DNA from: Pseudobdellovibrionaceae bacterium
GTDB lineage: Bacteria > Bdellovibrionota > Bdellovibrionia > Bdellovibrionales > UBA1609
NCBI GenBank assembly: GCA_018663505.1
Contig: JABJQG010000013.1
Location: 62,001-126,000 of the forward strand
Reading direction: 5' to 3'
Length of the DNA: 64,000 nt
Shown: in pieces, positions 1 through 64,000 of the stretch
Layout: each line of letters opens with the position of its first letter
Numbering within the stretch: position 1 is the first letter of the stretch
The notes under the pieces: generated by a model
What the model was told of the DNA's origin: nothing
What the model saw: only the letters and a program-made list of their open reading frames with translations
Databases searched by the model: none
Program-made: the position numbers and the translations under genes

Positions 1-380
1 TGGCTAAGATTCAGGCTGTGGCGGTGAAAAAAGAAGCTAAGCTCCAAGCAGTTTCTAATGAGGAGTTGCTGGCCTTAATGGGTGACAATGCTGCCTTAGC
101 TGTAGGAAAAACTATGTATGCAAAAAACTGTGTGGCTTGCCATGGAGCTGTTGGAGAAGGTGGGATTGGACCTAATTTAACAGATAAATATTGGATCCAT
201 GGTGGGAGTCTTAAGGACATAATGGTTGTGATCCAAAATGGTGCTCTGGATAAGGGGATGCCTGAGTGGAAAAATATTCTTAAGCCTAATGAGCTTCAGG
301 CTGTAACTGCTTATGTTGGTACATTAATGGGGACTGACCCTGATAAAGCTAAGGCACCTCAAGGTGAATTAGTAGAGTAA
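1..380 (+). CDS. ccoP: cbb3-type cytochrome c oxidase subunit III, C-terminal part
   Basis: This is the end of a c-type cytochrome subunit of the cbb3 terminal oxidase, which passes electrons to the catalytic subunit in the inner membrane. The reading frame is open to the left edge, so the start and first heme domain lie outside the window. A heme motif CVACH lies near bases 129-143, followed by GPNLTDKYW and GMPEWKNIL; the late Met of the latter segment is the usual distal ligand region of the second CcoP heme domain. The stop is TAA at 378-380. ccoG follows on the same strand, which fits a cco operon. The N-terminal membrane segment is not visible. Confidence 0.9.
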   Translation, partial: AKIQAVAVKKEAKLQAVSNEELLALMGDNAALAVGKTMYAKNCVACHGAVGEGGIGPNLTDKYWIHGGSLKDIMVVIQNGALDKGMPEWKNILKPNELQAVTAYVGTLMGTDPDKAKAPQGELVE

Positions 381-552
381 ATAAATTGATACAAAAATAA
401 AGGGTACAGACATACTTTTTTCACCTTTAATATTATGATTTTGTCATATAAAATATTAAGGGTTATAAAAGTGTGCCTGTGCCTTTTTGCATTTAATTAG
501 GTATAAGAGTATTAGGCCAATTATTTTAGGGATTTTTTGTAAGGAAATAAAT

Positions 553-1950
553 ATGAAAAAAGAAGTTATCACCCAACGTTTATCCACTATGAATGAAAAA
601 GGGGAACGAGTATTTATTTATGCTGCAAAAATTAAAGGTCATTATCAAAGGCTTAAATTAAAAGTTCATGCATTTTTAATTTTACTATTTTTAATATTGC
701 CCTGGATAAAGGTAAATGGTGAACAAAGTTTGCTTTTAGATATTGCAAACAGAAGATTTAATGTTTTTGGCTTAATTCTGTGGGCTCATGACGCCCCTTT
801 AATATTTTTTATATTAGCAATTGTTGTTTTTGGACTAGCTCTGGCTACTGCTGTATGGGGTCGTGTTTGGTGTGGCTGGGCTTGTCCACAGACAGTGTTT
901 CTAGATGGTATTTTTAGAAAAGTAGATGAGTTTATAGAGGGTAATCATTCCAAAAGATATAAGCTAGATAAAGCTCCTTGGGATTTTAGAAAAGTACGGA
1001 TTAAAAGTTTTAAGTATATGGTATATTTAATTTTATCTATGATTATAACTCATAGTTTTCTAGCCTATTTTGTGGGAGTGGAAGAGCTAAAAGATATGGT
1101 TAGGTCTCCCCCCTCTGAGAATTGGTTTAGCTTTATGTTTATCGTTCTCACCACGTCATCCCTTATGTTTAATTTTTTATGGTTTAGAGAGCAGTTTTGT
1201 ATCATTATGTGCCCATATGGAAGGTTTCAATCTGTGCTCATGGATGAAAACTCCTTGGCTCCACTTTACGATGCAAAAAGAGGGGAGCCTCGTCGACAGG
1301 GCAAAGGAGAAGAAGGTAAAGCTGAGGGCGACTGTATTGATTGTTTTAAATGCGTGGCCGTTTGTCCCACCGGTATTGATATTCGAAATGGAATACAAAT
1401 GGAGTGTGTGGCTTGCACAGCTTGTATAGACGCCTGTGATGGAATTATGGAGAAGGTAAAAAAACCTAAAGGTTTAATACGTTATAATTCTGAAGCGGGT
1501 GAGAACAAACGCAAAATGTTTGGTGCTCGATCTCTGGTGTATGCAATTTCTATAGTTGCTGCCATTGTAGGTTTGACCTTCTTTTTAAATAAAAGAACAC
1601 CTTATGCCATTTCTATGTTGAGGCAAAAAGGGATTCCTTTTAGACATGCTCAAGGCGAGGTCCTGGGTTACTCAAACTTTTTTAAGCTCTATGCTAAGAA
1701 CCAAGTGTCTAAAGAAATGAAGGTAACTGTAGCTTTGAGCGAACAATATAGATCGGACAACATAAAAGTGATCATACCGCAAAATCCTTTAGTTATTAAA
1801 CCTGAGGGGGTTCATCGTCTACCTGTTTTTGTGAAGTTTTCTAAAGACTATAAGTTTCTTAAAAATAGAGATCTCACTCTTGATTTTAAAATTGAAATTG
1901 AAGGTAAGGTTTATCTAAAGACAAAGAGCTTTCATCTGGCATTTGATTAG
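553..1950 (+). CDS. ccoG: cbb3 oxidase accessory protein CcoG (FixG/RdxA family)
   Basis: This is a membrane ferredoxin-like protein linked to cbb3 oxidase assembly; CcoG is known as a copper reductase in that process. The product is 465 residues. Membrane segments lie near residues 38-55 and 75-100, then a CGWACPQTVF segment, a further membrane pair, two four-cysteine clusters (CIDCFKCVAVCP and CVACTACIDAC, about residues 259-297), another membrane segment and a C-terminal Ig-like domain typical of FixG. The ATG at 553 is chosen because AAGGAA lies 6 bases upstream; an in-frame start at 487 has no such site. It converges with gspN on the other strand. Confidence 0.93.
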   Translation: MKKEVITQRLSTMNEKGERVFIYAAKIKGHYQRLKLKVHAFLILLFLILPWIKVNGEQSLLLDIANRRFNVFGLILWAHDAPLIFFILAIVVFGLALATAVWGRVWCGWACPQTVFLDGIFRKVDEFIEGNHSKRYKLDKAPWDFRKVRIKSFKYMVYLILSMIITHSFLAYFVGVEELKDMVRSPPSENWFSFMFIVLTTSSLMFNFLWFREQFCIIMCPYGRFQSVLMDENSLAPLYDAKRGEPRRQGKGEEGKAEGDCIDCFKCVAVCPTGIDIRNGIQMECVACTACIDACDGIMEKVKKPKGLIRYNSEAGENKRKMFGARSLVYAISIVAAIVGLTFFLNKRTPYAISMLRQKGIPFRHAQGEVLGYSNFFKLYAKNQVSKEMKVTVALSEQYRSDNIKVIIPQNPLVIKPEGVHRLPVFVKFSKDYKFLKNRDLTLDFKIEIEGKVYLKTKSFHLAFD

Positions 1951-1980
1951 TAAAGTAGGGGTAGGGCTCTGGTGTAAACT

Positions 1981-2103
1981 TGAGGCCAATAAAGTAAAAA
2001 AACATCAGCTTTTAATTTTATTAGACTATTTAAAACACGAAGTGCCCGCAGGGCGAGTGCAGGAGCACGAGTTTTAAAGAGTTAGAGCCAGGATGGCTCA
2101 TTA
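1981..2103 (+). repeat. Dispersed hairpin repeat, copy A
   Basis: This roughly 120-base intergenic repeat lies between ccoG and gspN. It closely matches copy C at 60357-60481 and, in inverse orientation, copy B at 8534-8672. It contains a GCCC-GCA-GGGC hairpin (2044-2054), a TTTAAAAC/GTTTTAAA outer pairing and a GAGCCA-GGA-TGGCTC hairpin (2085-2099). Copy C has GGGCCA/TGGCCC at the last hairpin, so one base pair changed on both sides, which suggests the fold is maintained. Confidence 0.8.
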
Positions 2104-2180
2104 TTTGTTTGAATTGCTTAACTCCATCCATACCTACCATAAAAAAGCTAAAGATAAAATTAACCCTATACAGTGGGACT

Positions 2181-3179
2181 TTAAAAGGTAGAAAGAGCCC
2201 TTGCTCTGGGTGGATTTCTAAAACTAGAACCAGTGAGTTTGACTTGGAAGTTCTCTCTATCTGCTTGCTTAGGTCCGGCCTTATAGCCATCTATAAATGT
2301 CATAAAAATAAGTTGTGGCCTAAGGTCTTTATGAATGTTAAAGAGAACTTTAGCTTCGTAGCTTGAAAAAATAGGTTTTATGCCCAGGCGACTTTGTTTT
2401 AATTTAAGACCTATTTTTCCTTTTAATTTTATATACATAGGATCCTTGCTGTCGCCGATTAGAGCCTCTTCAATGATAATTTCTGAGTCAACTATTCGCC
2501 CCTTGGCTTTTAGGTATGAAAAATTTAAATTGGGCAAAGTTATTGCGAAATTGGGTATGGGTATAGTAGGAGATGGGATAGATACTTTTGATGATGTGAT
2601 TTGAAATTCGCCATTGGGTTGTATTGTGAAGTTTGGATCAATATTAAAATTAATATTTACAGATAATTTTCCGTCAATATCAATAGGTAATGAAGTAGCC
2701 TCTTTAAGTTTATTTAATGAAAGTCCCTCAATATTCAGCTCTCCATCCAACATATATTTTAACTTAAAATCTTCACTTTTAGTTTCTACACTGTCGCCTT
2801 GAGTGAAGTTGAGCTCTAGATCTGATTGGTAGAGATTGGATGCGGAGATGGTTCCTCCAGCTTTCCCCATTAGAAGCGTTAGAAAATTTGGTGCAATGGA
2901 TAAATCATCGCTTGTAAGCCTGGGGAAGGAACTAGATTCTATGCTAAAATTATTCAATTGGATTGCGGGTCCAGGTAGTAAGCCAATACCAATTCCTTCC
3001 ATTTGAACAAAAAACTTATTTCCAGTGGCTTTAGCCACTTGTGCGGAAATAAAATCAGATAAGTCATCATAGGGGAATAGTAAGGCTATTAACACCACTG
3101 TTGATAGAATAAATAGCAAAAAGTTTTTGAAGTTAGTTTTTATGAACTTAAGTGTATTTGAAATAATTTGCCCTATCAT
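2181..3179 (-). CDS. gspN: Type II secretion system protein GspN
   Basis: This is the last gene of the gsp operon. The 332-residue product has one N-terminal membrane anchor (about residues 18-36) and then a long beta-rich periplasmic region with segments such as GLLPGPAIQLNNFSIE that resemble the AsmA-like repeats of the GspN family. Its start overlaps the gspM stop by four bases (ATGA, 3176-3179), so translation is probably coupled. GspN is an accessory inner-membrane component and is absent from many type II systems. Identification rests on position after gspM as well as sequence character; the family is weakly conserved. Confidence 0.8.
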   Translation of the reverse strand: MIGQIISNTLKFIKTNFKNFLLFILSTVVLIALLFPYDDLSDFISAQVAKATGNKFFVQMEGIGIGLLPGPAIQLNNFSIESSSFPRLTSDDLSIAPNFLTLLMGKAGGTISASNLYQSDLELNFTQGDSVETKSEDFKLKYMLDGELNIEGLSLNKLKEATSLPIDIDGKLSVNINFNIDPNFTIQPNGEFQITSSKVSIPSPTIPIPNFAITLPNLNFSYLKAKGRIVDSEIIIEEALIGDSKDPMYIKLKGKIGLKLKQSRLGIKPIFSSYEAKVLFNIHKDLRPQLIFMTFIDGYKAGPKQADRENFQVKLTGSSFRNPPRARALSTF

Positions 3180-3868
3180 TTGGAAGACTTCTTTCTGCGA
3201 CGACGTTTAGGATTCTTTTTCTTAGACTTCTTTTTTGATTTTTTTGCAACAGGTTCAGGTTCTTGTGGAAATGAAAAATGGGCTAGGCTGTATTTTACAT
3301 CATAATAATGATCGTCTTTTGCATTATTACTTATTTTAAGGCCAGTCATTTTAATACCATCAACAAGATTTTGCAGTTCATAACCAATATTGATTATCTG
3401 CTTTAGATTCAACTGACTTAGGCTCACAGATGCATTCACCTGATTTGCATCCTTGGGAATATACTTAGCCTTAAAAGGTTGATCTTTACTAACCCCAGCC
3501 TTTTGATCGTCTAAAAGTCGTTGATTGTTAATATTTCTGTTTATAAGAGATTCAAGTTCAGAAAATGAAATTTCTTTTGGTGATACGAATTTCTCTTGAG
3601 AAGCGGTCTTTAGTAGCATACGTGTGACTTCTCTATTTTCTTCAAATTCAGTGATATACTCAGAAGAGGTAGAGAAGAAAGACACTAGAATTGAAATGAG
3701 CATAAGAACAAATACCCCTAGGCTACCAGACTTCAGCAGTCTCTGAGTTTTCTGAGGTAGGATCTCATATTTTTCTCTAAGTGTGTTAAAACTCGGATTT
3801 TCTTGAATCTTTCCCCACATGAGCTCAATTTTTTCACTGAGTTGATCTTTTATATCTGCTAAATTCAT
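3176..3868 (-). CDS. gspM: Type II secretion system inner-membrane protein GspM
   Basis: This is a bitopic inner-membrane protein of the secretion platform, expected to pair with GspL. The product is 230 residues with a short cytoplasmic N-terminus, one membrane segment (about residues 50-66) and a periplasmic coiled-coil plus ferredoxin-like region. It starts 6 bases after gspL and overlaps gspN. The oddity is the C-terminus: the last 22 or so residues are almost all Lys/Arg/Ser, a strongly basic tail I do not associate with GspM. Assignment depends on operon position, membrane topology and size; sequence conservation in this family is low. Confidence 0.8.
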   Translation of the reverse strand: MNLADIKDQLSEKIELMWGKIQENPSFNTLREKYEILPQKTQRLLKSGSLGVFVLMLISILVSFFSTSSEYITEFEENREVTRMLLKTASQEKFVSPKEISFSELESLINRNINNQRLLDDQKAGVSKDQPFKAKYIPKDANQVNASVSLSQLNLKQIINIGYELQNLVDGIKMTGLKISNNAKDDHYYDVKYSLAHFSFPQEPEPVAKKSKKKSKKKNPKRRRRKKSSK

Positions 3869-3874
3869 AGGTAA

Positions 3875-5506
3875 TTACTTTCGTTTAACTTTAAAACTAA
3901 ATGCGAAACTTCGCATGGAATTATTTGAAGGAATACTAGGAGATAATTTTGTTACTTTTTTAGAAATGGCTAAGCTCTTAAGTGATTTTTGAAAATCCAC
4001 AATAGATTTGGTTTTGCTGTGCAAGCCCTCTAGCTTCACCATTTCACCTTGAATATCAATAATTTTAATTTCTAAAGGTAAAGATTTTTTATTGGGTGAT
4101 AATTGCGAAACCTTTTTAAGTATGTCCAATGCTGAATTTACTTTTTCTAGATCTTTAAAAAGCATTTTTTGTTTTGCCTTTTTGTCTTGTTGTTTCACAT
4201 ATTTTTTGACATTAGCTTTATTAGCTTTTCTTTTGTTAAGTCCGGCGATTTTATTTGCTTGCTTTTTTAGAACTAAGTTGGATTGGTCGGCCATATTTAG
4301 AGTAAAACTTTCTCTTGTAATGCCAAAAATAAGAAGAATAACAAAAGCAGCTGTTGCTGTTTTCACTAAGGGAGCCCATGAGTCCCAGAATGCTGTGAAT
4401 TTATTAGATTGAACAGCAAAACGGTCTTTTAGGAGGTTAGTTGCAGGGTTTCTTGGCTTTTTTAAACCTTCTATGGCTAGACCAAGAGCCACTTGCCCTG
4501 TTACCGAATTAAAATTAGAAACACCAAGTTCAATTCCAACATTTGGAAAGGGAATTGGATTAGAGGCAATATCTAATTGTTGGGTCAGAAATGGACCAAC
4601 ATTTTTTATTTGAGAGGCACCACCCATAAGGTAAATGTTTTTAAAATCTAGATTTTGATGACTTGCAATCTCCATTAAGGTCAATTTTAAGTGATGAGAT
4701 AATTCAGTTAAAGGCTCTTTAATCAGCTGAGAAAATGTAACTTGGTCAGTTGTGGAGCCAGAATTGTCTATAAGTACAAAGCCTTTATTTTGCAGCTCTT
4801 TTACTGATTCTGAAAAAGGGATATTGTATTTTTCAGAAAGTTTTTTCGCAATTTTCTCAGTACCCCAAGGAATGTGGCTTACATCAACAAGGGTGTTTTT
4901 ACTATAAGCAAGAAGAATACATTTATTATGGCCAAAATGCAGGTAAGCCCTGGCATCTTGTTTTTCTGGAGTATCCTCATCTTCTAGAGTTGATTCAGGA
5001 GGGAGCCCTGCCCAGTCTTCGAATAAATTAGTGAGAGCTAGTCCTTCCACTGATAAAATATGTGGTTCTATGGAAAAATCTTTAATGCTTTCTAAGGTTT
5101 TTTCTACTTGATAGGCGGGGCATACAGTGGCGATAACTTCTGTTGTGTTTCCCATATACTTGGTGACTTTGGCTTCAAAGATAGCATTATCATAAGAAAA
5201 TGGAATATCATCCTCGAGTTCAAAGGCGATGGTTTTTAGAATGTTATATCTTTCCTTAAATGGAAAAGTTAATTTTCTATGAACTACTGAGGATTGGTTT
5301 ACCGAGAATATAAAATGAGCTGGCTCTTGCTGAAATTTTCTTAAATAGGTTTTAAGTAAATCAATAATTTCAATGGCTCGATCATGATTTGGATCTTGAG
5401 ATAGTTTGAGCTCTTCATAATGAACAAGTTTTCCACCTTGTCCCTGAGAAAGACACTCTGCAATTTTAATACTGTATGACCCAATATCTATTCCAATAGA
5501 CTTCAT
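3875..5506 (-). CDS. gspL: Type II secretion system protein GspL (actin-like, PilM/GspL fold)
   Basis: GspL links the GspE ATPase to the periplasmic platform. The 543-residue product opens with an actin-like phosphate-binding segment (IGIDIGSYSIK, residues 3-13), includes a second actin-family glycine motif (YLMGGASQIKN, about residues 290-300), has a membrane segment near residues 383-400 and then a Lys-rich coiled-coil and ferredoxin-like periplasmic domain. It is longer than the usual 400 or so residues, with an N-terminal half that reads like PilM. A 154-base gap separates it from gspK and carries a degenerate repeat; gspM follows after 6 bases. Confidence 0.88.
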   Translation of the reverse strand: MKSIGIDIGSYSIKIAECLSQGQGGKLVHYEELKLSQDPNHDRAIEIIDLLKTYLRKFQQEPAHFIFSVNQSSVVHRKLTFPFKERYNILKTIAFELEDDIPFSYDNAIFEAKVTKYMGNTTEVIATVCPAYQVEKTLESIKDFSIEPHILSVEGLALTNLFEDWAGLPPESTLEDEDTPEKQDARAYLHFGHNKCILLAYSKNTLVDVSHIPWGTEKIAKKLSEKYNIPFSESVKELQNKGFVLIDNSGSTTDQVTFSQLIKEPLTELSHHLKLTLMEIASHQNLDFKNIYLMGGASQIKNVGPFLTQQLDIASNPIPFPNVGIELGVSNFNSVTGQVALGLAIEGLKKPRNPATNLLKDRFAVQSNKFTAFWDSWAPLVKTATAAFVILLIFGITRESFTLNMADQSNLVLKKQANKIAGLNKRKANKANVKKYVKQQDKKAKQKMLFKDLEKVNSALDILKKVSQLSPNKKSLPLEIKIIDIQGEMVKLEGLHSKTKSIVDFQKSLKSLAISKKVTKLSPSIPSNNSMRSFAFSFKVKRK

Positions 5507-5559
5507 AAACCATCCTTGGTTGGCTATAAGTATAGTCTATGTTGGCACATGAAAAAAGA

Positions 5560-5650
5560 CACGCAGTGGTTTTAGGCTAAGGTCCAGGTTGGTGATTTTG
5601 GCACCTGCACTCTCCCTTTCAGGCCGCAATGCATTTGAAACAGTATAATA
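5560..5650 (-). repeat. Degenerate copy of the dispersed hairpin repeat, copy D
   Basis: The gspL-gspK gap contains a stretch resembling copy B (8534-8672) in the same orientation. A block reading cctgcactctccctttcag matches cctgccctcaccctttcag in copy B and is followed in both by a TGCA-CTT/TTT segment and then ctaataaaa or a close variant. The hairpin arms are eroded. This is a by-eye alignment, so homology is probable rather than proven. Confidence 0.45.
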
Positions 5651-5660
5651 AAGGAAAAAA

Positions 5661-6965
5661 TTAGTTCTCCCACCAATAAACAATCTGAGGTCTTCCTTTA
5701 TAAGTAATTGTCTTTTTTTCAGAGTCCTTTTTGTCGTCTTCCTTCTTATCAGTAGTATCATCAGTTCCAGAAGGAGTTTTCTTTGGGTCATCTGTGGATT
5801 TAGGATCTTGAGGGTCCTCATCATCGCTAGGGGCTTTATCTTCCTCAGCTTGTTTGGTTAAGGCAGTAATATAGGTTTCCTTTATACCTTCAAAATCAAA
5901 GGTGACCACTTCAATTTCTTTTGTAATATTAGTAGATTGGCCAACACTTTTAATGCGGAAGTTGTATTGAATATCAAAAAATAAAGGGATCCCCTCTGTA
6001 TTAAAATCAGAAACACCTTCGTAGTCTAAGAAGCTATTAAAATCCTCTAAATTTTTAAATGGGCCCTTATCAGGGTCAGCGATATGTTTTTTTATTTCGG
6101 CTGCAATTTCATCTGTAATTTGTGGAGACAAGCTAGTGAGAATTTTAGTATCTGCCAAATTAACGTTAATGCCCTGAGCACCATACACAGTGACGTTTTG
6201 TTTCAGCAGCTGATAAACGTCATCCGAGAGATCCTTAACCATCTTTATCTCTTCCAAAGTTTTAAAGGGTTGGTTGGGAGGAATTAGGTCACTGTTGAAT
6301 TTGCTATAGCCAGAGCCTTCTGAGGTTCCAGTGAGAGACTCTTCATCTTCATCAACCCAGTCAGTAATATTGTTAATTAGTTCTTCAAAGTCATCATTTT
6401 TATGCTCTTCAGCAAAAGCCTCGTTGGTTTCCACTTCTTTGGAGAGCAACTCAAGGAGTTGCTCCTTGGTGGCCTTGGCAAGTGCTTTTGATCCTGAGCC
6501 GAGAGCATTAATATCAATTTTAGAATCTTCACTTTCGATGGTTACAAAATACTGACCAGAAAAGATGGATTCACTTTTAACTTTTGTAACTTCATCAACT
6601 GTAAACCCAGTTGCATTATTTGGTATTTGAGGTGGCCACATAATTGGGGTGTTCCAGATCATATTGAGGGCTGACTTATTGTCTCCCAGTTTATCACCAA
6701 CAGCAGCATTTGCTTTTTTATACAAAAGAACTCTCAAAAGTCCCATATCTATCCCGGCTTTTGCCGAATAGTAAGCCTTAACTTGGTTAATCCCTCTAGA
6801 TGAGATTAAGTATTCCACGGTGGCGCGTTCCGAAACTTCTAAGGCTATGACAACCATAACTGCCATGGAAAAAATAGCCATTAATATAGCTACACCTCTT
6901 TGAGAAAAGCTTTTATTAGCATTGTTAGCAAAAGGTCTCATTATATTTTTAATAATGGAGTTCAT
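5661..6965 (-). CDS. gspK: Type II secretion minor pseudopilin GspK
   Basis: This is the large minor pseudopilin that caps the pseudopilus tip with GspI and GspJ. The product is 434 residues. The prepilin peptidase site is SQRG followed by VAILMAIFSMAVMVV (about residues 21-39). The Glu at mature position 5 is missing, as is normal for GspK. The alpha-helical insertion domain typical of GspK follows (YSAKAGIDMGLLRVLL, then NINALGSGSKAL). The region after about residue 365 is a hydrophilic Asp/Lys/Glu-rich tail that ends in a short conserved-looking YKGRPQIVYWW segment. Start and gspJ stop overlap (ATGA, 6962-6965). Confidence 0.9.
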   Translation of the reverse strand: MNSIIKNIMRPFANNANKSFSQRGVAILMAIFSMAVMVVIALEVSERATVEYLISSRGINQVKAYYSAKAGIDMGLLRVLLYKKANAAVGDKLGDNKSALNMIWNTPIMWPPQIPNNATGFTVDEVTKVKSESIFSGQYFVTIESEDSKIDINALGSGSKALAKATKEQLLELLSKEVETNEAFAEEHKNDDFEELINNITDWVDEDEESLTGTSEGSGYSKFNSDLIPPNQPFKTLEEIKMVKDLSDDVYQLLKQNVTVYGAQGINVNLADTKILTSLSPQITDEIAAEIKKHIADPDKGPFKNLEDFNSFLDYEGVSDFNTEGIPLFFDIQYNFRIKSVGQSTNITKEIEVVTFDFEGIKETYITALTKQAEEDKAPSDDEDPQDPKSTDDPKKTPSGTDDTTDKKEDDKKDSEKKTITYKGRPQIVYWWEN

Positions 6966-7915
6966 TTTGTATCCCCAGACCCAGATTTAGAATCTTCAGA
7001 AGAAGAATTTTCCGATTTTTTTCTCGCTTCTTGGTTATTAGGAAAATGAAGTGCGGCAATGGTAGAAGCCCTAAAAGTTTTAGTTTTTTTGACTTTTGAA
7101 GTAGTTTTTTCTTTAATGGCCAATTGGATTTTCACAGCAAGGGGAAACTTGTCTTTAGTAGCATCACTAAGCCCTTCACTGTTTGATGCCCATGATTTTA
7201 CCCACTCGGCACCTTCTTCGTCTCCTAGGTATTCTAATTTAAATTCTTCAATATTTTCTAATAAGACGGTGGCATCACCCCCTTCTTCAGGAACGTCATC
7301 AATTAAATGTGCCACTCTTCTAAATAAGCACTTAGAACTTTTATTTTTGTCTAAGCGATTTTTACACTCTTTGATATAATATCCGATTTCTCCCTGATCA
7401 CTATTACTTTGATTGGCCCGAGTTTGTGACATATTTAAGCTAGCAAAATCCATAGCATCTTCAGTGCCAATAAATTCGGTATATGAGACTTCTTTTTTTG
7501 CAGTAAAAGTTTCAGCTTCTTTAATATCTGTTTCATCTTTAGATTTTGCGTCAGGATCTTCGCTGGGATTTTTTTTATCAGGATCTTCTTTTGTATCTTT
7601 TTTTTTATCACTTGTAGATTTTTTCTTTGAATCTTTGTTTCTTTGAATGCGTTCCTCTTGTGATAAATTATACAGTTGAGCGTGGTAATCAATATAATGA
7701 AATGATAAATTGATGTCTCTTTCAATGATTTTTAATACGTCTCGTACTTTGGACTGTCCATCAAAACTAGAATTGGTTCTCTCTTTATTTAAAATGGCAC
7801 GTCTTAAAGCATCAGCGGTAAAAACTGATAATACGGCTAAAATTGATATGGCTATAACTAGTTCCACAAGAGTAAAACCGGATGCTGAGGAGGGGAGAGT
7901 TTTGTTTGAAATCAT
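6962..7915 (-). CDS. gspJ: Type II secretion minor pseudopilin GspJ
   Basis: This minor pseudopilin has the cleavage site SASG followed by FTLVELVIAISILAVLSVF (cleavage after residue 13, Glu at mature position 5). The product is 317 residues, larger than the common 200 or so. A low-complexity block of Lys, Asp, Ser and Glu (about residues 95-150) interrupts the pseudopilin fold, and the C-terminus is also Ser/Glu-rich. Four-base overlaps with gspI upstream and gspK downstream indicate translational coupling within the tip-complex block I-J-K. The call rests on the pilin leader and its place between gspI and gspK. Confidence 0.88.
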   Translation of the reverse strand: MISNKTLPSSASGFTLVELVIAISILAVLSVFTADALRRAILNKERTNSSFDGQSKVRDVLKIIERDINLSFHYIDYHAQLYNLSQEERIQRNKDSKKKSTSDKKKDTKEDPDKKNPSEDPDAKSKDETDIKEAETFTAKKEVSYTEFIGTEDAMDFASLNMSQTRANQSNSDQGEIGYYIKECKNRLDKNKSSKCLFRRVAHLIDDVPEEGGDATVLLENIEEFKLEYLGDEEGAEWVKSWASNSEGLSDATKDKFPLAVKIQLAIKEKTTSKVKKTKTFRASTIAALHFPNNQEARKKSENSSSEDSKSGSGDTK

Positions 7916-8439
7916 TGACCATCTCCCGCGCCCTGAGGGAGTTCCAACTCTTGATTATAGTCCACAAAATAAGTGGTCACACGATAACGGGCTTCCTTTT
8001 TTACTCGCCCAGATTTTGCAAAAACAATGATTTCAGCTTCGCGCACTGACTTTTCAAAAAACCCCTTCATCTGTTCTAGTACTAATGTTGTCATTTGGTC
8101 AGGTTCTTCACCATTTGCCGCTGTATACAGGGCCGCAAGATTGGGCATAATAAATTCTTGAGATTTAAACTCCCAACGAAACTGAGGGTAGTCTTCGCCA
8201 AAATCTCCTTTATCTTCTTCTTTTATTTGTTCTAAAGGCATTCCTTTATATTCTATGTTTAGCTCCGTGACTTTTTGTTTTAATAAAAACGCAGCAATGT
8301 CATGTCTTTTTGATTTATTTAATTTTAAGAAATTACTGGACCAAGCCGTAGTTAAAACCATGAGTGAACCCGTTAAAATCATTAACGCAATAATCACTTC
8401 AATTAGGGTAAAGCCGGATTGTGAAAAGCTTTTCTTCAT
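7912..8439 (-). CDS. gspI: Type II secretion minor pseudopilin GspI
   Basis: This 175-residue minor pseudopilin nucleates the tip complex with GspJ and GspK. The prepilin leader is MKKSFSQSG, cleaved before FTLIEVIIALMILTG, with Glu at mature position 5. I chose the ATG at 8439 because it gives a normal nine-residue leader. An upstream in-frame ATG at 8478 would give an unusually long leader, and neither has a convincing ribosome site. The C-terminal half contains a segment about removing or reading crossed frames with gspJ (ATGA overlap). A 300-base gap with a repeat separates it from gspH. Confidence 0.88.
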   Translation of the reverse strand: MKKSFSQSGFTLIEVIIALMILTGSLMVLTTAWSSNFLKLNKSKRHDIAAFLLKQKVTELNIEYKGMPLEQIKEEDKGDFGEDYPQFRWEFKSQEFIMPNLAALYTAANGEEPDQMTTLVLEQMKGFFEKSVREAEIIVFAKSGRVKKEARYRVTTYFVDYNQELELPQGAGDGQ

Positions 8440-8533
8440 GCATAAATTGTATGTTTTATTTTGCAAATATAAAAGCATGTTATAGGGCGTGTTAAAGTTA
8501 TTTCATGTAATTGCTTTAACAGTTTCCACTTGT

Positions 8534-8672
8534 GAGCCATCCTGGCTCTCACTCGTTAAAACTCGGGATCCTGCCCTCACCCTTTCAGTGCACTTCGTGT
8601 TTTAACGAGTCTAATAAAATTAAAAATTTTTTTCTTTTTCACGCTCGACCAATTACGTAGCAATTTGTGAGC
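8534..8672 (-). repeat. Dispersed hairpin repeat, copy B
   Basis: This copy lies in the gspH-gspI gap inside the secretion operon, inverse to copies A and C. It has GAGCCA-TCC-TGGCTC (8534-8548) and an outer stem of 15 bases with one mismatch, ACTCGTTAAAACTCG (8551-8565) against CGTGTTTTAACGAGT (8596-8610). An imperfect GCTC...AATTAC/GCAATT...GAGC hairpin (8643-8672) follows, resembling the hairpins at 40270-40296 and 60333-60360. The inner GCCC/GGGC hairpin of copies A and C is not preserved. In the operon transcript it would fold just before gspI. Confidence 0.75.
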
Positions 8673-8740
8673 AAATAAGGCTGAATAAAGCCATGAACCT
8701 GCTCCATAATCACATCAGCCGCATTCGCATACACCAATAT

Positions 8741-9376
8741 TTACTGTTCAGTATCTTTCATACTAATATAGCCACCAGTGATTGAAATATGACCAGTTAG
8801 TGGATGAATCGCCAAGGTCCACTGTTTTTTATTATGTGTTTTGAAATGAATTAAAGTTTCATCCACCAGTCCCTGTGGAAGAAAGTAGATATAGGCGCGT
8901 CCTGAAGTTACAGGCCGTTCTTCAGACTTAATTTCCACATCTTCAAATTCAAGAATGGCAGGTAGCTGTATAGGAACAGGTAGTACTCTGCTATTGCGTT
9001 GAAACTTAGGGGGAGGAAAATCTTTTTCCTCTTTTAGTTTTAGTTTAAGCTCTTCTGGATCCAATGTATCATCACTTGAAAAATTAATTCCAGGTTTAGT
9101 TGAGCTTTCCACCCAGTATTGATGAGCTGAATTTTTATCATTGGGGTCACCAAAATCTATAACCATTCGAAAAGTGGTGTTTGTGAGTTGAGAAGTGCTT
9201 CTTACTTTTTTAGATAGGTTGCCCATTTGCATTAAAAAGGATCGATTGCTTTTTCCACCCTTTTTAAGGCGAGATAACATGGCCCCTGTAAGGCCGCCTA
9301 ATATAACTAAAACCACCATGATCTCGATAAGGGTCATACCCTTATGGTTTCTCAGCGATGGTCTTAAAAATTTCAA
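8741..9376 (-). CDS. gspH: Type II secretion minor pseudopilin GspH
   Basis: This 211-residue pseudopilin has the leader MKFLRPSLRNHKG, cleaved before MTLIEIMVVLVILGGL, with Glu at mature position 5. The remaining region reads as the beta-sheet head of GspH (VIDFGDPNDKN, GLVDETLIHF). It starts 18 bases after gspG, with which it probably shares a transcript. GspH normally links the tip complex to the GspG shaft. Confidence in the exact subunit name comes from order: it lies between gspG and gspI and is the right size. Confidence 0.85.
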   Translation of the reverse strand: MKFLRPSLRNHKGMTLIEIMVVLVILGGLTGAMLSRLKKGGKSNRSFLMQMGNLSKKVRSTSQLTNTTFRMVIDFGDPNDKNSAHQYWVESSTKPGINFSSDDTLDPEELKLKLKEEKDFPPPKFQRNSRVLPVPIQLPAILEFEDVEIKSEERPVTSGRAYIYFLPQGLVDETLIHFKTHNKKQWTLAIHPLTGHISITGGYISMKDTEQ

Positions 9377-9394
9377 AATACTTTTGATATGGCT

Positions 9395-9817
9395 TTAGAA
9401 GTTTTCAGAGGAAATATCTTTGTCAGACGCTTTTCCACCTTCACGTTTATCCCCACCGTAGGAGATAAGAATAGGTTCTCCACCATCTTCCTCATCGTAC
9501 TCATAGTAGAAGTCACCACCCCAAGGATCTTTGGGAACACGTTTCATATAAGGCTCGGGTCCCCAATCAGGGCAGGACTCGCCCGGGTCTTCAACCAAAA
9601 CTTCTAAGCCCATGTCTGTGGTAGGGAAAAAATTACAGTCGGCATAAAAGGAATTCAATGTATCCTGAATTTTAGTCATTTGTAATTTTGCTTCTTTGTA
9701 TTTAGCATTATTCATTTTATCCACAACGTTTGTGATTAAAATAGCAGAGAGCCCGCCAAGAATAACCAGAACAATCATAATTTCAACAAGAGTCATACCT
9801 TTATCATTTCTAAGCAT
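9395..9817 (-). CDS. gspG: Type II secretion major pseudopilin GspG
   Basis: GspG polymerises into the pseudopilus that pushes substrates through the secretin. The product is 140 residues, the normal size. The leader MLRNDKG is cleaved before MTLVEIMIVLVILGGLSA (Glu at mature position 5). The family signature follows: DTLNSFYADCNFFPTTDMGL and KRVPKDPWGGDFYYEY, then ISYGGDKREGG with Asp residues in the calcium-binding loop. It has a purine-rich ribosome site (AAGGAGA) just upstream of the ATG at 9817. It is the best conserved pseudopilin in this operon. Confidence 0.95.
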   Translation of the reverse strand: MLRNDKGMTLVEIMIVLVILGGLSAILITNVVDKMNNAKYKEAKLQMTKIQDTLNSFYADCNFFPTTDMGLEVLVEDPGESCPDWGPEPYMKRVPKDPWGGDFYYEYDEEDGGEPILISYGGDKREGGKASDKDISSENF

Positions 9818-9983
9818 TAGAATCTCCTTTATGCACCTTAGGTGATATATTTTAAGACCTTTTTATTTTAACAAATACATATTTAGGTGTCAGTGTTCTT
9901 AGCTATAGAGAAGCTTCTGAGACTGATGGCGTTATAAATATCTAGACTCACTCAGATGATTAAAGAGCCTCGAAGCTAAACTT

Positions 9984-11204
9984 TTAATTGGCGATATTGG
10001 TCATGTCAAAAATAGGAATCATAATAGCAAATACGATGACTCCAATAACAATACCCATAACAACGAGCATTACCGGCTCAAGAATAGAAGTTAATCCATC
10101 CACAGCATTTTTAACTTGAAAATCAAAAGATTCACTCACTTGTTCCAATAGATTTTCTAATTCCCCTGTTTTTTCACCTATATTAATCATATGAATGAGA
10201 ATGGGAGGGAATTCGCCTGATTTCTTCAGAGGTCCAGAGATAGATTCGCCCTCACTAATATTATCTCGGGCATTGTCCAAAGCTACAGCTAGAACTTCAT
10301 TATTTACCACATTTCTCACTATACCCATTGCGGTCAGCATGGGGACGCCACCTTGAAGAAGGGTAGAGAGGGTTCTGGCAAAACGCGATACAGCAATAAG
10401 CCTTGCAAGTTTACCTACAACTGGTGTTTTTAAAGTAAGGCGGTCAAAGGAAACCCTTCCTTTATCTGTGTTTTTCCAATTTCTAAATATAAATATGGAG
10501 GCTACACCACTGGCTAACAGAATATGCCAATAGTTCACCATGTACTCACTGATGGAAATAACAATTTGGGAGAGCATAGGGAGTTCCAAATCAGGAGCTG
10601 AGTCGAAAATAGCAGTTATTTTTGGAATAACAAAAATAAATAACCCTGAGAGCATGGCGCCAGACAGAACAAGCATTAAAATGGGGTAGATCATAGCTGA
10701 TTTAATACGAGAATTAAGTTCATTTTGAGCCTCTGTAAACTCAGCAAGACGTATAAGGATGACATCTAATGTTCCAGACATCTCTCCGGCTTCAACCATG
10801 GATACATATATCTTATTAAAAACTTTAGGGTACTTAGCAAAAGACTTGCTTAGGGCGCCACCTTCGTTAACAGCATTTTTTGCATGGCTGATAATTTCTG
10901 CAAGTATACTGTTTTCTACCTGTTCAGCAACAGCATTTAAACTGTCAACCAGGGGTATGTTCGCCTTTAGTAAAGTAGAGAGCTGTCTTGTCATCATTGC
11001 TAAATCAGCCACTGGGACCGTGGAATTCGCATTTTTTTTATTATTGCCTTTATTTTTTAATTTCTTAGACTTGTTATGGATTTCAATGACGAATATGCCA
11101 TCTTTTTTTAATCGTGTGCGTGCCACTTTGATGCTATCAGCATCCATATTGCCACGCTTATTGCGACCTTGTTTGTCTAAACCTTTGTATTCAAAAAGAG
11201 GCAT
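9984..11204 (-). CDS. gspF: Type II secretion inner-membrane platform protein GspF
   Basis: This is the polytopic core of the inner-membrane platform, contacted by GspE. The product is 406 residues, the family norm. It begins MPLFEYKGLDKQGRNKRG, as typical GspF proteins do, and has two tandem T2SSF domains with membrane segments near residues 170-195, 220-240 and 370-400. The segment FARTLSTLLQGGVPM in the second domain is characteristic. AAGGAA lies 6 bases ahead of the ATG at 11204. It starts 20 bases after the gspE stop; a 166-base gap follows before gspG. Confidence 0.94.
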   Translation of the reverse strand: MPLFEYKGLDKQGRNKRGNMDADSIKVARTRLKKDGIFVIEIHNKSKKLKNKGNNKKNANSTVPVADLAMMTRQLSTLLKANIPLVDSLNAVAEQVENSILAEIISHAKNAVNEGGALSKSFAKYPKVFNKIYVSMVEAGEMSGTLDVILIRLAEFTEAQNELNSRIKSAMIYPILMLVLSGAMLSGLFIFVIPKITAIFDSAPDLELPMLSQIVISISEYMVNYWHILLASGVASIFIFRNWKNTDKGRVSFDRLTLKTPVVGKLARLIAVSRFARTLSTLLQGGVPMLTAMGIVRNVVNNEVLAVALDNARDNISEGESISGPLKKSGEFPPILIHMINIGEKTGELENLLEQVSESFDFQVKNAVDGLTSILEPVMLVVMGIVIGVIVFAIMIPIFDMTNIAN

Positions 11205-11224
11205 GGGTTCCTTGTATTTATTTA

Positions 11225-12910
11225 TTAATCAACTTGTGTGTTTGTTAATACCTCTTCTATAGAGGTAATGCCATCAAGAACCTTCTCTACTCCGTGCTCT
11301 CTAAATGTCACCATGCCATCAACTAAGGCTTGTTTTTTTATGGCTCCACTATCTTTTCTTTGCATAATAATAGACTTTACATCTTCAGTGACTACAAGCA
11401 GCTCTTGAATAATAGTACGCCCCAAATAGCCTTTCTGATTACACTCTCCGCATCCAATGGCTCTGTAGATTTTTCTTCCTTGAACGTCCTGACGTGTGAT
11501 TTCAATACTGCTGAGTTCCACATCCGTAGGTTCATGTAGTTCTTTGCAGTGAGGGCAGAGTACTCGTACCAGTCGTTGAGCAATAACCCCCAGTAAAGAG
11601 GTGGCAATTAAAAAAGGTTCGCAACCCATGTCGATAAGTCGGGGAAAAACACCGGCACTGTCATTTGTATGAATTGTGGAAAGCACTAAGTGACCAGTTA
11701 AGGAGGCATTAATAGCAATTTCAGCAGTTTCTAAATCACGAATTTCCCCAATCATAATTACATTAGGATCTTGACGTAAAATAGCTCTTAGAGCAGAACC
11801 AAAAGTAAGACCAATTTTATGGTTCACTTGTATTTGGCCGATGCCATGAATTCTTTGCTCTACCGGATGTTCCACAGTAATAATATTTTTATCTATGGTA
11901 TTTATTCGTGTGACACAAGAGTATAGAGTCGTTGATTTACCACTTCCTGTAGGACCTGTAACTAATAAAATGCCATATGTTTTAGAAAGGATTCCGCCGA
12001 TTTTGCTTAAACTGCGCTCGGAGAAGCCAAGTTGTTCTAGTTCTAAAATTACATTTGATCTATCTTGTAAACGCATAACAATGCGCTCACCGTGTGCCGT
12101 AGGAACCGAGTTGACCCGCACATCAATATCTTTACCTGCAAGTTTCAGGGGGATTCGCCCATCTTGAGGGAGTCTTTTTTCCGCAATATTTAGATTTGCC
12201 ATAACTTTAATACGAGAGGTTATGGCATTTTGTAATTTCTTTGGTGGTTTAAAGATGTCAAAAAGTATGCCATCCACACGAAATCGTACAACCATATCTT
12301 TTTCATAAGGTTCAATATGTATATCAGAAGCTTTTTCTTTAACAGCACGAAAAAGCAATGTGTTTACTAATTTTATCACCGGAGCATCTTCATCATCTGT
12401 ATCTAGAAGATCAATGACAGGGTCGTCTAAGTCGTATTCTTCTTCATCAATTTCATCTAAACCCTCAAGGGTTGATGTGCTCTTTTCATACACTTGATTA
12501 ATGGCTTCTTGGATACGTCCACTGGTAGTGACAATGGGTTCTACTTTTTTTTGAAATATCACACTTAGATCAGTCATGGACTGATGGTTCAGCGGGTTAG
12601 ATGTTAAAATAAGTATTTCATTTGGAGTGTCTTTAAAGGGAAGGACTTCATGTTTTTTTGCATAGGTAAGAGGTATGTCTCTTACTAAGTCCACAGCAAT
12701 ATCGTTTATGGGAATATCTTTTAAAAATTCAATATCTAGTTCTTTGCAAACAATAGCTAAAGCTTCATCAGGTGACTTAAAGTTTTTACCTTCGAGCTTT
12801 TCTTGAATTAAACCCCCGTCTTTAGTCGAGGTTGTTAGAATGGCGCCAAGCTGGGATTCGGTAATTCCTGTACCTTTAATCAATAAATTTTCATAGCTAT
12901 GCGTGGCCAT
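11225..12910 (-). CDS. gspE: Type II secretion ATPase GspE
   Basis: This is the cytoplasmic hexameric ATPase that powers pseudopilus assembly. The product is 561 residues. An N-terminal GspE_N domain (about 1-150) precedes the catalytic domain with Walker A GPTGSGKST (about 318-326), Walker B region VIMIGEIRD with its catalytic Glu (about 385-392), the His box LVLSTIHTND and a four-cysteine zinc finger formed by CPHC and CGEC (about 452 and 485). All key residues are present, so it should be active. An acidic linker rich in Asp/Glu sits near residues 150-180. A 337-base gap with a folded element separates it from gspD. Confidence 0.95.
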   Translation of the reverse strand: MATHSYENLLIKGTGITESQLGAILTTSTKDGGLIQEKLEGKNFKSPDEALAIVCKELDIEFLKDIPINDIAVDLVRDIPLTYAKKHEVLPFKDTPNEILILTSNPLNHQSMTDLSVIFQKKVEPIVTTSGRIQEAINQVYEKSTSTLEGLDEIDEEEYDLDDPVIDLLDTDDEDAPVIKLVNTLLFRAVKEKASDIHIEPYEKDMVVRFRVDGILFDIFKPPKKLQNAITSRIKVMANLNIAEKRLPQDGRIPLKLAGKDIDVRVNSVPTAHGERIVMRLQDRSNVILELEQLGFSERSLSKIGGILSKTYGILLVTGPTGSGKSTTLYSCVTRINTIDKNIITVEHPVEQRIHGIGQIQVNHKIGLTFGSALRAILRQDPNVIMIGEIRDLETAEIAINASLTGHLVLSTIHTNDSAGVFPRLIDMGCEPFLIATSLLGVIAQRLVRVLCPHCKELHEPTDVELSSIEITRQDVQGRKIYRAIGCGECNQKGYLGRTIIQELLVVTEDVKSIIMQRKDSGAIKKQALVDGMVTFREHGVEKVLDGITSIEEVLTNTQVD

Positions 12911-13247
12911 AGAAAGATCATAGCTTAGGTCCGCACCCAGGTAAAGAGTTTAATATTTGTTTAAATGGGTGTTTTTTTTAATGCATGGGAGGTGTGTTTC
13001 TTTGGTTTTTTTGTGGTCCATTGGGGCTTTTCCGTCCATGGGAAATCGAGGCTTGCCGCCTCGAGCACCGCAATCTAATGGCATCGTGCCATTAGATCTA
13101 TAAAAATAAATAACATATGCGTTGAACTGATTCTTTTCTTTTATTGATTCCCCCACACGACGTGGGGGAATTGGTGGGTTCGGGCTGCCTTAAGCCCGAT
13201 CTCCCATGGATGGAAACTATTCCAAGGGAACATAAGATTTCAATTTC
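12911..13247. other. gspD-gspE intergenic gap (337 bases)
   Basis: No gene is supported here. The gap is unusual for this otherwise tight operon. It is mostly filled by the cloverleaf-like element at 13031-13214; the remaining bases between that element and gspE are T-rich with no clear signal. Confidence 0.6.
13031..13214. repeat. Cloverleaf-like multi-hairpin element between gspE and gspD
   Basis: An outer stem pairs 13031-13048 with 13197-13214 (16 of 18 positions complementary, around the sequence TCCATGGGA). Inside it are four separate hairpins: TCGAGGC/GCCTCGA (13046-13064, slightly overlapping the outer stem end), an 11-bp stem with a TCG loop (13073-13097), a 10-bp stem ATTCCCCCAC/GTGGGGGAAT (13047 offset to 13147-13171) and TCGGGCT/AGCCCGA (13180-13199). 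No second copy is present in the window. It could be a structured RNA in the gsp transcript or a mobile repeat; the sequence does not decide between them. Confidence 0.7.
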
Positions 13248-15413
13248 TTAAAAAGTCTCCACAGCGGGTTCTTCAAGATTTTTATTCTCAGGTTTTTCAT
13301 CCGAATTACCTTGAGAAATTCTGGGTAGAGAATCAATCATAAATCCATGAGGATCTTTACCATTCATATTTTTTTGAATGTAGTCTATACGCTCGTTAAT
13401 TTTTTGAGTTAAAATATCCTCTATATCACTATTACCTCTAATAATAGTAGGCGTGATAAAGACCACTAAATTTGTTTTAGACTTGGTCACGCTCTTAGAT
13501 TTAAACAACCAACCCAGTATTGGAATATCACCAAGTATGGGTACTTTTTTACTGGATATAGTTTCAGAATCTTGCATCAACCCACCCAGTACAGCTGTGT
13601 TTTTATTGTCCACAACAATTGTGGTTTTAATATTTCTTTCTGAAGTTACAATGGCGGAGTCTTTGAGGTTTGCTGCTTCCACTTGCTTTGTAGAAATCTG
13701 TTTTAATTTTTGATCAATGGCCATTCTGACGGTGTCTGAATCTGGGCTAATAAATGGAGTAATTACAAGTTTTAAATTTACAGGTTCACGTTTGATGCCA
13801 CTAGAAACAACACCGTCGGTGGCATTAGATTCTTCCACTACCGGTACCGTGTCGCCTACCTCAAGAGTGGCTTCTTCGTTGTTCATGATCATAATTTGTG
13901 GTGTAGAAAGGATATTTCCTCCCACATTGTTTTTAAGAAAATTAACAAATGCCATTGTTGAAGCCACCTCTATGCTGCCAGCTGCGCTTCCAAGTTGAAA
14001 TGTATTCCCTTCTCCAAGACCTAAAACTAAACCTTGATCACTCGCTGGATTTAATAAAGACTCTACACTTTTGGAAGTTCTAAAGCCAATACGACCAACA
14101 CCCTTGGATTCTTCGTTAAACTGATACAAATCCACACCCCAGTTTAAACCATTTCCTGCATTCATTTCCATGATTACAACTTTTACATATACTTGATCTC
14201 TAGACATATCTATTTTTGAAAGTAAGTTTTTAACCACTTCATAATCTTGTTTGGAGGCGGTGATAATTAAACTATTTGTACTTTTTTCCGCAGTGATTTG
14301 AATGTCACCACCAAAGATAGGTTTTGTTGCTTTAGTTGGGTTAGGTAAAGATTTACTGGTACTTTTTTTGGTGGCTGCGGTACTGCTTTTTGCTACCCCA
14401 CTTAAGGTGGTTGCTATTTTTTCAGCATCACCATGTTTTACATAATAAACATATACACCACCGGAATCCTCTGGGCTTAAACGGAAATCTAATGTTTTTA
14501 CTAGTGTTTTCACTCTTGTTACGCCAGCCTTAGTTCCAACAACAATGAGAGAGTTAGTTCTGTCATCAGGAATAACTATGGAGAGCTGTTCTGCCCCAGC
14601 AGATTTTTTATCTTTTGAGCGACTAAAACGAGAAGAAGAAAAACGACTCCCCCCTTTTTTACTATCCTTATTGATAATTTTATCTAGTAAGTCAGCAATG
14701 TCTTTGGCCTTAGCATGTTTGATTGCCATAACAGCCATTTGTTCTTCGAAGCCAGGCACATCAAGTTCATTGATGACCTTGGAGATACGAGTAATATTTG
14801 AGCCATAATCTGTAATGATTAATGAGTTGGTGGCTTCATAGGCACGCATCTCACCATCTTTTGTGTTCAAAATTCTTAAGTCACTCTCAACTTGTTTAGC
14901 ATTAATGTATTTTAGTTTTACAATACGTGTGATTAATTGATCCACATCTGGGAAGTATGAACCAGAATAAGTTTCAATAGAATCTCCCTTAGCTACTCGA
15001 GAGGACTTGATCTTTAAAAACTTACCAGAAGGAACAACGGTATAACTTAAACTAGCCAGTGCAGAAAGAAAAGCTTTGTAGGCTTCGGCCACAGTGATTT
15101 GGGTTGGGGCCATTATAGTGATTTTTCCTTTTACATTAGCGTCCACAATGAAGTTTTTACCCGTGAGTTGGCTGATGGCTTTGATTACGTCGGTAATATC
15201 AGCATTTGGATAATCAAAACTTTCTATGAGATCAGGGTAGTTTTCGTTAGTGATGTCCTCTGGTGAAGCGTCTGAAAGTTTAACATTACCGTTTGTGGAG
15301 ATAATTGTTTTCTGACCCTGGGCATCTTTTTTTACAATTTGTGCTTGAGCTAAAGTAGCAAGCAGTAAAAAAGGAATGAGTAGGTAAGTTTTTGCTTTCA
15401 TGATCTTTTCCAT
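13248..15413 (-). CDS. gspD: Type II secretion outer-membrane secretin GspD
   Basis: This is the outer-membrane channel of the system. The product is 721 residues. It has a Sec signal peptide (about residues 1-24, ending LATLAQAQ), then N0 to N3 domains (SFDYPNADITDVIKAISQLTGKNF marks N0; NSLIITDYGSNITRI and NSLIVVGTKAGV mark N1 and N2), a Ser/Lys-rich loop, and the secretin domain with VGDTVPV and KVPILGDIPILGWLFK near the end. A short C-terminal extension may be the pilotin-binding S-domain. The ATG at 15413 has AGAAGG 6 bases upstream, better than the ATG four codons later. gspC lies 30 bases upstream. Confidence 0.95.
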   Translation of the reverse strand: MEKIMKAKTYLLIPFLLLATLAQAQIVKKDAQGQKTIISTNGNVKLSDASPEDITNENYPDLIESFDYPNADITDVIKAISQLTGKNFIVDANVKGKITIMAPTQITVAEAYKAFLSALASLSYTVVPSGKFLKIKSSRVAKGDSIETYSGSYFPDVDQLITRIVKLKYINAKQVESDLRILNTKDGEMRAYEATNSLIITDYGSNITRISKVINELDVPGFEEQMAVMAIKHAKAKDIADLLDKIINKDSKKGGSRFSSSRFSRSKDKKSAGAEQLSIVIPDDRTNSLIVVGTKAGVTRVKTLVKTLDFRLSPEDSGGVYVYYVKHGDAEKIATTLSGVAKSSTAATKKSTSKSLPNPTKATKPIFGGDIQITAEKSTNSLIITASKQDYEVVKNLLSKIDMSRDQVYVKVVIMEMNAGNGLNWGVDLYQFNEESKGVGRIGFRTSKSVESLLNPASDQGLVLGLGEGNTFQLGSAAGSIEVASTMAFVNFLKNNVGGNILSTPQIMIMNNEEATLEVGDTVPVVEESNATDGVVSSGIKREPVNLKLVITPFISPDSDTVRMAIDQKLKQISTKQVEAANLKDSAIVTSERNIKTTIVVDNKNTAVLGGLMQDSETISSKKVPILGDIPILGWLFKSKSVTKSKTNLVVFITPTIIRGNSDIEDILTQKINERIDYIQKNMNGKDPHGFMIDSLPRISQGNSDEKPENKNLEEPAVETF

Positions 15414-15443
15414 AAGTGACCTTCTGGTTTTTTGTTAAAATAC

Positions 15444-16388
15444 TTATCTTACTGAATAATTAAAATCTTCTTCTCGTCCGTCACGCATTACTTTTAGAGA
15501 AATATTAGGGTTGGACTTTAGAGTGTTATAAGCTTCCATGGCTTTGCGTGGACTATTGATTTCCTCACCATTAACGCCTCTAATAATGTCTCCAACTTTA
15601 AAGCCCAAATCCTCAAAAGGACTTCCAGGTTGGATCCAATCAAATTTAAAGCCTTGCACCGAGCCATCGGATCCTAGGTTGGGTTTCATGCGTGCTTGTT
15701 TCAGTAGCTTAGGTAAGGCATCAGGAGAAGTAAATTTATCCACAATACTTTTTTTAATGGACCTGTCGTATTTTCCGACTTTGTTTATGCCATCAAGAGC
15801 ATTGGTAGGCTTAATGGCGCTCACTCCAAAGTTCATTTTAAAATCTCTAGGAATTTCGATAAACTCTTTGCGATTATTGTTGAGATTTCTAAAAACAATT
15901 TTACGTCGCTCAATTTTTATCATTTTGGCGATGTTTTCAATATCTTGACCTACTTTGTAAGGCAGAGTTTGTCCTTTGCTTTTAACATCCACGGTAGCTA
16001 CGGATTTTGTTTGGTCCACATGGACGATAGTGCCCATAAGTTTAAGAGGTAGGTTGGAGGCCACAGCTGGGCCTTCTACGGTTTGTTCCTTTTGGTTATC
16101 GTCATCTGACAATGCAGGTGGAATTTTTCCATCAAGGTTAAACATATTTTTAGAAAGGATGCTTTCGTAGGAATCTTTAGAGTTGCTCTTCTGCTTTTGT
16201 GACTTTGCGGGTCGAGATGGAGGAGCCTCTGAAGGTAACATACTTGGCCGATATTTTTGGATGGATAAATCAGCTGTAGAATAACTTAACAAAAATACAA
16301 TAAGGTATGGAAATGATTTTCCAATTTGCGATAGTGTGTCTGCTGAACCAAGGGGTTTTTTCATACCTTTCAAGTCTATAAGAATCAC
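15444..16388 (-). CDS. gspC: Type II secretion protein GspC with PDZ domain
   Basis: GspC bridges the inner-membrane platform and the secretin. The product is 314 residues from the GTG at 16388, or 306 from the ATG at 16364; neither has an ideal ribosome site. It has one membrane segment (about residues 26-42), a Pro-rich linker, an HR domain (NLPLKLMGTIVHVDQTKSVA, about 130-150) that binds secretin N0, and a C-terminal PDZ domain (GFKVGDIIRGVNGEEI). It is the first gene of the operon, so the promoter should lie in 16389-16506, a region shared with the divergent lipoprotein gene. Confidence 0.9.
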   Translation of the reverse strand: MILIDLKGMKKPLGSADTLSQIGKSFPYLIVFLLSYSTADLSIQKYRPSMLPSEAPPSRPAKSQKQKSNSKDSYESILSKNMFNLDGKIPPALSDDDNQKEQTVEGPAVASNLPLKLMGTIVHVDQTKSVATVDVKSKGQTLPYKVGQDIENIAKMIKIERRKIVFRNLNNNRKEFIEIPRDFKMNFGVSAIKPTNALDGINKVGKYDRSIKKSIVDKFTSPDALPKLLKQARMKPNLGSDGSVQGFKFDWIQPGSPFEDLGFKVGDIIRGVNGEEINSPRKAMEAYNTLKSNPNISLKVMRDGREEDFNYSVR

Positions 16389-16506
16389 GTGCTTTTTGGC
16401 AGTTGCAAAGTAAGGACTAGACGTTGGGTGAGTTGTTGTGGATAATAAATTTTAAAAGCTAATATTTGTTTATTTGAGGCTAAAATTACTCACTGAGGAG
16501 CTTGTT

Positions 16507-17280
16507 TTGCATAAAATTCACTCACTTTTATACGTCACATTATTAGTTACTTTTTTAAGTTTCGGCTGTGGACCAAACTCTGAAGTGGAAGAGGATAATT
16601 TTGGCAACAAAACTTCATCTTTGGTGAATGCTCTAGACAGTGAAATTAAGGGCATTTTCGAGGTTCTGGCTTCTGCCGATCATTTTAACTCTGGAAATAC
16701 AAAAAGAACTTCTAAGAGAACCAAGAAAACAACAGATCTACTTCAGCGAAATTGCAGAGTGGAGCAAAAAGGAGATCAAAGAACTTTTAAAAATCGTGGA
16801 GCTTACAAGTGCCCTGTAAGTATTGAAAAACAAATGGGATGTAAGCGATCAAAGGGGGGACCGCTGGCCAAGTACAGTAGTTTGTTTAAATTTAATAGCT
16901 TCAACTATTATCCGGACTATCAATCAAGAAGGCTTAAGACTACTTTCAGATATACTGAAAACCCGGACTCTAAAGATGGTGTGTTAAATGAAGAATTTGT
17001 ACGTTTTCAGATTGAGTTTAGAAATGGCCTTGAATATAGAATAACAAAATTGATTAGAGAGAAAATTGAAGATGGTTTATTTAAAACACTAGCTACAATC
17101 AGCTTTACAGGTAGTGAAAAAACACATTTTATAAAAAAAATCAATACTGAGAACTTGGAGACAGGGCAAGATGATGTGTCCTACTCTATCAATCAAAAAG
17201 CTGTTGAAGCGAAAGAGATCTTGAAACTCATTCCATTTTTAATCGATTTCAGATTAGATGATTACGAAAGTTGCCACTAG
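16507..17280 (+). CDS. Putative lipoprotein of unknown function
   Basis: I do not recognise the family. The product is about 257 residues from a TTG at 16507, chosen because GAGGAG lies 6 bases upstream; an in-frame TTG at 16474 lacks this. The N-terminus is hydrophobic and ends LSFGC, a plausible lipoprotein cleavage site at about residue 21, followed by an acidic linker. The mature part has four further cysteines (NCRVE, KCPVS, GCKRS and the near-terminal SCH) that could form disulfides in the periplasm. It is divergent from gspC and precedes a broken amidotransferase. It may be a cell-envelope protein; nothing ties it to secretion except position. Confidence 0.65.
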   Translation: MHKIHSLLYVTLLVTFLSFGCGPNSEVEEDNFGNKTSSLVNALDSEIKGIFEVLASADHFNSGNTKRTSKRTKKTTDLLQRNCRVEQKGDQRTFKNRGAYKCPVSIEKQMGCKRSKGGPLAKYSSLFKFNSFNYYPDYQSRRLKTTFRYTENPDSKDGVLNEEFVRFQIEFRNGLEYRITKLIREKIEDGLFKTLATISFTGSEKTHFIKKINTENLETGQDDVSYSINQKAVEAKEILKLIPFLIDFRLDDYESCH

Positions 17281-17295
17281 AGAAAGATTGTGATT

Positions 17296-18000
17296 ATGAA
17301 AATAGGACTATTAAATGCATATCATTTTGTAAAAGGTGAGCAAACTTACCAAACACAATATAGCCCCATGGCTATAAAATATTTAAAGTCTCTAGCTGAT
17401 GATGTGGAAGTTTGTGAGTATGTGGTGGCGCAAGGAGAGTTTCCTGAGGATATGCAATCATGTGATTTTTGGGTAATTACAGGGAGCCCAAAAAGTGCAT
17501 ATGATAACGATGAATGGATAGAGAAATTAACTCAGTTTATTTGCACGGCCCATTAAAAAAAAATAAAATTACTGGGCATATGTTTTGGTCACCAGATTAT
17601 TGCTAAAGCACTAGGAGGGGAAGTGAAAGCCTCTAATAAAGGCTGGGGTGTTGGGGTTAGAAAATCAATTCTTAAAAATAAAAAGCAGTGGATGGCACCA
17701 GAGTTAGATCAATTTTCCTTACTCTACTCGCATCAAGATCAAGTAAGTCGGTTACCAAAAGAGGCAGAGCAGTTATTCTTTTCTGATTTTTGTGAATTTG
17801 AAGCCTACCAGGTTGGTGATCATATATTGTCTATCCAGGGTCACCCAGAGTTCACTAAGGTGTACGCTAGAGACCGCATGGTATCTAGAAAATCAAAGCT
17901 TGGAGAAAAATTATTTTATCAAGCTAGAAAATCCTTATTACAGGAGACGGATCAGCAAACCATTGGAAAGTGGATTGTTAATTTTTTTAGTTTTACTTAA
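17296..18000 (+). pseudogene. Class I glutamine amidotransferase broken by one in-frame TAA
   Basis: This frame encodes a class I glutamine amidotransferase of the stand-alone GuaA-like type, which hydrolyses glutamine to deliver ammonia. The first part runs from the ATG at 17296 (MKIGLLNAYHFVKGEQTYQ) to a TAA at 17554-17556. Immediately after it, in the same frame, comes KLLGICFGHQIIAKALGG with the nucleophile Cys at codon 96, and later GHPEFT with the His and Glu of the triad. The two halves are in one frame, so a single substitution explains the break. The 3-prime end overlaps the convergent gene by 8 bases. A later GTG at 17623 would exclude the nucleophile. Confidence 0.8.
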
Positions 18001-18847
18001 ACACTAGTGGATAGCTACGGTAAATGCTTTCACCTTGAAACTCTGGAAATTGAATTCTATAAAACACGGTTTTTAAACACTGAACCAGGGCACGATCATC
18101 GATACTGTCACTGAGAATCTTTACTTGTGAAACAGAACCATCTTTTTCGATTTTGATGCCTAAGATAATTTGTCCAACAATTTTCCCTAACTCTTTGAGT
18201 CTATTGAGCTGGCAACGTTGGATATATTTTTTTTGTTTTAAGATATATTTATCAAGAGCCTCATTGGAAAGTGAGAGTTGATGATTAGCTTGGGTAGTGT
18301 CAGGTAAAGAACTGCTATTATTCAAATCGTTAGATATTTGGCTTAAACTATTGTTGGTTGTGTTTATGCTTTCCATAGCTTTTACAGAATTTATATGAAA
18401 TTTTAAAACCTTACTATTAGCACTAAATAGCGTTATATCCTTCAAAATATAGATGGGATTTTTTTTTGAATCATTGATCACTTTATACTCACCCTGTAAA
18501 AGATGTATATAAATAGGAGAGGAGAGTTTCTCCGTATCCCAAAGCTCTACCACAAATACAGCTTCATCAGAGAAAACTACAGTGGATAAATTATTAAAAA
18601 TTACCTTTAGTTTTGAGTTTTTATGTAGAAAAATTTTATCTAAGTGGTTAATTGGAATATTGATATGGAGTTTTACTTTGTTAACTTGGTCTACTAATTT
18701 TTCGGAGTCTCCAGAGAGCTGGCTCACAAATCCAAGTTTAATTATTTTTGAAGCAGAATTTTTTTGAAAGTTGGAGATAAAACTTGGACCTTTAAAAATT
18801 AAAAAAGATCCAGCAAGAATAATTAAAATAGGAATGATTTTTTTCAA
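17993..18847 (-). CDS. Membrane-anchored protein with AgmX/TonB-like C-terminal domain
   Basis: The product is 284 residues. It has an N-terminal membrane anchor (about residues 4-20), a middle region with a FecR-like beta character (LLQGEYKVINDSKKNP, about 115-130), a Ser/Asn-rich linker and a C-terminal domain with the pattern I-x-R-C, G-x-I-x-L-x-I, D-G-S-V-x-x-V-K-I, then L-V-Q-C-L and FP. This pattern matches the AgmX/PglI and TonB-like C-terminal domains of myxobacteria and relatives, where it forms a periplasmic module with a Cys pair. Function is not assignable from sequence; envelope or motility roles are known for relatives. It lies 55 bases downstream of secG. Confidence 0.6.
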   Translation of the reverse strand: MKKIIPILIILAGSFLIFKGPSFISNFQKNSASKIIKLGFVSQLSGDSEKLVDQVNKVKLHINIPINHLDKIFLHKNSKLKVIFNNLSTVVFSDEAVFVVELWDTEKLSSPIYIHLLQGEYKVINDSKKNPIYILKDITLFSANSKVLKFHINSVKAMESINTTNNSLSQISNDLNNSSSLPDTTQANHQLSLSNEALDKYILKQKKYIQRCQLNRLKELGKIVGQIILGIKIEKDGSVSQVKILSDSIDDRALVQCLKTVFYRIQFPEFQGESIYRSYPLVFK

Positions 18848-18902
18848 TGCATACTCGTTTTTATGAGCAATATGAGATTAGTGGCTGTATTTAAGAATAA
18901 AA

Positions 18903-19244
18903 TTACTTATTATCTTTTTTGTTTTCTTTTTTACCATCATCTTTTGTTGTGGCAGCTGGAGCAGTTACAATCCCAGCTTTGGCAGGTGCCACATAACGAT
19001 CAAGTTTAGAGTCTGACTTACGGTTAGTTTGATAAGTTAGGGCTAAGCAGGTTAGGCCAAACACAATGGCAATCACGCGAGTTACTTTAACCAGAAAATC
19101 GGCACCACCAGAAGAACCAAAAACGGACTGAGATCCGCCGCCACCAAAAACGCCCATGGCGCCACCTTTGGCATCTTGAAGAAGAACGAAAATAATTAAA
19201 GCAACGGCCACAATCACGTGGAAAATAGATAGTGCATCAAACAT
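18903..19244 (-). CDS. secG: Preprotein translocase subunit SecG
   Basis: This is a small inner-membrane partner of SecYE. The product is 113 residues. It has two membrane segments (about 5-22 and 52-72) separated by the conserved glycine-rich cytoplasmic loop LQDAKGGAMGVFGGGGSQSVFGSSGG, here described by its parts: LQDAKGG and a later FGSSGG. The C-terminus is an Ala/Lys/Asp-rich tail. In many bacteria secG follows tpiA; here it stands alone about 8 kb away on the other strand. Confidence 0.93.
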   Translation of the reverse strand: MFDALSIFHVIVAVALIIFVLLQDAKGGAMGVFGGGGSQSVFGSSGGADFLVKVTRVIAIVFGLTCLALTYQTNRKSDSKLDRYVAPAKAGIVTAPAATTKDDGKKENKKDNK

Positions 19245-19429
19245 AATTAGGAATCCTTATAAATAAATTAACAGACGGCAGTATAGGGGAAAGAGAACCA
19301 AGAGTCATGTAAAAAGACTCTTAGTGTTAAAAAGTATTGAAATTGTCTTGGTTCTTGCTTGTGACCCGAAAATTTTGTTTTTAACATTCTCAGAATTGCT
19401 ATAAAACACAATAATTCAAGTAAGTTAGG

Positions 19430-20395
19430 TTACGCAGCTTTGGCTTGACTCTTTTTAAGCCAAAAGGAGTTCTCATCATTTTGGTTATAGCTATTCAAAG
19501 TGAGGCTAATAACATTAGATACAATTTCGGCAAAGCGGATCTCATTGTCAGTAAATTGCTTTTTATCGGGAGCCAGCTTTAGTGAAAGGACACCAAAAAA
19601 TTCTCCTTTTTGCTCAATAGGGCAAACCACTAAGGAATTGAAATTTATATTTTTTACATGGCTTTTAATAAACCTTAAATTTTCATCTTCATTCAGGTTC
19701 TCTATGGCAATGAGACGCCCAGTATTTCTTACATGTAGAATTTCAGGGTAGACATTGAGATTTATATTAATTCCAGAGGCTCCTTTGTCATCGTTGGAAG
19801 TGACAATAATCCCCTCTTTTTCACTTATGCAATGAACAATATTACAACGTACTCCATTGGCTTTCATACTTAACATTTTAGTCAGGTTAAACAGAGTGTC
19901 TTCAAAACTATGGGAGTTTAGGGCTTGTTTTAAAGTAAGAGAGGTGAGGTGCAATAACGATGTGCCTTCGGCATCCAGCCTGGCGGGTGGTGCTTTTGGT
20001 GTCATACGTAGACTTCGACATTGAAAAATGATGCGATTTAAAACCTCATCCATTTTAAAAGGTTTAACTATATAGTCTTTTATGCCCATGCTTAAAGCTT
20101 CACGTACATTACTCTGTTGGTTATGGGCCGACGTGAGCATGAATATTGTAAAATCATGTTCTAAGCTTTCTTCTTTTTGAATAAAATTAAATACTTCATA
20201 ACCACTACCATCAGATAGCACAAGATTGCATATGACCACTTTCGGGTGCCAAACTAGAATTTTTGCTCGCGCATCCTTAATGGTGTTGACGTATTGAGGG
20301 TCGAAACCAAACTTTCGAATATGCTCGCCCAAGCGCCGAGACAACTGGGTTTCACTATCAATGATTAATACCTTCACTCTTTGCGCCATGGCCAT
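19430..20395 (-). CDS. Receiver-GAF protein with a non-canonical receiver domain
   Basis: The 321-residue product has an N-terminal CheY-like receiver (about residues 7-125), then a linker and a GAF domain (about 150-305, with the end pattern GVLSLKLAPDKKQFTDNEIRFAE). The receiver keeps Asp13, the switch Thr and the Lys of VKPF, but the phosphoacceptor position reads VVICNLVLSDG with Asn57 (codon AAT) and the second acidic pocket residue is Ser14. It is therefore unlikely to be phosphorylated in the usual way. There is no DNA-binding output, so it may be a signalling adaptor. No kinase gene is adjacent. A 185-base gap with no clear signal separates it from secG. Confidence 0.85.
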   Translation of the reverse strand: MAMAQRVKVLIIDSETQLSRRLGEHIRKFGFDPQYVNTIKDARAKILVWHPKVVICNLVLSDGSGYEVFNFIQKEESLEHDFTIFMLTSAHNQQSNVREALSMGIKDYIVKPFKMDEVLNRIIFQCRSLRMTPKAPPARLDAEGTSLLHLTSLTLKQALNSHSFEDTLFNLTKMLSMKANGVRCNIVHCISEKEGIIVTSNDDKGASGININLNVYPEILHVRNTGRLIAIENLNEDENLRFIKSHVKNINFNSLVVCPIEQKGEFFGVLSLKLAPDKKQFTDNEIRFAEIVSNVISLTLNSYNQNDENSFWLKKSQAKAA

Positions 20396-20666
20396 TCTTC
20401 GGAATTTTTTGGCCTAAAGTTGAGTCCAAAACTCAGAATATCTCAATTTGAGATAAAAACAAAATCTAGCTGGAAGCTCACTGTTTCTGGCTGAAAGGGC
20501 TTGAATCAATAGGCTTACTCGGGATCTAAACACCAGGGCATTTTATGCATCTAATTTTGACACTAAAAATCTGGTGAAAAGGCATTAAATTGGATATGAG
20601 AGAGATTGCTCGTGGCATAAATAATGAAAGGATAATGTGAGTGCAAAGACTAGATAGGACAATAAA

Positions 20667-21575
20667 TTGAAAAGCTATATAATGACAATATGTACATTAA
20701 TAACCACTATACTTGTGAGTTCAAGGGTGTACTCTAATAATTTGTGCCTTTCTTATTTTGAACCAAAGCAAAGTAAGATTCTCTTAAGTAAGTTTGGAGT
20801 TTTAGCTGATATTGCCCCCAGTACCCGTTTGAGTTGGGAAGATATTGAAATCATTTTCTCTGATCACTTTTCAAAAAATAGGCTCGTTAATGCTGAAGGA
20901 AAGACGAGGGTGGTTAAGGAGGATGGCCAAATTATTAATTTAGACCTCCTTATCAAGGAAGGTGGTCATAATAGGGGTGTTTTTGAAGTTAATTATGAAG
21001 GAAATCCACGCATCATTAAGGTTGTTAACTTGGATATTATCCAATCAATGAGGGAGCTGTACTTCCTTTCTAGGGCTATAGAGGTTGGCGGCCCAAAGCT
21101 GTATGGATTTGGAATCACTAAACTTCAAGGTAAAAAGCTCTTGTTTGTGGAAATGGAAGACTTATTTCATGGACAAGACAAGATTTCACTACGAAGATTG
21201 AGTTTCCTCAAGAAACTAAAAAACAAAGGTGAGTTTTATAATAAATATGTGAACAGTGAATTCTTAAAAAAACTAAGCCTCAGCTTGGCAAATTTACTTT
21301 TTCGTACTTTGGAGAAGAAAATGAATCCAGGAGATCCTGATTTAATTGTTAGTGAATTTGGAGAACTGAAGTGGGTGGATTTTGGTTCCTGGAGCAAAGT
21401 GCGCGATGTGCGTGAAGCAACAATAAATATGTATTTTGTGGCAAATTATTTGGAGGCAATAAGCCCTCGTGATCATAAAGAAATGCTAAAAATATTATTC
21501 CATAAAATCGATAATTCCACCATACTTAGTGCTACTGAAAAACAGAATTTCAAAAAGTCTTACATTGAGCTTTAG
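20667..21575 (+). CDS. Putative exported protein-kinase-like protein
   Basis: The product is 302 residues from a TTG at 20667 (AGGA 8 bases upstream); an ATG at 20682 is the alternative. Residues 1-23 look like a Sec signal peptide ending VYS. The rest shows a kinase-like order of motifs: RIIKV with Lys118, a Glu130 in MRELYFL, a hinge-like FVEMED (160-165), NPGDPDLIV (220-228) where a catalytic loop is expected, and WVDFG (236-240). Compared with the canonical loop D-x-x-x-x-N, the two positions hold Asn220 and Asp225. It stands alone, with more than 200 non-coding bases on each side. A kinase fold is an inference; activity may be lost or altered. Confidence 0.55.
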   Translation: MKSYIMTICTLITTILVSSRVYSNNLCLSYFEPKQSKILLSKFGVLADIAPSTRLSWEDIEIIFSDHFSKNRLVNAEGKTRVVKEDGQIINLDLLIKEGGHNRGVFEVNYEGNPRIIKVVNLDIIQSMRELYFLSRAIEVGGPKLYGFGITKLQGKKLLFVEMEDLFHGQDKISLRRLSFLKKLKNKGEFYNKYVNSEFLKKLSLSLANLLFRTLEKKMNPGDPDLIVSEFGELKWVDFGSWSKVRDVREATINMYFVANYLEAISPRDHKEMLKILFHKIDNSTILSATEKQNFKKSYIEL

Positions 21576-21809
21576 AACGTTACGAAAAGGTTGTTAACCT
21601 GGATTAACATTATTGAGATACTATGAGTCCCTATTGTATTTAAATTATGCACTCAAAAAATTTTTTTATAGATGCATTTATTGAAATATTTTATGTTTTG
21701 TGGAGAATTTATATTTTTTATTTACGGACTCACATAGCCGCTATAGGTTATGTGTAGCTTGGAGCCAATATCACTATCCCTTTTTTAGAAAAGCTCGTAT
21801 ATTGACTTC

Positions 21810-22427
21810 ATGTTTATAGTATTTGAGGGTATTGACGCTTCTGGAAAGTCCACTTTAATCAAGGCTTTATCGGATAAATTAACTGAAAAAAGCTTGCAGT
21901 ATATTGTGACTCGAGAGCCGGGGGGGACCCCTTTGGCGGAGGAAATTCGTGAACTTTTGTTGAAAAATGGTGAAGATGCGCCCACGCCACGCTGCGAGTT
22001 GTTACTTTATCAGGCATCAAGAGCGCAGCATGTGGAAAAAGTCATTGAACCAGCCTTAAAAAAAGATCAATGGGTTTTGTGTGACCGCTTTACAGCAAGT
22101 AGCTTGGCCTTTCAGTGTGGCGGCCGCGGAGTGAGCGAGGCCGATGTAAACATGCTTAATAATTACTCCACAGCAGGTCGGCAACCAGACATCACAGTTT
22201 TATTAGATATTTCTGTGGATGAGAGCGAGAAACGTAAAAATAGTCGAGTTACAGAAACAGGAGTGGAAAAAGATCGTTTTGAAATAGAGAAAATTGAATT
22301 TCATAGCAATGTTCGTAATCACTACTTAAAACAAGCAGAAGAAAACCCTAAGGCTTGGTTAGTGATTTCGGGCGAAAAAAGCCCTAAAGATGTGCTTGAT
22401 TCTTTTTTAGAAGGTATGAATTTGTGA
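21810..22427 (+). CDS. tmk: Thymidylate kinase
   Basis: Tmk phosphorylates dTMP to dTDP in the cytoplasm for DNA synthesis. The product is 205 residues, the normal size. It has the P-loop GIDASGKST (residues 7-15), the DR(F/Y) motif in CDRFTASSLAFQ (about 90-100) and TREPGGTPLAEEIR, which holds the substrate-binding Arg. The lid region follows DISVDESEKRK. No strong ribosome site is seen before the ATG. Its stop region overlaps holB (GTGA, 22424-22427). The order tmk-holB-tatD is a common replication-linked cluster. Confidence 0.95.
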   Translation: MFIVFEGIDASGKSTLIKALSDKLTEKSLQYIVTREPGGTPLAEEIRELLLKNGEDAPTPRCELLLYQASRAQHVEKVIEPALKKDQWVLCDRFTASSLAFQCGGRGVSEADVNMLNNYSTAGRQPDITVLLDISVDESEKRKNSRVTETGVEKDRFEIEKIEFHSNVRNHYLKQAEENPKAWLVISGEKSPKDVLDSFLEGMNL

Positions 22428-23416
22428 GTGAACTTTGGGGACGCTTTTTAGGTCATACAAAAAATAAAGAGCGCTTTTCAAAGATTCTTCAAGAGAGGCG
22501 TTTGCCAAGTACACATATCTTCGTGGGCCCCTCGGGGGTTGGTAAGAGAACCTTCGCCCTTGCCTTGGCGCAAAAATTAATTTGCCAAAGAGGTTTGGGT
22601 TGTGGGGTATGTGGCCCTTGCATCCGTGTGGAAAAAGCTCAAAGCGAGAATCTTTTGTTAGTGGAGCCTGATGGGAAGAGTATTAAGGTTTCGCAAAGTA
22701 CAGAGATTTTAAAATTTGTTTCTTTTCAGCTTATAGGTTCAGCCAGAGTTGTTATTATTAATCAAGCTCATAAAATGAATCCCCAGGCAGCAAACGCATT
22801 ATTAAAAACACTAGAAGAGCCGGAGCAGGATACTTACTTTTTCCTTGTTACAGAAACACTTTTGGGTATGTTGCCTACCATACGCTCTCGCTCATTAGTC
22901 ACTCAGTTTGGCATACTTTCTAACAATGACGTGCAGGGGGTTCTTACGCAGAACTTATTGGCTTTTACTGCGGAGCAAGTGCAGTTTTCTGAAGGTTCCG
23001 TTGTGAAAGCCATGGCTTTGAATCTTGAAACTCAAAGTCATATTAAGGTTGTTTACCATAAACTTTGGGAACAGTTCTTTAAAACACACAAGTTTCAAGG
23101 CTCTTACTATCAGGTTCTGGAGCCTTTGAATAAGGATATTAAAGACAAGGATTTTATGGTTGCTTTGGGGCAGTATTTTCAGAAACATTTGCAGAGTGTG
23201 TGGAAAGCTAAGGACCAGGGTATTCATGGGCAGTCCTCTAACTTTTATAACACTTCTTTTGATGAAAATTTAACAAGCTTAAGCTATTCACAGTTAGATA
23301 GTTTATTTTTAGAGAGCATTCAGTTAGAAAAGGACTTTAAGTCTAATGTAGATCCCTCTCTTTGCATCGCTCAATTTTTTAAAAAAGCAAACGAGGTAGT
23401 TAGTGGCCAACATTGA
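22424..23416 (+). CDS. holB: DNA polymerase III delta-prime subunit
   Basis: HolB is part of the clamp loader that places the sliding clamp on DNA. The product is 330 residues. It starts at a GTG overlapping the tmk stop. The AAA+ domain has a P-loop GPSGVGKRT (about 34-42), a zinc module with four Cys (CQRGLGCGVCGPC, about 54-66), a Walker B region VVIINQAHKM and the sensor-like LLKTLEEP. The C-terminal collar domain (after about residue 200) is divergent. It overlaps tatD by 14 bases. The P-loop looks intact, although delta-prime often does not hydrolyse ATP. Confidence 0.88.
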   Translation: MSELWGRFLGHTKNKERFSKILQERRLPSTHIFVGPSGVGKRTFALALAQKLICQRGLGCGVCGPCIRVEKAQSENLLLVEPDGKSIKVSQSTEILKFVSFQLIGSARVVIINQAHKMNPQAANALLKTLEEPEQDTYFFLVTETLLGMLPTIRSRSLVTQFGILSNNDVQGVLTQNLLAFTAEQVQFSEGSVVKAMALNLETQSHIKVVYHKLWEQFFKTHKFQGSYYQVLEPLNKDIKDKDFMVALGQYFQKHLQSVWKAKDQGIHGQSSNFYNTSFDENLTSLSYSQLDSLFLESIQLEKDFKSNVDPSLCIAQFFKKANEVVSGQH

Positions 23417-24185
23417 ATTCATAGATACTCACACTCATTTAAATATGTTGGAAGGTGGTATTGAGCCAGCAATTCAGTTGGCAGAAGAGCAGCAAATAGT
23501 AAAAATGATAAATATTGGCACCTCTATGGAGGATTTGCCTCAGGTTTATGCCCAGGCCAAACAGTTTTACCCAAAAGTGTACTGCACACTAGGGGTGCAT
23601 CCTCACGATGCAAAAACATGGGATGAGAAGGTAAAATCTTTTATATTATCACATGCCAGAAAGAAAGAGGTGGTGGCTTTAGGTGAAATGGGCTTAGATT
23701 TTTTCTATAACCACTCAGAGCATGATGTACAAAAAGCAGTATTTAGGGAACAGATCGAGATGGCCATAGATGAAAATCTACCCATAGAAATTCACACCCG
23801 AGATGCTGAAAAGGAGACCATAGAAATTCTCAAAAGCTATAAAGGGCAAGTAAAGGGACTTGTACATTGTTTTACAGGCACTCAGTGGTTGGCGGATGAA
23901 GCTCTAGATCTTGGCTTAAATATCTCCATTAGTGGAGTGGTTACTTTTAAAAAAGCTGAGGAATTAAGATCAGTTGTTAAAATTTTACCACTGGATCGAA
24001 TTCATGTGGAAACCGATGCGCCATTTCTCTCTCCAGTGCCTCAAAGAGGAAAGAAGAATACACCAGCCTTCACTCGCCACGTGGCCGATTTTGTGGCTGA
24101 GTTAAAGGGAGTGAGCGTTGAAGAGCTTTCCATTCAACTAAAAAGCAATACTCTGGAGTTATTCAAAAAAATTCAGTGGAGCTAA
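23403..24185 (+). CDS. tatD: TatD-family metal-dependent hydrolase
   Basis: This is a TIM-barrel metal-dependent DNase of the TatD/YcfH type. The product is 260 residues, family size. Metal-binding residues are visible: DTHTHLN near residues 7-13, the Glu of ALGEMGLDFF (about 93-102), His in EIHTRDA (about 132-138), His in LVHCFTG (about 155-161) and Asp in VETDAPFL (about 203-210). The GTG start at 23403 overlaps holB. A terminator is not obvious; instead a 305-base palindromic element begins 13 bases after the stop. Confidence 0.92.
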   Translation: MANIEFIDTHTHLNMLEGGIEPAIQLAEEQQIVKMINIGTSMEDLPQVYAQAKQFYPKVYCTLGVHPHDAKTWDEKVKSFILSHARKKEVVALGEMGLDFFYNHSEHDVQKAVFREQIEMAIDENLPIEIHTRDAEKETIEILKSYKGQVKGLVHCFTGTQWLADEALDLGLNISISGVVTFKKAEELRSVVKILPLDRIHVETDAPFLSPVPQRGKKNTPAFTRHVADFVAELKGVSVEELSIQLKSNTLELFKKIQWS

Positions 24186-24582
24186 GCGGCCATGTAAAAT
24201 GCCAAGGTCATTAAACTCACCTCAATTGAGACCATGTGGGTATGTGCACAAAAATACTCAAACAAGCAGTGCTCATTAAAAATTCAGCAATGACTCCCAT
24301 ATTCCCATTTTTTAGCAGCCGCGCGCAAAGCGAGTTAGGATCGCAGCCCGAAGGGCGAGAACCGCATGTTTGAGCCTTTGAGTGTGGCTGCTAAAAAATG
24401 GGAATATGGGAGTCATTGCTGAATTTTGAACTCCGCTCCGAATTCACTGTTAGCCCACAGACCCACATGATCTCAATTGAGGTGAGTTTAATGACATTGG
24501 CATAAGACAAAACGTGACCTCGGTGGCGGTCTGTGCTAATTATTCTTCAAAATATATATGAATTTACATAAAGGAGATTTCA
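24186..24582. other. tatD-gap intergenic region (397 bases)
   Basis: No gene is supported. The first three quarters are the nested palindromic element 1 (24199-24503). The last 79 bases should hold the promoter of gap; AAGGAG at 24571-24576 is its ribosome site. Confidence 0.7.
24199..24503. repeat. Nested palindromic element, copy 1
   Basis: Outer arms 24199-24241 and 24461-24503 are inverted repeats (41 of 43 bases). Inner arms 24279-24320 and 24386-24427 are perfect inverted repeats (42 of 42). The spacer between the inner arms, 24321-24385, is 65 bases and differs at only two positions from the spacer of copy 2 (26993-27057). The outer arms have no resemblance to those of copy 2, and the inner arms share only their ends (AAAATT-AGCAAT and TTTAGCAGCC). 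The spacer includes a GCCCGAAGGGC hairpin. No transposase is encoded. Confidence 0.88.
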
Positions 24583-25602
24583 TTGAGCCGTTTACGTGTG
24601 GGAATCAATGGTTTTGGTCGCATTGGAAGAATTTTGTTTCGAGCGGCTTTTCAGGAGCAATACGCAGATAAGATTGATATTGTTGGCATTAATGGGTTGA
24701 TGGATGCCAAGAGCATGGCTCATTTGCTAAAATATGACAGTTCCCATGGACGTTTTCAGGGGAGTGTTGAAGTTGTAGAAGATGCCCTTATAGTAAACGG
24801 GAAGTCTATTCAGCTTTCACACACAAGAAATCCTGAGGAAATTCCGTGGAAATCTATGGAAGTGGATATTGTTTTGGAATGTACAGGTGCATTTAAAGAA
24901 AAAGAAGCTTTTCAAAAACATATAAAGGCAGGAGCTAAAAAGGTTTTAGTATCTGCCCCAGCACCAGGTGCTGATGAAACTATTGTTTATGGAATTAACC
25001 ACGAAAGTTATGATCCTTCAGTTCATCAGATTTTATCCAATGCCTCATGCACTACAAATTGCTTAGCTCCTGTGGCTAAAGTTTTAGATGATAATTTTAA
25101 AATTCAGTATGGCATGATGACCACTGTGCATTCTTATACAAATGATCAAAAAGTATTAGATTCAAATCATAAAGATTTAAGACGAGCTCGTGCTGCGGCA
25201 GTTTCTATGATTCCAACATCTACTGGTGCTGCAAAAGCTGTGGGTCAGGTTTTACCACAGTTAAAGGGTAAAATTGATGGTTTAGCTGTTCGTGTGCCAA
25301 CGCCAAATGTGAGCTTAGTTGATTTTGTGATTCAAACAGAAAAAGAAGTCACTGTTGAGGCTATTAATAAGGCTATAAAAAGCGCTTCAGAAGGTGCCTT
25401 TAAAAATATATTAGCTTACGAAAATGAGCCACTTGTGAGCGTAGACTATATGGGTAACCCACATAGCTCTATTGTGGATATGCCCAATACTATGGTTATG
25501 GGAAAAAACCTAGCTAAGGTCTTTTCTTGGTATGACAATGAAATGGGTTTTTCTAATCGTATGATTGACCTCTCCCTATATATTCACAACAAAGGCTATT
25601 AA
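24583..25602 (+). CDS. gap: Glyceraldehyde-3-phosphate dehydrogenase
   Basis: This enzyme converts glyceraldehyde 3-phosphate to 1,3-bisphosphoglycerate using a nicotinamide cofactor. The product is 339 residues. The TTG start is supported by AAGGAG 6 bases upstream. The cofactor-binding GINGFGRIGR (residues 7-16) and catalytic NASCTTNC with Cys156 are intact. After the second strand it reads VGINGLMD: the Asp that usually follows the Asn in NAD-specific enzymes is Gly38. In the family this position influences NAD versus NADP choice, so cofactor use may be relaxed; that is inference. pgk starts 3 bases after its stop. Confidence 0.95.
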   Translation: MSRLRVGINGFGRIGRILFRAAFQEQYADKIDIVGINGLMDAKSMAHLLKYDSSHGRFQGSVEVVEDALIVNGKSIQLSHTRNPEEIPWKSMEVDIVLECTGAFKEKEAFQKHIKAGAKKVLVSAPAPGADETIVYGINHESYDPSVHQILSNASCTTNCLAPVAKVLDDNFKIQYGMMTTVHSYTNDQKVLDSNHKDLRRARAAAVSMIPTSTGAAKAVGQVLPQLKGKIDGLAVRVPTPNVSLVDFVIQTEKEVTVEAINKAIKSASEGAFKNILAYENEPLVSVDYMGNPHSSIVDMPNTMVMGKNLAKVFSWYDNEMGFSNRMIDLSLYIHNKGY

Positions 25603-25605
25603 GTT

Positions 25606-26823
25606 ATGGTGTCAAAATCTCTTGATGGGGCAACTTTTATTAAAGATCTTGAAATAAGGGACAAGGTTATCTTCCTTAGAGTGGACTTTAATGTTCCCAT
25701 TAAAGATGGTGTTATTCAGGACGACTTTCGCATCCAGGCCGCAGTACCAACGATTAAGTATGCTCTTAGTGAGGGTGCTAAAATTGTTATTGGCACACAT
25801 TTTGGACGCCCCGAGCCTGGTAATTATGATCAACCAGAATTTAGCTTGGAGCCAGTGGCTGCTAAATTGGGTGAGCTTTTGGGTTTAGATGTACTCTTAG
25901 TTGCCGACCCATTAAGTGATACACCAAAAGCTTTGCTAACAATGGTTAAAGATAACAAAGTTATCATGTTAGAAAATTTAAGGTTTAATGCGTCTGAAAC
26001 TAAAAATGGGGATCAATTAGTTAATGCGATTAAGAACTATATAGATATTTACGTGAATGATGCTTTCGGAGCGTCACACAGGGCCCATGAGTCCATAGTT
26101 GCTTTGCCAAAAGAGATCACCACAAGAGCTTATGGCATGTTAATAAAAAAAGAAGTGGAAATGCTGGACCATGTTTTACATAATCCCGAGGCACCTTATG
26201 TGGCTATTTTAGGTGGAGCGAAGGTCAGCGATAAAATTGAAATCATTGATAACCTTATAGATAAGGTGGACTGTTTCATTATTGGTGGTGCAATGGCTTA
26301 TACCTTTCTAGAAGCAAAGGGTTTGCAGGTTGGTAAGTCTCTTGTTGAGGTTGAAAAACTCACCTTTGCTAGAAAATTTCTAAAGCGTGTTGAGGTTCGA
26401 GGAATAAAACTTTTATTACCAATAGATCATCTTACTCTTCCAAGTTTTAACTCACCCATTGATCAATTAAAAAAATCACCAGGGCCAAATATCGATGGAG
26501 ACGAAATGGGTTTAGATATTGGGCCAAAATCAAGAGAGCTATTTATGAATGAAATTATAAAAGCTAAAACAGTATTTTGGAATGGTCCTATGGGTGTCTT
26601 TGAAAAAGAAGGTTTAAGCGAAGGCACTTTTGCAATAGCTAAGGCTATGTCAGAATGTGGTGGAATTACTGTGGTAGGCGGAGGAGATTCTGCGGCTGCG
26701 GCTAAGGTTTCTGGTTATGCAGAAGCTTTTTCTCATATTTCCACAGGCGGAGGAGCAAGTTTGGAGTACCTACAGGGTGCTGCCTTACCCGGCCTTAGAG
26801 CTTTAAGAGGAAAATTTAACTAA
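25606..26823 (+). CDS. pgk: Phosphoglycerate kinase
   Basis: Pgk transfers phosphate from 1,3-bisphosphoglycerate to ADP in glycolysis. The product is 405 residues, the normal size. Family motifs are present: FLRVDFNVPIKDG (about 24-36), HFGRPEPGNY in the basic patch, LENLRFN, NDAFGASHRAHES, and the C-terminal nucleotide-binding GGGDSAAAAK with STGGGASLEYLQG. It starts 3 bases after gap and is almost certainly co-transcribed with it. The stop TAA is only 5 bases before the left arm of palindromic element 2. Confidence 0.96.
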   Translation: MVSKSLDGATFIKDLEIRDKVIFLRVDFNVPIKDGVIQDDFRIQAAVPTIKYALSEGAKIVIGTHFGRPEPGNYDQPEFSLEPVAAKLGELLGLDVLLVADPLSDTPKALLTMVKDNKVIMLENLRFNASETKNGDQLVNAIKNYIDIYVNDAFGASHRAHESIVALPKEITTRAYGMLIKKEVEMLDHVLHNPEAPYVAILGGAKVSDKIEIIDNLIDKVDCFIIGGAMAYTFLEAKGLQVGKSLVEVEKLTFARKFLKRVEVRGIKLLLPIDHLTLPSFNSPIDQLKKSPGPNIDGDEMGLDIGPKSRELFMNEIIKAKTVFWNGPMGVFEKEGLSEGTFAIAKAMSECGGITVVGGGDSAAAAKVSGYAEAFSHISTGGGASLEYLQGAALPGLRALRGKFN

Positions 26824-27239
26824 GCTCGATTTTATATTTCAAATTTGTTTTATTTAAAACTATAATTATTTTTTATGTAACTTTATTATTTAGAAAAATT
26901 TTGAGCTCAATGAATCACACTCAAAGGCTCAAACATGCGGTGCTCATTAAAAATTAAGCAATCTCATTCCTTTTTTGTTTTCTTTAGCAGCCGCTCGCAA
27001 AGCGAGTTCGGATCGCAGCCCGAAGGGCGAGAACCGCATGTTTGAGCCTTTGAGTGTGGCTGCTAAAGAAAACAAAAAAGGAATGAGATTGCTTAATTTT
27101 GAACTCCGCTCCGAACTCGCTTTGCGCGCGATTCATTGAGCTCAAAATTTTTCTAAATAATAAAGTTACATAAAAAATAATTATAGTTTTAAATAAAATA
27201 AATTTGAAAAATAAAATGAACAATGTACGGGGAGTGACT
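26824..27239. other. pgk-tpiA intergenic region (416 bases)
   Basis: No gene is supported. Almost the whole region is nested palindromic element 2 (26829-27217). The last 22 bases contain GGGGAG at 27229-27234, the ribosome site of tpiA. Confidence 0.7.
26829..27217. repeat. Nested palindromic element, copy 2
   Basis: Outer arms 26829-26916 and 27130-27217 are inverted repeats (86 of 88 bases). Inner arms 26950-26992 and 27058-27100 are perfect inverted repeats (43 of 43). The 65-base spacer 26993-27057 is 63 of 65 identical to copy 1. The junction pieces are also related to the spacer: 26918-26940 is the reverse complement of the second half of the spacer (tgtttgagcc...), and 27104-27129 is close to the reverse complement of its first half (gcaaagcgagtt). 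It fills the pgk-tpiA gap within a glycolytic gene set. Confidence 0.9.
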
Positions 27240-27989
27240 ATGAAAGAAATTTTGATTGCAGCAAACTGGAAGATGAATAAAGGCCCTAAAGATACGGCTG
27301 AGTTTTTTCAACAGTATTTAGATACAGTCACTGAGGATGAACAAGGGTGCTTTGCTTTCTTTCCTTCAGCAATCTGTCTGGCAGAAACGGCCATTGGATT
27401 GAGTGGAACTGAGATATCTTGGGGAGCACAAAATTGCTATTTTGAAGATTCTGGAGCTTTTACTGGAGAAACATCCCCTCAAATATTAAGTGAGATGGGT
27501 GCTCAAATGACATTGGTGGGACATAGTGAAAGACGACATATTTTTAATGAGACTGATGAAGTCTTAAATAAAAAAGTTTTGGCTTTGCAGAAATGGGACA
27601 TTACACCAATGATATGTGTTGGAGAAACCTTAGAGCAAAGAGATGCTGAAGAAACAGACCAAGTTATTTCCAGTCAATTGGTGTCCTCTTTAAGTGGTGC
27701 TGATTTAGAAAAAGAGTTTATAGTTGCCTATGAACCTGTTTGGGCCATTGGAACCGGTAGGGTGGCCACTCCAGAAATTGCCGAAGCCGCTCATAAAACA
27801 TTGCGATCTGAACTGGTTAAGCTTGTGGGTGCAGACAGGGCTCAAAAAGTGAGAATTCTTTATGGTGGTTCGGCCAAAGCAGAAAATGCTAATGACCTTT
27901 TTTCTCAGGAGAATATTGATGGCTTTCTAGTAGGAGGCGCATCTTTAGAAGTAGACAGTTTTTACGCAATATTACAGGCGGTGAAATAA
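27240..27989 (+). CDS. tpiA: Triosephosphate isomerase
   Basis: TpiA interconverts dihydroxyacetone phosphate and glyceraldehyde 3-phosphate. The product is 249 residues. Catalytic parts are intact: AANWKMN with the Lys (residues 7-13), VGHSERRH with the catalytic His (about 92-99), AYEPVWAIGTG with the catalytic Glu and the mobile loop (about 162-172), and LYGGSAK near the phosphate site. The ATG at 27240 is preceded by GGGGAG; an in-frame TTG at 27204 lies partly inside the palindrome arm and is not needed. A creatininase-family gene begins one base after its stop. Confidence 0.96.
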   Translation: MKEILIAANWKMNKGPKDTAEFFQQYLDTVTEDEQGCFAFFPSAICLAETAIGLSGTEISWGAQNCYFEDSGAFTGETSPQILSEMGAQMTLVGHSERRHIFNETDEVLNKKVLALQKWDITPMICVGETLEQRDAEETDQVISSQLVSSLSGADLEKEFIVAYEPVWAIGTGRVATPEIAEAAHKTLRSELVKLVGADRAQKVRILYGGSAKAENANDLFSQENIDGFLVGGASLEVDSFYAILQAVK

Positions 27990-27990
27990 A

Positions 27991-28707
27991 GTGTTATTAG
28001 CTCACAAAACATGGCCACAAGTAGAGGAATATTTGAAAACAAATAAGAGGCTTATTATTCCCATTGGTTCGGTGGAACAGCATGGACCAACAGGGCTTGT
28101 AGGTACTGATTTTTTGACGGCCACAGATATATCAAAAGCTGTGGGTGAAAAAACAAAAACTATGGTTGCGCCCAGTTTAAATTATGGAATGGCTTCGCAC
28201 CATATGGGTTTTAGTGGCACTGCCACATTAAGGCCTAAAACATTGATGAGTGTCATCTATGATGTGGTGGAGAGTTTTTACACTCATGGTTTTCGTAACA
28301 TAATATTTGTGAATGGGCATGGTGGTAATATTGCAATAATTCAGGCGGCAATGTGTGAGCTAAAATATACAGAGGCTTTTGTTGGTTTAGACATGAAGTT
28401 ACAAAGTTGGTGGCAATTGAAGGAAATTTCTGAATATGAGACAAAGCATTTTGGCGATGAAAGTGGATTTCATGCCACTATTGGCGAGGTGTCTGTGACT
28501 ATGTATAACCAGAAAGAGGCTTTTGCTGATATTGAGAACAGATTGTTTGAAATAGAGCGCCCAAAAACTTTATTTCCCCTAAGTCCTAGTGAAATGCGAA
28601 AGCATTATCCCGATGGCCGAATGGCATCTAACCCAGGTCTGGCTACGTATGAACACGGTGAAGTCCTATTTGATTTAGCGGTTCAGGCCATTGCAAATGT
28701 AGTATAG
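27991..28707 (+). CDS. Creatininase-family amidohydrolase
   Basis: This is a metal-dependent cyclic amide hydrolase of the creatininase family; the true substrate is unknown. The product is 238 residues from a GTG. Metal-ligand motifs are present: IGSVEQHGPTGLVGTD (Glu, His and Asp, about 23-40), MASHHMGF, and FVNGHGGN (about 104-112), with a late Glu in ATIGEVS. The family includes creatinine amidohydrolase, the riboflavin-pathway formamide hydrolase and MftE; sequence alone does not choose among them. It follows tpiA by one base, so it is probably translated from the same transcript. No terminator is evident downstream. Confidence 0.85.
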   Translation: MLLAHKTWPQVEEYLKTNKRLIIPIGSVEQHGPTGLVGTDFLTATDISKAVGEKTKTMVAPSLNYGMASHHMGFSGTATLRPKTLMSVIYDVVESFYTHGFRNIIFVNGHGGNIAIIQAAMCELKYTEAFVGLDMKLQSWWQLKEISEYETKHFGDESGFHATIGEVSVTMYNQKEAFADIENRLFEIERPKTLFPLSPSEMRKHYPDGRMASNPGLATYEHGEVLFDLAVQAIANVV

Positions 28708-28952
28708 AGGACACTGAATTGAGACTTGGTACTCTAAAGTATGTATTTTAATCACAAGGCTTTTGTGGCCAAGAGGTAAAACTTAAGGCTCACTGAAATA
28801 AGAATTTGTGCTTAGAGGGTGCTTATAAGTGAGTTGAGGATTTACAATTTTAATTCAATGTGGATTAGACCAAAGTTAGGTTGAAGAAACCTAACTGATA
28901 ACATATATGCCCTAAGGTATTAAAGATTATTATTTTTAGAAAGTAGGAAGCC

Positions 28953-30194
28953 TTGTGTGCCGACAAGTGGGTTATGCCTACTAATATTTTTCAACACAAA
29001 GTTTATAGACAATTCACTCTCGTGGTTTTTATTTCTATTATGCTTATTGAGGCAGCCCTTTTGTTTTTTAGCTATAATAAGGAAAAAAATCGTTTATTTT
29101 CACATCAGGAAGAAGTTGTAAAAAACATAACTAATCAAGATCTAAATCAGGCATTAGTGGATGCCCACCTCTTGAATAAAAATATTCATACAAGGTTATT
29201 CAATTACTCGAGAAATATCATATTTTTGTCTATGGGCATCTCGCTTTTAACAGCCCTAATCACAGGCTTTGTATTTCATTTTTTAGCTGGTAAGTACTTA
29301 TTGCATCTTATACGAGTTAATGAAACCAGCGAAAAGTATGTTGGGGATATTCCCAATAATGAGGTGGGTTTACTTATTCATAAAAGAGAACATATGTTAT
29401 CGGAACTAGAGGGCTATAGGCAGAACCTTGAAATGAAGTTGGAAGATGCTAAGCATGAGTTGATTCAAACATCTAAATTTTCTCTTATAGGAGAATTTAC
29501 TGCAGGAATAGTGCACGATATAAAAAACCCTCTTACTGTACTTATGGGTTATGGAAAACAGGTGGCAAAGATTTTTGATAAGTCAGATTTAAGTGAAAAG
29601 GACTGTGACTTAATTAAAAAAGGTGTGGGAAAAATGAACAAAGCCACATATAAAATATTTGAAATTACAGACAGAATGGGGAAATTTTCACGTGCTGATG
29701 TGGATTATATTGAAGGGCTTGATTTAAAGAATATTGTGGAAGTAAGCTTATCAATGGTGGTAAAGAAAATTGAAATGAACCACATTGTTGTAACTAATAG
29801 TGTTATTGATGAAAAAGTTTTCTTTTGGGGAGATCAAATTGGTATAGAGCAAGTGTTAATCAATCTTTTAGCTAATGCCAGTGATGCCATGGAAACAAGC
29901 GAAAAAAGAGAACTAGGTATAGCAATGAAGGATCAGGGTGATCAAATTCACCTTGAAGTCACGGACACGGGTAATGGCATCCCAGAAGATAAATTAGAAG
30001 TCATATTTAAATCATTTTTTACAACAAAAAAAGCAGGCAAAGGCACAGGCTTAGGTTTAGCAAATTGCTTGAGAATAATGAATCAACATAAATCTGAAAT
30101 TCTTACTCACTCAAAGGTTGGTGAAGGTACAAGATTCACTGTTGTTCTCCATAAAAAGAAACCTCATGATTTTGAGAGTGTTGTTGCTGCATAA
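28953..30194 (+). CDS. Membrane sensor histidine kinase
   Basis: The 413-residue product has two membrane segments (about residues 22-40 and 88-112) flanking a short extracytoplasmic loop, then a coiled coil (about 140-172), a HisKA domain with the phosphorylatable His188 in GIVHDIKNPL, and a HATPase domain with NLLANASDAM (N box), DTGNGIP (G1), FKSFFTTK (F box) and GTGLGLANC (G2). All catalytic motifs are present. The TTG at 28953 has AGGA four bases upstream; the ATG at 28974 is the alternative. No response regulator is adjacent, so it is an orphan kinase in this window. The sensed signal is unknown. Confidence 0.88.
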   Translation: MCADKWVMPTNIFQHKVYRQFTLVVFISIMLIEAALLFFSYNKEKNRLFSHQEEVVKNITNQDLNQALVDAHLLNKNIHTRLFNYSRNIIFLSMGISLLTALITGFVFHFLAGKYLLHLIRVNETSEKYVGDIPNNEVGLLIHKREHMLSELEGYRQNLEMKLEDAKHELIQTSKFSLIGEFTAGIVHDIKNPLTVLMGYGKQVAKIFDKSDLSEKDCDLIKKGVGKMNKATYKIFEITDRMGKFSRADVDYIEGLDLKNIVEVSLSMVVKKIEMNHIVVTNSVIDEKVFFWGDQIGIEQVLINLLANASDAMETSEKRELGIAMKDQGDQIHLEVTDTGNGIPEDKLEVIFKSFFTTKKAGKGTGLGLANCLRIMNQHKSEILTHSKVGEGTRFTVVLHKKKPHDFESVVAA

Positions 30195-30607
30195 GTTTTT
30201 AAACTCTCTAAAAGAGTACTCCTAATTGTTTAAACTTCAAATGGGGGGTTGTGCCCGCTAGTATTCCAAAAACCGTCTGTGCAGTTATTCCTACCAATGA
30301 GCTCTTGATCCGACCAAAGACAACACATGGCGTCATCGAGAGAAAAGGCCGAGTAACGAATTGCGCGCAATACTGCGAAGCGCAAAGTCTTTGAAAACAC
30401 TGATGTAGTTAATGATGCGTAAAGTCACTATACAGTATTCCTTAATGATATCATTAGTTTATCTCATTTTGAGTCTTTACATTTTAAGATCTTGATGTTA
30501 GTCTAGTTTTATAGCTTGAGAGTTCCCGTTTGTTTACGTCTAGGGCTACGACGAAAACTCAGAACAGATCCTGTGGTGGGATTTGTAGAAACGGAAGGGA
30601 ACTTGAA
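30195..30607. other. Gene-free stretch between histidine kinase and zinc-ribbon gene
   Basis: No gene or clear repeat is seen. It contains a 12-base perfect palindrome ATTGCGCGCAAT (within 30358-30371) and a slightly higher G+C patch (30280-30400) than its surroundings. AAGGGA near 30595-30600 serves the next gene. Confidence 0.4.
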
Positions 30608-30841
30608 ATGAAAAGTGGACCAATTCACTATCGACGCTGCCATTTGTGTGGGAACGTGACGTGGGGTGATGCTAATTCAAAGGTGAATAAGTGTTACCAC
30701 TGTGACAAATCCTTGGCGCCGTTTTATTATTTTGATGATCGCCATGCTCCTGTTCAGGGGGATGAGACTCTTAGGCCTAAGTTGTTGCCCAATGAGTTTC
30801 AACCACTTTTTGGAATTACCGCTTATTGGGAGGGGTTTTAG
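30608..30841 (+). CDS. Small zinc-ribbon protein
   Basis: The product is 77 residues from the ATG at 30608, which has AAGGGA 7 bases upstream; an earlier in-frame start at 30530 adds a 26-residue stretch with no support. Two CxxC pairs (CHLCG at about residue 11 and CYHCD at about residue 28) form a likely zinc ribbon. The region after them (LAPFYYFDDRHAP, then LLPNEFQPLFGITAYWEGF) reads as a conserved, not random, tail. I do not know a named family. ilvA starts 36 bases downstream, so they may share a transcript. Confidence 0.7.
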   Translation: MKSGPIHYRRCHLCGNVTWGDANSKVNKCYHCDKSLAPFYYFDDRHAPVQGDETLRPKLLPNEFQPLFGITAYWEGF

Positions 30842-30877
30842 CTTTTTTTCTATAAGATTCTGTGCTTTTATGCCCAG

Positions 30878-32089
30878 ATGAGTTTTTCCAAAATTAGTCT
30901 TGATGATATTCAAAAAGCTTCACAGTGCCTACATGGAGTAGTTTTAAGGACTCCTATACTTTTCTCAAGAAGTATTAGCGAATTGCTAGACACTGAAGTT
31001 TATTTAAAATTAGAAAACAAACAAGTGACTGGGAGCTTTAAGGCTCGTGGTGCTTATAATAAAATATCTTCTTTGTCAGATGAGCAAAGAAAAATGGGGG
31101 TGATTGCAAGCTCTGCTGGCAATCATGCACAAGGCGTGGCATTTGCTGCAGGTAAGTTTGGCATACAAGCTCACATTGTAATGCCTAGGCATGCCTCTCT
31201 AGTGAAAGTAACTGCTACAGAATCCTATGGAGCTCAAGTTCACCTTATGGGTGATTATTATGATGATGCCTATGCCTATGCCTGCCAACTGGCAGAAGAA
31301 AAAAAACTTGTATTTGTTCACCCTTTTAATGATCCACTGATAATGGCAGGACAAGGTACAGTGGGCCTAGAACTATTTGAGCAAATATCTGGTTTGGATA
31401 GTGTGGTTGTCCCTATTGGTGGAGGGGGACTTATTAGTGGAGTGAGTACTGCTTTGAAAATCCTGAACCCCAAAATTAAAATTTATGGAGTGGTTTCTAA
31501 AAATGCCTCTGGTATGCAATACCTCTATAAAGGTAAAAGTTTGTCAGGTTTACAAACTCATGCCACCATAGCGGATGGTATTGCGGTTAAAAAACCAAAT
31601 GAAGAAATTTTTAAAAATTATATTCAACCAAATGTAGACGAAATTATTTCTATCTCTGATGATGAAGCAGCAGAAAGCATAGTTTACTTACTTGAAAGAG
31701 AGAAAACCATGGTTGAGGGCTCTGCTGCAGTGGTCTTATCAGCGGCTAAAAAACTCAAAGGACGCTTAGGCAAAAAATCAGCTTTAATTATGTCAGGTGG
31801 AAATATAGATTTAAATCTTGTGGCAACAATTATTGAAAAAGGCTTGTCTACAGCTGGTAGGTTGTCTCGGGTGAATGTGATCACTGCGGATCAGCCAGGA
31901 ATATTAAATCAGTTAACAGGTATTATTTCAGCTCAAGAGGCGAACATATTAGATGTCAAGCATGATCGTCTTTCATCTAACTTGCAAATTAGAGAAGCGA
32001 GGATTGAATTTTTATTGGAAACACGTAATAAAGAGCATATTCAGGAAATAAAGAAATCTTTTCAAGCAGCGGGTGTTGTTGTTGTTTAA
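30878..32089 (+). CDS. ilvA: Threonine ammonia-lyase with C-terminal ACT domain
   Basis: This PLP enzyme converts threonine to 2-oxobutyrate and ammonia, feeding isoleucine synthesis or threonine breakdown. The product is 403 residues. The PLP Lys55 sits in GSFKARGAY, the Asn of SSAGNHAQGVA binds the cofactor ring side, and GGGGLISG binds the phosphate. A single ACT domain (about residues 330-403, VNVITADQPGILNQLTGII) suggests allosteric control. The length and single ACT domain are like the shorter form also annotated tdcB, not the 500-residue biosynthetic form with two domains. The biological role is therefore open. Confidence 0.9.
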   Translation: MSFSKISLDDIQKASQCLHGVVLRTPILFSRSISELLDTEVYLKLENKQVTGSFKARGAYNKISSLSDEQRKMGVIASSAGNHAQGVAFAAGKFGIQAHIVMPRHASLVKVTATESYGAQVHLMGDYYDDAYAYACQLAEEKKLVFVHPFNDPLIMAGQGTVGLELFEQISGLDSVVVPIGGGGLISGVSTALKILNPKIKIYGVVSKNASGMQYLYKGKSLSGLQTHATIADGIAVKKPNEEIFKNYIQPNVDEIISISDDEAAESIVYLLEREKTMVEGSAAVVLSAAKKLKGRLGKKSALIMSGGNIDLNLVATIIEKGLSTAGRLSRVNVITADQPGILNQLTGIISAQEANILDVKHDRLSSNLQIREARIEFLLETRNKEHIQEIKKSFQAAGVVVV

Positions 32090-32115
32090 AAGAGCTCCAA
32101 TTATTGGGAGAGAAA

Positions 32116-33240
32116 ATGGAAGTCACAAAAAGCATACAAAAGTTAATCCCTTACCAGGCTGGAAAACCCATCTCTGAAGTTCAAAGAGAATATGGTTTAG
32201 ATAAAGTCATTAAACTAGCCAGCAACGAAAATCCTTTGGGTCCTAGTGAGAAAGTTAAAGCAGCAGTTCAAAAAGCGATGGAGGATCTTCACCGATACCC
32301 CGACCCAAGTTGCTACGAGTTAACAAGATCTGTGACTAAGTATTTCAAAAAGCAGGATGTTAATATTGAGACAAATCAACTTGTTTTTGGCAATGGGTCT
32401 GATGAATTGATTGGTTTGGTTATACGCTGTTACTCACAGCCAGGGGATGAAATCATTGTTTCAGAAAGCTCCTTTATTGCTTATTCCATTCAGGCAAAGG
32501 CTGCCAATGTTAGTGTGAAAGCGGTCCCTTTAAGAGAAGATTTAAAAATTGACTTAGATGCGATTTATAATGTTTGGGAGGAAGATCCTGAGAAGTATAA
32601 ATTAATTTTTATTCCTAACCCAAATAACCCCACAGGTTGTTACTCAACTAAAGATGAAGTGGATGCTTTTTTACATAAAATGGGAAAGCAAACATCAACT
32701 TTAGTTGTATTTGATGAAGCATATTTTGAATTCGCTAGAGCTAAGGATTACCCAAATGCACTGGCTTATCTACAACAATCCAAACAAGTGGTTGTGCTAA
32801 AAACGTTTTCAAAGGTTTTTGGTGTGGCGGGTCTAAGGGTGGGTGTTATGGTGGCTGACCCCGAGATCACAGGTTATGTACACAGAATTCGTGCGCCATT
32901 TAATGTGAACTCACTAGGTCAAGCCGGGGTTATGGCTGCCTTAGAGGATGATGATTACTTAAGGAGATCTCAGGAGGTGAACTGGTCTGGACTGGATTAC
33001 TTTTATACAGAGTTCAAGAGGCTGGGGATTAAGTACTGGCCTTCAGAGGCAAATTTTGTGCTTTTTGAAACAGGCGAGGACTCAATGATAATGTTTGAAG
33101 CCCTTTTGCAAAAAGGTATTATTCTTCGCCCCATCAAAGGTTATGGTTTACCGACTCAACTTAGAATTAGTGTTGGTTTGCCAGAAGAAAATCAGGAAGC
33201 GATCAAACAAATAGAGTTAGTTTATAAGGGTGAAAAATGA
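32116..33240 (+). CDS. hisC: Histidinol-phosphate aminotransferase
   Basis: This class I/II PLP aminotransferase acts late in histidine synthesis and can also act on aromatic substrates. The product is 374 residues from the ATG at 32116, preceded by GGGAGAG; a TTG at 32104 is less likely. Family motifs are LASNENPLGPSEKV near the N-terminus, PNPNNPTG, VFDEAYFEF and the PLP Lys in KTFSKVFGVAGLRVG, with RISVGLPEEN near the C-terminus. No other his gene is nearby; the neighbours are cmk and rpsA. In many bacteria an aromatic-pathway hisC-like enzyme precedes cmk, so an aromatic-amino-acid role is possible. Confidence 0.88.
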   Translation: MEVTKSIQKLIPYQAGKPISEVQREYGLDKVIKLASNENPLGPSEKVKAAVQKAMEDLHRYPDPSCYELTRSVTKYFKKQDVNIETNQLVFGNGSDELIGLVIRCYSQPGDEIIVSESSFIAYSIQAKAANVSVKAVPLREDLKIDLDAIYNVWEEDPEKYKLIFIPNPNNPTGCYSTKDEVDAFLHKMGKQTSTLVVFDEAYFEFARAKDYPNALAYLQQSKQVVVLKTFSKVFGVAGLRVGVMVADPEITGYVHRIRAPFNVNSLGQAGVMAALEDDDYLRRSQEVNWSGLDYFYTEFKRLGIKYWPSEANFVLFETGEDSMIMFEALLQKGIILRPIKGYGLPTQLRISVGLPEENQEAIKQIELVYKGEK

Positions 33241-33896
33241 TTCCAGTAATTACAATTGATGGACCAGCTGCTTCAGGGAAATCCTCAGTGAGTCGAAAAT
33301 TAAGTGAGCGATTAGGTTGGGATTGGGTCTCCACAGGTGCTTTTTATCGAGGTGTGGGTTTTTTAGCTTATGAATCTAATATGGATTTGCAAGATGAAGA
33401 AGCCTTAGTGAAATTAATTTTAGACAAAGAGTGGGAAGTGGTTTTAGCGCCTGAAAAAACACAGTTTTTTTTTAAAGGTAAAGATATTTCTTCTCAAGTA
33501 TTTGTTGAGACAGTGGGGAGTTTTGCTAGCCAAATCAGCTCCCATCCAGGTGTTCGTGACAGCTTACTTCAGGCTCAGCGCAGCTTAACACAAGGGCGAA
33601 AAGGTTTAGTGGCAGAGGGACGAGACTGTGGAACGGTTGTTTTTCCCTCATCTCCCTTGAAAATTTTTCTCACAGCAGATCAGAGTAAAAGGGCATCACG
33701 ACGGGTTGAACAGGGGGGTGGTGAAGTGAAAGAAATCCTCAAAGCTCAACAGGTTCGAGATGAGCAGGATACCCAGAGAAAATCAGCCCCTTTGCTCGCT
33801 GCAGAAGATGCTGTCACTATAGATACTACTGATTTGAGTCTAGATCAGGTGGTTGATCAAGTTGAGACTATGGCAATTAAATTGTTTAATTTTTAA
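33237..33896 (+). CDS. cmk: Cytidylate kinase
   Basis: Cmk phosphorylates CMP and dCMP. The product is 219 residues. The P-loop is DGPAASGKSSVS (about residues 7-18), followed by STGAFYRGVGF, which binds the nucleoside. AEGRDCGTVVFP holds the conserved Arg-Asp pair, and the C-terminal region has RDEQDTQRKSAPL, a typical Cmk lid motif. The start overlaps hisC by four bases (ATGA). cmk followed by rpsA is a widely conserved arrangement, here with a 273-base leader between them. Confidence 0.94.
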   Translation: MIPVITIDGPAASGKSSVSRKLSERLGWDWVSTGAFYRGVGFLAYESNMDLQDEEALVKLILDKEWEVVLAPEKTQFFFKGKDISSQVFVETVGSFASQISSHPGVRDSLLQAQRSLTQGRKGLVAEGRDCGTVVFPSSPLKIFLTADQSKRASRRVEQGGGEVKEILKAQQVRDEQDTQRKSAPLLAAEDAVTIDTTDLSLDQVVDQVETMAIKLFNF

Positions 33897-34169
33897 AAAA
33901 AGCTTTAGCTTTATTAAAAATAAGTTTATAACAATGCTTCCAAAATAGGAAACTTGTGGTGTTTGTATCTGCTTGTTTTTAGTGAAAATTTAGCTTTTAG
34001 AAGATGTTTTAAACACCTATTTGCTGTTGATCTAATTAAACAAATATTGCAAAACTCATAGAAACATACATAGTGGGATGAGCCCATAGAAGATAAACAA
34101 CTAAAACAGGTAGGATTCACCTTAAATAAAGAATCCCTAGAAAGACAATGTCTTTCAGTGGAGGTCAAA
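33897..34169 (+). promoter_or_regulatory. rpsA leader region
   Basis: These 273 bases precede the S1 gene. They include a small hairpin GGATTC/GAATCC (34113-34136) and then the GGAGG ribosome site (34160-34164) 5 bases before the TTG start. S1 synthesis is often autoregulated through its leader, so a regulatory role is plausible, but no known fold is recognised. No promoter hexamers are convincing. Confidence 0.3.
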
Positions 34170-36005
34170 TTGAGTATCACAGAAGTAAAGAATAAAACTA
34201 AAGCACAAATAGACAGAGAAAAAGTAATGGCGTTATTAGATGCTGGAGACGCAGATGTTGCAGAAAATCCAGGTATTGCTGATAGCTATGCTTCAGATGA
34301 ATCATTCGCAACACTTTATGTAGATTCATTAACTGATCGCGACTTTAATGTTGGAGATGTAGTTAAAGGAACAGTTGTACAGGTTCTAGATGATTTAGTT
34401 TTAATTGATATTAATTATAAAAGTGAAGGATTTATTCCTACTTCAGAATTTCGTTTAGTAGACGGACAGAAAATTGAAAAAGGAACCGAAGTTGAAGTCT
34501 ATATTGATCGTTTAGATGACGGCAATGGCATGGTGGTTTTATCGAAAGACAAAGCAGATATGTTGAGAGCTTGGAATGATATTTCTGAAGCAGCTGAGAA
34601 TGAAGAAGTTGTTGAAGGAACTGTGATCTCTAAAGTTAAAGGCGGATTAAGTGTAGATATCGGGGTAAAAGCTTTTTTACCGGGAAGTCAGATTGATTTA
34701 CGTCCCGTAAGAAATATGGATGTTTATATTGGTAAAAGCTATAAGTTTAAAGTGATTAAGTTTAACAAAAAACGTGGAAATATTGTTTTATCTCGTCGTG
34801 TGGTTTTAGAAGCAGAAAGAGAAAGCTTAAGATCTCAAACTATGGATACAATGGCAGAAGGAACACGCTTAAAAGGTGTTGTTAAGAACATCACTGATTA
34901 CGGTGCGTTTATTGATCTTGGTGGAATGGATGGACTCCTTCATATTACAGATATGAGCTGGGGCCGAGTTAAGCATCCATCAGAAGTGATTACATTAGGT
35001 GATGAAATTGATGTGGTTGTATTAAAATATGATCAAGAAAAAGAGCGAGTGAGCTTAGGTTTAAAACAACTTCAAGAAGACCCATGGACAAGTGCTGTAG
35101 CAAATTATCCAGCTGGAACTAAGTTAACAGGTAAAGTTGTTAGTTTAGCTGATTATGGTGCTTTTGTTGAGTTAGGTGACGGTGTTGAAGGTTTAATTCA
35201 CGTGAGTGAAATGAGTTGGACTAAACGAGTGAAACATCCTTCTCAAATAGTATCTGTTGGTGATGAAGTTAATGTGGTTGTACTAGAAGTTAGCCACGAT
35301 AACAGAAGAATTAGCTTAGGTATGAAACAACTTGAGGAAAATCCTTGGAACACATTAAAGAATACTTATGAGCCAGGTACTGTGATTGAAGGCGAAGTAA
35401 AATCAATTACTGATTTTGGTTTATTTATTGGTGTAGAAGATGGAATTGATGGTTTAATTCATTTGTCTGATTTTTCTTGGACTAAGCGTTTTAACCACCC
35501 TTCAGACATGTATGCTAAAGGTGATAAAATAAAAGCGGTTGTTTTAAATGTTGATATTGAAAACGAAAGATTTTCACTAGGTATTAAGCAACTTGAAGAA
35601 GACCCATGGACTAAAGTTGAAGAGCAATACCCAATAGGATCACAACATGATGTTAAAGTTGTTAAATTGACTGATTTTGGTGTTTTTGTTGAAGTGACTA
35701 GCGAAGTTGAAGGTTTGATTCACATTAGTGAGTTATCCACAAAACGTGTGGATAAGCCCGATGATGTTGTAAAAGAAGGCGAAGTTATACGAGCTGAAAT
35801 TATAACTATTGATCAGGATTCACGCAAAATTGCTTTGAGTGCTAAACTTGTGAAGTTAAGAGAGCAAAAAGCTGATGTTGCTGATTATGTTAAAAAAGCC
35901 ACATCAACTTCTAAAGCTAGCTTTGGAGATATCTTTGGTGATCAACTAAAGACACAACAAGCTGAGCAATCCACTTCTTCAGAGGGAGATTCTTCAGACT
36001 CATGA
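34170..36005 (+). CDS. rpsA: 30S ribosomal protein S1
   Basis: S1 helps mRNA bind the 30S subunit. The product is 611 residues from a TTG at 34170, chosen because GGAGG lies 5 bases upstream; a GTG at 34158 precedes that site. Six S1 RNA-binding repeats can be counted, the last four beginning G-T-R-L-K-G-V-V, G-T-K-L-T-G-K-V, G-T-V-I-E-G-E-V and G-S-Q-H-D-V-K-V, each with GLIH or GLLH. This is the full set seen in proteobacterial S1. The C-terminal tail is Ser/Gln-rich. The stop overlaps sppA (ATGA, 36002-36005). Confidence 0.95.
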   Translation: MSITEVKNKTKAQIDREKVMALLDAGDADVAENPGIADSYASDESFATLYVDSLTDRDFNVGDVVKGTVVQVLDDLVLIDINYKSEGFIPTSEFRLVDGQKIEKGTEVEVYIDRLDDGNGMVVLSKDKADMLRAWNDISEAAENEEVVEGTVISKVKGGLSVDIGVKAFLPGSQIDLRPVRNMDVYIGKSYKFKVIKFNKKRGNIVLSRRVVLEAERESLRSQTMDTMAEGTRLKGVVKNITDYGAFIDLGGMDGLLHITDMSWGRVKHPSEVITLGDEIDVVVLKYDQEKERVSLGLKQLQEDPWTSAVANYPAGTKLTGKVVSLADYGAFVELGDGVEGLIHVSEMSWTKRVKHPSQIVSVGDEVNVVVLEVSHDNRRISLGMKQLEENPWNTLKNTYEPGTVIEGEVKSITDFGLFIGVEDGIDGLIHLSDFSWTKRFNHPSDMYAKGDKIKAVVLNVDIENERFSLGIKQLEEDPWTKVEEQYPIGSQHDVKVVKLTDFGVFVEVTSEVEGLIHISELSTKRVDKPDDVVKEGEVIRAEIITIDQDSRKIALSAKLVKLREQKADVADYVKKATSTSKASFGDIFGDQLKTQQAEQSTSSEGDSSDS

Positions 36006-36919
36006 GAAAGGCACTAGGAACTATTGCCATCGTATTTTTTTTAATATTTGGCTTAACGGTCATTATATCCATAAGCGGTGTGGTTAGTATACTGGCACCC
36101 GAAACAGCCTCTTTAAATAAAGAGGCTGTTTTGTTTTTAAAACTTGATGGAGTTATCATCGATGGAGAGAAAATTTTAGAAGATATAAAAACATACGCGA
36201 AAGAAGATAAAATCAAAGCTGTTTTGGTTCAGATCAACTCTCCTGGTGGAGTCGTTGGCCCAAGTCAAGAAATCTACGAAGAGTTAAAGCGTGTACGTAA
36301 AGAACTAGAAAAGCCAGTTGTAGTGTCATGTAATGCGGTAACTGCAAGTGGTGGTTATTATGTGGCTGTAGCGGCCGATAAAATAATTACCAACCCAGGT
36401 ACTATAATGGGCTCTATCGGTGTGATTATGGAGTTTGCTAATCTTGAAGGTGTCTATGATTGGGCAAAAGTGAAAAGATTTACGATTAATACTGGGGCTT
36501 ATAAAGATTCTGGTAGTAGTTACAGAAATATGAGAGACGACGAGAAAAACCTGTTTCAGAGTATGTTGAATGAAGTTCATGTGCAGTTTAAAAAGGCAGT
36601 AGCTGAGGGTCGAAAATTACCTATGAGTCGAGTTGTACCTTATGCTGATGGTAGAGTATTTACTGGAGAGATGGCTGTTAAATTAGGCTTTGCGGACCAA
36701 GTTGGGACTCTAGAAGATGCAAGAAGGATTGCTGGAGAATTAGCTGGTCTTGGAGAAGATCCAATGATGTTTTCACCGCCTAAAGAGCGCCCAAGTCTTT
36801 CTGAAATACTTTCTGAGGTGCGTGCCCCGAATCTTATTCAAGAACTTAAGAACAGCTTATACTCTTCTAGCTTGCTAGGTATCCCACTTTATCTTATGCC
36901 AGGAACATCAGTAAGATGA
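36002..36919 (+). CDS. sppA: Signal peptide peptidase SppA
   Basis: This is a membrane-bound Ser/Lys protease that degrades cleaved signal peptides. The product is 305 residues, the short single-domain form. It has an N-terminal membrane anchor (about residues 6-30), the oxyanion motif INSPGG (about 78-83), nucleophile Ser in TASGGYYVA (about 115-123), GSIGVI, and general-base Lys in TGAYKDSGS (about 163-171). It overlaps both rpsA and the next gene by four bases, implying a coupled operon. Confidence 0.92.
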   Translation: MRKALGTIAIVFFLIFGLTVIISISGVVSILAPETASLNKEAVLFLKLDGVIIDGEKILEDIKTYAKEDKIKAVLVQINSPGGVVGPSQEIYEELKRVRKELEKPVVVSCNAVTASGGYYVAVAADKIITNPGTIMGSIGVIMEFANLEGVYDWAKVKRFTINTGAYKDSGSSYRNMRDDEKNLFQSMLNEVHVQFKKAVAEGRKLPMSRVVPYADGRVFTGEMAVKLGFADQVGTLEDARRIAGELAGLGEDPMMFSPPKERPSLSEILSEVRAPNLIQELKNSLYSSSLLGIPLYLMPGTSVR

Positions 36920-37356
36920 CTTTTACTTTGCCAAATTTCCACTTTGATTACCATTTAGATCATATTGGAATAGCTGTTAACTCCTTAGAAGAAGGAGCTC
37001 AATTTTACAGATTTCTTGGTATGAAAGATATGCTCATTGAAGAGGTTGCTTCAGAAAAGGTGAGAGTAGGATTTATTGATTTTAATGGAGATAAGACCAC
37101 TCGTATTGAACTTTTAGAAGCTACAGATGATTCAAGTCCAATTGCTCAGTTTATAAAAAAACGGGGAGTGGGTATTCATCATATTTGCTTAAGAGTGAAA
37201 TCATTAGTTGAAATTTTAAAGCAACTTAAAGATGATAATATAAGACTTATTCATGAAACTCCCAAGATAGGGGCACATAACTGTATGATTGCATTTATTC
37301 ACCCATCTAGTTGTGGAGGGGTTTTAGTGGAGCTTTCTGAAAAGATGGAAAGCTAA
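36916..37356 (+). CDS. mce: VOC-family protein, likely methylmalonyl-CoA epimerase
   Basis: Methylmalonyl-CoA epimerase converts the (S) to the (R) form in propionate metabolism. The product is 146 residues with two betaalphabeta VOC motifs. Metal ligands can be assigned: His in YHLDHIGIAV (about residue 16), the Glu of TRIELLE, His in VGIHHICLRV (about 86-95) and the Glu in VLVELSEK at the C-terminus. The spacing and C-terminal VLVEL are typical of this epimerase, less so of glyoxalase I. No mutase gene is in the window. The start overlaps sppA. Confidence 0.83.
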   Translation: MTFTLPNFHFDYHLDHIGIAVNSLEEGAQFYRFLGMKDMLIEEVASEKVRVGFIDFNGDKTTRIELLEATDDSSPIAQFIKKRGVGIHHICLRVKSLVEILKQLKDDNIRLIHETPKIGAHNCMIAFIHPSSCGGVLVELSEKMES

Positions 37357-37392
37357 GTTGGTAGATTAGATTTTTTATAGAAAGGGGTTCTT

Positions 37393-38151
37393 TTGCGAGG
37401 CCAAGTTCAATTTTCAGTGCCATTTAGTCCGGTAGTTAAAAAACTGGTTATTATTAACGTAGCTGTTTGGATAGGGTTGATACTTATCTTACAACAGTTA
37501 GTTTTAGATAAACCTTTGGTGTTTGCTTGGTTTAGTTTGATTCCAAGTAAGGCCATGGGTGATTTTTTTATATGGCAACCCTTCACCTATATGTTTCTTC
37601 ATTCACCTAACAGTGTATTTCATATTTTATTTAATATGTTGTTGTTATGGATGTTTGGCTCTGAGCTGGAGCAACGTTGGGGCAGCCAGTTTTTTCTTAT
37701 TTATTATTTAGTCTGCGGTGTGGGTGCCGGAATACTATATATGTTTGCTATTTACATTTATTACTTTATCTCAGGTGATGTCTCTCCTTTATTTACACCT
37801 GTTGTTGGGGCTTCGGGAGCTGTTTTTGGGCTACTGCTCGCTTATGGCATGGTCTTTGGCGAACGTATGGTGTATTTCATGATGCTTTTTCCAATGAAAG
37901 CCAAGTTTTTTGTAATGATTATAGGGGGCGTAGAACTGGTCACCCTGTTGAGTAGTGGAGTAAAGGGTGAGGTTGCAAATTTAGCACATTTGGGAGGTTT
38001 AATTTCTGGTTTTATCTTCCTTTACACCTGGGTGAGATTTAAAAATAAACTGATTAAAAACTTCACAAAGAAACGTGGACGCAAATTAAAATTAGTGGTA
38101 AATAATGATGAAGATGAGTCCAAAGATGATGGGCCAAAATATTGGAATTAG
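37393..38151 (+). CDS. Rhomboid-family intramembrane serine protease
   Basis: The 252-residue product has about six membrane segments. The catalytic Ser lies in VGASGAVFGLLLAYG (about residues 138-152) and the partner His in NLAHLGGLISGF (about 195-206). The HN residues that form the oxyanion site are seen in the early loop FLHSPNSVFHILFNM. The TTG start at 37393 has AGGGG about 6 bases upstream. A basic, Asp/Glu-rich cytoplasmic tail follows the last membrane segment. The gene is 36 bases after the epimerase and 18 before a small protein with a strong ribosome site. Confidence 0.9.
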   Translation: MRGQVQFSVPFSPVVKKLVIINVAVWIGLILILQQLVLDKPLVFAWFSLIPSKAMGDFFIWQPFTYMFLHSPNSVFHILFNMLLLWMFGSELEQRWGSQFFLIYYLVCGVGAGILYMFAIYIYYFISGDVSPLFTPVVGASGAVFGLLLAYGMVFGERMVYFMMLFPMKAKFFVMIIGGVELVTLLSSGVKGEVANLAHLGGLISGFIFLYTWVRFKNKLIKNFTKKRGRKLKLVVNNDEDESKDDGPKYWN

Positions 38152-38169
38152 AACCTCAAGGAGGTCGTA

Positions 38170-38397
38170 GTGAGTTTAGCTAGTGATTTGAAAAATAAGA
38201 GATTTGATAAGAGATTAGTGGATTGGAATTTAAAAAATAACGTGATCACTCAGGCCGAATACGACCAAATGATGTCATCACTTTCTGATGAAACGGACAA
38301 TGCCACTACTGTTGAGCTATCAAATATGGAAGAGCATGCAGTTGTTGAAAATAATGACATAGAAGTAGTGAGTAATGATGGCGGTTTTCTTCAGTAG
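38170..38397 (+). CDS. Small acidic protein of unknown function
   Basis: The 75-residue product starts at a GTG with AAGGAGG 5 bases upstream, the best ribosome site in this stretch. The first 40 residues are a charged likely helix (SDLKNKRFDKRLVDWNLKN, then AEYDQMMSSL) and the rest is acidic and low in hydrophobic residues. There is no membrane segment, metal site or known motif. It is the last gene before a strong terminator and is probably made with the rhomboid protease. The name-level function is unknown. Confidence 0.65.
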   Translation: MSLASDLKNKRFDKRLVDWNLKNNVITQAEYDQMMSSLSDETDNATTVELSNMEEHAVVENNDIEVVSNDGGFLQ

Positions 38398-38420
38398 TAA
38401 GCACATTTATTCATCAAGTA

Positions 38421-38455
38421 AAAAAAGGCAATTCATATGAATTGCCTTTTTTATT
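38421..38455 (+). terminator. Rho-independent terminator after the rpsA-rhomboid operon
   Basis: AAAAGGCAATTC, a four-base ATAT loop and GAATTGCCTTTTTT form a strong stem with a terminal T run. It closes the plus-strand operon 24 bases after the small protein and, as its arms are A/T flanked on both sides, could also act on the minus strand. Confidence 0.9.
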
Positions 38456-38613
38456 ATTCAATAGATGATTTCTGGATATTAGATCTTCTTTTAAGAAATT
38501 CCTTGAGTTTTGTTACAACCTTTTAAAGCGGCAGGTCTTATTTTTTATCAACTACCTATGAGCTAGTAGCCGATAAGTTCATTTAAAAATCTAGGATGTG
38601 AGTAATAAACTAG

Positions 38614-39744
38614 TTAGAAAGAGTTTTGGGCTGAAGAGCTTACGTCTTCAGTGTTAACAAGGCTGCCAGCAGCTCCATTTTGTGGAAGAGTTTGGGTGGA
38701 GGAGGGTGTGTCTTGAGGTAGAGGTTGAGCAGGGGTCCATGTTTCATTTAAAATGCTATACATGTTTCCATCTTTTTTTAGATGAAGTATTTTTTGCCCA
38801 AAATCTTTGATTTTGTCGGATTGATAATTTTGGATAAAAGATACAGAGGTGTGGTCTTTGTGAATAAATATTATAGGTTCGTCTGCCTGAACCGAGATAA
38901 AGTTATACTTTTCATTGAGTATAGTTTTGTAGCTTCTCCATTGTCTTTTATTCATTTTCTTTTGCAGGGACTTAAAGTCGTCACTATAGAAACTCATGTA
39001 TTCATCAATATTTTTATTACTCCAGCTGTTTGTCCAACTTGAAAGCCAATGATTAAAGTTGTCTCTAGATTTTATAAAATCATCTTTTGAGAGATAACTA
39101 ATGCTATTTTCAATAATGATGGGGGTTCGTTTTAGCTTGATATGACTTTTTAAGTAATCAATCACTTCATTTCTAACTACAACACAGCCTCTTGAACCTC
39201 TATAAAGTGTTTTAGTTTTAGGAATAGAGTGGAGCCAAATACCAGATCCTGTTTTCTTTTCTTTTTTGTCAAAGTAATTTGGGTAGTTTGTAGTAAAGGC
39301 TCTTTTGCCATACATATCATAGTTTAATTGATTGCCTTGGTACATTTCTTGGAAAAAATAAATACCCTCAGGAGTTCTTAGATCTCCTAATCGAATCTTA
39401 TCTCCCTCTTTTCTTCCATGGTCAGATGGGAAAGAGTTAATATGTGTGGGAACCCCGTTTTCATCAGCAATCCAAAGACTTAAAGTTCTTTTTTGCTTAT
39501 CTACCATTATCGCACTTTTTGAAAAATATTTGCCTTTTCCAAGTTGAATAAGATTTGAGGGTATCATCTGATTTGGTGGTAAAATAGGCTTGGGTGGTGG
39601 TAGTTTTGCTTTCTCTTCTTTACTTAGCTTTGTGGGTGAAACAACTGGAGCTTTAGTTAGAGTATCAGTTTCCGACTCAAAAGTTTGAGCAAACAGAGCT
39701 CTTGTATATATCGTAGTAATAAATAGTATAATAATAAACTTCAA
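38614..39744 (-). CDS. L,D-transpeptidase-family protein with extra C-terminal domain
   Basis: This is a YkuD-fold peptidoglycan enzyme expected in the periplasm. The 376-residue product has a signal peptide ending ALFAQ (about residues 1-20), a Pro-rich linker (48-60) and the catalytic domain with His172 in GIWLHS and Cys187 in SRGC. The substrate could be cross-linking or removal of the terminal D-alanine. Residues after about 225 (NHWLSSWTNSWSNKNIDEYMSFYSDDF is the opening, cited here by its parts NHWLSSW and YMSFYSDDF) resemble the NTF2-like domain of Helicobacter Csd6 and Campylobacter Pgp2, which trim peptidoglycan peptides and control cell shape. A Gln/Ser/Pro-rich tail ends the protein. 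Confidence 0.85.
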   Translation of the reverse strand: MKFIIILFITTIYTRALFAQTFESETDTLTKAPVVSPTKLSKEEKAKLPPPKPILPPNQMIPSNLIQLGKGKYFSKSAIMVDKQKRTLSLWIADENGVPTHINSFPSDHGRKEGDKIRLGDLRTPEGIYFFQEMYQGNQLNYDMYGKRAFTTNYPNYFDKKEKKTGSGIWLHSIPKTKTLYRGSRGCVVVRNEVIDYLKSHIKLKRTPIIIENSISYLSKDDFIKSRDNFNHWLSSWTNSWSNKNIDEYMSFYSDDFKSLQKKMNKRQWRSYKTILNEKYNFISVQADEPIIFIHKDHTSVSFIQNYQSDKIKDFGQKILHLKKDGNMYSILNETWTPAQPLPQDTPSSTQTLPQNGAAGSLVNTEDVSSSAQNSF

Positions 39745-40188
39745 TTTTACCTCTTTAAACTATTGATGTTACACACTAACTTATCGGTAAATAATCCCTA
39801 CAAATTAAGTCAAAATGTGAGTAAATATAAACCTATACTAGATCTCATTACAGTAAATCATTGAATTTTTGTCAACATAGGTCATAAATAATAGTGTTTC
39901 ATCTAGTTAATATGCTTAGGTAATGCCTAAAATATTCACAAATTACTGAAAATTCAGTTTGAGTTTGCTTGGTGCTTCTAGCAATGGCTTTCAGAGGTGT
40001 GGGGTACTTGTTAAGCTTCGGGCTTCTGAATCCATGCCAGAGGGCTGGGTATCATATTATTTTTGCAAAGGGGCTCTTTTAATCTTTGTCATATAGAAAT
40101 CAACTAGCCGGTTGTATTTATTTGCTTAGGAATGTTTAAAAATGAGACGAATTTATTGTACATTATAGATACTTAATATGATTTTGTG

Positions 40189-40398
40189 GTAACGTCACAA
40201 AGTCCTCGGATATTATAAGGCAAAATTTATGGGTCGTTGATTCGGCTGAAATAGGTTTTGTTTATTGATCTCACTAATTACGCAGTAATTAGTGAGAAGA
40301 AGAGGCTGGTATTTGTTATGATCAAGGGCCATTTTTTCTTCAGCCGAATCAAAGCCCCAGGTATTCATTCATAATATCCGAAGACTTTTTGACGTTAC
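40189..40398. repeat. Nested quasi-palindrome upstream of the nitrate island
   Basis: Three levels of inverted repeat share one centre region. The outer arms 40189-40216 and 40371-40398 pair at 26 of 28 positions and include TCGGATATTAT. The middle arms GATTCGGCTGAA (40239-40250) and TTCAGCCGAATC (40339-40350) are perfect. The inner hairpin is CTCACTAATTAC, GCA, GTAATTAGTGAG (40270-40296). The outer motif recurs at 60179-60230, and the inner hairpin resembles that at 60333-60360. Confidence 0.75.
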
Positions 40399-40522
40399 AG
40401 ATTTTGTCTAGCTTACGACTTAGAGTTCAAATTTTATTTAAATATAGACTGATAGCGAGGGGTTTGTTGTTCAATATTAACTTATGAATCCGTAATATAA
40501 AATTAATACAACTAGTTTAAAA

Positions 40523-40536
40523 ATGATACTTGTCAT
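40523..40536. promoter_or_regulatory. Candidate FNR/CRP-family operator
   Basis: ATGAT-ACTT-GTCAT has the half-site geometry of the FNR/DNR family (TTGAT-N4-ATCAA) and is part of an 18-base palindrome AAATGA-N6-TCATTT (40521-40538). It is 229 bases upstream of the cytochrome c gene that opens the nitrate island. The outer bases differ from consensus, so it could bind another CRP-family regulator or none. Confidence 0.35.
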
Positions 40537-40764
40537 TTAAAATGTATAACAAAGTCATAGATGCAAATAGATATTACTTTAATATCTTCATATTAGGAGA
40601 TTTCTTTGATGAGTAGTTTGCCGGTGGCATTTTTTATTTTTTACAGATACTAAAGTAAGTAGGCCCTCAGTATAGCAAAGATGAGAAAGCTTTTTTGACA
40701 ACAATACGTCTTACAGATTTATAGGTGTGGATTTCACTTCATATTCTTTGAAAGGTTACGAATT

Positions 40765-41637
40765 ATGAAAATTGCGTTCTTAAAAAAAAGAGTGATTCTC
40801 TTTAGCATACTCACTATGACTATGCTATCTTGGCAGACACAGGCTGGACCTGGGGAGAATAATTTTAAAACAGCATGTTCTTCTTGTCATACTATTGGTG
40901 GTGGGAAGTTGGTAGGGCCGGATCTTGCCGGAGTGAGTGAAAGGCGTTCTGAGGAATGGTTAATAAAATTTATTAAATCATCTCAAAGCCTAATCAAAAG
41001 TGGTGATGCTGAGGCAATTGCTGTTTTTAAAAAATTTTTTAAAATCCCCATGCCAGATCAACCATTTTCTAATTCTGAAATTAAAGATATTATAAGTTAT
41101 ATAGGTGGAGCCAGTACGCAGACTGCTGACGCAGCGGCGGCTACAACCAGTGATGAAGCAATAGTCGCAGCTGAGCCAAGTGCTATTGATGTGGCTTTGG
41201 GTGCAGACCTTTTTCAAGGTACAGTGAGGCTTAAAAATGGCGGAGCTGCATGTAATTCTTGTCATGATGTTAAAAACGATGCGGTTATTGGCGGAGGAAT
41301 ACTGGCAAAGGATTTAACTTCTACATTTTCAAATATGGGAGCAGCGGGGATCACATCCATTATTGGAACACCCCCTTTTCCAGTAATGGAAGCCGCGTAT
41401 AAAGATAAAGAAATCACAAAAGATGAAGTTAGAGTACTGGCTGCTTTTTTGCAGCATGCCCATAGTAAAAAAGCTAATCAACAATCACGAGACTATGGCC
41501 TTGTATTAATTGTGGCAGGGATAATAGGCACTATAGTTCTTCTGGGGCTATATTCTTTTCTTTGGTCTGGCCGTAAAAAAGAACCTGTAAATCAAGCTAT
41601 TTTTGCAAGACAAAAAATTGTGTCCACCGACGAATAG
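40765..41637 (+). CDS. Membrane-anchored diheme cytochrome c of the nitrate island
   Basis: The 290-residue product has a signal peptide (cleavage near residue 27, TQAG), two heme-binding sites, CSSCH (38-42) and CNSCH (163-167), an Ala-rich linker between the two domains (about 120-140) and a C-terminal membrane segment (about 244-265) that leaves a short cytoplasmic tail. It lies 65 bases upstream of narG. Similar cytochromes accompany NarGHI in some bacteria (the NarC-type arrangement of Thermus), where they connect quinone or other donors with the reductase. Here that role is inferred from context. Confidence 0.85.
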   Translation: MKIAFLKKRVILFSILTMTMLSWQTQAGPGENNFKTACSSCHTIGGGKLVGPDLAGVSERRSEEWLIKFIKSSQSLIKSGDAEAIAVFKKFFKIPMPDQPFSNSEIKDIISYIGGASTQTADAAAATTSDEAIVAAEPSAIDVALGADLFQGTVRLKNGGAACNSCHDVKNDAVIGGGILAKDLTSTFSNMGAAGITSIIGTPPFPVMEAAYKDKEITKDEVRVLAAFLQHAHSKKANQQSRDYGLVLIVAGIIGTIVLLGLYSFLWSGRKKEPVNQAIFARQKIVSTDE

Positions 41638-41702
41638 GTGACCCTCGTTTTTAGTTATTATGTGAGTAAATTTTTAACGAAAAAAATAGGATAGGATAAG
41701 TT

Positions 41703-44700
41703 ATGAGTTGGATTAAAGATGTTATTTCACCAGAGACTCGTCAGTGGGAAGAATTTTATCGAAACCGCTTTCAGCACGACAAAATTATTAGAAGCACACA
41801 TGGTGTAAACTGCACAGGTGGTTGTTCTTGGCAAATACATGTTAAAGATGGCATAGTTGTTTGGGAAACTCAGCAACTGGATTATCCATTATTAGAAGAC
41901 AGTCTTCCTCCCTATGAGCCTAGAGGCTGCCAACGTGGGATCTCTTATTCGTGGTACCTTTATAGTCCCTTAAGAATTAAATATCCTTTGGTGCGTGGAG
42001 CTCTCATTGATGCTTTTCGAAAAGAAAAAGAAAAGGCAGGGGATCCTTTAACGGCTTGGGCTAGCTTACAGGCCGATAAAAATGCACGAAAAGCCTATCA
42101 AAAAGCCAGAGGAAAAGGTGGATTTAGACGTGCTACCTGGGATGAAGTTTTAGAAATTATGGCTGTAGCAAATATTTATACGGCAAAAAAACATGGTCCA
42201 GATCGAGTCATTGGTTTTTCTCCAATACCAGCTATGTCCATGATGAGTTACGCAGCTGGCGGACGATTTCTGCAACTTTTTGGTGGCGTGAACTTAAGTT
42301 TTTATGATTGGTATTGTGATTTACCCACAGCTTTTCCAGAAATTTGGGGCGAGCAAACAGATGTGGCTGAAAGTGCTGATTGGTACAACTCTAAAATGAT
42401 TGCAGATATGGGTGCAAACTTAAATATGACACGAACTCCTGATTGTCACTTTTTTGCAGAGTCTAGGCACAATGGTACAAAGGCTGTTGTTTTTTCCCCA
42501 GATTTTTCTCAAGTTTCTAAGTATGCGGATCAGTGGGTTCCTTTGCATGCAGGGAGTGACGGAGCTTTATGGATGGCCATAACTCATGTTATTCTAAAGG
42601 AATTTCATTATGATAAGAAGACTCCTTATTTTATAGATTATGCAAAAAAATATACAGACAGTGGCTTTTTAGTAAAACTTGAAAAGCAAGGCGATCACTA
42701 TAAACCAGGCCAACTTCTTCGTGCCAAGGAACTTGCTGACTTTAAAGATATTAGCAATGGGGATTGGAAGTTTATCAGTTATGATAACAACGGAAAGCGT
42801 TTTGTAGTTCCAAAAGGAACAATGGGACAGCGTTGGGATAAAACACAAGGGCATTGGAATTTAAAACTTGAGCATGCTGTTGACGATAGTCCTTATGATC
42901 CAAGCCTTACATTTTTAGATGATTCTGATGAAATATTACAAACAGAATTTATTGAATATGGTTTAGATATAAATGTTAAAAGAGGAGTGCCAGTTAAAAA
43001 AGTGCGTTCGGCTTCGGGTGAAGAAGTTGCAGTGACCACTGTTTATGATTTGATGATGGCTCAATATGGTGTGAATCGTGGTTTGGTAGGCGCTTACCCT
43101 AAAGATTATACAGATATGGATGCGGCCTATACACCAGCTTGGCAAGAAGTCTTCACTGGTGTGGATTCTAAAACTATTCTTCAATTTGCTAGAGAGTGGG
43201 CCAGCACAGCTGAAGCTACTGAAGGCAAATGTATGATTATTGTTGGTGCGGGTATTAACCACTGGTATCATGCAAATTTAATGTATCGCGCTGGTGCTAT
43301 GGCACTTATGTTTTGTGGGTGTGTGGGTAAAAACGGAGGTGGTTTAAATCACTATGTAGGTCAAGAAAAATTAGCGCCTACAGATTCTTGGGCCAGTATA
43401 GCTTTTGGTAAAGACTGGCACAACGCTGTTCGTTTACAGCAAGCTCCTATTTGGCATTATATTAATACATGTCAATATCGTTACGATGGTCAGTATTCTA
43501 AATACAACACAGTTCCAGATAATAAAATGACCAAGGAACACACGGCAGATACTATTCTTAAATCAGTTAGAAATGGCTGGATGCCTTTCTACCCTCAGTT
43601 TAAGCAAAACACTCTTGATCTATGTAAAGAGGCCCAATCAAATGGCGCAAAAGATGATGAGGGTATAAAAAGTTATGTTCTTGAAAAACTGAAATCAAAA
43701 AAATTAGAATATTCGGTAGCGGACCCAGAATGCCCAGATAACTTTCCAAGAGTTTGGTATATTTGGAGAGGAAACGCCATTGTTGGAAGTATGAAAGGCA
43801 CGGAATATTGCTTGAAACATTATTTAGGAACACATAATAATGTTATAAGTAAGGACTCAGAACGAAAAACTGAGGATGTTAAGTGGCATGAGGTGGCCCC
43901 AACTGGGAAGATGGATCTTGTTGTTGATCTGAATTTCAGAATGGATTCCTCAGCACTGTATTCAGACATTGTTCTGCCAGCAGCCTCTTGGTATGAAAAA
44001 GCGGATATGAACAGTACTGATATGCACTCTTTTATTCATCCACTTTCAGAAGCTATTCCGCCAGTTTGGGAGGCAAAAACGGATTGGAATATTTTTAGAG
44101 ATTTAGCAAAAGCAACAAGTGAAGTGGCCAAAGAACATCTTGCTGAGCCACAAACAGATATTATTACAGCTCCTTTATCGCATGATACTGCGGATGAAAT
44201 ATCTCAACCCCATATTCAAGATTGGTACAAGGGTGAGTGTGAAGCTATTCCGGGAAAAACCATGCATAAGATGGCTATTGTTGAGCGGGATTATACAAAA
44301 ATTTACGAAAAATTTATTACCTTAGGGGATAACATTCGTAAAAAAGGTTTAGGTGGTCATGGTAACCACTATATGTGTGATGACGAATATGATCATATGA
44401 TAGAATCCAATCACTTTCCCACTCGAGATATGGATGGGAAAACATATCCATCTTTAGAAGAAGCTGAATCGGCGATTAATGCTGTTTTACATTTATCCAC
44501 TTTAACTAACGGAAAGTTAAATGTAAGAGCCTATGAAAATATGGAGAAAAAAACAGGATTAGATCTTGTTGATCTGGCTAAAGGTAGCGAGGACGTAAGG
44601 ATTCGTTATGCCGATTTACAATCTCAGCCAAGGCGCTATAACACTTCACCAGTATGGTCAGGGTTAATGAACAACGGTCGTGCTTACTCAGCTTTTACTT

Positions 44701-45320
44701 ATAATGTAGAGAAGTTAGTTCCTTGGAGAACATTGACTGGTCGACAAAGTTTTTACTTAGACCACGATATGTATATCGCCTATGGGGAACATTTACCAAC
44801 TTATAAGCCAGCACCAAAACCAGAGCTTTATGGTGATTTAAAAGAAACTTTGAAAGATGGTAAAGCTTTAGTCTTAAATTACCTAACTCCTCATGGGAAG
44901 TGGCATATTCACTCTACCTATATGGAAAATCTTCGTATGTTAACACTTTCTCGGGGTTGCGAACCTTGTTGGATGAGTGAAGTGGATGCTGAAAAGTTAG
45001 ATATAAAAGATAACGACTGGGTGGAAGTTCATAATGATCATGGAGTTTATTGTACAAGAGCTTGTGTGAGTGCACGAATTCCAAGGGGTGTGTGTATTGT
45101 TTATCATACGGTGGAAAGAACAACGGGAATTCCTAAGTCACAGATTCGTGGAAATAAACGTGCTGGTGGGAATAATAGTATTACCAGAATTCACCTTAAG
45201 CCAAATTTTTTAGCTGGTGGCTATGGTCAGTTTTCATATCATTTTAATTACTGGGGCCCAATTGCTCCAAATAGAGATACACATGTAACAATTACTAAAA
45301 TGGACAAAGTGGTTTTTTAA
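41703..45320 (+). CDS. narG: Respiratory nitrate reductase alpha subunit
   Basis: NarG is the molybdenum subunit that reduces nitrate to nitrite. The product is 1205 residues, near the family norm. The FS0 iron-sulfur ligands are His33, Cys37, Cys41 and Cys76 in the NarG pattern HxxxCxxxC and GCQRG. The active-site Asp lies in YDWYCDLP (about residues 204-211), and the cofactor-binding stretches WNSKMI-type (ADWYNSKMI) and [14 protein letters not shown] follow. There is no twin-arginine signal peptide, so the active site should face the cytoplasm. It leads narGHJI with short gaps. Confidence 0.97.
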
Positions 45321-45340
45321 GACCAAGGTAAGGATAAAAA

Positions 45341-46894
45341 ATGGATGTACGATCACAAATATCAATGATTTTTCACTTAGACAAATGTATTGGATGTCAC
45401 ACTTGTTCTGTTGCCTGTAAAAATATTTGGACGGACCGAAAAGGTGCCGAATACATGTGGTGGAACAATGTGGAAACTAAACCTGGTACTGGTTACCCCG
45501 GAAAATGGGAAGACCAAGAAATTTATAAAGGTGGATGGGTCAAAGATGGCGAAGGGATAAAACTTAAAGGGGCAGGTAAGAAAAAGGGGTTATTAAATAT
45601 TTTTCATAATCCACACTTGCCGGTAATTGATGATTATTACGAGCCTTTTACATATAAATACTTAAACCTTATTGAAGCACCGGCTGCTGATGATCAACCA
45701 ACAGCTCGCCCTGTGTCTTTGATTACTGGAAAACCCATTGATATTAAAATGGGCCCTAACTGGGATGATGATTTAAGTGGAACTCCAGATTACGCGAGGA
45801 ATGATCCAAATTTAAAGAAATTATCTAAAGCCGAGCAAGAAGCCATGTTTCAGTTAGAGCGAATGGCATTTTATTATTTACCACGAATTTGTAATCATTG
45901 TTTAAATCCAGCTTGTGTGGCTTCTTGTCCCTCAGGTGCAATTTATAAGCGTGGAGAGGACGGTGTCGTATTAATTAACCAAGACAAGTGTCGCGCTTGG
46001 AGAATGTGTGTCACAGCATGTCCTTACAAAAAAACTTATTATAACTGGAATTCAGGTAAGTCAGAAAAATGTATTTTATGTTATCCAAGATTAGAAACAG
46101 GCCAAGCGCCAGCTTGCATGCACTCTTGTGTGGGGCGAATTCGTTATCTAGGAAATATTTTATATGATGCTGATAGAATTCACGAGATAGCTTCTGTTCC
46201 TGAAGATCAGTTAGTGGATAAGCAGATGGAATTAATGCTAGATCCATTTGACCCAAAAGTTATTGAAGCAGCTAAGAAAAATGGAGTCCCAGATTCAACA
46301 ATCCGGTCAGCACAGAGATCGCCGGCTTATAAATTTATTAAGACTTGGGGTTTAGCATTACCACTGCACCCAGAATACAGAACATTACCTAGCTTGTTCT
46401 ATGTACCACCACTTTTGCCTGTTATGGCCTCAGTGAGTGATACTAAAAATACAGAACAACAAGCTAAAATTGGAGAAGTGGCAAAGGTTTGGGATGACAA
46501 ATGGCTTTATAACACAACCACAGAGGAGCTTTTTGGAAGTATTGAAGACGCTAGGATGCCAATGGAATATATGGCTAGCCTGTTTAGTGCTGGTAACACA
46601 GAGCAAATTAAAGATCGTTTGAAAAAGTTAATGGCGGTAAGAATCCACAGAAGGTGGACAACGGTGGGGGATATTTCTGAAGAAAAAGCGAAGGGAGCCT
46701 TAAAAGAGGCTGGCCTTGACGGAAAAATGGCAGATGAAATCTATTACCTAACATCATTGGCTAAATTTGATGACAGGTTTGTAATACCAGCAGCTCATCG
46801 TGAACAAGCCATAGAAATGCTTGAGTTCACCGGAGATAAAAAAGGCAGCACAGGGTTTGGTTTTAAAGAAGGTACTGCTAAGAGGGGATTATAG
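45341..46894 (+). CDS. narH: Respiratory nitrate reductase beta subunit
   Basis: NarH carries four iron-sulfur clusters between NarI and NarG. The product is 517 residues. Cluster ligands lie in CIGCHTCSVACKN (about 18-30), CNHCLNPACVASCP (about 184-197), CRAWRMCVTACP (about 217-228) and CILCYPRLETGQAPAC. The third group has Trp where a ferredoxin would have the second Cys, as expected for the [3Fe-4S] cluster of NarH. It begins 20 bases after narG, and narJ begins one base after its stop. Confidence 0.97.
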   Translation: MDVRSQISMIFHLDKCIGCHTCSVACKNIWTDRKGAEYMWWNNVETKPGTGYPGKWEDQEIYKGGWVKDGEGIKLKGAGKKKGLLNIFHNPHLPVIDDYYEPFTYKYLNLIEAPAADDQPTARPVSLITGKPIDIKMGPNWDDDLSGTPDYARNDPNLKKLSKAEQEAMFQLERMAFYYLPRICNHCLNPACVASCPSGAIYKRGEDGVVLINQDKCRAWRMCVTACPYKKTYYNWNSGKSEKCILCYPRLETGQAPACMHSCVGRIRYLGNILYDADRIHEIASVPEDQLVDKQMELMLDPFDPKVIEAAKKNGVPDSTIRSAQRSPAYKFIKTWGLALPLHPEYRTLPSLFYVPPLLPVMASVSDTKNTEQQAKIGEVAKVWDDKWLYNTTTEELFGSIEDARMPMEYMASLFSAGNTEQIKDRLKKLMAVRIHRRWTTVGDISEEKAKGALKEAGLDGKMADEIYYLTSLAKFDDRFVIPAAHREQAIEMLEFTGDKKGSTGFGFKEGTAKRGL

Positions 46895-46895
46895 A

Positions 46896-47585
46896 ATGAG
46901 TCACTTAGACCACTACAGTCGCATAGCAGCAATGTTTGAGTATCCAGGTATTGAGTTTCCTCAAAGAATTAAGACCATTATTGAGGAGTTAGAAACTCAA
47001 GAGAAATATCAAGAGGCAGTTTCAGAGATAAAAATGTTTTTTGGTTTTTTACCGGTAGATGACCTTAAAAAAATGCAGGAACTTTTTACTAGATCTTTTG
47101 ATGTTCAATCTGTAACAACATTAGATTTAGGTTATGTTCTTTTTGGTGACGATTATAAAAGAGGTGACATGCTAGCGAACCTGAATCGTGAGCATCGCCT
47201 GGCTGGGAATGAATTAAATAATGAACTTTCGGACCATTTACCTAATTTGTTACGACTGATTCCAAAATTAACAGATGAAGAAGTGCTGCATGAGTTAGTA
47301 GAAGAGATCATAGCTCCGGCCCTTAGAATAATGGTAGCTGAGTTTAGTCCTAGCCGCATTGACATGAAAAATAAGGCGTATAAAAAACATTACAAAACCT
47401 TAATAGATGTGCCTGAAACAAATAGCTCTGTACTTTATCAACACACTTTAAAAGCATTACGAGAATTGTTAATGGCTGATTTTAAAATTGTAGAAAAACC
47501 AGCCTTTGGAATAAAGAGTGATTTTTTACACTCAATTACACAAGAAAATGAAATTGAAGCAAAAGCAGAAAACTTAAGTCAATAA
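46896..47585 (+). CDS. narJ: Nitrate reductase assembly chaperone NarJ
   Basis: NarJ is a cytoplasmic TorD-family chaperone needed to load cofactor into NarG; it is not part of the final enzyme. The product is 229 residues from the ATG at 46896, which follows AGAGGGG. An in-frame start at 46821 lies inside narH and is not needed. The family pattern is seen in YSRIAAMFEYPG near the N-terminus, LGYVLFGDDYKRGDML (about 70-85) and DHLPNLLRLIPK. Position between narH and narI confirms the call. Confidence 0.93.
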   Translation: MSHLDHYSRIAAMFEYPGIEFPQRIKTIIEELETQEKYQEAVSEIKMFFGFLPVDDLKKMQELFTRSFDVQSVTTLDLGYVLFGDDYKRGDMLANLNREHRLAGNELNNELSDHLPNLLRLIPKLTDEEVLHELVEEIIAPALRIMVAEFSPSRIDMKNKAYKKHYKTLIDVPETNSSVLYQHTLKALRELLMADFKIVEKPAFGIKSDFLHSITQENEIEAKAENLSQ

Positions 47586-47599
47586 AAGAGAGGAAATCC

Positions 47600-48328
47600 A
47601 TGTCTTCATTAGATAGTTTTTTATTTATTATTTTTCCATACCTTGCCGTTGGAATATTTTTACTAGGATCAATATGGAGATATAAGCAAACGGGATTTAA
47701 GTACTCCAGTTTATCAGCCCAATTTTTAGAGGGTAGGAAAGGGTTTTGGGGTACGGTGCCTTTTCACTGGGGGCTTATTGTCATATTTTTATTACACCTC
47801 ACTGTCTTTTTGTTCCCCCAACTTACTTTAGGGTGGAGCTCTTCACCAATACGGTTAATAGCCACGGAAATCGTTGCTTTTACTTTTGGATTAAGTGCCC
47901 TTGTGGGACTTGTTGCCCTGTTTATTCGCCGTATTTCTGATGCCCGAGTGAAAATGGTTACAAACAATATGGATTTGGCTATTGAAGTTTTACTTTTAGC
48001 TCAAATCATATTAGGTTGTTGGATTGCTGTTGGTTACCGCTGGGGATACTCTTGGTTTGCAGCAGATTTGTCACCTTACTTGTGGTCAATTGTTAAGTTC
48101 TCTCCAGATGCAACAGCTGTTGTAGCAATGCCAATTGTGATTAAACTTCATATAGCTGGAGCTTTTTTAGTTATACTTATGATTCCTTTTACTCGCTTAG
48201 TTCATTTTCTGGTAGCTCCTTTTCATTATATTTGGAGACCTTATCAACAGGTGATTTGGCATTGGAATAAAAAAACTATTCGCGATAAAAAAACTCCTTG
48301 GAGTGAAAAAAGACCTTTCAACAACTAA
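47600..48328 (+). CDS. narI: Respiratory nitrate reductase gamma subunit
   Basis: NarI is the cytochrome b subunit that oxidises quinol and anchors NarGH to the inner membrane. The product is 242 residues with five membrane segments. It starts with FLFIIFPYLAVGIFLLGSIWRY, which is here split as FLFIIFPYLAVGIFLLGS and the basic IWRY end; candidate heme-ligand His residues are in PFHWGLIVIFLLHL and in KLHIAGAF and RLVHFLVAPFHY. The start at 47600 has GAGAGGAA upstream. Spacing to narJ is 14 bases. Confidence 0.95.
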   Translation: MSSLDSFLFIIFPYLAVGIFLLGSIWRYKQTGFKYSSLSAQFLEGRKGFWGTVPFHWGLIVIFLLHLTVFLFPQLTLGWSSSPIRLIATEIVAFTFGLSALVGLVALFIRRISDARVKMVTNNMDLAIEVLLLAQIILGCWIAVGYRWGYSWFAADLSPYLWSIVKFSPDATAVVAMPIVIKLHIAGAFLVILMIPFTRLVHFLVAPFHYIWRPYQQVIWHWNKKTIRDKKTPWSEKRPFNN

Positions 48329-48442
48329 GATTTAAAAATTAAAGTTTTAAAACATAAAAAATAGATACGAAAAAGAAAAATTAACACAAGTAAAATGGCG
48401 CAATAACTAATACAGCAGGGCAGCGAGCCCAGGGGTAAAATC

Positions 48443-50050
48443 ATGTCAGCAAACATAGAAAAATGGGATGTGGAGAACGAGGAGTTCTGGGAAAGCAAGG
48501 GGAAGAAAATTGCTAATAGGAATTTATGGATTTCTATCCCTAGTCTTCTTTGCGGATTTGCAGTTTGGTTATTTTGGGGCATTATAACCGTGCAAATGTT
48601 AAATTTAGGTTTTGACTTTACTAAGGCTGAACTTTTTACTTTGATGGCTATTGCGGGGTTAAGTGGAGCTACTCTTAGGATCCCAAGTACCTTTTTTATT
48701 CGAATTGCAGGAGGACGAAATACAATATTTTTCACCACAGCTCTTCTTATGGTGCCAGCAATTGGAGCGGGAATTGCGCTTCAAGATAAAAATACACCTC
48801 TTTGGATTTTTCAAACCTTGGCTCTACTTTCTGGCTTTGGTGGGGGTAACTTTGCATCCTCAATGTCAAATATTAGTTTCTTTTACCCTAAACGCGTTCA
48901 AGGGACCTCCCTTGGTTTAAATGCCGGACTTGGCAACTTTGGTGTGACCACAATGCAAATCCTTGTTCCATTGGCTATGACTATTGGGCTTTTTGGCGGC
49001 GATTCAATGACCTTAGTTAACGGTAGTGGTACTTTAATTGGTAAAATCCCAGCAGGCACTGAAACCTATATTCATAACGCAGGCTATATTTGGCTTTTAT
49101 TTTTAATACCCTTGGCTGTTTTTGGTTGGTTTGGAATGAATAATCTAAAAACAGAAAAAGTGACTCCAAACCCTGGATCACCAATAAATGCTTTTATAAA
49201 AATTTCTGGATTATTAGCTATTGGTTTTATAACAGCTGCTGCAGGTCTATATTTATTACTGCCAGCCCCAACAGGGATCGGACTTTTAAGTAAGTGGATT
49301 GTGTTACCCATGGTAATTGTAGCCACGGTGTTATTAATGAAATACCTTACTAGAGGCGAACTTCGAGCTAATTTAGATAGACAATATAAAATTTTTGATA
49401 ATAAGCACACATGGGCCATGACAATTATTTATACCATGACTTTTGGTTCTTTTATTGGTTTTTCGGCAGCCTTTCCTTTGGCCATAAAAGTGATTTTTGG
49501 GTTTCAACATATTACGGCTGCTGATGGCAGTTTGACACATGATTTAATCAACAAGGCTGGCCCTAGTGCTCTTATGTATGCATGGATGGGACCATTTATT
49601 GGTGCTCTGATTCGCCCTGTGGGAGGATGGATTTCTGATAAAGTGGGAGGAGCAAAGGTTACTCAGATTGTTTCTGTTGTAATGATCGCTTCAGCACTAG
49701 GAGTGGCATACTATATGAATGCTGCATATCACTCAGCCACTCCAGAGGAGTTTTTCTGGCCTTTTTTCTTACTGTTCATAGTTTTATTTACAGCAACTGG
49801 TGTTGGTAATGGTTCAACATTTAGAACTATTGCCATGGTTTTTGATGAAGAACAAGCTGGTCCGGTTCTGGGTTGGACATCAGCAGTTGCAGCTTATGGA
49901 GCTTTCATTATACCCAAGGTTTTTGGGGAACAAATTAAAGCAACAACACCCCAATATGCCCTATATGGATTTGCAATTTTTTACTTTGTATGCTTAGTGT
50001 TGAACTGGTGGTTTTATATGCGGCCAAATGCTTACATTAAAAATCCCTAA
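48443..50050 (+). CDS. narK: Nitrate/nitrite transporter of the NarK family
   Basis: This major facilitator transporter imports nitrate or exchanges nitrate and nitrite across the inner membrane. The product is 535 residues with about 12 membrane segments and a larger loop in the middle. The nitrate signatures of the NNP family are present: GFGGGNFASSMSNISFF (about residues 130-146) and later TGVGNGSTFRTIAMVF. The conserved Arg of the first half is in GATLRIPSTFF. It is 114 bases downstream of narI and in the same direction. Confidence 0.94.
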   Translation: MSANIEKWDVENEEFWESKGKKIANRNLWISIPSLLCGFAVWLFWGIITVQMLNLGFDFTKAELFTLMAIAGLSGATLRIPSTFFIRIAGGRNTIFFTTALLMVPAIGAGIALQDKNTPLWIFQTLALLSGFGGGNFASSMSNISFFYPKRVQGTSLGLNAGLGNFGVTTMQILVPLAMTIGLFGGDSMTLVNGSGTLIGKIPAGTETYIHNAGYIWLLFLIPLAVFGWFGMNNLKTEKVTPNPGSPINAFIKISGLLAIGFITAAAGLYLLLPAPTGIGLLSKWIVLPMVIVATVLLMKYLTRGELRANLDRQYKIFDNKHTWAMTIIYTMTFGSFIGFSAAFPLAIKVIFGFQHITAADGSLTHDLINKAGPSALMYAWMGPFIGALIRPVGGWISDKVGGAKVTQIVSVVMIASALGVAYYMNAAYHSATPEEFFWPFFLLFIVLFTATGVGNGSTFRTIAMVFDEEQAGPVLGWTSAVAAYGAFIIPKVFGEQIKATTPQYALYGFAIFYFVCLVLNWWFYMRPNAYIKNP

Positions 50051-50084
50051 AATAATTTAGTGATAGAACTTGGAGAGATTCTAG

Positions 50085-50729
50085 ATGGATATGAAAAAAG
50101 ATGACCCTGTGAAAAAAAATGTGGAAAAAAACTCAGGTGGAGAGGAACTTTCTCCAATGGATCCTCCATCAGCAATGGATCCTCCTAATATTGATGAAAT
50201 ACCCAAAGCCGATCGACATATATTTTTACAAAGACTCATGGAAGAACATGAAGAGCTCACTAAGGAGTTAAATAACTTTGAAAAAGCTATTACTGAAATT
50301 TCTGAAAAAGGAGTAACAAAAGAAGCTGATCGAGCTTTTAGACATTTTTTTCACTTTTTTGATCAAGAAGTTTTGGACCACCAGAAAAAAGAAGAAAAAG
50401 AACTGTTTCCTATTTTGGCGAAAAGGTTGCCACCTGTGGAAGGTGTTTACCCAGGTTCAGAATCCGAATCTTTAACTCCTGTAGAAATCATGGAAGATGA
50501 TCATTTAAAAATTATCCAACTTGTGGCTGTGGTCTTTAATTTCTTTGGTTTAGCAAGTCGTATGAAAGACCCAACTTCAAGGGTTATGGTTTTGGACGCA
50601 GCTATTGAACAAGGAAAATCACTTGTGGAATTGTTACGTTTACATATGTTTCGTGAGGATAATGTTGTTTTTGTATTAGCCCATCAGAATATTGATAAAG
50701 AATTGTTTGATAGAATGAATTTACATTAA
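50085..50729 (+). CDS. Hemerythrin-domain protein
   Basis: The 214-residue product has a Pro/Asp/Met-rich N-terminal stretch (about 1-45) followed by a four-helix hemerythrin domain. Likely di-iron ligands are in LMEEHEEL, HFFHFFDQEVLDHQKKEEKELF, MEDDHLKII and RLHMFREDNVVF with a late AHQN. It lies 35 bases after narK. Proteins of this type sense oxygen, repair iron-sulfur centres or handle nitric oxide; next to nitrate reduction a role against NO is plausible, but this is inference from position. Confidence 0.85.
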   Translation: MDMKKDDPVKKNVEKNSGGEELSPMDPPSAMDPPNIDEIPKADRHIFLQRLMEEHEELTKELNNFEKAITEISEKGVTKEADRAFRHFFHFFDQEVLDHQKKEEKELFPILAKRLPPVEGVYPGSESESLTPVEIMEDDHLKIIQLVAVVFNFFGLASRMKDPTSRVMVLDAAIEQGKSLVELLRLHMFREDNVVFVLAHQNIDKELFDRMNLH

Positions 50730-50801
50730 AAATGATGTGTAGCTATATTCCCCGTATTTAGTGAATATAGCTAACTAAAAGTTCAAATTTCAGGAGATAA
50801 A

Positions 50802-51377
50802 ATGGATGAAATTCAAGGTAATCTAAGTACTAAAGAAATTGAAGAAGAGAAAAAAAGAGTAGAAAGTTTAATGAAAGCTTCTGATGATATTGTGGATCAA
50901 GTTGTGAACATGACTCATCTTGAAATTTGTCAAAAACTAGAGAGCATTGGTGTTAAAGAAACAAATCGGATTGCTTTTAGAAACCTCGTTGAAGAAAGTA
51001 TTTTTACACCACAGACAATTATTGAGCATTGGATAGAGCAAATTGAAAAAGAAACAGGACTTTTAGAAAAAGTGTTTTTAGAAGCCTGTGCTGCACGTCT
51101 TTGGCAGTTGTGGTTTAAGGACCGTCCTTTAGATAGATCTCTTCACTTTTTATATCAATCTGGATATCAAGCTCAAACTGATGATAATTTAGATCGTGCT
51201 ATGCAATCTTGGAAAAAGTTATGGGAGGCTTTAGAGTGTCGAGGCTACATTAATGTGAAAGATCTTCCAGATGAATTAGCTCTTTCAGAACCTCAAGGGG
51301 TATCCTTGCAACTTAAAGATTGGGTGAGTGATTTTAAAAAATTAACTTCAAAAGTAGAAAAACAAAATTTAATGTAA
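50802..51377 (+). CDS. Conserved-looking protein of unknown function in the nitrate island
   Basis: I do not recognise this 191-residue protein. It is predicted mostly helical, with a long charged N-terminal helix (EEIEEEKKRVESLMKASDD is the type; about residues 10-35), a central aromatic segment with LEACAARLWQLWFKDRPLDRS (cited as EACAARLW and WFKDRPLD) and no signal peptide, membrane segment or metal motif. It has an AGGAG site 5 bases upstream of its ATG and follows the hemerythrin gene by 72 bases, so it is likely co-expressed with the nitrate genes. It might be an assembly factor or a stress protein; there is no direct evidence. Confidence 0.7.
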   Translation: MDEIQGNLSTKEIEEEKKRVESLMKASDDIVDQVVNMTHLEICQKLESIGVKETNRIAFRNLVEESIFTPQTIIEHWIEQIEKETGLLEKVFLEACAARLWQLWFKDRPLDRSLHFLYQSGYQAQTDDNLDRAMQSWKKLWEALECRGYINVKDLPDELALSEPQGVSLQLKDWVSDFKKLTSKVEKQNLM

Positions 51378-51420
51378 CATGTTTAAGAGAGACTAAATTA
51401 ACCAAGAGGAGCTTATACCA

Positions 51421-51501
51421 ATAACTTTAAAATTTTTCTTTTTTTCGTTCTATTTTTAGAGAGCTAAAATAGAACGAAAAAAAGAAAAATTTTAAAGTTA
51501 T
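51421..51501. repeat. Perfect inverted repeat with 36-base arms
   Basis: Arms 51421-51456 and 51466-51501 are exact inverted repeats around a nine-base loop (51457-51465). The sequence is A/T-rich (tttttctttttttcgttc type). It sits between the unknown nitrate-island gene and moeA. It is far longer and more perfect than a normal terminator and has no following T run. Confidence 0.9.
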
Positions 51502-51676
51502 GACACAATAGAAAATTCCAAAGTTTGAGATCTAAGTGTTTGGTCAACTGATCCCACATATGATTGAAAAACCGTAGAGCCACTAGCTAAGTTTAGAAAT
51601 TAAGTTTTAGAAATGGGATTCTGCCGGGGCAAAAATTAGAAATAATATTGTTCGTCGTTATACAAAGGAGCTAGAA

Positions 51677-52885
51677 ATGTTAAGTGTGGCTGAGGCCGAC
51701 AAATCCATAATACAAAATATTCCAGAAATTGGTACTATAACTTTAGGTTATCAGGATGTCATAGGAAAGGTTTTAAAAGAACCTTTAGTAGCAGATAGAG
51801 ATTACCCTCCATTTGATCGAGTAACAATGGATGGCATTGCTCTTAATTTTAAGAGCTTTAATCAGGGGTTGCGAAGTTGGCATGTAGAAAAAATCACTCG
51901 AGCTGGAGAGGCACAGTCTACATTACAAGATCAAAATAATTGCATGGAAGTGATGACAGGCGGTGTGTTGCCTGAAGGTTGTGACACTGTGATTCGCTAT
52001 GAAGATGTGATTATTAAAGATAATAATGCTCAGTTAGATCCTCAGGCCTTAGTGAAACAAGGGCAGAATATTCATAAAATGGCTGAGGACTATAAACACG
52101 GGGAACTTTTGCTTGAGAAAGATGTTGCAATAAATGCTGCTCATGTTGCTGTTTTAACTTCAATTGGAAAAGCTCAAGTTAAGGTAGCACAAAGCCCAAA
52201 AATTACAGTTTTAAGTACAGGTGATGAGTTAGTAGAAGTAGAACAAACCCCTCAAGCTTACCAGATAAGAAGGTCTAATGTACACACCGTTGTGGCGGCC
52301 TTGTCAGATCATGGATTTTCAAAAGTAAAAACAGAACATATTATTGATGATAAATCAGCAATTTATAATAAGCTTGAAGCTATTTTGAAAGATACGGATG
52401 TTTTGATTCTTTCAGGTGGAGTTTCCATGGGGAAATTTGATTATATCCCGGAAATATTAGCTGACCTGAAAGTTAAAAAAGTTTTTCATAAAATAAAACA
52501 ACGTCCAGGAAAACCAATGTGGTTTGGTGTAACAGATACAAAAAAAATGGTATTTGGTTTGCCGGGCAATCCAACATCCACACTTCTTAGCTTATATAGA
52601 TATGTGATACCAGCTTTAAAAAAACAACAAGGGCCAAACATTGAGCCAAAAAAATATGCCCGGTTAACAAAAGATTTTTCATTTAAAAAAGAGCTCACAT
52701 ATTTTCTTCCGGTGTCTTTAACCTATGATGAGCAGGGTGTGACTCAAGCAACTCCTATTAAAACAAATGGATCTGGCGATTTTATTTCAATAACTCAGGC
52801 TCAAGGATTTATTGAGTTACCAGCATCAACAATTGATTTTAAAAAAGGTGAAAGTTTTCCACTCTATTTATGGAGAGATCTATGA
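51677..52885 (+). CDS. moeA: Molybdopterin molybdotransferase MoeA
   Basis: MoeA inserts molybdenum into adenylylated molybdopterin. The product is 402 residues. Typical segments are DYPPFDRVTMDGIA near the N-terminus (residues 43-56), VMTGGVLPEGCDTVIRYED, VLSTGDELVE, LILSGGVSMGKFDYI and VFGLPGNPTSTLLS, matching MoeA domains in order, and AAGGAG lies upstream of the ATG. Adenylylation of molybdopterin by MogA or MoaB is needed first; no such gene is in the window. The stop overlaps moaA (ATGA). Confidence 0.95.
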   Translation: MLSVAEADKSIIQNIPEIGTITLGYQDVIGKVLKEPLVADRDYPPFDRVTMDGIALNFKSFNQGLRSWHVEKITRAGEAQSTLQDQNNCMEVMTGGVLPEGCDTVIRYEDVIIKDNNAQLDPQALVKQGQNIHKMAEDYKHGELLLEKDVAINAAHVAVLTSIGKAQVKVAQSPKITVLSTGDELVEVEQTPQAYQIRRSNVHTVVAALSDHGFSKVKTEHIIDDKSAIYNKLEAILKDTDVLILSGGVSMGKFDYIPEILADLKVKKVFHKIKQRPGKPMWFGVTDTKKMVFGLPGNPTSTLLSLYRYVIPALKKQQGPNIEPKKYARLTKDFSFKKELTYFLPVSLTYDEQGVTQATPIKTNGSGDFISITQAQGFIELPASTIDFKKGESFPLYLWRDL

Positions 52886-53895
52886 AAATAGGAACCCTAG
52901 AAAATATACAGCATGCAAAAAGCCTACTAAATACAACACTATTAAGGCCAAAGCCCAGTTCGTTGATTGATGATTACGGGCGATGTATGAAAAAATTAAG
53001 AGTTTCTTTGTTAGAGGCATGTAATTTTAGGTGTTTTTACTGTATGCCTGAAGAGGTACAATTTTTAAAAAATAAAAACCTCTTAAGTGTGGAAGAAGTT
53101 TACAAAATAACTAAAACAATGGTTGGCTTTGGGGTAGATGAAGTTCGTCTTACTGGTGGGGAGCCTTTATTACGTAAAGACTTTAAAGAAATTGTTTTAA
53201 AGTTATCAACCTTGCCCTTGAAAAAACTAGGTTTAACTACAAATGCCTTTTATTTAGAAAAAGAATTAGAATTTTTAAAATTTACACGCCTTAACCACTT
53301 AAATATAAGTCTTGATAGTTTGGATGCCAATAAATTTAATCGAATCACTAAGCGAAATGGTTTTCATCAGGTGATGTCCGCTATTTTAAAAGCGCAGAAA
53401 ATGAATTTTCGAGTAAAACTAAATATGGTTCTATTAAGAGGGGTTAATGATTCAGAGGTTTTTGATTTCATTAATTTTTCTAAAGAAAATAATATTGAAG
53501 TTCGTTTTTTAGAGGTTATGAAAATTGGACAAGCTTATACGCAAAATAATAATATCTATATGTCTGCTCAAGAGATTATAGAACTTATTAAGCAAAAAGA
53601 GCCGTTGATCCCCGTACCTATGGCAAAGGACTCTACTTCTTTTAATTTTAGGACAAGTTCTGGTGCCAGTATTGGCTTTATAGCTTCTGAAAGTCAGTCT
53701 TTTTGTGGGGCTTGTTCTCGATTAAGATTGTCATCAGAAGGATTTTTACGAGCCTGTTTAATGAAAGAAGATGGTTTAAGTTTAAGAAATAAATCTGAAG
53801 AAGAGATTTATGAACTTTGTAATAAAGTTTTAAAGTTAAAACCTATTGAACGTCTTTATGGAATAAAACAAGATATGTATAAAATTGGAGGTTGA
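52882..53895 (+). CDS. moaA: GTP 3',8-cyclase MoaA
   Basis: MoaA is the radical SAM enzyme that starts molybdopterin synthesis from GTP, together with MoaC. The product is 337 residues from the ATG at 52882, which overlaps moeA by four bases. The radical SAM cluster ligands are Cys47, Cys51 and Cys54 in ACNFRCFYC. The second cluster is in FCGACSRLRLSSEGFLRAC in the C-terminal part (cited by FCGACSR and LRAC). The protein ends in GG, the conserved tail that reaches the active site. Confidence 0.96.
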   Translation: MKIGTLENIQHAKSLLNTTLLRPKPSSLIDDYGRCMKKLRVSLLEACNFRCFYCMPEEVQFLKNKNLLSVEEVYKITKTMVGFGVDEVRLTGGEPLLRKDFKEIVLKLSTLPLKKLGLTTNAFYLEKELEFLKFTRLNHLNISLDSLDANKFNRITKRNGFHQVMSAILKAQKMNFRVKLNMVLLRGVNDSEVFDFINFSKENNIEVRFLEVMKIGQAYTQNNNIYMSAQEIIELIKQKEPLIPVPMAKDSTSFNFRTSSGASIGFIASESQSFCGACSRLRLSSEGFLRACLMKEDGLSLRNKSEEEIYELCNKVLKLKPIERLYGIKQDMYKIGG

Positions 53896-53899
53896 TGTC

Positions 53900-54373
53900 A
53901 TGTTAACTCATGTAGACGACAAAAATAAACCTAAAATGGTGGATGTGAGTAAGAAGGCTGTGACTTTTAGAGAGGCCAGTGCTCAATCGGTTGTGCGTTT
54001 AACCCCAGAAATTATGAACTTATTAATAGCAGGGGATATTCAAACAAAAAAAGGCCCCGTATTTAGTACAGCTATAATTGCAGGGACTATGGCTGTTAAA
54101 AAAACCAGTGATATAATTCCTTTTTGCCACCCATTGCCTTTGGATGCCTGTCAATTTACAATTAAGCCTATTAACTCTACAGATGTTCAGATTGAGTGCT
54201 ATGCAAACACCTACCATAAAACAGGTATTGAAATGGAAGTGCTCTGTGGAGCTAGTGTTGCTGCACTGACAATTTATGATATGTGCAAAGCCATGTCTCA
54301 TGAGATAGAAATCTTAAATACATTTTTGTTAAAAAAATCCGGAGGAAAAAGTGATTTTAACAAAACAAAATAG
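53900..54373 (+). CDS. moaC: Cyclic pyranopterin monophosphate synthase MoaC
   Basis: MoaC converts the MoaA product to cyclic pyranopterin monophosphate. The product is 157 residues from the ATG at 53900, with GGAGG 8 bases upstream; an earlier TTG at 53885 is not needed. Conserved motifs are MVDVSKKAVTFREA, TSDIIPFCHPLPLDAC (about residues 66-81) and TGIEMEVLCGASVAALTIYDM (cited as GIEMEVLCGAS and ALTIYDM). The next gene begins 23 bases before its stop. Confidence 0.96.
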   Translation: MLTHVDDKNKPKMVDVSKKAVTFREASAQSVVRLTPEIMNLLIAGDIQTKKGPVFSTAIIAGTMAVKKTSDIIPFCHPLPLDACQFTIKPINSTDVQIECYANTYHKTGIEMEVLCGASVAALTIYDMCKAMSHEIEILNTFLLKKSGGKSDFNKTK

Positions 54374-55520
54374 CAAGCCCAAAAAAAGACCACCACAACA
54401 GTCCGATTATTTATACCATCCTTATGAGCTATCAGTTTGCGGTTATTCTAACTCAGGGAAAACAACTTTATTAGAAAAAGTAATAAAGCGTTTAAGTTCT
54501 ACATACGATATCGCTTTTTTAAAGCATGATGTGCATAAATTTGAAATGGACAAAAAAGGTAAGGACACTCAACGAATGTGGGGGAGTGGTGCTAAGTGGG
54601 TATCAATTTCAGATAAAACCCATAATGGAACTTTGTCACAGGGGCAAATGCCTATTTATGAACATAAATCAAAATTTTTGGATGCCGATTTTGCTTTATT
54701 AGAAGGTTATAAAAATTTAAATAGTGATAAAGTAGTTGTTATTGATTCAGAGAATAAAATTTTGCGGGATGTTGAAACAGGTCATGTAAACAATGTGATC
54801 TGCTTTGTTGGACAAGATAAAGCACAACCAGTGCTTCCATTAAGCGAAGTCCCATATTTTCATAGAGATCAAGTGACTGAGGTTTCAAAGTTTATTGAAA
54901 ATTATTTTGTTAAAAAAGCAGCTTTAGCTCCACTTTATGGTCTTGTGCTAACGGGTGGACGTAGTCAAAGAATGAAAAAAGATAAGGCTTTGTTAAATTA
55001 TAATGGGCAAGCTCAGGCGTTAGAGGTTTATAATTTACTTTCTGAGTTTTGTGGAAATACATTTATATCTGCAAGGAAAGATCAGTGGAATGATACTAAG
55101 TTTAATGACTATCCACAAATAACAGATAGATTCTTAAATATGGGTCCTGCTGGTGGAATATTATCCGCACAATGGGAGCATCCTAAAGCTTCTTTTTTAG
55201 TGGTGGCTTGTGATCTTCCTTTTTTAGAAATAAATACTATTAATAATCTACTTTCAAATAGAAACCCTTTTAAGCTTGCTACTTGTTATTTGAGTCAACA
55301 TTTTAAGGGAATGCCAGAGCCTTTATGCAGTGTTTATGAACCGAAATCATTTCATCGCATAATGAACTTTATGGGGTTAGGTTATACTTGTCCGAGAAAG
55401 GCTCTTATTAACAGTCCTGTTAAATCCTTAGAACTTTTAGAAAGCAATGCTCTTGAAAATGTGAATTATCCCGCCGAGTTTGAGCAAGCAGTTGAACGAT
55501 TAAGCCATTTAACAATTTAG
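54351..55520 (+). CDS. MobB-MobA fusion protein
   Basis: One 389-residue frame joins two normally separate functions of molybdenum-cofactor maturation. Residues about 25-185 are MobB-like, with a P-loop CGYSNSGKTTLLEK (about 30-43) and LLEGYKNL. Residues about 195-389 are MobA-like, a GTP:molybdopterin guanylyltransferase, with LTGGRSQRMKKDKALL (about 199-214) and VVACDLPFLE holding the metal Asp. The GTG start has GGAGG 5 bases upstream and lies inside the end of moaC. This points to the bis-MGD cofactor required by NarG. Confidence 0.93.
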   Translation: MILTKQNSKPKKRPPQQSDYLYHPYELSVCGYSNSGKTTLLEKVIKRLSSTYDIAFLKHDVHKFEMDKKGKDTQRMWGSGAKWVSISDKTHNGTLSQGQMPIYEHKSKFLDADFALLEGYKNLNSDKVVVIDSENKILRDVETGHVNNVICFVGQDKAQPVLPLSEVPYFHRDQVTEVSKFIENYFVKKAALAPLYGLVLTGGRSQRMKKDKALLNYNGQAQALEVYNLLSEFCGNTFISARKDQWNDTKFNDYPQITDRFLNMGPAGGILSAQWEHPKASFLVVACDLPFLEINTINNLLSNRNPFKLATCYLSQHFKGMPEPLCSVYEPKSFHRIMNFMGLGYTCPRKALINSPVKSLELLESNALENVNYPAEFEQAVERLSHLTI

Positions 55521-55565
55521 AAATTTTAAAAAATAATAGTAATGAAAGAGTGAGGTGTTCTTACA

Positions 55566-55817
55566 ATGACAGACCAGAAATTAATTAAGGTGAGGTATTT
55601 TGCTGCTCTTCGTGAACAAGCTGGCATAGACCAAGAGAAGGTAAGTACTCAGGCGGATACAGCTGAGGCTCTTTATACGGAGCTTAAAAATAAATATAAT
55701 TTTAGCTTAGATATTAAAAATTTAAAACTTTCTTATAATTTAAATTTTTCTGACTTCAATCAAGTGATTCATAATGGGGACGAACTTGTGTTTATTCCTC
55801 CTGTGGCGGGGGGGTAA
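55566..55817 (+). CDS. moaD: Molybdopterin synthase sulfur carrier subunit MoaD
   Basis: MoaD delivers sulfur as a C-terminal thiocarboxylate. The product is 83 residues with the ubiquitin-like fold pattern: KVRYFAALREQAG near the N-terminus and GDELVFIPPVAGG at the C-terminus. The terminal GG is essential in the family and is present. The next frame begins 4 bases later with the MoaE-MoeB fusion that would use and activate this carrier. Confidence 0.95.
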   Translation: MTDQKLIKVRYFAALREQAGIDQEKVSTQADTAEALYTELKNKYNFSLDIKNLKLSYNLNFSDFNQVIHNGDELVFIPPVAGG

Positions 55818-55821
55818 GCCC

Positions 55822-57321
55822 GTGTTTATGATAACCGATAAAAAAATTGATATAGCTGGGCTTAAAAATCATCTAAGTAATACTCAAGCTGGGGCTCTAG
55901 TAGTTTTCGAGGGGTTGGTCAGGGATCATAATGAGGGTTTTGAAGTTAAGTCTCTTGAATATGAGATATTTAAGGACCTTGCTTTAAAAGAAGGAGAAGT
56001 AGTTTTAGATGAAGCCATGGAGCGATTTAATATTACTGATGCTGTCTGCGTACATAGAGAAGGGCATTTGCAGATTACGGATGAAGCCGTTTGGATAGGT
56101 GTGACTTCTAAGCATCGTGCGGATGCATTTAAAGCCTGCAGCTATATTATTGATGAAATAAAATTACGTCTACCTATTTGGAAAAAGGAACATTACGTAG
56201 ACCAACCAGCCCAGTGGGTAGACTGCAAGGGCTGCTATCACCATACTGAAGTTCAGTTTTCAGAAATTGAATATTATGCTAAACAATCCTACTTACCATC
56301 AATGCAGGAAGGTAAGCAACAGCTGCTCAAAAAATCAAAAGTCTTAGTTGTAGGTGCTGGTGGTTTAGGGTCTCCAGTTTTGACATATTTAGCAACAGCA
56401 GGTGTGGGTCACATTACTATTGTTGATCATGATAATTTAGAGGTAAGTAACTTGCACAGACAGGCTCTTTATGGGCATGAAGATTTAGGCCAATTTAAAG
56501 CTGATCTTGCTAAAAAACGCTTGAAGCAAATGAATCCATTTGTGCACCTTAAGGCTCTGACAAAAAAAATAGATTTATCTAATGTGAAAGATCTGGTCAG
56601 TGAACATGATGTTGTAGTTGATTGCACTGATAATTTTTCCACAAAGTTTTTAGTTCATGATGCTTGTTATTTAAATAAAACACCACTAGTCCAAGCAAGT
56701 ATTTACCAACAAGAGGGGCAATTACAGGTTTATTTGCCAGAGAGTAGTTCTGGATGTATGCGTTGTCTTTGGCCAGAACTCCCCGAAGCTCATTGTGTGG
56801 GTAGCTGTATAGAAGTTGGTGTGCTAGGCGCTTCAGTAGGGGTAATTGGTTCTTTGCAAGCTTTAGAGGTAATAGAATATTTATTAAAACATAAAACACA
56901 GGCGCAAAGTAAAACTATACTGGTAAACCTTCCTGATTTAGATGTTTTAAGAATCAATAGAACAAAAAATAGTAAATGTGTTTTATGCAGTAGCGATTCT
57001 AAAGTTGATAGTAAAATTTCAAAACTTGAGCCTGTGAATTATATGTCTCCAAAAGCTGAATTTGAGTTATCAGCCTCCAGTGTTACAGAAGCTATGTTAT
57101 TAGAGTATAATTGTTTAGATGTGAGGTCTTTAACAGAAGTTCATAAACAGTACTTGAAATTGAGCAATAAAAAAAACAAGTATTTACTAGTCTGCCAACA
57201 AGGCATTGGTAGTTACAAAATAGCAAAAGATTTAAGAGGCAAAGGGTTTGATAATTTTTATTCACTCAGGGGTGGAATCAAAGAACTAAAAGATCCCAAA
57301 ATTTTTAATATGGTGAATTAA
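55822..57321 (+). CDS. MoaE-MoeB-rhodanese triple-domain fusion
   Basis: The product is about 499 residues from the GTG at 55822 (a G-run ribosome site upstream; the ATG at 55828 is also possible). Residues about 5-140 are MoaE (VFEGLVRDHNEG, VCVHREGHL, KHRADAFKACSYIIDE). Residues about 165-395 are a MoeB/ThiF E1 domain with VVGAGGLGSPVLTYLA, zinc pairs CMRC and CVLC, and Cys in GSCIEVGVLGASVGVIGS. Residues about 415-499 are rhodanese-like with DVRS and LLVCQQGIGS holding the active Cys. It could thus activate MoaD, supply sulfur and form molybdopterin synthase in one chain. Confidence 0.92.
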   Translation: MFMITDKKIDIAGLKNHLSNTQAGALVVFEGLVRDHNEGFEVKSLEYEIFKDLALKEGEVVLDEAMERFNITDAVCVHREGHLQITDEAVWIGVTSKHRADAFKACSYIIDEIKLRLPIWKKEHYVDQPAQWVDCKGCYHHTEVQFSEIEYYAKQSYLPSMQEGKQQLLKKSKVLVVGAGGLGSPVLTYLATAGVGHITIVDHDNLEVSNLHRQALYGHEDLGQFKADLAKKRLKQMNPFVHLKALTKKIDLSNVKDLVSEHDVVVDCTDNFSTKFLVHDACYLNKTPLVQASIYQQEGQLQVYLPESSSGCMRCLWPELPEAHCVGSCIEVGVLGASVGVIGSLQALEVIEYLLKHKTQAQSKTILVNLPDLDVLRINRTKNSKCVLCSSDSKVDSKISKLEPVNYMSPKAEFELSASSVTEAMLLEYNCLDVRSLTEVHKQYLKLSNKKNKYLLVCQQGIGSYKIAKDLRGKGFDNFYSLRGGIKELKDPKIFNMVN

Positions 57322-57325
57322 AAAT

Positions 57326-58069
57326 ATGACCTTAATATTTCCATTATTTTTTTTAGTGGCATTATTGTATTCTTTAGTGGGATTTGGCGGTGGTTCATCT
57401 TATATTGCTTTACTGACACTTTTTGATATTCCTTATGAAACTATTCCTAAGATCGCATTAATGTGTAACATAATTGTTGTGACATCTGGAGCCTTGCACT
57501 TTTACCGTAAAGGTTTTTTAAAATGGCAACTTATTTGGCCCTTTGTTGTTAGCTCAGTGCCATTTGCTTTTATTGGAGGGCTAATCCCTGTAAGTAAGCA
57601 GTTGTTTTATTTATTGTTAGGAACAAGCCTTGTGATTGCCGGTAGCCAATTATTGTTTAATAAGAGCTTTAATTCCTTAGGAGTTGTAAAGGCTCTTAAT
57701 AAACCTATGGCTGTTGTTATTGGTGCAGTTCTAGGATTGTTGTCAGGTATGGTTGGAATTGGAGGAGGTATATTTTTAGCCCCTATCTTACTAAATTTAA
57801 AGTGGGCTACTCCTAAGCAGGTTGCTGCTACAGCTTCATTTTTTATATTTATTAATTCTTTGTTTGGTATTTTAGGACAAGTAACTAAGTCTGGAAATTT
57901 TATTGATCTTTATTCATATGCGCCGCTTTTTGTGGCAGTATTTATTGGCGGTCAAATAGGCAGTTATTTAGCTTCGGGGAAAAAAATCAGCCACCAGGCT
58001 ATTTTAACATCCACATCCGTACTTGTTTTTTTTGTGGGCTTGCGCTTGCTGTACAAATTTTTATTTTGA
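57326..58069 (+). CDS. TauE/SafE-family membrane transporter
   Basis: This 247-residue membrane protein has about eight membrane segments and the family's repeated glycine motifs: SLVGFGGGSSYIALLT near the N-terminus and GLLSGMVGIGGGIFLAPIL in the second half. The family moves sulfite, sulfonates or related anions. It starts 4 bases after the MoaE-MoeB-rhodanese gene, so it shares the transcript. In this context it may carry a sulfur compound for the rhodanese or thiolation step, or another anion; that is inference. Confidence 0.85.
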   Translation: MTLIFPLFFLVALLYSLVGFGGGSSYIALLTLFDIPYETIPKIALMCNIIVVTSGALHFYRKGFLKWQLIWPFVVSSVPFAFIGGLIPVSKQLFYLLLGTSLVIAGSQLLFNKSFNSLGVVKALNKPMAVVIGAVLGLLSGMVGIGGGIFLAPILLNLKWATPKQVAATASFFIFINSLFGILGQVTKSGNFIDLYSYAPLFVAVFIGGQIGSYLASGKKISHQAILTSTSVLVFFVGLRLLYKFLF

Positions 58070-58107
58070 TTGTCTCGGCATGGACCTTTTATAAATTACA
58101 TTTTTAC

Positions 58108-58121
58108 TTGATATAAATCAG
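58108..58121 (+). promoter_or_regulatory. FNR/DNR-type box upstream of the second narK
   Basis: TTGAT-ATAA-ATCAG matches the FNR/DNR consensus TTGAT-N4-ATCAA at all but the last base. A TATAAT sequence follows at 58151-58156, giving a centre-to-centre distance near 39 bases, somewhat longer than a class II arrangement. It lies 88 bases before the start of the NarK-Usp gene and points to control by low oxygen or nitric oxide. Confidence 0.6.
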
Positions 58122-58208
58122 CCTATGTTCCCTAGACCTTGCTATGTCTTTATAATACTTTCATTATATGGGTTAAATTTATACTAGGTTAGCTGGAGGG
58201 CTTATATT

Positions 58209-60104
58209 ATGGTTGTGTCGTCATTATTTAAGGTAAAGAACAAAGAGATCAGGGCCTTGCACCTTACGTGGATTGCTTTTTTTATTACATTTTTCGTTTG
58301 GTTTAATATGGCTCCTTTAGCTACGACCATGCTACGAGAACTGGATTGGTTAACTAAAAAACACTTAAAATTATTTGCCATTTGTAATGTGGCCTTTACC
58401 ATTCCTGGCAGAATTATTGTGGGAATGTTATTAGATAAATATGGCCCAAGGAGAGTATTTTCGGTGCTGATGGTGGTCATGTCAGTGCCAGCAATCACAT
58501 TTGCCTTTGGTAACTCCACAACTCAACTGCTTATTTCACGCTTAATGTTAAGTGTTGTTGGAGCTGGGTTTGTTGTTGGAATTCATATGACGGCATTATG
58601 GTTTAAGCCTAAAAACATTGGTTTTGCTGAGGGCTTTTATGCTGGTTGGGGGAACTTTGGTTCTGCTGCCGCTGCTATGTTAATTCCAACTATTGCATTT
58701 AATGTTTTTGGCGGCCCTGATGGGTGGCGCTGGGCAATGGCTAGCACAGGTATAATAATGGCACTTTACGGTGTATATTACTGGTTTGCAATTACGGATG
58801 GTCCACATCCTAAAAAGTTGCATAAACCAAAAAAAATCGCTGCTATGGAAGTGAGTTCATACTTTGATATGTATAAATACATTCTATTTACCATACCCCT
58901 TTTTGGAATATTAAGTGTTCTTGTTTGGAAGTTAGGTAAATTGGGTTTTCTTTCTAGTGGTGGTTTAGTATTGGCTCATGGAGCTGTTGTAACCGTGGTG
59001 GTTTATCAAATTTTTCAAATACTACGAGTAAACCTACCCATTTTAAAAGTCGGTGTTCCTGAGGATGATAAGTATGACTGGAACCAGGTTGCGGCACTAA
59101 ATACCACGTATTTTTGTAATTTTGGGGCGGAACTTGCCGTTGTATCAATGTTGCCCGCTTTTTTTGAAAGTACATTTAGTTTATCACCAACAAAGGCCGG
59201 AATAATTGCTGCGTCTTTTGCTTTTGTAAATTTGATTGCTCGACCTCTGGGAGGGATTCTTTCAGATAGTATGAATAGTCGTAAGAAAGTGATGTCTATT
59301 TATATGATTGGTATATCTTTAGGCTTTATTGGAATGGGGTTTATTTCTTCAACTTGGCCATTAGCTTTAGCTGTTATCTTGACTATTGTTTGTTCCATGT
59401 TTGTGCAAGGAGCTGAGGGAGCTACATTTTCAGTGATTCCAACAGTGAAAAGGCGTTTAACAGGACAGATTTCAGGGATGGCCGGAGCTTATGGTAATGT
59501 GGGAGCTGTATTTTATTTAACAATTTTAACAGTGGTAGATAGTAGTCAGTTTTTCTTTATCATTGGAGCTGGTGCTTTTTTTAGTTTCCTTTTCTGCGCA
59601 TTATTTTTAAAAGAACCAGAAGGTGCTTTTGCCGAAGAATACCATATATCCTCTGTAGATAAAGAGCATATGGAGGCCAATAAAGCCATGAAAATCATGG
59701 TTTGCATTGACGGATCTGATGCTGGAGTTAAAGGACTGGAGCAAACCCTAGAATATTATAAGGAACAGCATGCCGATTATGTATTAATCCATGTTGAGCC
59801 TGAAGGTCGCTCAGAGCATGCTGAAGAAGCTGCAAGTGATGCAAAAGGCTTACTTGAGTCAGCAGCAAAATTAGTTTCAGCACGTGGACTAGAGGTGGAA
59901 ACAATAAGAGCTGTTGGTAAGCCAGGGGCTATGATCTTAAAAGCTATAGAAAATAAAAACCCAAACTTAGTTGTTATTGTGAAGCGCCGTAAGTATGAGA
60001 TGACTTCTTCATTTTTAGAGAGTCTAACAGCGCTTTTAGGCCGACATGCAAAATGTCATTTACTTGTGCTTGATCGTGACAGATTTAAAGCAGTAGTGGC
60101 ATAG
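58209..60104 (+). CDS. NarK-family transporter fused to a UspA-like domain
   Basis: The 631-residue product has about 12 membrane segments (residues 20-480) with NNP-family motifs GRIIVGMLLDKYGPRR, GFYAGWGNFGSAAAAM and a second-half VQGAEGATFSVIP. A soluble C-terminal region (about 493-625) starts MKIMVCIDGSDAG and ends HAKCHLLVLDRDRF, the pattern of a universal stress protein domain. The usual ATP-binding Gly-rich stretch of UspA is not evident (VIVKRRKYEM instead), so nucleotide binding is uncertain. It follows an FNR-like box and is closed by a terminator, so it may be its own unit. Confidence 0.9.
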   Translation: MVVSSLFKVKNKEIRALHLTWIAFFITFFVWFNMAPLATTMLRELDWLTKKHLKLFAICNVAFTIPGRIIVGMLLDKYGPRRVFSVLMVVMSVPAITFAFGNSTTQLLISRLMLSVVGAGFVVGIHMTALWFKPKNIGFAEGFYAGWGNFGSAAAAMLIPTIAFNVFGGPDGWRWAMASTGIIMALYGVYYWFAITDGPHPKKLHKPKKIAAMEVSSYFDMYKYILFTIPLFGILSVLVWKLGKLGFLSSGGLVLAHGAVVTVVVYQIFQILRVNLPILKVGVPEDDKYDWNQVAALNTTYFCNFGAELAVVSMLPAFFESTFSLSPTKAGIIAASFAFVNLIARPLGGILSDSMNSRKKVMSIYMIGISLGFIGMGFISSTWPLALAVILTIVCSMFVQGAEGATFSVIPTVKRRLTGQISGMAGAYGNVGAVFYLTILTVVDSSQFFFIIGAGAFFSFLFCALFLKEPEGAFAEEYHISSVDKEHMEANKAMKIMVCIDGSDAGVKGLEQTLEYYKEQHADYVLIHVEPEGRSEHAEEAASDAKGLLESAAKLVSARGLEVETIRAVGKPGAMILKAIENKNPNLVVIVKRRKYEMTSSFLESLTALLGRHAKCHLLVLDRDRFKAVVA

Positions 60105-60129
60105 AGTTTTAAGAGAAATATTTAAATAC

Positions 60130-60164
60130 AAAAAATAGGGAGCCGAGCGCTCCCTATTTTTTTT
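60130..60164 (+). terminator. Rho-independent terminator after the NarK-Usp gene
   Basis: AGGGAGC, a CGAGC loop and GCTCCCT form a stem extended by A and T runs on either side (60130-60164). It ends the nitrate island 25 bases after the last stop. Confidence 0.92.
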
Positions 60165-60165
60165 G

Positions 60166-60748
60166 TAATTTCAAAAAATCCTCGGATATTTTGAATGAAA
60201 GACCCAAAAAATTAGTTTTATAATATCCGGGTTCGAGTGCATATTTGTGAGGCAATTTTACTGAGTATCTTGCTCTACAGTCCCGCTGAAGTGGAGTTTG
60301 ATTCCACTCAGAACACACGTCAGCGGTGCTTCCTCAAAAATTACTCCGTAATTTTTCGAGGCCAATAAAGTAAAAAAATGTCATCAGTTTTTAATTTCAT
60401 TAGACTCTTTAAAACGCGAAGCGCCCGTAGGGCGAGTGCAGGAACACGAGTTTTAACGAGTTAGGGCCAGGATGGCCCATTGTAATAGAAGCTTACAATC
60501 ACTTATTTAACTGAATCTAAGAAAGCATAGCCCTCCCACCAAAAAAGCTAAAGACCTAAATATCCAAAAAAAATTTGTGGTAGCCTAAAATTCTAATTTT
60601 GAGATTTTTGCTAGAAATTATGGATTATTTTGAGATTTATTAGTTATTTCAAGCAAAATAGCAAAGGCTTATAAAGAATCTAATATTTAGGTAAAGAAGA
60701 AGACTGCGAACGCCGACATAGGTCTAGAAGCATTTAAGGAGATGGATT
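60166..60748. other. Repeat-rich gene-free stretch before fliL
   Basis: No gene is supported. It holds a CGGATATT/AATATCCG inverted pair (60183-60190 and 60222-60229) that resembles the outer arm at 40204-40216, a GTGGA-N-TCCAC hairpin (around 60291-60306), hairpin repeat copy C (60333-60481) and then plain A/T-rich sequence up to AAGGAG before fliL. Confidence 0.65.
60333..60481 (+). repeat. Dispersed hairpin repeat, copy C
   Basis: This copy begins with a hairpin CTCAAAAATTAC, TCC, GTAATTTTTCGAG (60333-60360), continues with the segment gaggccaataaagtaaaaaa shared exactly with copy A, and contains GCCC-GTA-GGGC (60423-60433) and GGGCCA-GGA-TGGCCC (60464-60478). Relative to copies A and B the last hairpin has an A-T pair replaced by G-C on both sides. 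That paired change is evidence for selection on structure or for hairpin-templated copying. Confidence 0.8.
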
Positions 60749-61252
60749 ATGTCTGATGAACAAGCACCAGTTGAAAAAAGTAGTGGTGGTAGTGGAAAGA
60801 TGTTGGGTATTATATTTGCCGTTGTGAACTTGGTAGCAATGGGTGCCGGAGGTTTTTTAGCTTTTAAAGGAACATTGGGCATTGAGAAAAAGGTTGTTCG
60901 TGAAGGTGAATTAAATAAAGAATTAGAAGAATTTAGAAAAACCTTACAAGGGGAGCCTGTGATGTTTTCCATGAAAACTTTTAATGCCAATTTATATGGA
61001 ATTCCACGTCGCATGGTCAGAATTGATGTGAGTCTTGAAATGCTTGATGCTGAAGGGTTTGAGGAGATTATTAATGTTGAGCCTGAAGTTAGAGATTCTA
61101 TTATAAGTATATTAAATGCAAAAAGATTTTATGACGTTGAGTCTGTACAAGGGAAACTTCACTTAAAAAGTGAAATTATTGCTAAAGTGAACTCATACCT
61201 TGATAGAGGTGTTGTTAAGAACGTTTTCTACACAGATTTTGTTGTTCAATAA
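60749..61252 (+). CDS. fliL: Flagellar basal-body-associated protein FliL
   Basis: FliL is an inner-membrane protein around the flagellar stator that supports torque. The product is 167 residues, with one membrane segment (about 18-40) and a periplasmic domain. The pattern MVRIDVSLEMLD, EVRDSIISILNAKRFYDVESVQGK and the C-terminal VVKNVFYTDFVVQ is diagnostic. AAGGAG precedes the ATG. It stands alone here with no other flagellar gene adjacent, so it is either a scattered flagellar gene or a paralogue. It lies behind a repeat-rich region. Confidence 0.9.
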   Translation: MSDEQAPVEKSSGGSGKMLGIIFAVVNLVAMGAGGFLAFKGTLGIEKKVVREGELNKELEEFRKTLQGEPVMFSMKTFNANLYGIPRRMVRIDVSLEMLDAEGFEEIINVEPEVRDSIISILNAKRFYDVESVQGKLHLKSEIIAKVNSYLDRGVVKNVFYTDFVVQ

Positions 61253-61608
61253 AACTATTTTTTTGTTTCTTTTAGGGAGATAAGCACAACTCAATATGGA
61301 AAGCTAGAATTAGGTCCCATTAAAGCTACTTAAATTTAGGAAAAAATTCCCAGTAAACCATAAAAATAAATTTTTATGGTTTACTGATTTAAATTTTGAG
61401 AATCATTAAGTATGCTCAGATCCTCAAAAATGAAAGAAGAGGCTTAATGTACGTGCTGAAGTACCACAAAGCCTAGTTATATTAAATACAAAAGTAGCTT
61501 TTAATTAAAGCTCTTTACTTCGGTCCTGTTGACGCTTGCATAAAAAATCGAGAAAATTGAAGTTATTAAAAAAACGAGCGAATACTCAATATTAATTGGA
61601 GAAATAGA
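61253..61608. other. fliL downstream gene-free stretch (356 bases)
   Basis: No gene is supported. It holds the perfect 15-bp stem hairpin at 61352-61385 and otherwise A/T-rich sequence that probably includes the promoter of the M16 peptidase pair. Confidence 0.55.
61352..61385 (+). terminator. Probable terminator hairpin after fliL
   Basis: AGTAAACCATAAAAA pairs perfectly with TTTTTATGGTTTACT around a TAAA loop. There is no clear T run after the stem, so it may be a factor-assisted terminator or just another of the long hairpins in this genome. Confidence 0.5.
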
Positions 61609-62934
61609 ATGAAAAAGTTTTCAGTACTACTTTTTATCACTTTTTTTGTGTGCTCCGTGCAAGCCACAACAAAAATGCCAGAACTTAACTTAGAGTTTGA
61701 TGTTGTAAAATACAAATTAAAAAATGGTCTTACCGTGTTACTATATGAAGATCATAGTCTCCCCATTATTAGTTATCACCAGTGGTTTAAGGTTGGATCT
61801 AAAGATGAACAACCAGGTCTTACTGGCTTAGCTCATTTTTTTGAACATCTAATGTTTAAAGGATCAACAAAATACCCCAACGGAAGTTTTGATAAAAAGT
61901 TAAAGGCCAATGGTGGCTCTAATAACGCATTCACTTCTCTAGATTATACTGGATATTTTGAAAACATACCTAGTGATAAATTAGAGTTTATTATTGATGC
62001 GGAATCTGACCGAATGGTGAATTTAATTTTTAATCAAAAACAAATTAATAGTGAGCGTGAGGTAGTAAAAGAAGAGCGCAGAATGCGTACTGAAAATAGC
62101 GTCCGAGGAGCTATCTGGGAAGCTACATTTAAAACCGTATTTAAAGTTCATCCTTATAAATGGCCAGTGATTGGGTCAATGAAGGATTTAAATCGAGCAA
62201 CATTGCAGGATTTTAAAGATTTTTATCGCACCTTCTACGCACCCAATAATGCTGTGATTGTTGTTGCGGGTGATATTAACATAGAAAAAACAAAAAAGAT
62301 GATTCATAAAAAATATGCACATCTTCCTGCTCAGAAATTACCAGAAAAAAAGTACAAACAAGAGCCTACTCAAAAAGGGCAGAGAAACACTGTATTAAAG
62401 AAGAATGTTCAAAGCCCTTCTTTGTCAGTAGTTTTTCAAGCACCTAAAGTTGGTGAGGATGATGCTTATGCTTTTGATTTATTATCAAATATCTTAGGGT
62501 CTGGACCGTCTAGTCGTTTAAATAAGCGTATGGTTTACAAAGAGCAGGTGGCTACTTCAGTTTCATCTTTTGCTTATACTCCACAAGAGCCAGGGGTATT
62601 TAGTGTATCTGTTTCAGGAAAACCGGGTGCCTCTCGAGATAAGTTAAAGAGAAGTGTTTTTGGTGAATTATATAAATTAAGAAAGAAAAAAGTGAGTGAA
62701 AAAGAACTGGAAAAAGCGAAAAATCAGATCATGTTTGATTATGTGGATAACTTGAAAACCATTCATGGCAAAGCAAGGGCATTAGCTAGTTCAGAAATAT
62801 TATTTGGAGATTATAAGTTTATTTTTAAAGATATTAGTAAATACTTAAGTATAACCAGTGAGCAAATACAATTGGTTGCTAATAAATACTTAAAGCCTGA
62901 GCAACGTTCAATCATTGAAGTTCTACCAAAATAA
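61609..62934 (+). CDS. M16-family zinc metallopeptidase, catalytic partner
   Basis: This exported M16 peptidase has a signal peptide (about residues 1-20, CSVQAT) and a mature protein of about 420 residues. The inverted zinc motif HFFEH (76-80) and the downstream Glu in REVVKEERR complete the metal site. The R/Y pair of the second domain (SSRLNKRMVYKEQ) is present. It is about half the length of pitrilysin and typical of proteins that work as a pair. The following gene is a lipoprotein with a related fold. The substrate is unknown; periplasmic peptide turnover is likely. Confidence 0.92.
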   Translation: MKKFSVLLFITFFVCSVQATTKMPELNLEFDVVKYKLKNGLTVLLYEDHSLPIISYHQWFKVGSKDEQPGLTGLAHFFEHLMFKGSTKYPNGSFDKKLKANGGSNNAFTSLDYTGYFENIPSDKLEFIIDAESDRMVNLIFNQKQINSEREVVKEERRMRTENSVRGAIWEATFKTVFKVHPYKWPVIGSMKDLNRATLQDFKDFYRTFYAPNNAVIVVAGDINIEKTKKMIHKKYAHLPAQKLPEKKYKQEPTQKGQRNTVLKKNVQSPSLSVVFQAPKVGEDDAYAFDLLSNILGSGPSSRLNKRMVYKEQVATSVSSFAYTPQEPGVFSVSVSGKPGASRDKLKRSVFGELYKLRKKKVSEKELEKAKNQIMFDYVDNLKTIHGKARALASSEILFGDYKFIFKDISKYLSITSEQIQLVANKYLKPEQRSIIEVLPK

Positions 62935-62957
62935 ATAAGTAATAATAAGGAAACAAA

Positions 62958-64000
62958 ATGAAACTAAATATTAAAAATTTTATAGGACTAACTAAATCTA
63001 TATTGGTGTTAACACTCGCTCTGGTAATTTCTGGTTGCGCCACCACGGGTGGGAACAGTTTTAAGATTAAGGAACATAAAGAGATTACTTTATCTAATGG
63101 ACTTAAAGTCTACTTGATTCCAGACCAATCCCTTCCATATACGAGTTATGAATTACTAGTAAAAGTAGGTAGTGTAAATGACCCTCAGGGGCAAGAAGGA
63201 ATTAGTTCTTTTGTTGGAACTATGTTGAAAAAAGGAACACGTAATATGTCGGCCTTGGGCATTGCAGATGAGCTAGGTCAAGTTGGCTCACACCTGTCAA
63301 TCTATACAGCAAATGATTACACCATGATATCAAGTTCTGGTTTATCTTTTCATCAAGACAAAGTGTTAGATGTATTTTCTCAAATTATTACTGAACCCAG
63401 CTTTAATTCCATGGAGATTGTTAGACTAAGAAAACAGTATAACGCCTCTTTTCAGAAAACTGTTGATAACCCAAGTCACCTTGCCTCCATTGCTTTTAAT
63501 GAATATTTATATCAAGATCACCCCTATGGAAGAAGATCTCAAGGAACTCCCTCTAGTTTAAAAGAAATAAAGAAAAAACATATTATAAAGTTTTATAGAA
63601 AGTATTTTCGTCCAAACAACTCCATGTTGTCTGTGGTTGGTAACTACCCTAAGAATATTAAACAAATTCTTGAAGATAAATTTGGCAATTGGAAAGTGAG
63701 AAAATCAAAAACAATAGAGTTCCCAGTTAAATCTCCCATTAATGGTTATCAAGTTCAGTTGGTACACAAGCCGGGGTTAAAACAAAGTGAAGTGCGAATT
63801 GGCCATTATGGAATAAAAAGAACGGACAAGGATTTTCTATCCATACGACTTGCAAATATGATCTTAGGTGGCGGTTTCACTAGTCGGCTTATGGCAGATA
63901 TTAGAGTTAAAAGAGGCTTAACCTATGGCGTGAGTTCACAGTTTTCATCTAAACTTGATGGAGGTTCTTTTTTAATCAATACAAGTACTCGACACGAAAA
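62958..64000 (+). CDS. M16-family lipoprotein with degenerate metal site, truncated by window end
   Basis: The frame runs from the ATG at 62958 to the right edge without a stop (about 347 codons). It has a lipoprotein signal peptide ending VISGC (Cys at about residue 26) and the M16 fold pattern: TLSNGLKVYLIPD and the segment EGISSFVGTMLKKGT where HxxEH would be. That segment has Ser, Val and Thr in place of the metal ligands, so this chain should be non-catalytic. Later GGFTSRLMADIRVKRGLTYGV supplies the R/Y substrate-binding motif (cited as TSRLMADIR and GLTYGV). It starts 24 bases after the catalytic partner. Confidence 0.9.
   Translation, partial: MKLNIKNFIGLTKSILVLTLALVISGCATTGGNSFKIKEHKEITLSNGLKVYLIPDQSLPYTSYELLVKVGSVNDPQGQEGISSFVGTMLKKGTRNMSALGIADELGQVGSHLSIYTANDYTMISSSGLSFHQDKVLDVFSQIITEPSFNSMEIVRLRKQYNASFQKTVDNPSHLASIAFNEYLYQDHPYGRRSQGTPSSLKEIKKKHIIKFYRKYFRPNNSMLSVVGNYPKNIKQILEDKFGNWKVRKSKTIEFPVKSPINGYQVQLVHKPGLKQSEVRIGHYGIKRTDKDFLSIRLANMILGGGFTSRLMADIRVKRGLTYGVSSQFSSKLDGGSFLINTSTRHE

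Follow-up and report, generated by a model that had tools for sequence, protein, structure and literature searches.

The palindromic elements of Rickettsia are able to sit in frame within protein genes. Bacterial MITEs are short, non-coding, dispersed multicopy sequences with inverted repeats that are mostly intergenic (PMC10969869), and the REP and BIME sequences that occur with RAYT are intergenic palindromes 3' of genes, 20-40 bp long, with common stems, a GTAG or CGTC tag, frequent G.T pairs and subfamilies that carry alternative complementary stem bases (PMC3733652). Template switching in quasipalindromes leads to symmetric changes, perfect stems and spacer inversion (PMC8794818, PMC8604942, PMC7202029); it has been found to create and maintain hairpins (PMC8794818), to homogenise arms and to invert spacers (PMC8604942). 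Hairpin-primed fill-in is favoured in cells without the Mre11-Rad50 or SbcCD nuclease, where large inverted duplications result (PMC10622511, PMC3315005); foldback inversions are typical in yeast lacking Mre11 nuclease (PMC10622511), and SbcCD guards E. coli from palindrome-driven rearrangement (PMC3315005).

The palindromes analysed here resemble each of these systems in part and, judging from their sequences, are best filed as dispersed palindromic (MITE/REP-like) repeats whose arms would be rewritten by fold-back copying. They are multicopy, non-coding and dispersed (44 matches in the source genome), short and mostly intergenic, and have inverted repeats, as MITEs do. Unlike MITEs, however, copies in the source genome have no element ends in common, each copy having arms of its own, and conserved terminal inverted repeats were found only in one form, in the relative G044 (TTATACCGATCCGGTTTGA...). 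With REPs and BIMEs they share the location 3' of genes and the subfamilies with alternative complementary stem bases, but their arms are 40-70 bp long (39-72 bp in the measured copies of the source genome and up to 133 bp in G018), unique and almost free of G.T pairs, and no GTAG or CGTC tag was seen. As in Rickettsia, insertion in frame into a protein gene occurs, in a single clear case (copy L045, in hypF), whereas copies here have no ends in common, the lineage is a different one and the sequence is probably different too. Descriptions of template switching in quasipalindromes concern single hairpins and short repeats and do not include a dispersed family of elements that is pervasively rewritten, and the large inverted duplications of Mre11- or SbcCD-deficient cells contrast with the short arm rewriting proposed below.

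The window, that is, the whole 64-kb stretch of DNA analysed, is part of a 3.78-Mb genome in 72 contigs and contains two nested palindromes, one in the spacer between tatD and gap (copy 1, 24202-24500) and one in the spacer between pgk and tpiA (copy 2, 26829-27217; Table 1). The predicted fold of the 389 nt of copy 2 has an energy of -209.6 kcal/mol, compared to a mean of -72.8 for shuffled sequences (z = -28). In the original prediction, copy 2 was read as an element inserted into itself, the pieces next to the inner arms being reverse complements of the two ends of the core. Both junctions were borne out: the left piece (26918-26940) pairs with the end of the core over 30 nt at 97% (26916-26945/27029-27058), and the right piece (27104-27129) pairs with its start over 27 nt at 89% (26992-27018/27104-27130). 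Copy 1, as had also been noticed, has the same plan with the piece between X and Y eroded. Un-nested copies, the lack of which was said to favour one fixed structured unit, do exist elsewhere in the genome, where the inner unit is recovered about 44 times by a covariance model. Elsewhere in the window lies an 81-bp intergenic palindrome (51421-51501; 36-bp arms and a 9-nt loop) without the element centre.

Table 1. Features of the two nested palindromes, in positions of the window.
Feature	Position	Strand	Basis
Outer arm X, copy 2, locus-unique	26829..26915	+	98-nt inverted pair (26829-26926/27120-27217, 95%)
3' half of outer (subtype-2) centre, GAGCACCGCATGTTTGAGCCTTTGAGTGTG on minus strand	26916..26945	-	30-nt inverted pair
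Inner arm Y, copy 2, locus-unique except ends	26946..26990	+	56-nt inverted pair (26947-27002/27048-27103, 93%)
Inner centre, copy 2, 69 bp, subtype 1, conserved structured unit of ~44 genome copies	26991..27059	+	
Inner arm Y', copy 2, reverse complement of Y	27060..27103	+	56-nt inverted pair
5' half of outer (subtype-2) centre, GCGAGTTCGGAGCGGAG on minus strand	27104..27130	-	27-nt inverted pair
Outer arm X', copy 2, reverse complement of X	27131..27217	+	98-nt inverted pair
Outer arm X, copy 1	24202..24240	+	sequence
Inner centre, copy 1 (inner arms ~24275-24318 and ~24388-24431)	24319..24387	+	
Outer arm X', copy 1	24462..24500	+	sequence

As its outer unit, the nested palindrome has a centre of subtype 2, exactly as found at loci L029, L030, L033 and L035, from which only the 8-nt apical loop (CCGAAGGC) is missing, and in place of this loop stands a complete subtype-1 element, arms and centre included. 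Since the junctions are identical in the three clear nested copies (at 24.3 and 27.0 kb of the window and at L043), the nesting most likely occurred once among them and then spread; L044 looks like a further nested case that is eroded. The reading as a self-nested insertion can thus be kept, given the un-nested forms, whereas the suggestion that the same rule had been followed twice cannot, given the common junctions; what that reading overlooked is that the arms differ from copy to copy around a common centre. The inner unit of the window copies is oriented opposite to that of L043, a spacer inversion of the kind described for quasipalindromes, and appears to have flipped after the nesting, in one lineage. 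A nested copy would be born when one element entered a second at its apical loop, after which the inner unit could flip via template switching or inversion between its own arms.

In the source genome, we measured 39 fetched copies; one more fetched copy, L032, is an incomplete (truncated) element. Each measured copy consists of a centre of ~69 bp (e.g., TTAGCGCCAAAAGCGAGTTCGGATCGCAGCCCGAAGGGCGAGAACCGCATGTCTGAGCCTTTTGGTGTTAA), which falls into one of three subtypes, flanked by long inverted arms (median 54 bp, range 39-72). No convincing open reading frame was identified in the element, and a known RNA family was rejected as its identity, no Rfam family matching above the gathering cut-off; a phage or plasmid origin was likewise rejected, none being found. 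When the concatenated arms of 33 measured copies were searched against the source genome, each arm matched exactly twice, both times beside its own centre, and the few leftover matches were all weak, with E values from ~0.5 upward, and lay at unrelated positions. Capture of arms from elsewhere in the genome was rejected, as no third arm copy was found. Where two copies have the same 69-bp centre, their arms are only 33-64% identical. A weak consensus nevertheless connects many of the arms and seems to extend to another genus (G062), and L020 and L035 have arm sequence in common around centres of different subtypes, which suggests that the arms are old and homologous, yet far more diverged than the centre. 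No pair of copies in the source genome has near-identical arms, which is unexpected if elements still jump with their arms.

Within a copy, the two arms match at 98.8% (39 copies, source genome), and the mismatches are unevenly distributed along the stem. Within 12 bp of the centre, 108 of 468 pairs were mismatched, compared to 21 of 1,726 beyond (p = 1 × 10−55); all 39 copies had a mismatch at stem position 7 and 32 of them had one at position 9, and the contrast persisted without these inherited positions (p = 1 × 10−14). In 11 pooled genomes of other genera, whose mismatches are different from those of the source genome, the rate fell from 7.5% at positions 6-11 to 1.0% at positions 12-17 (p = 5 × 10−7) and then rose to 1.3, 1.8, 3.1 and 5.5% going outward, the last value at positions 36-41. 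The profile is thus one of a high mismatch rate within 12 bp, a sharp fall at 12 bp and a slow outward rise. The drop was strongest in G007, G044 and G062, and two single relatives showed no contrast between inner and outer positions (4.2% vs. 4.5% in G063, and 1.7% vs. 1.2% in G018); orthologous copies were not recognised between genera. A sharp drop at one helical turn followed by a slow decay points to a footprint of fold-back priming, with the inner turn acting as the primer. Alternatively, the centre and the adjoining 12 bp could together form a functional footprint with selected mismatches.

Genome G044 contains a 225-bp form of the element (loci L134-L153), bounded by the terminal inverted repeats given above and possibly mobilised by a transposase inserting at TA. 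Because this form has a clear family consensus, and because 117 of its arm pairs had changed on both sides vs. 13 broken pairs, its arms appear to have been inherited and then altered symmetrically. Symmetric arm changes with rare intermediates are those described for quasipalindromes.

At two sites, the extent of an insertion can be assessed. Copy L045 lies in frame inside hypF, with the reading frame open across 849 amino acids, and hypF of relatives is without this insert. At this point, the encoded protein has 55-56 residues (165-168 nt) more than the solved HypF structures 3vth and 4g9i, and the arms and centre of L045 together measure 163 bp; both arms at hypF are therefore inserted DNA and not host flank. 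A target-duplication model, with one arm as the native flank, was rejected, the surplus in hypF being equal to the whole element with both arms. No target-site duplication of the kind made by MITEs was seen at arm ends. The second site is in G063, where a copy lies between lspA and lgt; in three congeners (G019, G046 and G062) this spacer is a few tens of bp long and without the element, although, at 66-81% nucleotide identity to G063, the spacers could be aligned only to show one element-free site. Tandem partial copies adjoin an intact palindrome at L174 and L180 of G063 and at L156, L159 and L160 of G060. Also in G063, the element copies L175 and L183 are flanked by further long palindromes, whose centres are GC-rich and unlike that of the element, and more than one such palindrome family may therefore exist.

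The same centre is present in sea-water metagenome assemblies of Bdellovibrionales (ALOHA, L4) and in one other assembly of this order, HKST-UBA06, and several assemblies that carry it belong to the family of the source genome. Using the covariance model built here, we identified elements in 20 of the 47 genomes of this family, often 10-40 per genome; in the inspected genera, the apical stem varies but the internal loop retains the motif CGAGTTC ... TGTYTGAG. Elsewhere in the order, other families gave single weak matches, which may be unrelated hairpins. SbcCD is a nuclease that destroys hairpins and palindromes. SbcD was undetected in all 47 family genomes, by a search that was positive in 12 of 14 control genomes. 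Among 141 genomes of the order, SbcD and SbcC were found only in one family, f10 (11 genomes), none of which carried the element, compared to 43 of the 130 others (Fisher p = 0.019, uncorrected). As one family provides a single phylogenetic contrast, which is confounded, the link between absence of SbcCD and presence of the element is suggestive only.

Taken together, these findings favour, with a probability of about 0.62, a MITE/REP-like family of non-coding palindromes, belonging to a marine family of Bdellovibrionales, whose arms are inserted with the element and kept identical by fold-back template switching, loss of SbcCD being permissive; the arm-to-arm copying step is one that we infer from its footprints and not from an event seen between parent and descendant. 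The conserved, structured centre caps a long stem, and a 3' end extending past it would fold back, anneal via the ~12 bp of stem nearest to the centre, and copy the opposite arm outward over a limited distance. A mutation in either arm would thereby be rewritten into the other, so that, under repeated rewriting, arms could drift to unrelated sequence while the hairpin stayed perfect. Constancy of the centre could come from function or from exchange between copies, and long palindromes would be tolerable in cells without the SbcCD hairpin nuclease. A doubtful variant is that mobile hairpins inherit the centre only, their arms being rewritten by hairpin-primed copying at or soon after insertion, so that each copy would have a one-off pair of arms, and that they can persist only in lineages without SbcCD.

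Purifying selection on an RNA hairpin would have ordinary compensatory mutation preserve a transcribed stem, with the centre acting as an RNA motif or a protein-binding motif. Covariation within the centre helices and the recurrence of CGAGTTC / TGTYTGAG across genera of the family are consistent with this, as are the location of elements mainly in spacers, frequently 10-60 bp past a stop codon, and a weak bias in their orientation relative to genes in the source genome (18:7, p = 0.04). That bias, however, was not significant in relatives (p = 0.18), one copy lies within hypF, and beyond 12 bp only 7 of 1,687 stem pairs were G.T, with all four Watson-Crick types in use. The near-absence of G.T argues against RNA selection, which tolerates and passes through G.U, and makes this explanation improbable. 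Still less probable is that the ~69-bp centre alone is mobile and that arms are made anew at each insertion, adjoining DNA being copied in inverted orientation. Arms that are unique to each locus, and unrelated even around identical centres (L036 and L037 are alike at 9/27), would follow from such a process, as would the sharp boundary at 12 bp and the few copies whose arm ends overlap gene ends, but both arms at hypF are extra DNA, the element-free lspA-lgt spacer of the congeners is too short to have supplied a native arm, the arms in G044 appear inherited, and the weak, old arm consensus apparently includes another genus.

We give the lowest probability to an ordinary old MITE family, in which arms are neutral, the centre is homogenised by gene conversion and arms are occasionally converted by each other. 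Homologous arms on different centre subtypes (L020 and L035) and the MITE-like 225-bp form agree with it; it would, however, require frequent conversion over merely 69 bp, and by itself does not predict a mismatch minimum at 12-17 bp.

If fold-back rewriting of the arms is true, these elements would amount to a record, kept by nature across whole genomes, of template switching by fold-back; several genera would each offer dozens of such loci in a genome, the mismatch profile would reveal both how long the primer is (~12 bp) and how copying decays, and the persistence of palindromes would be tied to the loss of SbcCD. Perfect compensatory covariation of a stem could then be a footprint of DNA copying and not proof of a functional RNA.
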